This document shows, piece by piece, positions 1-44,225 of a stretch of 44,225 bases of DNA. Under the pieces are notes generated by a model, which was given only the letters and a program-made list of their open reading frames with translations, was not told the origin of the DNA and searched no databases. The position numbers were made by a program, and so were the translations under genes. The first letter of the stretch is position 1; the number at the start of each line of letters is the position of its first letter. The DNA comes from Thermoflexus hugenholtzii JAD2 (GTDB lineage Bacteria; Chloroflexota; Limnocylindria; Limnocylindrales; Limnocylindraceae), in assembly GCA_945862225.1 (NCBI GenBank), contig CAMAXG010000004.1:1-44225 (forward strand). The letters run 5' to 3'.

Positions 1-395
<395 letters not shown>

Positions 396-439
396 TCAAG
401 GTGGGGCGTTCGGGGATTCCCGAACGAGCCTGACGGAGT

Positions 440-1354
440 CTATCGCAGGCGGCGGCGGAACGGGGAACTGGTTTGGCGCCCTGCCCAGATGCCCAAAAGG
501 ATGAGTGCGCCGCCGAACGCCTGGATTGGCGCAGGGGCCTCGCTGAGCACGATGGCCGAGACAATGACGGCGAGGAACGGCACCAGCAACTGGAAGCTGG
601 CAACGCGTGAGACGCCAACGATCGGCACCGCCGTGAAATACAAGACGTTGGCCAGGCTGCTCGAGCCGAGCGTCGAGAAGACCAGGCCAAAGATGGCGAC
701 CGGTGGTGGCGCGACAAGCCCGTCGAATTGCCCAGCGGCAATCGCAGAGATGAAGAGCGCACCGCCACCGAAGATCATGCTCCAGGCGGTCCAGGCAATT
801 GCGCCAACGCGCGGAATCACGCGCGCTCCTGACAGTAGGTAGACGGCCCAGCAGACCGCGGCGGCGAGTGTCATCAACACCCCGGTGGTCTCGCCGCCAA
901 ACGCACCCGCCCCTTCTCCAAGGGCAACGGCCACAACGCCGGCAAAGGCGATGATGCCGCCTACGGCAACCGCAGGCTTCAGAGGATCGATGCGCAGTAG
1001 TGATGCAAGGATCGCCGTAAGAAACGGTGTGACCGCAATCAGCAGCGCACTCGTGCCAGCATTAATGGTGCCGAACGCACCCGCCCAGAGAAGTTGATAG
1101 ATGCCCTGTCCGATCACACCAAAGAGTGCGGCTGCAAGCAGGTCGCGACGTGCCATGCGCACATTTGAACCACGCATGAGCGCCCAGCCGAGCACCAAGA
1201 TGCCCGCCGCAGTGATGCGAATCGCAGAGAACGGCAGCACGGGCCAAACCAGTACTGCCGATTTGACAACGGTGAAGTTGACGGCCCAGGTCGCCATGGC
1301 GACGAGCACGCCGAGTTCAGCAACGGCGCGGATGCTCAGCGGGGCGCGGCTCAC
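440..1354 (-). CDS. EamA/DMT-family transporter
   Basis: 304 aa, about 10 hydrophobic segments, two EamA-type repeats (FTVVKSAVLVWPVLPFSAIRI; ALILLGIWAGR). GTG start overlaps the upstream stop (GTGA). Confidence 0.88.
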   Translation of the reverse strand: MSRAPLSIRAVAELGVLVAMATWAVNFTVVKSAVLVWPVLPFSAIRITAAGILVLGWALMRGSNVRMARRDLLAAALFGVIGQGIYQLLWAGAFGTINAGTSALLIAVTPFLTAILASLLRIDPLKPAVAVGGIIAFAGVVAVALGEGAGAFGGETTGVLMTLAAAVCWAVYLLSGARVIPRVGAIAWTAWSMIFGGGALFISAIAAGQFDGLVAPPPVAIFGLVFSTLGSSSLANVLYFTAVPIVGVSRVASFQLLVPFLAVIVSAIVLSEAPAPIQAFGGALILLGIWAGRQTSSPFRRRLR

Positions 1355-2283
1355 GAAGCGGTGTTCCGGTCGAGCTGCCCCTTCTCACGGGCACGATTGA
1401 TCCCCGCCACAAAGAGGCGTGGCGAGATCAGCCAAATGACGGCGGTGCCCGCGGCAAGGATGAGCAGGAGCTCGTTCGTGGGCATGGCGCCGAGGATACC
1501 TGGTGATGTCGTGCCGAGCAGCGCGCGGCGCAACCCCTCGATCCACCAGGTGATGGGGAGTGCCGCCGAAATGCCTTGCACTGGGTCTGGAAGCACCTCG
1601 AGCGGGAAGATCGCGCCGCAGAGCAAGAAGACAGTTGAGGAGACCGCCTCTGGATACGACCACGCATCATTACGCAGTTGCACGCAGATACCGCCGAGGA
1701 CGATGCCGAGCCCAACAACCGAGAGGAGCCCGAGCGGCAGCACCACTACAAGGAGCAAGAGGTCCGGTCCACCGGCGCGCATTGGCACACCGAGCAGCAC
1801 CCCAGCACCGATCACGATGAGTGCACTAAACCCAGCAATGCTCGCCTTTACCAGTGAGCGGCCGATCGACACTGGAAGGAGCGACGAAGGCGTTGCAAAG
1901 ATGTAGCGAATCGTGCGATAGCGCTCGCGGTCGTCAAGGAGTGCATGCGTTGGTCCCTCAAGTGCAGCGCTGACGATTTGGAAGACAGCCTGTCCGACAA
2001 CAACAAACCCAATCGTTGCAACGTCGAGTGAGCCGCCAATGCTGAGCACGGCGAGAAAGAGTCCAAGAAACGCGAGTGGTCGCACGATGAGGAATGCCGC
2101 AAGGTAGACCGGCTGCGCCCAGTTCCCCTCAATCGCCCACGCGAGTCGCGCCGAGGCGACTAGAGAGCGCGCGGCATCGGCAGCGCCGCCACGCAACGGA
2201 CCGAACGGGCGCACCTCTGGTGTAGAACCTGCGCTAATCCGCACGCGCCAACAACTTTCCACCAGCTCGACCGACCCGTTCAA
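1351..2283 (-). CDS. ABC-2 type transporter permease
   Basis: 310 aa multi-span protein with ABC-2 permease character (FPLEVLPDPVQGISAALPITWWIEGLRRALLG). Exact start uncertain. Confidence 0.8.
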   Translation of the reverse strand: MNGSVELVESCWRVRISAGSTPEVRPFGPLRGGAADAARSLVASARLAWAIEGNWAQPVYLAAFLIVRPLAFLGLFLAVLSIGGSLDVATIGFVVVGQAVFQIVSAALEGPTHALLDDRERYRTIRYIFATPSSLLPVSIGRSLVKASIAGFSALIVIGAGVLLGVPMRAGGPDLLLLVVVLPLGLLSVVGLGIVLGGICVQLRNDAWSYPEAVSSTVFLLCGAIFPLEVLPDPVQGISAALPITWWIEGLRRALLGTTSPGILGAMPTNELLLILAAGTAVIWLISPRLFVAGINRAREKGQLDRNTAS

Positions 2284-3124
2284 TGTGCGCGAGTAGCACT
2301 CGCCCGATCACGCCGAACACGATCGTCATCACCAAGAGAATCAGCAACTCCACACCCACGGGCAAGATTCCCGTTGCGGCGAGTTGTGGCACCGCAACCT
2401 GGCGGAGCGCATCAATTGCTGGGGCGAGTGGCAAGATGCCGAGCGCGACCACCCCTGCGGTACCCATTGAACGTACTGGTGCGTAGACGCCGCCAAGGAG
2501 TTGCATCGGCTCGTTCAAGAGGCTGCCGAGGTGATCTGCTTCGCGACCGGAGATCAGGAAGACCGACGAGAGGCAGACGCCGAGCGAGTACATCGCCGCC
2601 ACCCCCGCCAGAATCACCAGCGCAAGGAGGAACGGGTCGGCGACCTGGTACTTCGCGCCGAAGAGGAGCACGCCCGCCACGGTGATGATCACCGCTCGAA
2701 TGACCACGCCGAGCGCACCGCCGATCGCCATCCCGAGCGCAATTGCGCCGAGGCCAACGGGGGCGGTGATATAGAGGAGAAGGTTCCCGGAGTCACGCTC
2801 CCAGTGGAACTGCGCCCCCATCATCCAGACCACGGAGATCCAGAAGGAGAGGAGTGCCGTCGCCAAGATCGTGGAGGCGATCCAGGCCTCATCCACCCCG
2901 CGGGAGCGGAGCAGGAAGACGATCGAGCACATGCCAAGAATCGGGAAGACGAGATCAAAGAAGAGCCAAGATGGTTCGCGTGCTGCGCCGATCACGCGCG
3001 GATAAGCGCGTGCCACCACCGAGACAAAGGCGTGACGGATTCGGCGCCCCAAGCTCCAGCTGGTCTCTTCATGAATGCGCGAGATAAGTGAAGCGGCTTC
3101 AGCGCCGACGACGCTACTCCCCAT
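2234..3124 (-). CDS. ABC-2 type transporter permease
   Basis: ORF opens at 3160, but an internal ATG at 3124 overlaps the ATPase stop (ATGGGGAGTAG). Six-span ABC-2-like permease (LLNEPMQLLGGVYAPVRSMG...PLAPAIDALRQVA). Confidence 0.8.
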   Translation of the reverse strand: MGSSVVGAEAASLISRIHEETSWSLGRRIRHAFVSVVARAYPRVIGAAREPSWLFFDLVFPILGMCSIVFLLRSRGVDEAWIASTILATALLSFWISVVWMMGAQFHWERDSGNLLLYITAPVGLGAIALGMAIGGALGVVIRAVIITVAGVLLFGAKYQVADPFLLALVILAGVAAMYSLGVCLSSVFLISGREADHLGSLLNEPMQLLGGVYAPVRSMGTAGVVALGILPLAPAIDALRQVAVPQLAATGILPVGVELLILLVMTIVFGVIGRVLLAHIERVGRAGGKLLARAD

Positions 3125-4151
3125 TGCTCGCCTCATCTGATTCGCTAATGCCTCGACCAACGAGTTGCACGAAGACTTCTTCTAGGGTTGGTTCACTCTT
3201 CGAGATCTCTTGCAGGTGTGCGCCACCTGCAGCGAGTGCACTGATCACGCCACCGAGTGCGCCATCTTCCTTGAGGCCGATTGCGAGCCGTCGCATTGGC
3301 GATCCGACGCCAGAGGCGTCGCTACCATCGGCATCTCGCGCCGCGACTGAGATCACGCCAGGGAGCGCGCGCAACGAGTCCAACGACATCGATGCAGGGA
3401 GTGCGTCAATGCCAACAACAAAGAGTGCATCCTTCTGCACCATGCGCTTCAGTTCCGTTGGTGTCCCCTGCGCCAAGATGCGCCCGTGATCGACGATGGC
3501 GATGCGATCGCACATCTCATCTGCCTCGGCCATGTAATGCGTGGTGAGCAGAACGGTTCGACCGGGCTGCTCTGCCTGAAAGGCGCGCACGCGATCGCGC
3601 ACGTCGCGCGCGGCCGAAACGTCGAGACCGATCGTCGGCTCGTCAAGAAAGAGGATCCACGGGTCGTTCAAGAACGATCGTGCAAAGTTCAACTTCTGTC
3701 GCTGACCCGTTGAGAGGGCGCTGATCTTTCGATCGCGAATCTCTTCAATGCCGAATGAGGCGATCTGCGCATCAACCTTCGCCATCCCCTCGCGGTACGG
3801 CAGACCGTAGAACTGGGCGAACATCGCCAGCTGCTCGCGAACGGTCAGCAGCCCGTACCCCGAGAAGTCGCCGCCGGCGACGAGGTTCATGATCCGGCGC
3901 ACGCGTGCCGTCTCGGTGACGACATCCAGGCCGAAGATCGAGGCGGAACCGGTGCTCGGAAGGAGAAGGGTGCTCAGGATTTTGATGAGCGTGCTCTTCC
4001 CCGCGCCGTTGGGGCCAAGCACCCCGAAGAGCTCACCCGGCTCAATGCGCAGGTCGATGCCATCTAGCGCGGTGACGGGGCCACCTTTCGCATCAAAGAC
4101 GCGGCCGATCCCGGTGGCCTGAACGGCGGCAGGCGAGGTAGATCCCGACAT
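3114..4151 (-). CDS. ABC transporter ATP-binding protein (drug/daunorubicin-exporter type)
   Basis: Walker A GPNGAGKST, signature LSTGQRQKL, Walker B ILFLDEPTIGLD. Likely start MSGSTSPAAVQ at 4151, after a GGAGG-like RBS. Confidence 0.92.
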   Translation of the reverse strand: MSGSTSPAAVQATGIGRVFDAKGGPVTALDGIDLRIEPGELFGVLGPNGAGKSTLIKILSTLLLPSTGSASIFGLDVVTETARVRRIMNLVAGGDFSGYGLLTVREQLAMFAQFYGLPYREGMAKVDAQIASFGIEEIRDRKISALSTGQRQKLNFARSFLNDPWILFLDEPTIGLDVSAARDVRDRVRAFQAEQPGRTVLLTTHYMAEADEMCDRIAIVDHGRILAQGTPTELKRMVQKDALFVVGIDALPASMSLDSLRALPGVISVAARDADGSDASGVGSPMRRLAIGLKEDGALGGVISALAAGGAHLQEISKSEPTLEEVFVQLVGRGISESDEASNGE

Positions 4152-4217
4152 AACTCCTCCTTGGGCGGGGTGGTGCCACGTTGCCACTCGGTTGCAACGG
4201 CGCAAGTGGAGGGAGTC

Positions 4218-4223
4218 TACAAT
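4218..4223 (+). promoter_or_regulatory. possible -10 element (TACAAT) upstream of tkt
   Basis: TACAAT hexamer in the divergent intergenic region. A TTGCAA lies upstream, but the spacing (about 20 nt) is longer than ideal. Confidence 0.3.
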
Positions 4224-4300
4224 CTCCCTGCAGCACCGTGGCGCACGTGTTCAACTCCGCGCCGACGGCTCACCTGCCTTATTGATGGATGGAGAGACCC

Positions 4301-6349
4301 ATGGACCAGCGCCTCGACCAGTCGGCCGTCACCACAATTCGCACCCTTGCCATTGATACGGTGCAGGCGGCGAACAGCGGACACCCTGGCGCTCCGATGG
4401 GCTGCGCACCGATGGCGCACACCATCTGGTCACGCCACCTTCGACATGCACCGTCAACGCCGAGCTGGTTCAATCGCGATCGCTTCGTTCTCTCCAACGG
4501 ACATGCGAGCGCACTCCTCTACTCACTCATTCATCTCGCCGGCTACGGCCTGACCCTTGATGACCTCCGAGCGTTCCGCCAGTGGGGCTCGCTCACCCCT
4601 GGGCATCCAGAGTTCGGCCTGACCGCCGGCGTCGAAGCCACCACCGGCCCACTCGGCCAGGGGTTCGCAAACGGCGTCGGTATGGCCATCGCAGAGCGCC
4701 GCCTCGCCGAAGAGTTCAACCGCCCAGGACACACGGTCATTGATCACCGCGTCTTCGCGATCGTCTCCGACGGAGATCTCCAGGAGGGGATCGCCTCTGA
4801 AGCCGCCTCGCTCGCGGGGCACTTGAAGCTCAGCAAGTTGATCTACCTCTGGGACGACAACCTGATTCAGCTCGACGGGCCAACCTCGACCGCCTGGTCA
4901 GAGGATGTGCTCAAGCGCTTTGATGCCTACGGCTGGCACACCGCGCGCGTTGAGGATGGCAACGACATCGAAGCCATCGATCGCGCCATTGATTGGGCGA
5001 TCGCCGATGAGCGACCGAGCCTGATCGCAGTGCGAACCATCATCGGCTTCGGTTCACCGAACAAGGCGGGGAGCCAGAAGTCACACGGCGCACCACTCGG
5101 TCCTGATGAGGTGAAGCTCACCAAGGCCGCTTACGGTGTTGACCCAGAGGCAACCTTTGCGGTGCCTGCTGATGTTGCCGCCCTCTATAAGGAGCGCAGC
5201 GATCGCGGTGCAACCCTGGTCGCTGAACACACCAAGAAGCTCCTCGCCTACGCCACCGCCTTCCCTGCCGAGGCCGCTGAACTGCAGCGCCGCATGGCGG
5301 GAACGCTCCCGGCCGGCTGGGAGAGTGCGCTACCGAAGTACGAGCTTGGTGGCGATGCGCCAACACGCAACGTCAGCCAGTCGAGCATCTCGGCGCTCGG
5401 CGCAGTCCTTCCAGAGTTGATCGGTGGCAGCGCCGACCTCTCGGAGTCGAACCTCACCGACATCCATGGCGGTGGCAAGTTCACCGCGACCGAGTCGGGT
5501 CGCAACATTAGCTACGGCGTGCGCGAACATGCGATGGCCGCAATTGCGAACGGCATCTCGTATCACGGTGGGCTGATTCCATTCGTTGCAACGTTCCTGA
5601 CGTTCAGCGATTACCTGCGCGGCGCTCTGCGCCTCGCAGCGCTCGCAAACCTCGGCAGCATCTTCGTCTTCACGCATGACTCGATTGGTCTCGGAGAAGA
5701 TGGTCCAACGCACCAGCCGGTTGAGCACTACGCCGCGTTGCGTGCGATTCCAAACGTGCGCTTCTTCCGCCCTGGCGATCCAAACGAGGCGGCAGCGGCA
5801 TGGGGCGTTGCCGTTGAGCGACGACATGCACCAACGGTGCTTGCCTTCACGCGACAGAAGCTGCCAGTACTTGCTGGCTCCATCACTGGTGCCGCAGCTG
5901 GCGTGCGACGCGGTGCCTATGTGCTTCGCGAAGCAACAGGTGCCGCGAAGATGATCTTGATTTCGACGGGCTCAGAGTTGCACCTCGCCGTTGCCGCGGC
6001 GGAGCAGCTTGAGGCCGCCGGCACCCCAACGCGCGTTGTCTCGATGCCCTGCCCGGAACTCTTCGGCGAGCAGGATGCGGCGTACCGCGAGTCGGTACTG
6101 CCAGCTGCGCTTCGTGCACGCGTTGCCATTGAGGCGGGTGTGAGCCTTGGTTGGGACCGCTGGTCGGGCACCGACGGCGCCATCATTGCGATGGACCGCT
6201 TCGGCGCATCGGCGCCTGCGCCAACCCTCTTCAAGGAGTTCGGCTTCACCCCAGAGCGCATCGTGGAGATCGCCAAGGGCGTGCTCGCGGGCAGCGTGCA
6301 CGGCGTCGTTCCGACGCCGCACCTGCACGATGGGCATCAGGTTCGCTGA
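4301..6349 (+). CDS. tkt: transketolase
   Basis: [68 protein letters not shown]. Start at 4301 (after GGAGAGACCC) preferred over 4289. Confidence 0.97.
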
Positions 6350-6815
6350 GGTGGGTCGCCGACTCGCCATCGCCGCCGACCACGCCGGAGCCGCTCTCAA
6401 GGCGGCAATCGTTGCCCGTGTTGCAGAGGTCGCACCCGACTGGAGCGTTGCCGACCTTGGTGGCGACGGGAGTGACCCGACCGACGATTACCCCGACTCC
6501 GCACGTGCGGTGGCGGAGCGCATGATCGCCGGTCAGGCCGATCGGGGTCTGGTGATTTGCGGCTCGGGGATCGGCGTCACGATCGCCGCGAATAAGTTCC
6601 ACGGCATCCGCGCCTCGATCGCACACGATCCAGCATCCGCGCGCCAGGGCGTGGTGCACGACGACATGAATGTGCTCGCCTTCGGGGCGAACCTGATCAC
6701 CCTTGAGACGGCGCTCGAAACGCTCGCCGCCTTCTTGCAGTCCGAACCGAGTAGCGAAGAGCGATACCTCCGCCGCACGGCCAAGGTCGCTGACATTGAA
6801 GAGGAGCAGTCATGA
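6330..6815 (+). CDS. rpiB: ribose-5-phosphate isomerase B
   Basis: [14 protein letters not shown]...DLG...[13 protein letters not shown]...[23 protein letters not shown]: the RpiB/LacAB signature. GTG at 6351 is an alternative start. Confidence 0.95.
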
Positions 6816-8590
6816 GCAGCGAACCACGACTCCCGTTCCGCGCGCGCATTGGCCGAGCCTCAGACCTTGCAGCAATCGAGAACACCTTTGAACGCGCTCG
6901 CACCGGTGAGTGGGCGGTACGACTCGCTGCACGCGACGCAACTCTTTGGAGCAACAATGCAGAGGTGCAAGAGAAGATTGCGAATCGCCTCGGCTGGCTT
7001 GATGCCCCTGAGCACTTCACCACCGAGATCCCTTCGCTTGAGGCGTTCGGTGAATCACCGGTCACTGGTGCTGCCACGCGCGTCACCGACTTTGTTGTTG
7101 CTGGCATGGGCGGCTCTTCGCTTGCCCCCGAGGTGCTCGCACGCGCCTTTGCCGACATCACCGATTGGGGGAAGGCTCGTATCTGCGACTCGACCGACCC
7201 TGAGGCGGTGCGAAGTGCAGTCGCTGGGCTGAAGCCAGAGAGCAGCTACTACCTGCTTGCGAGCAAGTCGGGCACCACGACGGAGACGCTCTCCTTTGCG
7301 GCGTATGCGCACGAGCTCAACCAGGAGCAGCTCAGCGCGTCAGGCTCCACGCAAGCGCCTACAGCAAACTTTGCCGCCATTAGCGATCCGTCGCCCTGTG
7401 TTGATGGCATCACCAAGGTGGTCGACACCAGTCGTCTCTTCTTGAACCCCGCCGACATTGGCGGCCGCTACTCGGCGCTCAGCTTCGTTGGCCTTGTGCC
7501 TGCGGCGCTCCTTGGGATTGATCTTGATCCACTCCTCGCATCGGGAAGCGCAGCCATTGCGCAGAGCCGCGATCCAGAGCCAGCGGGAAATCACGCACTC
7601 GCACTCGGCTGCATCATGGGCGCGCTCGCTCGTGAGGGTCGCGACAAGATGACCCTCATCGTTGACGAACCGATCGATGGCTTCGGCGCATGGGCAGAGC
7701 AGCTCGTCGCTGAGAGCACCGGTAAGCACGGCGTTGGCGTTGTGCCGGTTGATGGTGAATCACTCGGTGCCGTGAACGCATACGGCGACGACCGCCTCTT
7801 CGTACGCATCGCATTAGATGGCGGAATCGCGCCACGTTGCGCCGATGGCTCTGCCGTGGACGCGCGACTCGACGCACTCGCGGTAGCTGGTCACCCAGTG
7901 GTGGAGTGGACGCTCAACGATCGCATTGACATTGGTGGAGAGTTCGTGCGCTGGGAGGTTGCCACGGCATTCGCTGGTGCCGTGCTGAATATCAACCCAT
8001 TTGATGAGCCGAACGTGACCGAGTCGAAGACCAACACCGCCAATGTGCTTGCCGAACTTGACGCGAGCGGTGCACTCCCAGAGTTGCCGGCAAAGTGCTC
8101 GGTTGATGGTTTGCAGATCTGGGCCGACGACACGCTCCCCGCTGCATTCGCCGACGACGCAGAGCGGCTCATTGCTGGCCAGCTTGATCGACTTGGCGCC
8201 AGCGGCTACATCGGCATTCAGGCGTACATCGCCACCACGCCAGCGCGCACCGCAGCGCTGACCAAGCTCCGCCTCGCCCTGCGCGACGCGACCGGGCGAG
8301 CCACCACCGTCGGCATCGGGCCGCGCTTCCTGCACTCCACTGGGCAGCTCCATAAGGGTGGGGCGCCGATCGGCTGGTTCCTGCAGATCGTCGCTGGGCA
8401 CCCGCGCGACCTTGCGATTCCAGGGCGGCCGTATAGCTTCGGCCAGCTCATTGACGCTCAGGCACTCGGCGACGTTCGGTCGCTCGCCGACCACGGGCTC
8501 CCCGTGCTGCGAGTGCACCTGGGCAACGATCCAGACGCTGGGCTCACGCGCCTCACGGCGCTCATCGAACGGGTGCTCGCAGTTCGCTAG
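6812..8590 (+). CDS. pgi: glucose-6-phosphate isomerase (resembles the PGI half of Tal-Pgi fusions)
   Basis: 592 aa; SIS-type motifs VAGMGGSSLAPEVL, YYLLASKSGTTTETLSF; C-terminal FLHSTGQLHKGGAPIGWFLQI. Confidence 0.85.
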   Translation: MSSEPRLPFRARIGRASDLAAIENTFERARTGEWAVRLAARDATLWSNNAEVQEKIANRLGWLDAPEHFTTEIPSLEAFGESPVTGAATRVTDFVVAGMGGSSLAPEVLARAFADITDWGKARICDSTDPEAVRSAVAGLKPESSYYLLASKSGTTTETLSFAAYAHELNQEQLSASGSTQAPTANFAAISDPSPCVDGITKVVDTSRLFLNPADIGGRYSALSFVGLVPAALLGIDLDPLLASGSAAIAQSRDPEPAGNHALALGCIMGALAREGRDKMTLIVDEPIDGFGAWAEQLVAESTGKHGVGVVPVDGESLGAVNAYGDDRLFVRIALDGGIAPRCADGSAVDARLDALAVAGHPVVEWTLNDRIDIGGEFVRWEVATAFAGAVLNINPFDEPNVTESKTNTANVLAELDASGALPELPAKCSVDGLQIWADDTLPAAFADDAERLIAGQLDRLGASGYIGIQAYIATTPARTAALTKLRLALRDATGRATTVGIGPRFLHSTGQLHKGGAPIGWFLQIVAGHPRDLAIPGRPYSFGQLIDAQALGDVRSLADHGLPVLRVHLGNDPDAGLTRLTALIERVLAVR

Positions 8591-8629
8591 CATCGGGTTA
8601 TACAGCCACCAATAGTGAAGGGGGAGATC

Positions 8630-9525
<896 letters not shown>

Positions 9526-9529
<4 letters not shown>

Positions 9530-11142
9530 GTCCGCAAACGCCCCCTGAGGGGCACGCAACAATTCGCGATCTTCGACTCGGCAAGAAGACGCGAAAGCCT
9601 GCGGCAAAGAAGGGGGCGAAGAATCCGCTGCGCGCCGGGTTGCGCATTGAGCGGGTCCCCGACCCGCATGTGGTGGTCCTCTTCGGAGCAACGGGTGATC
9701 TTGCGCACCGCAAGGTTGTCCCTGCGCTCTTCCACCTTTGGGTTGGCAATCTGTTGCCAGAGCGATTCGCGCTCGTCTGTTTCGGTCGACGACCGTTCAG
9801 CGATCAAGAGATCCGCACATCGCTCCGCACCTCACTCGATACGCATGCGCGCATCACCCCAGTAGACGAGGAGAAGTGGGCGGCGTTCGCTGCACGCATC
9901 ACCTATCACCAGGGTGGCTTTGACGAGCCGGCGGCGTACGCATCGCTGTCGACCAAGCTTGCCGCTATCGACACAGAGTCTGGCACCGACGGGAATCGCC
10001 TCTACTACCTCGCGACACCGGCTTCGTCGTTCCCAGAGATCGTGCGCGGTCTCGGTGCGGCGGGCTTGGATCACGAGACGGCCGATGGCGGCTGGCGCCG
10101 CATCGTTATCGAGAAGCCGTTCGGCCGAGACCTTGAGACGGCGGTCAAGCTGAACCGCGAGGTTGGCAAGGTCTTCCGTGAGTCGCAGGTCTATCGCATC
10201 GACCACTACCTCGGCAAAGAGACGGTGCGCAACATCCTGATCTTCCGCTTCGGCAATCTGATCTTTGAGCCGATCTGGCACCGCCGCTACATCGACCATG
10301 TGCAGATCACCGTGGCAGAGTCAATCGGCGTTGAGGGACGCGGCGCATTCTACGAAGAGACAGGGGCCCTGCGCGACATCTTGCAGAACCACCTACTGCA
10401 GCTGCTCACGCTGGTGGCGATGGAGCCGCCGGCAAACCTCGAAGCTGAGGCACTGCGCGACGAAAAGGTGAAGGTACTCCGCGCTATTCGACCGATCCCC
10501 GTTGAGAAGGTTGATCAGTCGGTGGTTCGCGGCCAGTACGGCCCAGGCTGGGTTGGAGCGACAGAGACGTCTGCCTATCGCAGTGAGCCGGCGGTTGACC
10601 CTGCCAGCGAAACCGAAACATTTGTTGCGGCACGCCTGGAGATTGATGACTGGCGTTGGGCGGGTGTCCCCTTCTACCTTCGCGCGGGGAAGCGTCTTCC
10701 AAAGCGGGCCACCGAGATCGCGATCCAGTTCAAGGATGTACCGCAGCGCCTCTTCCCTACCGTTGGCGAGGAGCCTGAGTCCAATCTGCTCGTTATTCGC
10801 ATTCAGCCCGACGAAGGGATCCTGCTGAAGTTCGCCGCGAAGGTTCCAGGCTTGGGCATTGATGTTCGCCCGGTCAACATGGACTTTGCCTACGGTTCAG
10901 CCTTCACGGTTGAGAGCCCCGACGCCTACGAGACGCTGATCCTTGACGCACTGTTGGGCGACGCGTCGCTCTTCACGCGCGCCGACGAGGTTGAGGCGGC
11001 CTGGCGCATCGTTGACCCAATCATCGACGCCTGGATTGCTGGCCCAGAGCCAGAGATGCCGAACTACACATCGGGCACCTGGGGCCCCGAGGCCGCAGAC
11101 GAGCTCCTCACCCGAGAGGGGCGCCGCTGGCGCCGCCTCTAA
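9526..11142 (+). CDS. zwf: glucose-6-phosphate 1-dehydrogenase
   Basis: VVLFGATGDLAHRKVVPALF, RIDHYLGKETVRNILIFRFGN. GTG start at 9526 overlaps the gnd stop (GTGA). The longer ORF from 9343 lies inside gnd and is unlikely to be real. Confidence 0.95.
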
Positions 11143-11163
11143 GCCGGCAGAGGCGCAACACCG

Positions 11164-12345
11164 ATGAGCCTCAACTCCATCCTCGCTTCGTCACTCCGCT
11201 GGTCTTCAAGCGCCACCACCGTTGCTGAGGCTGACGCACTCCTCGCCAAGCTCTGGGCGAGCAGCGAGGCGCGCCGATTCCTCGTCTCTGACTCGCCTGC
11301 TGACGCAACCACGGCCGAGCCGATTGCGGTGCGCACGGGCGTGATGAACCTTGCCGTTGTTGCCAACGGCGCAGAACGTGCTGCGCACGCGGCCTCCATC
11401 CTGGCGACGCTGCCGCGCAACCCATCGCGCACCCTCTTCATTGTTCCGCGTGACCCAGAGGGTCCCGCCACCTTCGCTGCACGACTTGAAGTGTTTTGCG
11501 CAGTGACACCACGCGGTGACGGCACCTCGGCATGCACCGAGTTGCTCTGGATTGATGTTGGTGGCCCTGCGGCGCATCACCTCGCCAGCATCGTGCCGCC
11601 GCTCTCCCTCCATGATCTACCGACGCTTCTCTGGTGGGATGCCCCAGTAAACGCAGCTGAGAACGACGTTCGTCAACTCTTGCGCGGTGTTGACCGCGTG
11701 ATCATTGATGGCGCGACGCAACCGAGCGACGGCCTCGCAACCATTCACACCCTCTTCGCCGCAGCAGAGAGCGCCGGTGTCGCACTCACCGACTTCGCAC
11801 TACTGCGCCAGGGGCGTTGGCGCGACTCTATCGCCACGATGTTCGACGAAGAGGCGGCGACTCCATTCCTGAGTTCCATCAACAAGATCTCCATTGACTA
11901 CTCAGGCGGAAAGGGCTCCAGCGCGTCAATCAATGTTGTGCGACCCGCCTATCACGTGGCGTGGCTCGCCTCACGGCTTAAGGCTTCAATCAAGACGCCA
12001 CTGCACTTAGGAGAGGGTCCAGGGTGGCGTGCTGAGCTGCATGACCCACTACGTCACGCAATTGCCGTTGAGTTGAACCCCGTTGAGTCGGTGCTCGGCG
12101 CTGGCACAACGATCGCGGTACGCATTGCTGCTGATCGGCGAGGCGATCACTTCGATCTTGAGGTACGTGCCGATTCCACCTCAACCCGTGCAATCGCAAA
12201 GATCAACGGGGCCGTGGTGCATGAGCGAACCTTCCAGGCACCACGTTGGACCGAGGCGACACTGCTGAGTGAGTCGCTCGAATTTGGGGAAGTTGATCCT
12301 CTCTCGCCGGCGATCCTTCGCACCATGAGCGCGCTGATCGGATGA
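11164..12345 (+). CDS. opcA: glucose-6-phosphate dehydrogenase assembly protein OpcA
   Basis: 393 aa, directly between zwf and pgl; RTGVMNLAVVANG...LPTLLWWDAPVN... is OpcA-like. Confidence 0.85.
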   Translation: MSLNSILASSLRWSSSATTVAEADALLAKLWASSEARRFLVSDSPADATTAEPIAVRTGVMNLAVVANGAERAAHAASILATLPRNPSRTLFIVPRDPEGPATFAARLEVFCAVTPRGDGTSACTELLWIDVGGPAAHHLASIVPPLSLHDLPTLLWWDAPVNAAENDVRQLLRGVDRVIIDGATQPSDGLATIHTLFAAAESAGVALTDFALLRQGRWRDSIATMFDEEAATPFLSSINKISIDYSGGKGSSASINVVRPAYHVAWLASRLKASIKTPLHLGEGPGWRAELHDPLRHAIAVELNPVESVLGAGTTIAVRIAADRRGDHFDLEVRADSTSTRAIAKINGAVVHERTFQAPRWTEATLLSESLEFGEVDPLSPAILRTMSALIG

Positions 12346-13112
12346 GCCTCCCTACGGTTCGCGTGCTCGTCGACGCCCAGGGTGTTGCAGAGGCAGCTGC
12401 GGACCACATCATTGAGGCAGCGACCGCCGCCGTTGCCGCGCGTGGCGTCTTTCACCTCTGCACAACGGGGGGTTCAACTCCTGCGGCGCTCTATCGCGCA
12501 CTGCGCGAGCCATCGCGAGCCGCCCAGATGCCATGGGCACAGACGCAGATCTGGTTCGGTGATGACCGCTTCGTGCCAAGGGTCGACGCGCTCTCGAACG
12601 TCGCTCCGCTTGACGCCCAGCTGCTGAGCGCGAGCGTTGATGGGGCACCCTCCCCACTCTCCCCAAGCGCTGTTCACCCCTGGCCGACCGCCGCCACCGA
12701 CGCGCCGACCGCTGTGGGCGCCTATCTCGAGGAGCTGCGATCTGCTGGGGTTCCGCACACGCCGACGGGCTTCCCCATCTTCGACCTGCTGCTCATCGGC
12801 ATTGGCGGCGATGGGCACTGCTTGAGCGTCTTCCCTGGCTCCCCGCTCGCGCTCGAAGGGGCGCAAGTTGCCGCGGGAGTGCCAGCCCCAACGCACATCG
12901 AGCCGCACGTGCCGCGCCTCTCCTTTTCGCTCGGCGTGCTCGCCAGTGCACGCGCGGTGATTACCCTCGCCCCAGGTGCCGGCAAGGCCGAGGCGCTTGC
13001 GCGCATCTTCAACAACTCCACAGCGGTGGCCGACGCGCCAGCGAAGGCGGCGCTGACCCCAACGGCAACATGGCTGCTAGATACGGCCTCAGCCGCCAAG
13101 CTCTTCGCGTGA
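12342..13112 (+). CDS. pgl: 6-phosphogluconolactonase
   Basis: FHLCTTGGSTPAALYRAL, QIWFGDDRFVP, FDLLLIGIGGDGHCLSVFPGS; ATGA overlap with opcA. Confidence 0.93.
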   Translation: MSLPTVRVLVDAQGVAEAAADHIIEAATAAVAARGVFHLCTTGGSTPAALYRALREPSRAAQMPWAQTQIWFGDDRFVPRVDALSNVAPLDAQLLSASVDGAPSPLSPSAVHPWPTAATDAPTAVGAYLEELRSAGVPHTPTGFPIFDLLLIGIGGDGHCLSVFPGSPLALEGAQVAAGVPAPTHIEPHVPRLSFSLGVLASARAVITLAPGAGKAEALARIFNNSTAVADAPAKAALTPTATWLLDTASAAKLFA

Positions 13113-14269
13113 CCCGCCCAGCGCGAGCTCTCAGGCTCGGTGCCGTCGGGCTGATCACCGCCCTCTCGCTGCTCCTCCACGCCCAAGCGGCGCGCCTCCC
13201 CGTCGACTTTGATGAGGATGATTACATGCGCGCAGGCCAGATCTTGGCCGATGAGATTCGCACCGGAAACCCTGCGATCCTGCTTGAGAACAACTACCGG
13301 ATTGAGCATCCACAGTTGGTGAAGATGCTGATCGCCTCGGTGATGCTCGGCATGGAGCCGATCCAGCGCATTCCAGAGCTATCGGTGACGTCTAGCGCTA
13401 ATGACCTACTTCATCGCCCAACGCTCGCTGCAGTGCGACGTATGGAGGTGGCGTTCGGTGTACTCGCCGTCGCTGGGCTTGCACTCGTCAGCCCGGTTGC
13501 GGGGATCCTTCTTGCGACGAGCACCTGGGCTGTTAAGTACACCAGCCAAGTGATGCTCGAATCGGTGCCGCTCCTCTTCTCACTGCTGGGCGTGGCGCTC
13601 TACGAGTTCGCACGCGGTATCTCTAGCGCACGTCGCCGACGTCTCGCCTACGTGGCCTCGGCAATTGGCATTGGCCTCGCTGTCGGCGCCAAGTATCCGT
13701 ACGCCATCGCCGGCCTCGCGATCGTCGTCGATCGCTTCCGTCGCACGCGACGCGGCGAGACACTCAGGCTCAAGGATGCGCTTGGCTGGAGCGCTATCGC
13801 TGCGCTCGCCTTCTTTGCGGTGAATCCGTATCTTTGGAGCGACCCGATCGGTCGGCTGATCGCCAGTGCCGCCTACCATCCCGCCTACACAACAAGCGAG
13901 CAGGTGCAGTCCACCGGATTTCCAATGTGGCAGCAGCTGATCTGGCTCATGCAATCGGTGCCGTGGCACGACGCGCAAGAGTTGTTCTTGATAAAGATTG
14001 ATTTCATCGTGCAGTTTGAATTCTGGATGAAGTTCGACTTCTGGATGCTGCCACTCGCGCTCATTGGCCTTGTGCCACTTGCACGCAAGCGACCGGTCTA
14101 TGCAATCTGGCTTGGACTCGGCGCCGTTGCGCTGTTCTTCTGGCCAACCAAGTGGCCACAGTATCTGCTCACCATTGCGGTGCCGTACGCGCTCGCTGGC
14201 GCCGCTGGCATTGCGCTGCTGTCGAAGCTGGCCATCGCACTCCCGCGCCGAATCTTCAAGGGACGCTAA
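13109..14269 (+). CDS. GT-C-like (PMT/ArnT-type) multi-span membrane protein, putative glycosyltransferase
   Basis: GTG start at 13109 overlaps the pgl stop (GTGA). Many TM segments and an acidic motif FDEDDYMRAG in the first extracytoplasmic loop, as in GT39/GT-C enzymes. Confidence 0.6.
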   Translation: MTRPARALRLGAVGLITALSLLLHAQAARLPVDFDEDDYMRAGQILADEIRTGNPAILLENNYRIEHPQLVKMLIASVMLGMEPIQRIPELSVTSSANDLLHRPTLAAVRRMEVAFGVLAVAGLALVSPVAGILLATSTWAVKYTSQVMLESVPLLFSLLGVALYEFARGISSARRRRLAYVASAIGIGLAVGAKYPYAIAGLAIVVDRFRRTRRGETLRLKDALGWSAIAALAFFAVNPYLWSDPIGRLIASAAYHPAYTTSEQVQSTGFPMWQQLIWLMQSVPWHDAQELFLIKIDFIVQFEFWMKFDFWMLPLALIGLVPLARKRPVYAIWLGLGAVALFFWPTKWPQYLLTIAVPYALAGAAGIALLSKLAIALPRRIFKGR

Positions 14270-15023
14270 TCCCCCACTTCGCACCAAGCGCGCGGTGTGC
14301 CGCCTGCAGCTCACTCGGTGAAAGCGACCTTCCCCAAATCACCACTTCCATGATGGTGCCGACGAAGTATTTCGCCGTGCCCGCAACGAACATCCCGCCG
14401 ATCCAGTTCATGCTCTCTGTCGTGGTGATGTTAAACGACGTCTCCGCTCCTCCGTTGTACTGAAAACCGTCAGCCGCTCCTGTGGCGGTGCGCACGGTGG
14501 TGATGGTCAGTCCGGTGACAGTACGAGCGGTTGTCGCGCCAACCGATTGACCATTGCTGTATATCCGTAGGCGACCGAACTCCATCGCGATGCCAGAGAA
14601 GCGCGTCCGACTCCCCATGAGTGGATGGCTGAGCCCATCGTTTCTTTGGCGAAAGACGATCATCACCGTCATCGGTTCCAAGGGGATACTGGTTGGTAGC
14701 TGCACCGCCGCACCGCTGAACTGCAGGCCAGTCACTCCCGCTGTCATCGTTGGGTAGGGTTGAAATGGCCCTGCGCTTACGGGCGCATGTTGTGCTTGGC
14801 CCGACTTGTCGAACCAGTAGCGAAGACGCGGCGAGAGCGCCATGGTTCCCGCCTCTGCGGCGTCGTACCAGAGGAGGAGCCCACTGTTGACGCCACCCGG
14901 GGCACTCCACGTGCCAGAGCTGAGCGATAGGTCCAGCCGAGGCGACCAGGCGGCACCCGAGGTTGCAAGGGCGATGAGTGCGAGCGGTACGGCAACTCGT
15001 AGCCACGAACGGTGCCGACTCAC
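14256..15023 (-). CDS. secreted or anchored LamG/concanavalin-A-like domain protein
   Basis: GTG start at 15023 overlaps the upstream gene stop. N-terminal TM/signal (LRVAVPLALIALATSGAAW), then a LamG-like pattern (GLLLWYDAAEAG...YWFDKSGQAQHA...IMEVVIWGRSLSPSEL). Confidence 0.7.
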   Translation of the reverse strand: MSRHRSWLRVAVPLALIALATSGAAWSPRLDLSLSSGTWSAPGGVNSGLLLWYDAAEAGTMALSPRLRYWFDKSGQAQHAPVSAGPFQPYPTMTAGVTGLQFSGAAVQLPTSIPLEPMTVMIVFRQRNDGLSHPLMGSRTRFSGIAMEFGRLRIYSNGQSVGATTARTVTGLTITTVRTATGAADGFQYNGGAETSFNITTTESMNWIGGMFVAGTAKYFVGTIMEVVIWGRSLSPSELQAAHRALGAKWGISVP

Positions 15024-15865
15024 TCTGGCCCCCAGCGCAGCGGGAGTGAGATGGTCGCATTGGCGGCAGTGATACTCCCGAGGAGGGTTACTTGGATCTG
15101 ACACTCGCTCGCGGTGGCGCCCGCAGAGAGTGACGCGAGGCGCCCCGTTGCAAGATTCGCCGCACTCCACGCGGCGGTGAAGAGGTCAGCGGAAGCGGTC
15201 CAGGTTGTGCTGCCAACTGGGCGACAGGTGCTGGTAAGTCGCAGTGATCGGGCGATGCCACTCGTTGCGATCGGCGCGAATCGGTCCGGATCAATGCGCA
15301 GCGTATTGGTGGTGCCAGCACACTCGCCCGCCACCCCCGTTGGGCACGGCGTGAGCGTGAGCGTCCACGTTGCCCGCCCTCCCGGAAGGAGCTGGCCGTG
15401 CGCATCGGCACCCACCAACGTTGGGCCGCTCATCTCCACGCGCGCCCCTAACGCGGAGGTGATGCCCACGTTGACGTTCCTCCCGGCACTGAACTGTGCC
15501 GCAACAAGGTCGAGCGGAAGCGAGGCGAGGAGGCCGGTGGGGATGACAGCGGCGAGCCCACCAAGCACCGCCGCGTCGGAGATACGCTCGGCGTCGGGGC
15601 TGAGGCTGGCGTCGCCCTGTGTTCGACGCCACCCCGCACCCCGCTGAATGACGCGGTGTAGAAGTAACTGACCATCACTCGGTCGCTCCATCAACACCAC
15701 ATCGCCCACCTCACCGCCTCGCCATAGTCGCGCTGTAAGGACCAGATCACCATCGCGAATGCTTGGCGACATTGAGTTCCCTGAAACGACGAGTATCCGC
15801 AGTCCGGCAAGCTGCGTTGCAAGGACAAGTGTGAGCGCGGCGGCACCCCAGCTGGCCCGACTCAT
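15020..15865 (-). CDS. SipW-like (S26B/ER-type) signal peptidase with a C-terminal extracytoplasmic extension
   Basis: SGNSMSPSIRDGDLVL (catalytic Ser box), LLHRVIQ (His instead of Lys general base), GDASLSPDAERI (GD box). About 130 further residues follow a second hydrophobic segment. Confidence 0.82.
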   Translation of the reverse strand: MSRASWGAAALTLVLATQLAGLRILVVSGNSMSPSIRDGDLVLTARLWRGGEVGDVVLMERPSDGQLLLHRVIQRGAGWRRTQGDASLSPDAERISDAAVLGGLAAVIPTGLLASLPLDLVAAQFSAGRNVNVGITSALGARVEMSGPTLVGADAHGQLLPGGRATWTLTLTPCPTGVAGECAGTTNTLRIDPDRFAPIATSGIARSLRLTSTCRPVGSTTWTASADLFTAAWSAANLATGRLASLSAGATASECQIQVTLLGSITAANATISLPLRWGPE

Positions 15866-16479
15866 TGCGTCTTGTTGCGTGCCTCAAAGGTGAAGGTCGC
15901 GGCGACCGAAGAGTCGGCTCCTGTTGTCGCACTCGCTGGCAGCGTGAAGGTGAACGTGTAGGCCGCACTCTTTGCCGTCACGCCAGTCACCGCGCCCCCA
16001 TTCTGCGAGCTCCATGCTGCGCCGATCGGTGCTGCAAATGAGTCGTACGCCGAGAGCCCATTCAGCGCTCCCGTATAGAGCGTCTCTGCACTCCCGCCGC
16101 CAATGCTGCGGCTGATCGTGACCTGCAGCGAAGCGCCGAGACCCGATGCTGCAGTTGACGTTCCAGTGAGATCACTCCACAGCGCAATCTCGGTGAGGTC
16201 CGATGGCGTGGTTACCGTTGATTCGTTGAGCACCGTGATGGTCTGCGTGAAGGTTGCGCCTGGCCCAATGTTGGTGAGCGTTGCGCCACCGAAGGTGAGC
16301 TGCTGCACACCGTCCGTACTCAACGAGACGACTCCAGAGGTTGCCCCGCCAGTGACTGGCGCCGTAGCGGTAAACGCGGCGCTGGTTCGACCAACAGTCG
16401 CCCCAATCACCAGGGCGCCCGCCACGACCACGGCCCGCACGGCGTGACGCGACGTCAAGAAAGTTCGCTCTGTTTGCAT
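15862..16479 (-). CDS. TasA/CalY (camelysin)-like secreted protein with SipW-type signal peptide
   Basis: 205 aa; signal region VVVAGALVIGATVGRTSAAFTATAPVTGGATSG; Gly/Ser/Thr-rich beta-type body; ATGA overlap with the signal peptidase gene. Confidence 0.72.
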   Translation of the reverse strand: MQTERTFLTSRHAVRAVVVAGALVIGATVGRTSAAFTATAPVTGGATSGVVSLSTDGVQQLTFGGATLTNIGPGATFTQTITVLNESTVTTPSDLTEIALWSDLTGTSTAASGLGASLQVTISRSIGGGSAETLYTGALNGLSAYDSFAAPIGAAWSSQNGGAVTGVTAKSAAYTFTFTLPASATTGADSSVAATFTFEARNKTQ

Positions 16480-16562
16480 ACCGACTCCTACGAGCGGGTT
16501 ATTGGGCGGGTCGTAATCCTATGGGGAGGGGCGTACTGGCGGGGTATCCCCGTGAAGGCAGA

Positions 16563-17420
16563 TCAGCCGAAGCGGCCCGAGACGTAATCGGCGGTGAGCT
16601 GCTGCTGTGGCGCGGTGAAGATCTTCCCCGTCTCGCCCTGCTCCACCACATAGCCGGCACGGTCGTCGCCCATGGTGAGGAAGACGGTGTAGTCCGAGGC
16701 GCGTGCCGCCTGCTGCATGTTGTGCGTCACGATGACGATCGTGTAATCGCGAATCAGCTTGCGCATCAGCTCTTCGATCTGCAGCGTGGACTTTGGGTCC
16801 AGTGCCGAGCAGGGCTCATCCATGAGAATGACCTCGGGCCGAATAGCGATCGCTCGCGCAATGCAGAGGCGCTGTTGCTGCCCGCCCGAGAGGGAGAGCC
16901 CAGGTTGATCGAGCTTATCTTTCACCTCGTCCCAAAGGGCAGCGGCGCGGAGGCTCTCTTCAACGAGGGCATCTATGCCCGTAGTCTCGCCGAGAAGGCG
17001 GAGGCCAAATGCCACGTTCTCGAAGATGGACTTTGGGAACGGGTTCGGTTTCTGGAAGACCATGCCGACGCGGCGGCGAAGATCAATCACATCGGTTGCG
17101 CGAGCGTGCACAGAGGTGCCCTCGAAGGCAATCTCCCCCTCCATACGGAACCCAGGCACCAGATCGTTCATCCGATTGATGGAGCGGAGCAGCGTGCTCT
17201 TGCCGCAGCCGGAGGGGCCGATCAGCGCCGTGACCTTATTGCGCGGAATGGCGAGGCTTACCTCGCGCACCGCACGGAAGCCGCCATACCAGCAGCTGAC
17301 GTTCTCAAGGAGTAGGGCGGGATTTTTCGATGATGCGGAGGTGGCCTCGGTAGCACCCGATGGGGCGCTCGCGCCGATCTGGCTCACTGAAGGCTTGGTC
17401 ACTGGCTCACGCTCGTTCAT
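16563..17420 (-). CDS. pstB: phosphate ABC transporter ATP-binding protein (copy 1)
   Basis: [66 protein letters not shown]: canonical PstB. Confidence 0.97.
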
Positions 17421-17436
17421 CGACACAGACGGTACC

Positions 17437-18303
17437 TCACCACTGGATCGTGCGCGACAGTCGCGCACGAAGAATTACTGCCACGAGATTGAGCAGGAAC
17501 ATGAGCACAAGGAGCACGAGGATTGCCGCGGCCGAGATCTCCTGGAATGCCGCCTGTGGGCGACCCGCCCAGTTGAAGATCTGGATCGGCAGCACGGTGT
17601 ACTTATCTTCAAAAGGATTGACGGGCACGAAGGTCACAAAGGTGACGGCCCCAATAAGAATCAGCGGTGCGGTCTCGCCGACCGCACGGCCAACAGCCAA
17701 CACGATGCCGGTAAGGATTCCAGGCGCGGCGGCGGGGAGGAGCGCTCGGCGCACCATCTGCCAGCGTGTTGCACCAAGTGCATATGCCGCCTCGCGCTGG
17801 CTAGGTGGCACGGCACGAATCGCCTCCATGCTTGAAATAATCACGACGGGAAGAATGAGCAGGCTCAGCGTGAGTGCAGCTGCAAAGACCGTGCGCCCAA
17901 GGCCGAGGAGCCGTACAAAAAGCGCCAGGCCGAAGATGCCGTACACGATCGAGGGGACGCCGGCGAGGTTGGAGATGTTGATGCGCAACAGACGTGACCA
18001 GCGACCACGCCCCGCGTACTCCTCCAAGTAGATTGCCGCGGCGACACCGATTGGGAAGGTCATGATCGCAACGAGCGTTGTCACCCAGAGCGTGCCGACG
18101 AGCGCTGGCAGAATGCCAGCCTTGGCGGGGATGCGGCTCGGTGCCGAAGTGAAGAACTGCAGATCAACACTGCTCCCACCGCGTGCAACCACATCGATCA
18201 GCAGTGCCACAAGCGTCACAAGGCTCGCAAAGATCGCGAGGAAGGCCAGCAAGCCGAACAGCGCATTGGCAACTTTTCGACGCGTGGTCGTCTGGCTGCT
18301 CAT
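17437..18303 (-). CDS. pstA: phosphate ABC transporter permease PstA (copy 1)
   Basis: [76 protein letters not shown]. Confidence 0.96.
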
Positions 18304-19223
18304 TCGTATACGTTCCGATAGCGCGCTACCAGCCAGGCGCTGATGAGGTTGAGCGTGAAAGTGATCGCGAAGAGCGTGGCGCCTACGGCGAAGAGCGCCT
18401 TGAACTGGATGCTCTCAGTTGGGGTGTCTCCAAGGCTGATCTGCACGATGAACGCGGTCATCGTTTGCACCGATTCCGTTGGGTTCAACGTCAGCTGAGG
18501 ATTGGTGCCTGCCGCGAGCACTACGGCCATCGTCTCGCCAACGGCGCGACTCATTGCCAGGATCACCGCCGCAGCGATACCAGATAGTGCGGCCGGCAGG
18601 AGTACTCGCCGCACCGTCTCCCAGCGCGTTGCACCCAACGCATAGGAACCCTCTCGCAGGCCACGCGGCACGGCCCGCAGTGCGTCTTCAGTAAGCGAGG
18701 CGACGAGTGGGAGAACCAAGATGCCAACGACAATGCCCGCCGAAAGTGCCGAAAAGGTCCCAAGGTCAGGGAGAATCGTGGCCTTCAGCAGCGGAGTGAT
18801 CACCGTGATCGCAAAGAAGCCGTACACGATCGTTGGGATGCCGGCCAAGATCTCAAGAATTGGCTTGATGATTAAACGAACCCGCTGGCTTGCGAACTCG
18901 CTCATCCAGACCGCGGCCAGCACACCGAGCGGTACCGCAAGAACGAGCGCAATGAAGGCGATCAAGAGCGTGCTCGTAACCAGTGGAATGACACCGAACG
19001 CGTACGGAAGGATGGATGCCGACCAACGAGTTCCGGTGAAGAAGTCGACGGGGGGGACTTCAACGAAGAAGAAGAGCGCCTCGACGACGAGGACAGTGAT
19101 GATGCCAACGGTTGTAACGATCCCAACGGCTGCCGAAGCTCGAAGGAGGAATTCAATGAGCCCCTCGCCTCTGCGAGTGGTCGCGGCGGAGTCGGGGCGA
19201 TGAACTGTTGATACGCCTGCCAC
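18300..19223 (-). CDS. pstC: phosphate ABC transporter permease PstC (copy 1)
   Basis: PLGVLAAVWMSEFASQRVRLIIKPILEILAGIPTIVYGFFA, ALGATRWETVRRVLLPAALSGIAAAVILAMSRAVGETMAV. Confidence 0.96.
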   Translation of the reverse strand: MAGVSTVHRPDSAATTRRGEGLIEFLLRASAAVGIVTTVGIITVLVVEALFFFVEVPPVDFFTGTRWSASILPYAFGVIPLVTSTLLIAFIALVLAVPLGVLAAVWMSEFASQRVRLIIKPILEILAGIPTIVYGFFAITVITPLLKATILPDLGTFSALSAGIVVGILVLPLVASLTEDALRAVPRGLREGSYALGATRWETVRRVLLPAALSGIAAAVILAMSRAVGETMAVVLAAGTNPQLTLNPTESVQTMTAFIVQISLGDTPTESIQFKALFAVGATLFAITFTLNLISAWLVARYRNVYE

Positions 19224-19284
19224 AAACCCTCCTCCCGCTAAGCCGCTCTCCCTCGTAGGCGGCGATCCTACCCCTAGAAGTGCC

Positions 19285-19313
19285 GACCCGGGGGCTGATG
19301 GGGCCCCCGGGTC
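19285..19313 (-). terminator. strong hairpin between pstS1 and pstC1
   Basis: GACCCGGGGGC / GCCCCCGGGTC, perfect 11-bp arms with a 7-nt loop, in the pstS1-pstC1 gap. Confidence 0.75.
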
Positions 19314-19353
19314 GTTTGAGCGTGCGTGAGGGCTCAGCGCCCGCTCAGGATCC

Positions 19354-20349
19354 TTACTTGAGTGCAGCCTCTAGCTTCGCCTTCACGGAGGCCTCGTCTG
19401 CATCATTCAGGCCGATGTAGCCAACTTCCGTCGAAAGCTCGACCGTATTCTCCAGGAAGAATCGGAAGAACGCTGCGACCTCAGGTCGTGCAAGTGCAGC
19501 GACTGATGCATATACGAAGAGTGGGCGCCCGAGTGGCGAATAGGTGCCGTCGTTCGCCGCTTCGGCAGACGGTGCGGCGCAACCCTCGCCGCCATCGACT
19601 TCAACTGCCCGAACCTTGTCGGCATTCTCAGTCACATACGCAAGGCCGAAATAGCCCAACGCGTACTGCGAGCCGCTGATGCCGGTCACCAGCACGTTGT
19701 CATCTTCGGATTGGGTGAAGTCAGATCGCGAACGCTTCGTCTCGCCGTTGATCTCTTCCGTGAAGTAGTCAAAGGTTCCGGAGTCGGCGCCAGGGCCATA
19801 GAGGTCGATCTTCTCGGCTGGCCAGCCGGCGCGAACATCTGCCCAGGTCTCAACGACCGAACCGAGATCCCAAATTGCCTTGAGTTCGTCGGTGGTGAGG
19901 CAGTCAACGAAGGTGTTCTCCTTGCTCACCACAACGGCGAGTGCGTCAATCGCAACCTTCAGCTCAATATATTCAATGTTGGCGTTCTTGCACTTTGTTG
20001 CCTCAGAAAGTTCGTCATCTTCGGTGCCAGCAACGCCATCTGGTCCTGGCTTGTCACTCGTTTTGATTGGGCGTGACGCGTTGGATGCGTCCGTTTCGCC
20101 GGCGCAGAACTTCTTAAATCCGCCGCCCGTGCCCGAGAAGGCAACGGTGACCTGCACGCCGGGGTTCGCGTTCTGGAACTCCTCGGCAACGGCCTCGGCG
20201 ACTGGATACACGGTGCTCGATCCGTCCATGGCGATCTCGCCGGTCAGGGCTACGGTCGACGCCGACGGACTGGCTGCTGAACCGCCACAGGCGGCGATGA
20301 ACAGGGCGGCCGCGGCGGCCACGCTGAGCTTCTTCATGGTGCTCTTCAT
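19354..20349 (-). CDS. pstS: phosphate ABC transporter substrate-binding lipoprotein PstS (copy 1)
   Basis: Lipobox-like FIAACGGS; MDGSSTVYPVAEAVAEEFQNANPGVQVTVAFSGTGGGFKKFCAGETDASNASRPIK. Confidence 0.95.
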   Translation of the reverse strand: MKSTMKKLSVAAAAALFIAACGGSAASPSASTVALTGEIAMDGSSTVYPVAEAVAEEFQNANPGVQVTVAFSGTGGGFKKFCAGETDASNASRPIKTSDKPGPDGVAGTEDDELSEATKCKNANIEYIELKVAIDALAVVVSKENTFVDCLTTDELKAIWDLGSVVETWADVRAGWPAEKIDLYGPGADSGTFDYFTEEINGETKRSRSDFTQSEDDNVLVTGISGSQYALGYFGLAYVTENADKVRAVEVDGGEGCAAPSAEAANDGTYSPLGRPLFVYASVAALARPEVAAFFRFFLENTVELSTEVGYIGLNDADEASVKAKLEAALK

Positions 20350-20409
20350 GGTACTCCTCTCATCTACATCGCTGGCTCTTGGTCCAGCCGAGAGAGAGTG
20401 GCAGGGGAA

Positions 20410-20448
20410 TGTAAGCGGAATGTTATCGCCAGATTGGTGCCACGTAAT
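20410..20448 (-). promoter_or_regulatory. PhoP/PHO-box-like direct repeats upstream of pstS1
   Basis: Plus-strand TGTAAG (20410), TGTTAT (20421) and CGTAAT (20443), i.e. minus-strand ATTACG..ATAACA-N5-CTTACA on an 11/22-bp period. Confidence 0.55.
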
Positions 20449-20468
20449 TCTCGGCTAGGATGCTCGGC

Positions 20469-21053
20469 ATGGCTATCCCGCGTCGACCCTGGCTCCACGT
20501 CATTGCTGGCTGCATGAGCAGCGGTAAGACGGCCGAGGTCGTCCGCCTCCTCACCCGCCGTCAGATTGCAGGCCAGAGCGTGCTCCTGATCACACCAGCC
20601 CGCGACACGCGCGTTGCCCCGGGTGAAGTTGTCAGCCGAACGGGTACCCGATTCCCGAGCGTTGTAGCGCCTGACGCTGCCGCCATCCGCAACGAGATTG
20701 CCCGTATCAACCCTGATGCCGTGGCAATTGAAGAGGCGCAGTTCTTCGGCCCAGACCTTCCCGCGATCATTGAGGAGATTGTTGCGGCGCCCCGAACGGT
20801 CATCGTCAGCGGGCTCGACCAAGACTTTGCTGGGCGACCGTTCGCGACGATTCCAGAGCTACTAGCTCTTGCCGACGAGGTGACAAAGCTCTCAGCCATC
20901 TGTGTCGTTTGCGGCAACGAGGCCACAAGAACGCAGCGCCTTCGTAATGGAAAGCCTGCGAGCGCCAATGACGAGTTGATCGTGATTGGTGGCATGGCGG
21001 GCGACGATACATACGAAGCGCGCTGTCGCGCCTGCCATCAGGTTATTGCCTAG
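20469..21053 (+). CDS. tdk: thymidine kinase
   Basis: HVIAGCMSSGKTAEVVRLLTRRQIAG, AIEEAQFF, VIVSGLDQDFAGRPFATIPELLALADEVTKLSAICVVCG, C-terminal CRACHQ. Confidence 0.95.
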   Translation: MAIPRRPWLHVIAGCMSSGKTAEVVRLLTRRQIAGQSVLLITPARDTRVAPGEVVSRTGTRFPSVVAPDAAAIRNEIARINPDAVAIEEAQFFGPDLPAIIEEIVAAPRTVIVSGLDQDFAGRPFATIPELLALADEVTKLSAICVVCGNEATRTQRLRNGKPASANDELIVIGGMAGDDTYEARCRACHQVIA

Positions 21054-21066
21054 TCATTCAACCGAG

Positions 21067-22215
21067 CTAGTAGAGCGGGATCTCCAAGGTCAACACACTC
21101 CAGCTCTCTCCCTTGCGATCGAGGTCCGCCGGCCAATGCAACTCAGCAAGCGCCAAGACAGCGCCATCCACGTACTCGTTCTTGAACTGGTTCGTGAGTA
21201 CCCCGGCAGAGACTGCAGTTGCCACGGCGTTGGTGATGCCATCGATATCGATCCAGAGTACGCCGTTAGCAGCCGGCCAGAGTTGGTTGTTGAGTGCATT
21301 GACACTCCATACCAACGTCTCTTGATCTTGATCGGATGTGCCGATTCCGAGGAACAGTGCAGCGCAATCTTCGATGAAGTCGCGACAGAACGCGAGGCCC
21401 TCTGCTAGGGCAACAAGCGATGCCGCTGCGGCAATCTTTGCGTTGTCAGATGTGAGCGCCGAAGCGTGTGCCCAAATCGCAAGGCCGGTGTCGAAGGTTG
21501 TGGGCGTGATGGAAAACTCTACGAGCCCCTCCACACCAACGCTCGCTCCAGTGACGAGGTCTGGACCCTGAACCAGGCGAGGCCAGCCGTCAATCGAACT
21601 GACAATTGCAGCTGCGTAGGTGCCGTCAAGAATTGGAATGGGATCAAACGACGAAGAGAGGTCGGTGGCATAGGTCAGGGAGAGTGACGCAAGATCCACC
21701 CCCGCCGCCGAGAGGGCGGCAAGCGCCGTGGCGGCATCGCCCGGCAGGCCATGAACGAAGATGTTCTTGCCCGCGAGGTCAGCAATCTCAGTGATGCCAG
21801 AGGTGACTGGCGTCACGAGGCGCCAGTCAGACTGCTGCGCGAGCCCTGCGATCAGCATAAGGTCGCTGCCTGCCTCTCGCGCGCTGAGCGCAGCAGCTGG
21901 CGAAGCCACATAGAGATCGACGGTCGATTCATCCTCCGCGCCTGCGAATGGGTCGACCCCGACCGTGGGTGTTGCAATGCTCAATGTGATTTCAGCAGCA
22001 GCAAGTGCCTCCTCTTGGGTCAAGAACGCAAAGGGGGCGTGCAGACCGCTTGGAGCGCCAGGTAGGTGATACACGACGCTCATCGGCTGGCTTGGAATTA
22101 GCGCTCCAGCGATCGACGAGGCGCTTGGCGTAGCCTCCCCTGGGACGCCAGGGCGACAGGCGGCGACCAACAGCAAGGAGAGCGAGAGCGCCAACGATCG
22201 GCGAATGAGGCTCAA
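21067..22215 (-). CDS. putative substrate-binding lipoprotein, NMT1/SsuA-like
   Basis: Lipobox [13 protein letters not shown]-like layout ([40 protein letters not shown]...[11 protein letters not shown]). ATGA overlap with pstB2. Confidence 0.6.
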
Positions 22216-23102
22216 CCGAATCGCCCTGCCACGTAGTCTTCGGTCAGTTGCTGCGTCGGAGCCGTGAAGATCTGTGGCGTGAGGCCGCTCTCCACGAGGT
22301 ATCCGCCACGGTCTTCACCCATGCTGAAGAACGCTGTCGAATCGGAGACGCGCGATGCCTGCTGCATGTTGTGCGTCACGATGACGATGGTGTACTCCGT
22401 TCGAAGCTCTCGAATCAACTCTTCAATCTTGAGTGTGGCGATCGGATCGAGGGCGGAGCAGGGCTCATCCATCAAGATCACTTCTGGGCGAACAGCAATG
22501 GCGCGCGCAATGCAGAGGCGCTGCTGTTGGCCACCGGAGAGTGAGGTGCCAGGCTCATTGAGTTTATCTTTCACCTCGTTCCAGAGTGCAGCCTTCTTCA
22601 GTGACTCTTCCACGATTCCTGCAATTTCACCCTTGCTTGAAGCGCCCGCGAGTCGCAGCCCGCTGGCCACATTGCCAAAGATCGACATCGTCGGAAATGG
22701 GTTCGGCTTCTGGAAGACCATGCCGATCACGCGTCGAACCCGAACAGGGTCGACAAGAGGCCCATAAACATCGATGCCATCTAACGTGATTGTGCCCTTT
22801 ACGGTTGCGTTCGGGATCGTTTCGTGCATGCGGTTGAGGGCGCGAAGGAGCGTGGACTTTCCACAGCCTGATGGGCCAATCAGCGCGGTGACCTTCTTTG
22901 GCTCGATGTTCAGGGACACATTGTTGACCGCGCGGAACTTGTCGTAGAACACCTCGAGGTTCTGCAGGTTGAGGCTCCCCTCCGACGCCTTGGCAGCCGC
23001 ACCTGCAGGCCGAGCCGCGGGCGATGCCGTCTTTGACGCGTTAGTCGACCCAACAGTGTTCGCTTCTGAGCGCTTCATCTTCTTCCCCTTCTCTTCTGCC
23101 AT
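22212..23102 (-). CDS. pstB: phosphate ABC transporter ATP-binding protein (copy 2)
   Basis: [70 protein letters not shown]. Ala/Lys-rich N-terminal extension; the start could be 23078. Confidence 0.96.
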
Positions 23103-23104
23103 GA

Positions 23105-23980
23105 CTATGCCACCCGGTTGTTGACGGTGCGGAACCGAACCAGAACGTTAAGTGTGAGTGCGATTACGAGAAGGACGAGTGCCGTCGCCCATGCTTGGCC
23201 GATTAGCAAGCTATCGGGCGAACTCGAATATCGATAAATTACGATTGGCATGGCGTTCATCGTTGAACCAAAATTGAGAATCTCTGTGTCGTTGGTGCCC
23301 TTTGCGGTAAGTAGCAGCGGTGCTGTCTCGCCCAGACCACGACTGACGGCGAGAACAACGCCAGTAAGCAGACCAGATGCGGCCGTTCGGCAGGTAACGA
23401 AGATCGTTGTTTTCCAGACCGGAATGCCGAGTGCGAGCGAGGCTTCTCGCACGCCGGCAGGAACGAGTCGAATCACCTCTTGGGTTGTGCGCATCACGAT
23501 AGGAATCATGAGCACAGAGAGTGCCACGATCGCTGCGTACCCAGAGAATCCGAGGGCCGGGACCACTACGAGGAAGGCGAAGAGTCCGGCGATGATACTC
23601 GGGGTGCCAAGCATCACATCGATGAGCAGCTCGCCAGCGGAAGAGACCCGCGGTGAGGCGAACTCGTTGAGGTAGACCCCGCCGGCAATGCCAACTGGCG
23701 CGGCAAGAATGATGGATGCAATCGTCAGCTGCAGCGAGCCGATGATGGCGTTTGAGATTCCAGGCTCGATGTCTAGGGGGCTGTTCACGATGAGCTGCGA
23801 CGTGAGGAATGGCAGTCCGTTTGTGATGATGTACAAAATGAGTCCGATGAGTGGAACCACGGCAATGGCGGCGGTCACAAACATGATTCCGCGCATAAAG
23901 CGGTCTGCGCGCCTGCGTCGAGCATCGCGCCCTGAGGGGGCTTTGACCAGGTCAGCAGCCGTAAATCGCAGCAAGCTCAC
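23105..23980 (-). CDS. pstA: phosphate ABC transporter permease PstA (copy 2)
   Basis: [67 protein letters not shown]. Confidence 0.94.
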
Positions 23981-24969
23981 GATGCCTGCCCCCCTCCGCG
24001 CGCCGCACGGCGAACGAGGAGACGAATAGCGAGGCTGAGCAAGAATGTGACCGCGAAGAGGCAGATACCGAGTGCGGCAAGGGCGCCTGTCTCGGTTGGG
24101 GTGCTGGCCTCGGCATAGTTTGATGCGATCTTTGACGCAATCGTTTGGCCAGGGAGGAAGAGACTAGAGGGGATCCCCTCCGCGTTGCCAATCACCATGG
24201 TTACGGCGATGGTCTCGCCGACTGCGCGACCAAGGGCCAGCAGCACCGCGCCGGTGAGCCCGACCCGTGCCGCTGGAAGCACGACATGACGAATAGTCTC
24301 CCATCGGGTTGCCCCCATGCCAATGAACCCTTCACGGAGTGATTGCGGTACCGAGCGAATGACTTCACGGCTGATGGCAACAACCATCGGAATGATCATG
24401 ATGGCGAGCACCATGCCGGCGCGGAAGACACTCTGCGCAGCGGGTGCTTCTGGATCTTCCGCGAGCCAAGGGAAGATTCTGCCGAGGGTGCTTGCGACCC
24501 ACCACTCCACCGAGTCCCGAAGGCGAATCGAGAGGTCGCCTGCCGCCCAGAGTCCGATCACCACGGAAGGGATCGCGGCCATGAGCTCGACGAGGAAGGT
24601 GAGTGGTGCAGCGAGGCGTCGCGGCGCGAACTCAACGAGGTACACCGCGGCCAAGATGCCGACTGGTGCCGCGATCAGGATCGCGATGAGTGCCGAGACC
24701 ACGGTCCCCCAGATCACTGCGAACGCACCGTAGTTGCCAACGACGCTGCCGTCGGGCTGCGTTACCTCCCCCGCCCAGCGGTCACCAAAGACGAAGGAGA
24801 GTGGAGTTTGAATGTTCCATACGGGAAGCGAAGAGACCACCATCGAAAGGACCACTCCAGCCAGGAGGATCCCCGCGACAACCACAGCAGAGCCGAAAAG
24901 AATGCGGAAGAGGGCATCCACCCGGATGCCTCGCCCGAACCCGAAACGATTCTCCTTGGTAATTGCCAT
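23977..24969 (-). CDS. pstC: phosphate ABC transporter permease PstC (copy 2)
   Basis: GILAAVYLVEFAPRRLAAPLTFLVELMAAIPSVVIGLWA, MGATRWETIRHVVLPAARVGLTGAVLLALGRAVGETIAVTMVIG. Start 24969 (MAITKENRF); the longer ORF runs through a hairpin. Confidence 0.95.
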   Translation of the reverse strand: MAITKENRFGFGRGIRVDALFRILFGSAVVVAGILLAGVVLSMVVSSLPVWNIQTPLSFVFGDRWAGEVTQPDGSVVGNYGAFAVIWGTVVSALIAILIAAPVGILAAVYLVEFAPRRLAAPLTFLVELMAAIPSVVIGLWAAGDLSIRLRDSVEWWVASTLGRIFPWLAEDPEAPAAQSVFRAGMVLAIMIIPMVVAISREVIRSVPQSLREGFIGMGATRWETIRHVVLPAARVGLTGAVLLALGRAVGETIAVTMVIGNAEGIPSSLFLPGQTIASKIASNYAEASTPTETGALAALGICLFAVTFLLSLAIRLLVRRAARGGGQAS

Positions 24970-25005
24970 CTCTTTTGGTTTTCCTCCGACTCCTGTAGAC
25001 AGCGC

Positions 25006-25037
25006 ACCAGCGGGGAGCCTTTCGGCCCCCCGCTGGT
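25006..25037 (-). terminator. strong hairpin between pstS2 and pstC2
   Basis: ACCAGCGGGG-AGCCTTTCGGCC-CCCCGCTGGT, 10-bp arms plus an inner GCC/GGC stem, just downstream of the pstS2 stop. Confidence 0.72.
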
Positions 25038-25068
25038 TCACCATTAAGCGCCCAAGCGCGACGTTAGA

Positions 25069-26421
25069 TTACGGCCAGAGAACCGTGCCGTCGTACTTGA
25101 TTGTCTTCAACTGAGCCACCGCCGCGTTTCGAGCGGCGGTAGGAAGCGCTGCGTATCCAACGATGCCGTCTGATACGTAGAGCTTGCTCTGACCGGTCGT
25201 CAGCGCCCAGTTAAGGAACGCGATGAGACCCTGCACCTGGGCCTTCGAGGCACCGGTGCCGCCAGATACCCAGCTCTTGTAAACCATCAACCATGAGTAC
25301 CCGACAATCGGATACGAGCTGGTCCCAGCAGCAAAGACTGGCTGGACGTAGCTCGTCGAAGGATTGATTGGGTCCTCGGTGGCAACCGCAGCGGTCATTG
25401 CTGCCGTTGCAGCTGTTGCGCTCGGTAGCACGTAGTTGAACTTTCCACGATTTGCACCTGAAGTGAACTTCGACTTCGTTTCAAGCGCAGCCGTCTTTAG
25501 GCCAGTGGCGGCAGCATATGAAAGCTCAACGTATCCGATTGAGCGGTTCGTCGCTGCAATGTTTGCAGCAACACCCGCATTTCCATCCCCACCGATGATT
25601 GCGCGAGCACCCTTTGCGGTGCGCATCGCACCGAAGTAGGTGCCTGGCTGCGTGCTGGCTGGCTTGAACGTACCCGCAGTTGCACTAAAAGCGGTGCTTG
25701 AATTGCTGCTGAAGTTTGACTCGTAGCCGCAGTTCTTCTGTGCTGCGGTGGCCGACTTGCCCAAATACGATGCAAAGATGAACGTGGTTCCGGAGCCATC
25801 GCTTCGGCCGTTCAGAATGATCGTGGAGCTGGTCAAGTTGGTAATAAGTGGGTTTAGCGCCTTGATCTTTGGATCATTCCACTTTTTGATCGTGCCGTTG
25901 TAAATGTCGCAGAGCACTGCGCCATTGAGTCGCAGCGTGGCGGCAACCGTACGGCGCGAGCTCGCAGAGACCCTCTGCTTGAGGCCGTCGAAGCGATATG
26001 CAACGGCAACTGGACCGGCGGTTGCCGGAATGACGATGTAGTCATTGGCGGTGCCGAGCGCCGTATCAATGGTTGTTCGGTTCGTTGAGGTCAGGACGCT
26101 GTCGGTGCCAGAGAACATCTGGGTGTCCTTCATCATCTCTGATCCCGCGAAGTTGGAGATGCCAGTGCTCGAACCACCACCGGTGTAGTCGAGAACAAAC
26201 TTGGAGGACGAGCTGGTACCAAAGCGGGAAGGGTTGACGTAGTTTCGGTAGTACTCAAACCACTTCGTGTACTGGTTCCACGGGAAGGTTGCACCCGAGC
26301 CGGTGATCTTGCCGAATCCGGCATCGATCGTTGGCGCTGAGGCGCTTGCCGTACCGGCAAGCCCCGCCACAAGCACCAAGCCCATGAGCAGGCTGGTTGT
26401 GATCTTCGTAAGGTTTCGCAC
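25069..26421 (-). CDS. pstS: phosphate ABC transporter substrate-binding protein PstS (copy 2)
   Basis: GTG start after GGAG; signal peptide GLVLVAGLAGTASASA without lipobox; GKITGSGATFPWNQYTKWFEYY (PstS N-terminal motif). Confidence 0.92.
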   Translation of the reverse strand: MRNLTKITTSLLMGLVLVAGLAGTASASAPTIDAGFGKITGSGATFPWNQYTKWFEYYRNYVNPSRFGTSSSSKFVLDYTGGGSSTGISNFAGSEMMKDTQMFSGTDSVLTSTNRTTIDTALGTANDYIVIPATAGPVAVAYRFDGLKQRVSASSRRTVAATLRLNGAVLCDIYNGTIKKWNDPKIKALNPLITNLTSSTIILNGRSDGSGTTFIFASYLGKSATAAQKNCGYESNFSSNSSTAFSATAGTFKPASTQPGTYFGAMRTAKGARAIIGGDGNAGVAANIAATNRSIGYVELSYAAATGLKTAALETKSKFTSGANRGKFNYVLPSATAATAAMTAAVATEDPINPSTSYVQPVFAAGTSSYPIVGYSWLMVYKSWVSGGTGASKAQVQGLIAFLNWALTTGQSKLYVSDGIVGYAALPTAARNAAVAQLKTIKYDGTVLWP

Positions 26422-27511
26422 TGTAACTCCTCCGCGGCGTTGCGCCGAACCGCCGATCTTTTGTGGGGCGCGGGGCAAGAGTGACGCAGCGATGTATACG
26501 GAACGCTAACGGTGTGTAAACGCTCTGTGAATTTTTGGTAACACCGTGCTTGGGGCGCCTTGGGGCCCTCTTTGGCCGCACGGACCGAATCGCCCCCCAC
26601 TCCGCCACCAGCACGGCACCGAGGATCAGCGCCCCACCAACCAGCTGAACTGCGGTAAGACGCTCGTTGAAGAGGTAGCCGGCCGCCACGATCGTGAAGA
26701 TCGGCTCCACGGTACTGATCAGCGCCGCACGGGCGGCCCCAAGACGCTGCGCCCCTATATAGAAGGCACCGATCGGAATGATCCCCGCAATGGTGGCGAC
26801 GCCAATGATCGGCAGGAGTGCGTCATCAGGGATCGGGGTTGGCAGCAGTTCGCGCCCAAGTGCGGCGCGCAGCAGCAACATGCCGACCGCGGTGCCGAAG
26901 AGGCTGACCGGAATGGCGGCGAGTGGCGAGGTGCCTCCGCGACCCGATGCGCCGGTACCGCTCTTGGTTTCGCCGCCGAGACGCGCGGCGAGAATGATGT
27001 AGCAGCTATAGATGATCGGCGAGGCGATGCCGAGCACCAGGCCGATCGGCGCGGGCTCATTCGCTTCAGGGATGCCACCCACGCCGAGCACGACCCCGGT
27101 GGTGGCGATCGCGAGGGCGATCCACGGGCGTGGCCCCGACGGTGCGTGGGCAAAGAAGATCGAGAGCACGGCAACGATGGCTGGGAAGGCATAGGTCATG
27201 AGGCCAGCGAGTGAGGCGTCAATCCAGGTGAGGCTCCCAAAGTAGGTAGCAGCGTTGGCAGTGAAGAAGAGCCCGATGGCAAAAGAACGGAGCGCACGCT
27301 CGCGGGTAAGGCCACGAAGGGCCGCGCGCCCAGCTGGGAGCGCGACGACGATGGCGCCAAGGATGAGCGCGGCGAGCAGGTGGCGCCAGACCAGCAGGTC
27401 GAGCCAATCAAATCCAGTCGGGTAGATCGCTTTCGCAAAGAGTGAGCCCGATCCATAGCCGATCGCCGAGACGACGACCAACAGAATCCACGGGAGTCGA
27501 TTTGAACGCAT
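26255..27511 (-). CDS. EamA/DMT-family transporter with a C-terminal tail overlapping pstS2
   Basis: MRSNRLPWILLVVVSAIGYGSGSLFAKAIY...; ten hydrophobic segments. The ORF continues through the pstS2 promoter and about 167 nt into pstS2 in another frame. Confidence 0.82.
   Translation of the reverse strand: MRSNRLPWILLVVVSAIGYGSGSLFAKAIYPTGFDWLDLLVWRHLLAALILGAIVVALPAGRAALRGLTRERALRSFAIGLFFTANAATYFGSLTWIDASLAGLMTYAFPAIVAVLSIFFAHAPSGPRPWIALAIATTGVVLGVGGIPEANEPAPIGLVLGIASPIIYSCYIILAARLGGETKSGTGASGRGGTSPLAAIPVSLFGTAVGMLLLRAALGRELLPTPIPDDALLPIIGVATIAGIIPIGAFYIGAQRLGAARAALISTVEPIFTIVAAGYLFNERLTAVQLVGGALILGAVLVAEWGAIRSVRPKRAPRRPKHGVTKNSQSVYTPLAFRIHRCVTLAPRPTKDRRFGATPRRSYSAKPYEDHNQPAHGLGACGGACRYGKRLSANDRCRIRQDHRLGCNLPVEPVHEVV
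26493..26542 (-). promoter_or_regulatory. PhoP-box-like array of five hexamers at 11-bp period upstream of pstS2
   Basis: Minus strand reads GTTACC-AAAAA-TTCACA-GAGCG-TTTACA-CACCG-TTAGCG-TTCCG-TATACA; hexamers sit at 26537, 26526, 26515, 26504 and 26493 on the plus strand. Confidence 0.6.
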
Positions 27512-27586
27512 CGTGGAAGGATACGTGTGAACGGCTACTTGGTGTGTGCCACACATCGTGTAGCGCACTCGGCTAGCATCAGCGCT

Positions 27587-28561
27587 ATGGCAAAAACGGT
27601 TTCAACGGCGGCCCCCCGACTCACCGCCGCCGCCCCACTGGCGATCGCTCTGGCGATGCTCACGATCTACATCGTGTGGGGCACCACCTACCTCGCCATT
27701 CGCGTGGTCGTTGACCCCGATCAAGGCATGGCCATTCCGCCATTCGCCATGGTCTTCATTCGATTTGCGGTTGCCGGTCTCGCCATGCTTGCACTCGTTG
27801 CCATCTTCGCCCGCGATGCGCTGCGCTCACTCACCCGTGCGCAGATTCGCGACCAGGCCATCGTCGGAATCGCCCTGAACGTTGGCGGACTCGGTGTGAC
27901 CTCATTTGGCGAGCAGACCATCCCTTCGGGGATCACCGCACTCCTGATCGCCCTGCTACCGATCTGGGTCGCCGTGATCGGGCGTGTGGTCTATAAGGAC
28001 CGTATTGCTCCACTCAGCATCCTTGGGATCGCCGTCGGCATCGTGGGGGTAATCATCCTCATCTCTCCTGATGCGGGTGACGCGGGCCTCGACCCTCTCG
28101 GACTCGCTTGCATCCTCTTTAGCCCGCTCAGCTGGGGTGGTGGTTCGATCTGGAGCCAACGTCGTGCCGCAACGCCGGCCGACTCTCGAGTTGCCGTAGC
28201 CATTCAAATGCTCGCCGGCTCCGTGGGCGGTGCAATCGTTGCCACCCTGCTCGGGGAGTGGAACAGCGTGGAATTCGGATCGCTCGGTAGTGACGTGATC
28301 TTTGCGCTCGCCTATCTCATCGTCGTCGGCAGCCTGATCGCCTACAACGTGTACACCTGGCTGCTCCGCGTTGCGCCATTCGGCCTCGTCTCCACATATG
28401 CCTATGTAAACCCGGTGGTCGCAGTGCTCGCCGGCAGCTTTATCTTGAGTGAGCCGATCTCGGCCCAGCTCATTGCAGGCGGCGCCATTGTGGTTGTTGG
28501 TGTCGCGATCATGGTGACGGCTCGCAATCGAACAATTGCACGCGGGGCTGCGTCGCACTGA
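27587..28561 (+). CDS. EamA/DMT-family transporter
   Basis: MAKTVSTAAPRL...TIYIVWGTTYLAIRVVVD...LGVTSFGEQTIPSGITALLIALLPIWVAVIG...TYAYVNPVVAVLAGSFILSEP. Confidence 0.92.
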   Translation: MAKTVSTAAPRLTAAAPLAIALAMLTIYIVWGTTYLAIRVVVDPDQGMAIPPFAMVFIRFAVAGLAMLALVAIFARDALRSLTRAQIRDQAIVGIALNVGGLGVTSFGEQTIPSGITALLIALLPIWVAVIGRVVYKDRIAPLSILGIAVGIVGVIILISPDAGDAGLDPLGLACILFSPLSWGGGSIWSQRRAATPADSRVAVAIQMLAGSVGGAIVATLLGEWNSVEFGSLGSDVIFALAYLIVVGSLIAYNVYTWLLRVAPFGLVSTYAYVNPVVAVLAGSFILSEPISAQLIAGGAIVVVGVAIMVTARNRTIARGAASH

Positions 28562-28562
28562 G

Positions 28563-29830
28563 ATGAGTGCAGGCGACGCGCCACTGCGCGTCTCAAGGGC
28601 GGCGGCACGCCGCTTCCTTGCCGAGCGCCACATGCTCCTCCCCCCGCGCCAGCTCCCCGCCAGTAAGGGCTCCGTGCTTGCCCTGGTTGAGCGGCTCGGA
28701 TCGCTGCAGTTCGATCCAGTTGACCTCGCAGGTCGCAGCCACGAGATCGTCTGCCATGCCCGCATTGATGGGTTTGAGCCACGCTGGGTAGACGAACTCC
28801 TCTACGCCAAGGTTCCCGCCCACCGCGCCCTGGTAGAGCAGTACAACGGCGTGCTGGTGATCGTGCCTACGAGTGAGCTCCCCTACTACCGACGCCCCGC
28901 CGACAAGCGCCGCGAGCGCTACTGGCGCGACGGCACCTACAAGCGACTCAAGCCGTGGGCCGACACGATCCTGTCGCGCATTACCGCCGAAGGGCCGCTC
29001 AGCGCCGCCGACTTCGGCCCCTCAAAGTCGGTCGCCTGGTCGTGGGGGCCAACACCGGCGTACCGCGCCGCGCTTGAAATGTTGCAGCTCGCGGGTCTGC
29101 TGCATCTTGCCCGCCGCGACGGTTCGCGGCGCTGGTTCGACCTTGCCGAACGACTGATCCCCCGCAACGTGCTGGAGCGCCGTGTCACCGAAGAGGAGCA
29201 GATCGAACACACCTTCTTGGCGCGGCATCGCGACCTTGGACTCGCCTCCGCGAACGGCGTCTGGGTGCAGACCGACTGGCCGCTCAAGCGTAAAGAGCTG
29301 GTGCGCCGACTCACCGAGCGCGGTGCCCTACTCAACATTGAGATCGATGGGCTCCCAGGGCCGTGGCGCATTCCGGGTGGTGAGCGCTTCGCCCTTGAGG
29401 CGGCGATGCGCGCCACTGCGGGCACGCGACCGGTAGCCGCCGATCCGAACGCGGTGACGCTGCTCTCACCGCTCGACCCGCTCATTCACGACCGGAAGCG
29501 ACTCGAGACGCTCTACAACTTCCACTACCGCTGGGAGATCTACACACCCGAGAAGAGGCGCGTCTACGGGCCGTATGTGATGCCGATCCATGCGGGTGAC
29601 GCCATCGTTGGTCGCATTCAACTACGACGCGTGAAGGAGACGGAGGCAGTAACGATTGACGGACTCTGGTGGGAGCGTGGCGCAAAGCCAACGCGCCACA
29701 TTACTGGCTTGGCCAACGCGATCGCCGCGCACCAACGACTGCTTGGGTCTACAGCGGGGCAGATGCCGAAAGAGATTGCAGATCGAAGTGACGGGCGGCG
29801 CCTCTTTAGGGCGCTGCGAAAGATCGCCGG

Positions 29831-29834
<4 letters not shown>
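28563..29834 (+). CDS. winged-helix DNA-binding / YcaQ-like (HTH_42) protein
   Basis: LRVSRAAARRFLAERHMLL...ALVERLGSLQFDPVDLAGRSHEIVCHARIDGFEPRWVDELLY...LLSPLDPLIHDRKRLETLYNFHYRWEIYTP: the YcaQ/HTH_42 family pattern. Confidence 0.85.
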
Positions 29835-30544
<710 letters not shown>

Positions 30545-30557
30545 CGTCGTACTCCTC

Positions 30558-31580
30558 TCAGTGTCCCGCTGCGGCGCCGCGGCCGAGGTAGGCCTCGATC
30601 ACCTTTGGATTGGTGCGGATCGCCTTTGGCAGACCCTCAGCGATCTTTTCGCCGTGGTCGAGCACCGTGATGTAGTCCGAGATTCCCATGACGACGCGCA
30701 TGTCGTGCTCAATGAGCAGCACGGTGATGCCGAGCTCGTCGCGAATGCGGCGAATGAGCGCGGTCATCTCTTCGGTCTCTTTCGGATTCATGCCGGCTGC
30801 CGGCTCGTCGAGCAAGAGGAGCTTCGGTCGGCTGGCGATCGCGCGAGCAATCTCAAGCAGGCGCTGCTTGCCATACGGCAGGTTGGCCGCCAGCTCGTTC
30901 TCCATGCCCGCGAGGTCAACGAAGGCGAGGAGTTCGCGCGCACGCTGCTCAGCGGCCGCCTCTTCTTCGCGCACCTGGCGCGTCTTGAAGAGGGCCCCGA
31001 GGAGGCCGGCGTGCAGGTGCACATGCATGCCAACAAGGATGTTCTCAAGCGTTGTCAGGCTCTTGTAGAGGCGAATGTTCTGGAAGGTGCGGGCAAGGCC
31101 AGCAACCACCATGTCGTTCGGCCGCGCAGGTCGCGTGACGCCGATGCGCTTGATCAGGCGGTTGTACCAGTCTGGGCGAACGATGTTCAGAAGGAGCGCG
31201 CCAACGAATCCAAGGAGCGCGACGGCGACCGAAGCGACCCCCTCGACGAGTCCAGTGTCGCCACCCACGGCCATCAGGAAGTAGATCGCTAGGGCGATGA
31301 ACGGGATCGTTGGAAGGACCAAGAGAATTGGCTCTCGGCCCGCGCCGGTTGGTGGCGAGATCAACGGCTTGCCGTCGAGCTCGATCGTGCCCTCTGTTGG
31401 AGCGTAAATGCCAGCGATGACGTTGAAGAAGGTGGTCTTCCCTGCACCGTTTGGCCCGATGATCGCGCTGATCGAACCGCGTGGGATCTCAAAGTCCACG
31501 TTGTTAACGGCGACGAGGCCGCCGAACTTCCGGGTGACGCCGCGAGCCCTCAGCATTGGTCCGCCCTTCGCTGCGCTCAC
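30558..31580 (-). CDS. livG: branched-chain amino acid ABC transporter ATP-binding protein LivG with a hydrophobic insertion
   Basis: VTRKFGGLVAVNNVDFEIPRGSISAIIGPNGAGKTTFFNVIAG...ARTFQNIRLYKSLTTLENILVG...LLLDEPAAGMNPKE...LLIEHDMRVVMGISDYITVLDHG. Length 340 aa against the usual ~255. Confidence 0.95.
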   Translation of the reverse strand: MSAAKGGPMLRARGVTRKFGGLVAVNNVDFEIPRGSISAIIGPNGAGKTTFFNVIAGIYAPTEGTIELDGKPLISPPTGAGREPILLVLPTIPFIALAIYFLMAVGGDTGLVEGVASVAVALLGFVGALLLNIVRPDWYNRLIKRIGVTRPARPNDMVVAGLARTFQNIRLYKSLTTLENILVGMHVHLHAGLLGALFKTRQVREEEAAAEQRARELLAFVDLAGMENELAANLPYGKQRLLEIARAIASRPKLLLLDEPAAGMNPKETEEMTALIRRIRDELGITVLLIEHDMRVVMGISDYITVLDHGEKIAEGLPKAIRTNPKVIEAYLGRGAAAGH

Positions 31581-32695
31581 TTCAAGCCACCCTTTCCAAT
31601 CTTCAGGGGGGCGAACTCACGCATACGTCGACGCGCAGGGAAGATCCCCTGTGGTCGCTTGAGCATCATCAGCACCAGCACGATGCCGTAGAGCACGTAC
31701 TGGAACTCGAGGAAGTCAATCTGGTTGAGGATCGGAATGTTGAAATTCTCAACGAGCGTGTTGAGCTGCTTGAGCAGGATGCTCTGGAAGAGATAGATGA
31801 TGAATGCGCCAGTGGCGACGCCGATGGTGTTCCCCATGCCACCCAGTACGACGGCGGCGAGGGCGCTGATAGAGACAGCGAAGCGGAACTGGTCGGGGGT
31901 GACGATCGTGATCTTTGCTGCGTTCACCACGCCGACGATGCCCGCGATCGATGCGCCCACAGCAAACGCCTGGAGTTTTGCAATCACGGTATTCACACCG
32001 GAAGATTCAGCAGCGAGCTCGTCTTCGCGAATGGCGTCCCAGGTGCGGCCAAGTCGAGAATCTTCGAGGCGATAAATCATGATCATGATCAGGGTGAAGA
32101 GCACGACCACCAGGCCGTACATCGGCCATGGGTTGATCAGGGTGAACTGCAAGATTCCTGGGATGTTCGGCTTGTCGATGCCACCGATTCCGTTCACGCC
32201 GTCGGTGAACTTATCGGCATTCATCAGGGTGATCGGCACGATCTCTCCGAAGCCGAGGGTCACGATCGCAAGGTAGTCACCGCGAAGTCGCAGGGTGGGT
32301 GCACCGAGCAGCACACCGAAGATGGCGCCAACGATGCCGCCCGCAAGCAGCATTGGCCAGAACGGAAGGTGAATGCCAGAGAACGGCGATGCTGCAAGGG
32401 CGTAGGTGTATCCGCCGAGCGCAAAGAAGGCGGCATACCCGAGGTCGAGCAGGCCGGCAAAGCCGATCACCACGTTGAGCCCCATCGCCAACATGGCGTA
32501 GATCGCTGCGGTAGTAAAGGCGTTCACCCAGGCATTCGTTGACTGAATGCCGTCGAACGGCGGCACACGGGTGAGGAGCGGCAGGGCAACGCTCAGCAGC
32601 ACGACCCCAACAAAGATGCCGAGGCTACGGTGCTTGCGGAAATACGCTCGCACCGGCGCGAATGGAGCGTTTACGGCATCGACGATGCGGCTCAT
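31577..32695 (-). CDS. livM: branched-chain amino acid ABC transporter permease LivM
   Basis: AIYAMLAMGLNVVIGFAGLLDLGYAAFFALGGYTYAL, LRGDYLAIVTLGFGEI, GRTWDAIREDELAAESSGVN. Confidence 0.95.
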   Translation of the reverse strand: MSRIVDAVNAPFAPVRAYFRKHRSLGIFVGVVLLSVALPLLTRVPPFDGIQSTNAWVNAFTTAAIYAMLAMGLNVVIGFAGLLDLGYAAFFALGGYTYALAASPFSGIHLPFWPMLLAGGIVGAIFGVLLGAPTLRLRGDYLAIVTLGFGEIVPITLMNADKFTDGVNGIGGIDKPNIPGILQFTLINPWPMYGLVVVLFTLIMIMIYRLEDSRLGRTWDAIREDELAAESSGVNTVIAKLQAFAVGASIAGIVGVVNAAKITIVTPDQFRFAVSISALAAVVLGGMGNTIGVATGAFIIYLFQSILLKQLNTLVENFNIPILNQIDFLEFQYVLYGIVLVLMMLKRPQGIFPARRRMREFAPLKIGKGGLK

Positions 32696-33708
32696 GCGCG
32701 GTCTCCCGAGTGTGAGCCGAGCAAGCCTGTTGGGCGGAAGACCAAGAAGATCACGAGGAGCGAGAAGACGACAGCGCCGCCCCAGCGGCCGTAGCCGAAG
32801 GCCGATGCGCCGACCTCAATGAAGGCGATCAGGAAGCCGCCGAGCGCAGCGCCTGCCGTGTTGCCGATACCGCCGAGCACGGCGGCGGTGAAGGCCTTCA
32901 GGCCCGACTGGAATCCGAGGTTGAAGCTGGTGTTGCCGTAGTAGAGGCCGTGGACCACACCGGCAGCGCCGGCCAGGCCGGAGCCGATCAGGAAGGTGAT
33001 CATGATCGTGCGATTGATGTCGACGCCCATGAGTGACGAGGCGTCGCGATCCATAGAGGTGGTGCGCATTGCGCGACCAGTTCGGGTGCGGGAGATGAAG
33101 AGCTGCAGGGCGAACATCAGCGCGACAGAGGCGGCGATCACAAAGATGTTCAGGAGGGGGACGCGGGAGCCCGAAACCTCGATTGACCACTCAATAGGCA
33201 CGAGCTGCGGCACGGTGACAATGGTTGGCCCGAAGAAGAACTGAATGACGTTCTGCAGGATGAAGCTCACGCCGATCGCGGTGATAAGGGGTGCCAGCCG
33301 AGGTGCGCGACGGAGTGGCCGGTACGCCAGTCGCTCAATGAGCGCGCCGACGATTGCCATGACGCCGATCGTGAGGGCGAAGAGCACCAGCACGCTCCCA
33401 GCCAGGAGGGGGATGTTCGTAATGGCTCCCTCGTTGCCCAAGAGGCTGCTGCTAATGAACATCGCCACGAAAGAGCCGACCATGAAGACATCGCCGTGGG
33501 CGAAGTTGATTAACTCAATGATGCCGTAGACCATGGTATAGCCGAGAGCGACGAGCGCATAGATCGCGCCGAGTGTGAGGGCATTCACGAACTGATCAAT
33601 ACCAAGAACAAAGAGCGCGAGCCCCAGGAAGGCGAAGATGCCGAACGGAAGGCGCGCGTTGGCAAAGGGGCGGCTGCTAGAGCTGCTCGTCACGTCGGCT
33701 GCTGCCAT
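32692..33708 (-). CDS. livH: branched-chain amino acid ABC transporter permease LivH
   Basis: LGAIYALVALGYTMVYGIIELINFAHGDVFMVGSF, FKAFTAAVLGGIGN-type motif (GLKAFTAAVLGGIGNTAGAALGGF). Confidence 0.95.
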   Translation of the reverse strand: MAAADVTSSSSSRPFANARLPFGIFAFLGLALFVLGIDQFVNALTLGAIYALVALGYTMVYGIIELINFAHGDVFMVGSFVAMFISSSLLGNEGAITNIPLLAGSVLVLFALTIGVMAIVGALIERLAYRPLRRAPRLAPLITAIGVSFILQNVIQFFFGPTIVTVPQLVPIEWSIEVSGSRVPLLNIFVIAASVALMFALQLFISRTRTGRAMRTTSMDRDASSLMGVDINRTIMITFLIGSGLAGAAGVVHGLYYGNTSFNLGFQSGLKAFTAAVLGGIGNTAGAALGGFLIAFIEVGASAFGYGRWGGAVVFSLLVIFLVFRPTGLLGSHSGDRA

Positions 33709-33809
33709 CGGTTCCCCCATTGGCAGCCCACGCGGGCTGCAGACTTGTTCTGTAGATAGTGCCGCTCAGCAGGAGATTCGGCAAGAGGGCGGGCCCCTGT
33801 AGGTGAAAC

Positions 33810-33847
33810 GAGGACCCCCACCGCCCTTGCGGGTGATGGGGGTCCTC
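33810..33847 (-). terminator. strong hairpin between livK and livH
   Basis: GAGGACCCCC...GGGGGTCCTC, perfect 10-bp outer arms plus inner pairing (CACC/GGTG). Confidence 0.75.
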
Positions 33848-33891
33848 ACGGTTGCCTATATCAGGCGCGTAGGTTCCCCTACGCGGCCGGA

Positions 33892-35097
33892 TTAGTTCCC
33901 GTAGTTGATCTCCTCAACGAACTTCCAAGCGCCGCCATCAACCTTGTACAGGGAGATGATGCGCTGGGTCGTGTCGCCGACCTCGTCGAAGCTGACCGCG
34001 CCAAGCACCGTCTCAAAGGCAGAGCCCTTGTCGACGACAGCAGCACGTACAGTCTCGCGGGTCACATCGCCACCGGTGACGGCGGCCTTGATGCCCTCGA
34101 CCAAGATCTGAGCGCAGGCGTAGCCAGCGAAGGCATAACCCTCGGCATCCTTGCCGTACTCAGCCTTGAACTTGGTGTTGAACGCGTCCTTGCCAGGAAT
34201 GTTCTCGATTGCAGCCTGTGATGCATAGCTGTTCTCAGCGTTTGCACCAGCGATTGCAACGTATGAACCCTCGCCCGTGCCGTCGTAGATGCCGTCAGCA
34301 CCGTAGAACGGCAGCGCGCCGAGGCCCGCCTGGGCAAGCGCGTTGCGGAAGAGTGGGGCGCCGTCTGACGTTACGCCACCGTAGAAGATCGAGTCAGCGT
34401 CGGCTGCCTTCGCGGCTGTCGCAACAGCAGAGAAGTCAGTCGTGCCCGTTGGGAGGCCGGTTCGGCCAACAACGGTGCCGCCATCCTTCTTGAACTGCGC
34501 CTCGAAGGCATCCGCTACACCCTTGCCATAGGCATCGGTGGAGTCGAGGATGTAGATCTTCGCAGCGCCATTCTTCTTGGCGTACACGGCAACGGCTGGA
34601 CCCTGAAGGTCGTCAGTCGTGGCAACGCGGACATAGTTCACAGCACGGCCGCCGCGAAGGGCTGCGCCGTCATCACCCTTGGTGAGTCCTGGCGCCGTAT
34701 TCGACGGTGAGCACTGAAGAAGTCCGGCCTCTGACGAGACTGGAATCTGTGCCTTACCCGAAGCCGAGTTGAACGGGCCAACAACAGCAACAACCGTCTC
34801 GTCACCGACAAAGGTCAGCATGTCTGCAGCGGCCTGGTCTGGGTTGTGTGCGCCTTCCTTGGCGTGGTCAAGAACCTTCGCCTTAAGGGTGTAGCCCTCA
34901 ATTGAAGTCTCCTTGATCGCAAGGAGTGCGCCGTCGCGAGCTGGGCCCGCTGACGCAAGGCTCGAGCCGTTGAGTGGGAGGCTAACCCCGATCGTCAACG
35001 TCTTACCCGCGGTGCTCGCCGTCGAGCCACCGCATGCAGCTGCGAGAATCGCAACTGCTGCAAGGGCGCTTAGGCCCTTCTTGTTTAAGACCTTCAT
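33892..35097 (-). CDS. livK: branched-chain amino acid ABC transporter substrate-binding lipoprotein
   Basis: Lipobox ILAAACGGS; TLTIGVSLPLNGSSLASAGPARDGALLAIKE...VVAVVGPFNSASGKAQIPVSSEAGLLQCSPSNTAPGLT; AGGAGG RBS. Confidence 0.94.
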   Translation of the reverse strand: MKVLNKKGLSALAAVAILAAACGGSTASTAGKTLTIGVSLPLNGSSLASAGPARDGALLAIKETSIEGYTLKAKVLDHAKEGAHNPDQAAADMLTFVGDETVVAVVGPFNSASGKAQIPVSSEAGLLQCSPSNTAPGLTKGDDGAALRGGRAVNYVRVATTDDLQGPAVAVYAKKNGAAKIYILDSTDAYGKGVADAFEAQFKKDGGTVVGRTGLPTGTTDFSAVATAAKAADADSIFYGGVTSDGAPLFRNALAQAGLGALPFYGADGIYDGTGEGSYVAIAGANAENSYASQAAIENIPGKDAFNTKFKAEYGKDAEGYAFAGYACAQILVEGIKAAVTGGDVTRETVRAAVVDKGSAFETVLGAVSFDEVGDTTQRIISLYKVDGGAWKFVEEINYGN

Positions 35098-35118
35098 GAG
35101 GTCCTCCTATCTGCTATT

Positions 35119-35137
35119 CCCAACCGTTCCGGTTGGG
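35119..35137 (-). promoter_or_regulatory. hairpin in the livK 5' leader
   Basis: CCCAACCG-TTC-CGGTTGGG, perfect 8-bp arms, just upstream of the AGGAGG RBS of livK. Confidence 0.5.
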
Positions 35138-35314
35138 CTCGCCTCTGTTTCGGACTACGTGATCACGACTCATCTACTGACGTAGATGTGACAGTGCGGC
35201 TGCGTCCGATGCAGTCGAGGAACGTCATCATGAAGGAGCGCGCGCTGCTACGCAACCTTTTCTTGCAGCTTTTGTGTGATTACGGGCCTTTATTAAGGAA
35301 TCAGAATCTTTCTT

Positions 35315-36163
35315 CTAGCGCCCTTCGGCAATAAGCAGTGCGCCCCCTGCTGAAAGGTCAACAGGTTGCAACCCAGTTGCAAGGTGAGCGGTGGCCAAGT
35401 TGCCGAGTCGTACGCCCCCGACCGCCGCGGATCCGATCGCCGTAGCGGTTGCGCCGTGTGGGCCCACCGTGATGTCGCCCACCCAAGGGCCGATTACCGC
35501 GCGAGCCGAGAAGTGGGGTGATGAGACCAGGAGCTGCTCGCCAGGCTTCTCCCAATTGATTGCGGTGGTACGCGTCGCCTGATGTTCCGCATCCGTCGCG
35601 CGGAGCGCCTCGGTCTGGTGGAGTGGTCGTGACGGGTCGTTGCGCCCCCAGTCGGCGACGCGATAGGTTCGGTCGGATCGCTGTTGCACCTCCCAAATAA
35701 AGAGGCCGGGCATCAGCGCATGAAGGCAGCCGGTCGGCACGTCGAACACATCGCCGCGCTGCACAGCGTGCCGAGCTAACAGTGGAGTGATGTCGGCGCC
35801 AGAGGCCAACGCGTTGGCGATATCGGCGCCCGAAACTGATGGAGCGCGTCCGAGGAGCAGCTCGGCTCCGGGTGCGGCCTCAAGTACAACCCACGCCTCA
35901 TGTTTACCGATCGCCTCTGCGCCGTGCATCACTTTGGCGAGATCGTCGTCAGGGTGGACTTGTACAGAGAGTCGATCTTGCACGTCGAGCAACTTCACGA
36001 GCACGCCACCCGGCAGCTCGTCGGCATCACCGAACCAGGCCTCGCCGATTGGGCCGCTCGGCGCGGTGTCGGGGGCGAGAGCACGAAGGCGATCACCACC
36101 CCACACACGTCCAACAAGACGCGGGGCGAGGAGCTGCGTGTCGCGCGGTGCCGACTCAGTCAT
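35315..36163 (-). CDS. manA: mannose-6-phosphate isomerase, class I
   Basis: RVWGGDRL, GPIGEAWFGD, LSVQVHPDDDLA, GKHEAWVVLEA, GDVFDVPTGCLHAL, WEVQQRSDRTYRVADWGR. Confidence 0.93.
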   Translation of the reverse strand: MTESAPRDTQLLAPRLVGRVWGGDRLRALAPDTAPSGPIGEAWFGDADELPGGVLVKLLDVQDRLSVQVHPDDDLAKVMHGAEAIGKHEAWVVLEAAPGAELLLGRAPSVSGADIANALASGADITPLLARHAVQRGDVFDVPTGCLHALMPGLFIWEVQQRSDRTYRVADWGRNDPSRPLHQTEALRATDAEHQATRTTAINWEKPGEQLLVSSPHFSARAVIGPWVGDITVGPHGATATAIGSAAVGGVRLGNLATAHLATGLQPVDLSAGGALLIAEGR

Positions 36164-36213
36164 GGGGAGAGTCTAGGCGAGGGGCCCAGCTGCGGAGGGG
36201 CTGATCGTGCGCG

Positions 36214-37437
36214 TTAGGCGAGCACGCTCGCGACCGCCTTGGCCACGATCGGAATCTTCGCGGCGGAGAGGCCCGCCATGTTGATGCGTCCACGCGCAAC
36301 GAGGTAGACCGCATGTTCGTCACGGAGGCGCTTCAGCTGGTCGTCGGTGAGGCCGAGGAGCGAGAACATGCCGTGATGCTTGAGCAGGTACGAGAAGTCG
36401 CCTGCCCCGGTGGCGGTCAGCGCAGTGGCAAACGCGGTGCGGCTCTCTGTAATGCGACTGCGCATTGCCGTGACCTCGCCCTCCCACTGCGCGCGAAGAG
36501 TGGCGTCGCCAAGAATCGTGGCCACGATCGCGCCGCCGTGTGCCGGTGGATTTGACCACATCGTGCGTACCGCCATGCGCGCATGCGATGCGATGGAGGC
36601 CGCTGCAGCATCATCGGCTCCAATGATTGCCAGGCTGCCGACGCGCTCGTTATAGAGGGCGAAGTTCTTTGACGAGCTGCTCGCAACGAGCACCTCGCAT
36701 CCGGTCGCCAAGAAGGCGCGCAGCGATGCGGCATCTTCGACCAGCCCTTCACCGAATCCTTGATACGCAAAGTCGAGGATCGGCAGAATGCCGCGGTGGG
36801 CAATCTGTTGCGCAATCTCGCTCCACTGCTCGGGTGTTGGGTCAATCCCTGTCGGGTTATGGCATGCGCCGTGCAGGATCATTGCGTCACCACCCTTCGC
36901 AGCGGCGATCGCATCAAAGAGTGCGCCGGTGTTCAGTGATCGCGCATCGTCGGTGGTCCAATCGTGGCGGCGTGCCGTGATGCGCGACGACTCAATGATC
37001 TGCGTGTGGTTGGGCCAGGTCGGCTCGCCCACCCAAATCTCTGCGCCGGGTCGCAGTCGCGAAACCAGATCAACAGCAAGGCGCACCGCGCCGGTGCCGC
37101 CCGGCGTATGGAGCATCTGGACGCGGTCGGCAGCAGCGGGCTCGATCTCTCCCCACGCCCCACCAACAGTGCGGAAGAGGAGTGATTTGGCAGCGGCCAA
37201 GTAGGCGGGATCTCCACTGATCGGCATGTAGAGTTTTGAGGTGGTTGAGGCGAGGAGGCGCTCTTCGGCCGTACGGACGCTCGGCAGGATCGGGGTGACC
37301 CCCTGCTCATCCATATAGACGCCAGCGGCGAGGTTGATCTTATGCGGACGTGTGTCAACACGGTGAAGCTCAACGATCCCGAAGATCGGGTCGGTGGGCG
37401 CGTCACTGATTCGTGCGGAGAGGGAGCCTTCAGACAT
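36214..37437 (-). CDS. aromatic-amino-acid/aspartate aminotransferase (TyrB/AspC type)
   Basis: DPIFGIVELHRVDTRPHKINLAAGVYMDEQG, LHGACHNPTGIDPTPEQW, ILDFAYQGFGEG, ASSSSKNFALYNERVG. Confidence 0.93.
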   Translation of the reverse strand: MSEGSLSARISDAPTDPIFGIVELHRVDTRPHKINLAAGVYMDEQGVTPILPSVRTAEERLLASTTSKLYMPISGDPAYLAAAKSLLFRTVGGAWGEIEPAAADRVQMLHTPGGTGAVRLAVDLVSRLRPGAEIWVGEPTWPNHTQIIESSRITARRHDWTTDDARSLNTGALFDAIAAAKGGDAMILHGACHNPTGIDPTPEQWSEIAQQIAHRGILPILDFAYQGFGEGLVEDAASLRAFLATGCEVLVASSSSKNFALYNERVGSLAIIGADDAAAASIASHARMAVRTMWSNPPAHGGAIVATILGDATLRAQWEGEVTAMRSRITESRTAFATALTATGAGDFSYLLKHHGMFSLLGLTDDQLKRLRDEHAVYLVARGRINMAGLSAAKIPIVAKAVASVLA

Positions 37438-37500
37438 GCGGCGAGTCTACCCGCGCGACGCGGGCGGCGCGTTTTGGCTCGCGGGCGTACGATCGCGCCG

Positions 37501-37773
37501 ATGAGCTTCTTTGACCTTGATCCGATCGGCTGGATGATCGTCGGCCTGCTGGCCGGCGGGCTCTCCTCGCTCCTCGTTGGCGGTCGTGCCGCGCGGGGCT
37601 GCCTCCCCAACATTCTGGTTGGCATTCTCGGCGGCATTGTGGGCGGCACCCTCGCAAAGGGAGCAGGCTACGGCGATCCAGGTGGATTCATCGGATCGGT
37701 CTTCGTGGCGCTGCTCGGATCCGTGATCTTGCGACTGGCGCTCGAATTCGTAGATCGGCGCCCCCGACGATGA
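37501..37773 (+). CDS. GlsB/YeaQ/YmgE-family small membrane protein
   Basis: IGWMIVGLLAGGLSSLLVGGRAARGCLPNILVGILGGIVGGTLA: transglycosylase-associated/GlsB pattern. Confidence 0.85.
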   Translation: MSFFDLDPIGWMIVGLLAGGLSSLLVGGRAARGCLPNILVGILGGIVGGTLAKGAGYGDPGGFIGSVFVALLGSVILRLALEFVDRRPRR

Positions 37774-38876
37774 GTGACGAGAAGGTCGTTGAGAAGCCAT
37801 TCAGCCCTGGTCTCGCCGGCGTGGTCGGCGCCGAAACCGCCGTCGGCTACGTCGATGGCGCCGCCGGACGACTTCTCTATCGTGGCTACCCAATTGAAGA
37901 GGTAGTCACCAAAGGAAACTATGCGAACGTCCTCGACCTCCTACTGACGGGCGAGTGGCACCCGAACGCCGATCTTGTTCCGGAGAAGGTGCCACCCGCC
38001 GTTCTCGCGGCACTTCGACTCCTCCCTGCCCACGCCCATCCAATGGATGCGCTGCGCACCGCCATTTCAGTCTGGGGCGCGGGTGAGCGACTCGGCTGGC
38101 CACCAACCGCCGACGAGGCGAAGCGCATTGCCGCCTTTGCGCCGTCGGCGCTCGCTGCATTCGCGCGACTGCGACAGGGACTTGAGCCCGTAGATCCGCA
38201 GCCTGGCCTTGGTATCGCGGCCGCATTCCTGCAGCAGCTCCACGATAAGGAGCCCGATCCGGCAACCGCCCGCGCGCTTGATGCCTACTTGATGGTGGGT
38301 GCGGAGCATGGTCTGAATGCCAGCACCTTTACCGCGCGCGTGATCATTGCAACGCGATCAGACATTGCTTCGGCAATCTGCGGCGCCGTCGGCGCGATGA
38401 AGGGGCCACTCCACGGCGGAGCACCTGCTGAGGTCATTGGCCAGCTCGGTGAGATCGGCTCCATTGATCGCGCCGAAGACTGGGCGCGCGGCAAGCTCTC
38501 ACGCAAGGAGCTGATCATGGGCTTCGGTCACCGCGTCTACCGCGCGTACGACCCGCGTGCCGCTGCGCTGCGCAAGGTTGCTGAAGCGATGCCAACGCGA
38601 CCCGCGTGGCTTGAGCTCGCAATCGGCGCCGAGGAGCAGATTCTCAAGGTGTTCGAGGAGATGAAGCCGGGCCGTGCGATGAAGACGAACGTGGAGTTCT
38701 ACGCCGCCGCCGTACTGCAGGGTGTTGGCCTGGTCCCCGATCTCTTCCCAGCAACATTCGCACTGGCGCGCATTGCCGGTTGGTCTGCGCATGCGATCGA
38801 GCAGGCTGGCGTCGACAAGCTGATTCGCCCCGACGCCAAGTACATCGGCCACGCGGAGCGACACCTCCCCGCCTAA
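37770..38876 (+). CDS. gltA: citrate synthase
   Basis: YRGYPIEEVV, LLLTGEWHP, VGAEHGLNASTFTARVIIATRSD, AIGALKGPLHGGAP-like (GAVGAMKGPLHGGAPAEV), GFGHRVYRAYDPRA. Confidence 0.96.
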   Translation: MSDEKVVEKPFSPGLAGVVGAETAVGYVDGAAGRLLYRGYPIEEVVTKGNYANVLDLLLTGEWHPNADLVPEKVPPAVLAALRLLPAHAHPMDALRTAISVWGAGERLGWPPTADEAKRIAAFAPSALAAFARLRQGLEPVDPQPGLGIAAAFLQQLHDKEPDPATARALDAYLMVGAEHGLNASTFTARVIIATRSDIASAICGAVGAMKGPLHGGAPAEVIGQLGEIGSIDRAEDWARGKLSRKELIMGFGHRVYRAYDPRAAALRKVAEAMPTRPAWLELAIGAEEQILKVFEEMKPGRAMKTNVEFYAAAVLQGVGLVPDLFPATFALARIAGWSAHAIEQAGVDKLIRPDAKYIGHAERHLPA

Positions 38877-38912
38877 CGCGCCAATCGGCACGCCGGCGGG
38901 TGTGTCAGTCAA

Positions 38913-39749
38913 TTAGTCTCGGCGCGACAGCCCCACGCTCAAGCCGGCTGCGCCAACGAGTGATGGAATCCCGAGCAGTGCGATGGCGATGAGCAGCGCG
39001 CTTAGGTCACTTGTCGTACCTACGCCGCCAACGTTTGCACGCTCTTCACCGTTGAGCGGCATAACGTCATACATCGCCTCAGCAAGCTCAAGTGTGCCAA
39101 CGCTGTTCTGGGCAACGAGGCCCGCCTCAGTCTGGCTAAAGGTCAGCGCGCCACCGAGGAGGATTGCGCTGAACGTTGTCTCTGCCGCGTTCAACTCCTC
39201 GCAGAACATCTTCGTGGAGAGGAGATCGCTCACGGTGAACGTGCCGTCGCTATTGGTGGTCACAGTGCCGCCAAGCTGATTGCATCCAACCGTTGCGCTA
39301 AAGCTGCCGTCATCACCGAAATACATCTGGCCAGCGATCACTTCGTAGCGAACGCCACTGAGTGATACCGCGAGGATGGCGAACTGTCGACCGAACGCTG
39401 GGACGATCTCACCGCCGGTTCGCGGGCAGTTCGTGCTTCCGTCGGATGTGATCCAGCAGGCGTCACCGCCAACAGGAGGATCCACTGGGAGCCCTGACTG
39501 GCACATGACTGGCACTGCGCCGGTGGGATCAGGTGCACATGGGTCTTCTGCGTCGACCGTCTGGATGTAGACGCACTCGGCGGGAGCACCTTTGGGGATG
39601 ACCGGGACGCCGTTAACGATCTCAACGGGTGGGCACTCCACGCCTGAAGAGGCCGGCACAGGGGTGACCTCGTCGGAAGCAGCCACAGGGCGCACGCTCG
39701 GCGCAATCAGTAGTCCAAGTATGAGAACGGCGGTGAGTACTCGGGTCAT
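38913..39749 (-). CDS. secreted or membrane-anchored META (HslJ-like) domain protein
   Basis: Signal peptide; YFGDDGSFSATVGCNQLGGTVTTNSDGTFTVSDLLSTKMFCEELNAAETTFSAIL (META motif with two conserved Cys); C-terminal TM followed by LSRRD. Confidence 0.72.
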   Translation of the reverse strand: MTRVLTAVLILGLLIAPSVRPVAASDEVTPVPASSGVECPPVEIVNGVPVIPKGAPAECVYIQTVDAEDPCAPDPTGAVPVMCQSGLPVDPPVGGDACWITSDGSTNCPRTGGEIVPAFGRQFAILAVSLSGVRYEVIAGQMYFGDDGSFSATVGCNQLGGTVTTNSDGTFTVSDLLSTKMFCEELNAAETTFSAILLGGALTFSQTEAGLVAQNSVGTLELAEAMYDVMPLNGEERANVGGVGTTSDLSALLIAIALLGIPSLVGAAGLSVGLSRRD

Positions 39750-39761
39750 AGCTGCCTCCTA

Positions 39762-39800
39762 CGGTTACGGGCCCGAAGGGGCCCCTCGCTACCGTAACGC
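39762..39800 (-). terminator. imperfect GC-rich hairpin downstream of the DinB-family gene
   Basis: ACGGTTACGGGCCCGAAGGGGCCC...TACCGTAACG: nested inverted repeats, approximate boundaries. Confidence 0.45.
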
Positions 39801-39825
39801 TTGTGAGGCGAGATCAGTTCCCCGC

Positions 39826-40296
39826 CTAGAGCTCCCCGCGCAGCGCCTTGGCGAGCTGCTCGCCATGGTCGAGGGGGTGCTTGGAGTAGATCCGTAGCCA
39901 GTCATCGAGCGTGAAGCGCCCGCGCTCGCTGTGCTCCGCATGGCGGGCCAGGTCCGCCTCGGTGAGGTGCTGGAGCACGTTGAAGGTGCCCGCCCGCACC
40001 GCCGAGAAGACGGCGAGGGACGTCTCAATGGGATCGGTCTCATAGCCGAGCGCTGGGCTCGCCGCCCATGCTCCTTCGTCGTATCCCTGAATAAGGGAGC
40101 CAGCCGGCTCGGCAACCAGGCGTCGTAGCCGCGCGTACGACTGCGCCTCGCTGTCGGCCAGGTGATGGATCACCTGCCGCGGCGACCAGCCCTCTGGATG
40201 CTTGGCGTCGAGCTTCAGGTGATCAAGCCCAGCGACCTGCTCTTCGAACGCCTTCGTTGCCGCCTGATAGGCCGCGACGCGTTCGGCGAAACTCAC
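39826..40296 (-). CDS. DinB/YfiT-like superfamily protein
   Basis: GTG start overlaps the upstream stop; LDAKHPEGWSPRQVIHHLADSEAQSYARLRRLV...RFTLDDWLRIYSKHPLDHGEQLAKAL carries DinB-type His residues. Confidence 0.82.
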   Translation of the reverse strand: MSFAERVAAYQAATKAFEEQVAGLDHLKLDAKHPEGWSPRQVIHHLADSEAQSYARLRRLVAEPAGSLIQGYDEGAWAASPALGYETDPIETSLAVFSAVRAGTFNVLQHLTEADLARHAEHSERGRFTLDDWLRIYSKHPLDHGEQLAKALRGEL

Positions 40297-41042
40297 TTGC
40301 CGGTGACCCAATTGATCATGTTCGACATCAGCGGCGCAAAGCCGTTCCACTGCACGAATGGCTCTGGGCACCAGTGTGGGCCAATGTCCGACGTCCAGAC
40401 GAGTGATCGACCCTTGCCAACCTGTGCGGTGGCAATGAGCGGATCGCCACCGACTGAGGCAACGAGTGTTGCGCCAGGCTTCAGCACCACCTTGTTGTAG
40501 CCGAGCAGTGCTGGCATGCCAGCAGGAACACCGGCGAGCACTGGGTGGCTCGCATCAACGATGACTGGCTGCGCACCCTCTGGTGCCTCAACGCGATCGT
40601 CGTGGGTGAGGCAGGTCACTGGAAGCACGCGCTCGACGGCACTGCCAGCGAAGCGCGCCTTCGCTTCAAAGCCTTGGAAGCTGAGGTAGCCGCCGGCCAT
40701 GATCAACGCGCCGCCGTTCTCCACCCACTCGGCGAGAAGCTTCAAGCGATTCGGCGTTGACTTCCCCTGCAGCCACGTTTCAATTGGGAGCAAGAATGAG
40801 TTGGTGCCAATGTCGCTGAGAACGATCACGTCGTACTTGCTCAGCTCTGCAGCGGTATGCGGGAACTTTGCTGGCACGTCGTGCGCGTACATCTGCTCGA
40901 CCTCGTGACCCTTGGAGCGAAGGGCGCCGTTGTACCAATCGGCACCGGAGTGGAAGGTGACACTGGTGAAGGAGTCGAACCCCTTGTAGTGCGTCGCCTC
41001 AGATACCCATGACTCCCCAACGAGCAGAACGCGCTTTCCCAT
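40293..41042 (-). CDS. putative glutamine amidotransferase-like (PF07090-type) protein lacking a Cys nucleophile
   Basis: MGKRVLLVGESWVSEATHYKGFDSFTSVTFHSGADWYNGALRSKGHEVEQMYAHDVPAKFP...GGALIMAGGYLSFQGFEAKARF...SDIGPHW. Confidence 0.75.
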   Translation of the reverse strand: MGKRVLLVGESWVSEATHYKGFDSFTSVTFHSGADWYNGALRSKGHEVEQMYAHDVPAKFPHTAAELSKYDVIVLSDIGTNSFLLPIETWLQGKSTPNRLKLLAEWVENGGALIMAGGYLSFQGFEAKARFAGSAVERVLPVTCLTHDDRVEAPEGAQPVIVDASHPVLAGVPAGMPALLGYNKVVLKPGATLVASVGGDPLIATAQVGKGRSLVWTSDIGPHWCPEPFVQWNGFAPLMSNMINWVTGK

Positions 41043-41060
41043 GAGCTCCCCCTTCTGGCG

Positions 41061-42101
41061 CTAACGCGCCTCTTCAAATAGCCGACGTGGATTATCCGTC
41101 ATCATCGCGGCTCCCTGCTGGAGCGGCACCCCGTGGCGTGCCAGCCTCGGCAAGAAGAACTCCACGATATGTCCGTATCCTGGCCCGCCGTTGGCGCGCA
41201 GCAGGATCTTCATGAAGATGTCCTGCGACATCAGGACGCGGTCGCCGAAGCCGGCCTGTACGAGGCGCGCGATGTTGCGTGCGTCATCTTCGTCGCTGGT
41301 GCAGGGCGCCTGCTGGTCGGCGTAGAAGACTTGCATGCCGATCATGTCGTACTGCAGGTAAATGCCGCGCTTTAGGAGGCGTGTCTGGTATTCGTAATCG
41401 TCACCGCTCGGGTTGGAGTGACAGAGCACCACGCTCTGCATCGGCACACCTTGCGCGGCAACAAAGTCGAGGACCTCGTCACCAAGGCGATACCAGCCAG
41501 GCATGTGGATCTGAATCGGCACACCCGTCTCGCGCTGCGCGAGGCAGGCGCCGGCGAGCGAGTTGCGCTCGCGGCTGGTGAACGGCTGGCCAACGAAGAT
41601 CTCGCCGATGAAGCCAGCACGGATGTTCGTCCCTTGAGCGCCGACGGTGAGGTCGCGCACGATGCGATCTGCGATCTCGCGCACGCTGCCATCGAGGTGC
41701 TCTGGCCCGTGCACCGGGTCAAGGAAGATGCCGCTCCCCATCACCACGTTCAGCCCCGATTCGCGGCTGATGCGTGCGAGCCCCTCGGGGTCACGCCCAT
41801 TCCCCTTGTCGGCGCAGGCCTCCAGAATCGTGCGGCCACCCTGGGCGGCGAAGCGCTTCACCTCAACGATGGCGGACTCAATATCATCGAGCGCGCAGTT
41901 GTCCTTATTGAGGAATGGGTCGTGTCGCAGCTCCCAGATGTTGCTGATAGAGACCTTCTCGTCAACGAGCTCCTTGGATCGAGCCGAGTCGTCATAGGGC
42001 GGATGCCACCACGGCGTGACAATGTTGAAGAGGTGCTCGTGCGTGAGGGTGAGCCCCATCTCGGTGCTCTCGATCTCACCAGTGACCGTTTGAATCTTGA
42101 C
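41061..42101 (-). CDS. phosphotriesterase-family metal-dependent hydrolase (paralog 1, most divergent)
   Basis: LTLTHEHLFNIV, RAGFIGEI, PIQIHMPGW, VVLCHSNPSGDDYEYQ, MSQDIFMK: PTE-family metal ligands. GTG start at 42101 (VKIQTVTGEIES) by homology to paralog 2. Confidence 0.9.
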   Translation of the reverse strand, partial: VKIQTVTGEIESTEMGLTLTHEHLFNIVTPWWHPPYDDSARSKELVDEKVSISNIWELRHDPFLNKDNCALDDIESAIVEVKRFAAQGGRTILEACADKGNGRDPEGLARISRESGLNVVMGSGIFLDPVHGPEHLDGSVREIADRIVRDLTVGAQGTNIRAGFIGEIFVGQPFTSRERNSLAGACLAQRETGVPIQIHMPGWYRLGDEVLDFVAAQGVPMQSVVLCHSNPSGDDYEYQTRLLKRGIYLQYDMIGMQVFYADQQAPCTSDEDDARNIARLVQAGFGDRVLMSQDIFMKILLRANGGPGYGHIVEFFLPRLARHGVPLQQGAAMMTDNPRRLFEEAR

Positions 42102-42108
42102 CACGTGG

Positions 42109-43149
42109 TTAGCTTGCCTCTTCAAAGAGCCGACGTGGGCTCGCGGTCATCATGCTGATTCCCTGCTCGAGCGGCACGCCGTGCCGGGCGAGTCGCGGCA
42201 GGAAGAACTCGACCAAATGGCCGTAGCCTGGGCCGCCGTACGAGCGCAGCAACGTCTTCAAGCCGATGTCTTGCGACATCAGCACCTTCTCGCCGAATCC
42301 ATCGCGCACCAGGCGTGCAATGTTGCGCGCATCGTCTTCGTCGCTCGTGCATGAGGCCTGCTGATCCGCGTAGAAGACCTGCATGCCAATCATGTCGTAC
42401 TGCAGATAGGCGCCGCGCTTGAGCAGGCGTGTCTGATATTCGTAGTCGTCGCCGCTTGGGTTCGAGTGGCAGAGCACGATGCTCTCCATCGGCACACCGT
42501 GTGCCGCGCAGAGGTCGAGCACCTCGTCGCCGAGGCGGAACCAGGCGGGCATGTGGATCTGCATCGGTAGGTGCGTCTCGCGCTGGGCAATGCACGAACC
42601 GGCAAGTGACTTGCGCTCTCGTGCCGTGAACTCACTGCCCACACCAATCTCACCAATGATTCCCGACTTGACCTTGGTGCCGGGTGCACCCTCCGTGATG
42701 TCGCGAATGAGATCGTTGGCGATGTCGCGTTCGCTCTTGGCGTCGTTCGCTTCGGACTGTGATCCGTCAAGGTAGTAGCCCGTTCCCATGATGATGTTGA
42801 GCCCGGTTCGTTTACTGATCGTGGTAAGCCCCTCAGGATTACGACCATCGTTATAGCCACTCGTCTCGATGATCGTCTTGCCGCCCTGGTCTGCAAACCG
42901 CTGCACCTCTTTGATGGCAAGTTCAACGTCTTGAACAATGAGGTTGTCCTTATTGATGAATGGATCGTGCTTGAGCTCCCAGATGTTGCTGATGGATACC
43001 TTCTCGTCAACGAGTTCGCGCGATCGTGGTAAATCGTCGAGCGGCGGATGCCACCATGAGGTCACGTCGCCGAGTAGGTGCTCGTGCGTGAGGGTGAGCC
43101 CCATCTCGGCGCTCTCGATCTCGCCGGTGACCGTCTGGACCTTGACCAT
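42109..43149 (-). CDS. phosphotriesterase-family metal-dependent hydrolase (paralog 2)
   Basis: Same ligand set as paralog 3 (THEHLLGDV, SGIIGEIG, MQIHMPAW, VLCHSNPSGDDYEYQ, MSQDIGLK). Confidence 0.9.
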   Translation of the reverse strand: MVKVQTVTGEIESAEMGLTLTHEHLLGDVTSWWHPPLDDLPRSRELVDEKVSISNIWELKHDPFINKDNLIVQDVELAIKEVQRFADQGGKTIIETSGYNDGRNPEGLTTISKRTGLNIIMGTGYYLDGSQSEANDAKSERDIANDLIRDITEGAPGTKVKSGIIGEIGVGSEFTARERKSLAGSCIAQRETHLPMQIHMPAWFRLGDEVLDLCAAHGVPMESIVLCHSNPSGDDYEYQTRLLKRGAYLQYDMIGMQVFYADQQASCTSDEDDARNIARLVRDGFGEKVLMSQDIGLKTLLRSYGGPGYGHLVEFFLPRLARHGVPLEQGISMMTASPRRLFEEAS

Positions 43150-43154
43150 AGTGA

Positions 43155-44195
43155 CTAGCTTGCCGATTCGAAGAGTTGGCGCGGGTTCGCCGTCATCATC
43201 GCGATCCCCTGCTCGAGCGGCACGCCGTGCCGAGCGAGTCGTGGCAGGAAGAACTCCACCATGTGCCCGTAGCCTGGGCCGCCGTAGGAGCGCAGGAGGC
43301 TCTTGAGGAAGATGTCTTGCGACATCAGCACCTTCTGACCAAAGCCGTCACGCACCAGGCGGGCGATGTTGCGCGCGTCGTCTTCATCGCTCGTGCACGA
43401 CGCCTGCTGGTCGGCGTAGAAGACCTGCATGCCGATCATGTCGTACTGCAGATAGGCACCGCGTCGTAGAAGACGTGTTTGATATTCGTGATCATCGCCG
43501 CTCGGATTGGAGTGGCAGAGCACGATGCTCTCCATCGGTACGCCGCGCGATGCGCAGAAGTCGAGGACCTCGTCGCCGTAGCGGAACCAGGCCGGCATGT
43601 GCACCTGCATCGGCAGATGCGTTTCGCGCTGCGCGATGCATGCGCCAGCGAGTGACTTGCGCTCACGCGCGGTGAACTCACTCCCCACGCCAATCTCACC
43701 AATGATTCCCGACTTCACCTTGGTGCCGCGCGCACCTTCGGTGATATCGCGGATCAGTTCGTTGGCAATGTCATGCTCACTCTTGGCGTCATTCTCTTCA
43801 GGCTGTGATCCGTCGAGGTAGTAGCCCGTTCCCATGATGATGTTGAGCCCGGTTCGTTTGCTGATCGTGGCAAGCCCTTCGGGGCTGCGGCCGTTGCCGT
43901 CGGCGCTCGTCTCGATGATCGTCTTGCCACCCTGATCAACAAAGCGCTGCACCTCTTTGATGGCAAGCTCAATGTCTTGCATGGAGCAGTTGTCTTTGTT
44001 AATGAACGGATCGTGCTTGAGTTCCCAGATGTTGCTGATGGAGACCTTCTCATCGACGAGTTCGCGCGATCGCGGCGAATCATCGAGTGGCGGATGCCAC
44101 CAGGAGAGGACATCGTTCAAGAGGTGTTCGTGAGTCAACGTCAGACCTAGGTCTGCCGAGCTGATTGGACCAAGAACGCTCTCAACCTGCTTCAT
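43155..44195 (-). CDS. phosphotriesterase-family metal-dependent hydrolase (paralog 3)
   Basis: THEHLLNDVLSWWHPP, SGIIGEIG, MQVHMPAW, VLCHSNPSGDDHEYQ, MSQDIFLK. Confidence 0.9.
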   Translation of the reverse strand: MKQVESVLGPISSADLGLTLTHEHLLNDVLSWWHPPLDDSPRSRELVDEKVSISNIWELKHDPFINKDNCSMQDIELAIKEVQRFVDQGGKTIIETSADGNGRSPEGLATISKRTGLNIIMGTGYYLDGSQPEENDAKSEHDIANELIRDITEGARGTKVKSGIIGEIGVGSEFTARERKSLAGACIAQRETHLPMQVHMPAWFRYGDEVLDFCASRGVPMESIVLCHSNPSGDDHEYQTRLLRRGAYLQYDMIGMQVFYADQQASCTSDEDDARNIARLVRDGFGQKVLMSQDIFLKSLLRSYGGPGYGHMVEFFLPRLARHGVPLEQGIAMMTANPRQLFESAS

Positions 44196-44225
44196 GTACG
44201 CAGACTAGCGCGCGTTGCGGTCTCC

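Follow-up and report, generated by a model that had tools for sequence, protein, structure and literature searches.

Operons that pair SipW with TasA are well known in Bacillus. The tapA-sipW-tasA operon of Bacillus subtilis sets a dedicated ER-type signal peptidase beside a TasA-family protein, in overlapping genes, and features an Ala|x-Phe cleavage site, a PG motif and a C-terminal FEA strand. TasA polymerises by means of a donor strand (PMC9674648), TapA likewise donates a strand in B. subtilis (PMC10151520), and an aromatic residue at P2', which makes a poor LepB site, is the mark of SipW-processed TasA (PMC10269814). The sipW-tasA-capP-calY genes of Bacillus cereus encode SipW with a substrate set, two camelysins and CapP among them, and in that system polymerisation is under the control of a minor, chaperone-like component (PMC13082335). 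The bundling pili of the archaeon Pyrobaculum are TasA-related donor-strand fibres as well (PMC9674648); we liken them to the present system by description, and they are archaeal and made by a different gene set.

We describe here a cassette of this general kind in a freshwater Limnocylindria MAG of the Candidatus Aquidulcis group (Chloroflexota). The assembly amounts to 1.11 Mb, and the window, by which we mean the whole 44,225-nucleotide stretch of DNA that was analysed, is its contig C4. All features given below lie on the minus strand. Reading from 16479 down to 14256, a span of 2.2 kb, the genes encode a TasA/camelysin-like secreted protein of 205 aa (15862..16479, ATG start; signal 1-34, mature from A35-F36; alignment A1), an ER-type, S26B-like signal peptidase of 281 aa with a fused C-terminal beta domain (15020..15865, ATG start; alignment A2) and a LamG/ConA-like secreted protein of 255 aa (14256..15023, GTG start; signal ending A24|A25-W26-S27). 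A preliminary description of this DNA had proposed the same three-gene cassette, and the open reading frames, peptidase boxes and overlaps all bear it out. The 4-nt overlaps that it reported throughout (ATGA and GTGA) are found in the window and in the closest relatives, but spacing varies across the genus, from -4 to +10 nt at the first junction and from -4 to +26 nt at the second.

The cassette shares with the B. subtilis operon the features listed above, but it has no separate TapA, its peptidase carries an extra beta domain and has no second membrane helix, a LamG protein is added as the third product, and the host belongs to the Chloroflexota. The two camelysins and CapP of B. cereus have as their counterparts a single TasA-like protein, a single LamG protein and the domain fused to the peptidase, for which a role like that of the B. 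cereus minor component is our proposal. The closest sequence bridge is provided by other families of Limnocylindria, in which a peptidase of the same type, SipW-like, lies beside a TasA-like gene with a PF12389 match; these peptidases are about 170-220 aa long and have two hydrophobic helices, no C-terminal domain and no LamG partner of the cassette's family. No precedent for the fused peptidase-beta domain or for the LamG partner was found in the open-access literature, and the published accounts of these freshwater Chloroflexota that we checked mention neither TasA nor a signal peptidase.

The first gene product had been called TasA/CalY-like, with a SipW-type leader. The leader, VVVAGALVIGATVGRTSA|AFTA, is present, but curated models did not support the family name directly: neither PF12389 nor TIGR04088 matched the 205-aa protein in profile searches, PF12389 rose above its cut-off in none of 19 genus genomes (best genus E-value 0.23), the best genus match to NF046066 (E = 0.0078) did not reach that model's cut-off of 450 bits, and a profile search of the PDB from the genus alignment alone returned nothing. 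Homology by way of order relatives did support it. TIGR04088 matches some of the order relatives' proteins, seven of eight peptidase-adjacent proteins in another family of the order score above the PF12389 gathering threshold, and 17 of 33 other-family genomes with a related peptidase have, by coordinates, a PF12389 match within about 1 kb of it. SipW-TasA pairs, as judged from sequence, are already present in other families of the class. The HMM of the eight order-relative proteins matches all 13 Aquidulcis cassette proteins with E-values from 1.3e-8 to 4e-4, the best of the shuffled controls being 0.5, and hhalign aligns the two groups over 148 columns with a probability of 96.6 and an E-value of 4.8e-10, a score that none of 100 column shuffles reached.

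When genus and order relatives were joined in one profile and compared with the PDB, TasA was the sole significant match (8aur, a fibre entry, E = 4.3e-6; 5of1, E = 2.6e-5), the next being QatB at E = 0.24. The alignment starts at the mature N-terminus of TasA, AFND, and spans the conserved PG motif; a further, weak match lies at the C-terminal FEA. The predicted structure of the monomer has a mean pLDDT of 71, with blocks from residue 71 onward at 75-95, and Foldseek places TasA first (5of2/5of1, E = 1.4e-4), these being the sole matches below 1e-3; the fold match is modest, with a TM score of 0.40. In this model the mature N-terminal segment is unstructured, which is compatible with a free donor strand. 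Because of the bridge through the relatives' PF12389 proteins, the HMM, hhalign, the joint-profile match in the PDB and the Foldseek result, the 205-aa protein is best read as a divergent TasA-family protein. The preliminary description was prepared to give up its reading if no camelysin/TasA model matched and the genes were not syntenic in relatives; direct searches indeed gave no such match, and synteny was found.

In four other-family loci (L070:6653-7983, L072, L069 and L066), SipW-like peptidases adjoin secreted proteins with leaders of the A-Y-F-T-D type, and some of these neighbours carry RTX-like GGNGKD repeats. SipW-type substrates in the class are a wider set than TasA-like proteins.

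The peptidase consists of an N-terminal membrane helix (residues 3-20) and a catalytic domain extending to residue 111 (together 15533..15859), as judged from alignment A2 and the model. Its conserved boxes contain S31 (GNSMSP), H70 (LLLHRV) and D85/D91 (GDASLSPD), that is, a Ser-His catalytic pair with no Lys, as in ER-type enzymes of family S26B. The best model is TIGR02228, the archaeal type (E = 8.5e-9), at 35.5 bits against a cut-off of 51.85 bits and thus below it; NF046067 gives 13.8 of 190 bits, also below its curated cut-off, and the best matches in the PDB are human SEC11A/C (E = 3e-4). The peptidase gene adjoins genes for SipW-type substrates in 13 genus genomes, and peptidases of this type are syntenic with TasA-like genes across the order, so that the earlier assignment to the ER type with Ser/His boxes stands. 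An ordinary LepB is encoded elsewhere in the genome (132 bits, contig C19), and therefore the cassette peptidase is additional to the cell's LepB. Contig 47 of the same genome also has a small S26-type peptidase directly after a gene resembling nickel superoxide dismutase (L109:198-977), which is probably a pair of a Ni-SOD and its maturation protease.

Two features escaped the preliminary description: the domain fused to the C-terminus of the peptidase, and a cleavage motif common to the three proteins. In the TasA-like protein the motif is A34|A35-F36-T37 (16369..16380), with Phe at P2'; it is invariant in all 13 genus sequences despite synonymous codon changes, and A34 and F36 are invariant in the other-family relatives too. 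The linker between the protease and the C-terminal domain has A122-A123|Q124-F125-S126 (15488..15502), in a flexible stretch that is modelled with low confidence (pLDDT below 50 for residues 112-129). F125 is the sole invariant residue between positions 109 and 152 (13/13), and A123 is kept in 12 of 13, being Thr once. Thus Ala|x-Phe-Thr occurs in 13/13 TasA-like proteins, Ala|x-Trp in 13/13 LamG proteins and Ala|x-Phe in 12/13 peptidase linkers. The Ala at P1 and aromatic P2' of a SipW-type signal are therefore in place, although the TIGR04088 model itself is not matched. Since the two substrates have the Ala|x-Phe/Trp site in common, and an aromatic P2' is refractory to LepB, a single enzyme of a single specificity plausibly acts on both, and perhaps on itself as well.

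LamG domains are found in enzymes as well, a point against the reading of the cassette that is favoured below. The third gene product matches PF13385 at 27.7 bits against a gathering score of 27.6, a weak match that covers only the C-terminal part of the profile; the domain is nevertheless matched by 13/13 members at E <= 0.1, and the A-x-W motif is invariant in 13/13. The LamG-like identity first given to this protein is thus retained, just above the Pfam cut-off. No relation was found when the LamG proteins were compared with TasA profiles.

Within the genus sample of 19 genomes, 13 carry the triad, always in the same order, with one of them (G016) having it split over two contigs. A fourteenth (G003) has a LamG gene that is cut by a contig end, and absences in G002, G005 and G013 were left out of the count (contig end, or pgl locus not found). 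One flank is formed by a convergent pgl, with or without a glycosyltransferase-like gene, and the other varies by genome, being pstB, a phosphate-type binding-protein gene or tdk. In G015 and G017, pgl directly adjoins tdk with no triad between them, which makes a clean empty site; the gap is 56 bp in G015, and the tdk frame of G017 is broken by unread bases. These empty sites (L112:2259-2315 and L113) could be useful for dating gain or loss. Synteny of the triad, which the preliminary description had put forward as a check, is thus borne out: carriers have the genes together, and the triad is retained or lost in its entirety. For the TasA-like and LamG genes, dN/dS is about 0.05-0.15 in genus comparisons, and for the whole peptidase gene it is about 0.14-0.3, with 0.5 for the C-terminal domain alone in one low-divergence comparison. 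All three genes are under purifying selection, and, with dN/dS this low and the genes recurring next to each other in unchanged order, the triad is more than a chance arrangement.

The TasA-like gene is preceded by a ribosome-binding site, AGGAG (16485..16489), in a conserved upstream block. This belongs to an intergenic leader (16480..16562; GTACG ... TAGGAT ... ribosome-binding site) that is partly conserved regardless of the upstream gene (alignment A5), and an own promoter in the leader is possible; a consensus scan of the leader found no sigma-70 site. In the window, the peptidase and LamG genes both start inside the preceding gene, and therefore they are probably translated by coupling, and in smaller amounts than the TasA-like protein.

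Taking from the sequences the gene order, the TasA-family homology, the ER-type peptidase, the common site motif and the conservation as a block, we infer that the cassette encodes a TasA-type surface-fibre system in minimal and self-contained form, with a TasA-like shaft, a LamG adhesin and the C-terminal domain of the peptidase as base or nucleator, and we would put the probability of this reading at roughly 60%. All three proteins would pass through Sec, and the dedicated ER-type peptidase, not LepB, would cleave both pre-proteins, TasA-like and LamG, at Ala|x-Phe/Trp. Cleavage would expose an N-terminus on the TasA-like protein, which would then fill the groove of the following subunit as a donor strand, the way it happens in TasA fibres. 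The product of the first gene, with its strong ribosome-binding site, would be the shaft subunit and the LamG protein a minor adhesin, and the C-terminal domain of the peptidase, either membrane-tethered or self-released, would act as base or nucleator in the role of TapA or CapP.

The C-terminal domain allows another explanation. It comprises about 155 beta-rich residues (127-281 in the model; 15023..15487), has invariant C214 and C255, and takes the place of the usual second membrane helix: the Aquidulcis peptidases are without that helix, whereas their order relatives have a strong second hydrophobic one and no such domain. A search of 400 Chloroflexota genomes found the domain in the genus only, and a pattern scan of genome contigs found it only in the Aquidulcis group; weak matches elsewhere in the phylum (E = 0.002-0.008) were dismissed as chance, the sequences being unrelated proteins or broken frames. 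The domain could be a substrate-recognition or docking module that is never cut and presents precursors to the active site, with the Ala-x-Phe of the linker being structural or a leftover. We regard this as a serious possibility, though somewhat short of even odds, and it is compatible with the fibre itself. It would fit the lack of detectable sequence homology to TasA: kinship was not significant by HMM, hhalign or shuffles (hhalign brings the motif and PG into register with the TasA-like protein, but about 10% of shuffles score as well), and a Foldseek search with the whole peptidase did not return TasA. It also fits the topology, for a linker that follows a single membrane helix does not exit the membrane in the manner of a signal peptide. 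Against it, F125 is invariant and A123 nearly so in an otherwise poorly conserved linker, in the same pattern as in both substrates; starting with the strands that flank PG, strands and helices follow one another in the domain model just as they do in the TasA-like model, one for one; and cognate peptidases in the order work without any such domain.

Conversely, the peptidase gene may encode a self-processing polyprotein, which would cut its own linker at Ala|x-Phe and release a minor, TasA-like subunit to nucleate or anchor the fibre, with enzyme and base made in equal numbers. We hold this to be rather doubtful. If the peptidase has a single membrane helix, self-cleavage is uncertain, since the linker then does not come out of the membrane the way a signal peptide does. 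If the polyprotein reading were true, a single protein would combine signal peptidase and fibre base, and this would amount to a new principle of assembly.

A different view would dispense with the fibre and have the products act as secreted soluble or cell-bound monomers, a camelysin-like protein and a lectin working separately in polysaccharide scavenging or in a surface coat, with the peptidase as a maturase only. Binding or processing of glycans is common among LamG/ConA domains, the genome is a small one of 1.1 Mb from lake plankton, and our structure model is of a monomer, all of which would suit such proteins. However, few residues are invariant in both families, and the cleavage site and the PG motif belong to these few; wherever the contigs permit a verdict, the three cassette genes occur only together in the genus; and TasA, the nearest solved relative, polymerises by donor strand (PMC9674648). 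We therefore consider monomers unlikely and continue to favour the surface fibre.

The location directly downstream of pstSCAB, to which the preliminary description drew attention, holds for this window but not for relatives, in which the left neighbour changes. Since it does so, we rejected pst linkage as a functional clue, and the pst neighbour is incidental. That the triad is part of the phosphate regulon, serving phosphate capture or binding at the cell surface, is very improbable: the cassette does follow pstB or a phosphate-type binding-protein gene here and in some relatives, but it is retained with a divergent tdk upstream in more distant genomes and in the close relative L084, which keeps the leader too, and the promoter scan for a sigma-70 consensus gave no site. 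In the adjoining part of the window (16563-26478), two phosphate-type ABC operons lie next to each other around tdk; relatives differ in whether they have one of the operons or both and in how these are arranged, and therefore this is a spot of rearrangement beside the cassette. At 41061-44195 the window also has three tandem open reading frames of about 346-354 aa with near-identical starts (VQTVTGEIES-EMGLTLTHEHL...), as if a gene for a phosphotriesterase-like amidohydrolase had been triplicated in tandem.

If the fibre reading is right, the TasA/SipW system, which has been studied mainly in Bacillus, extends to streamlined, uncultured freshwater Chloroflexota. It would then show how far a fibre system can shrink, to a shaft, an adhesin and a peptidase with its own base domain in 2.2 kb, and would make it possible to study the coupling between a dedicated signal peptidase and fibre initiation in a single protein. 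The genomes that carry the block, set beside those that lack it at the identical position, would be a clean natural case for asking what use a planktonic cell makes of such fibres.
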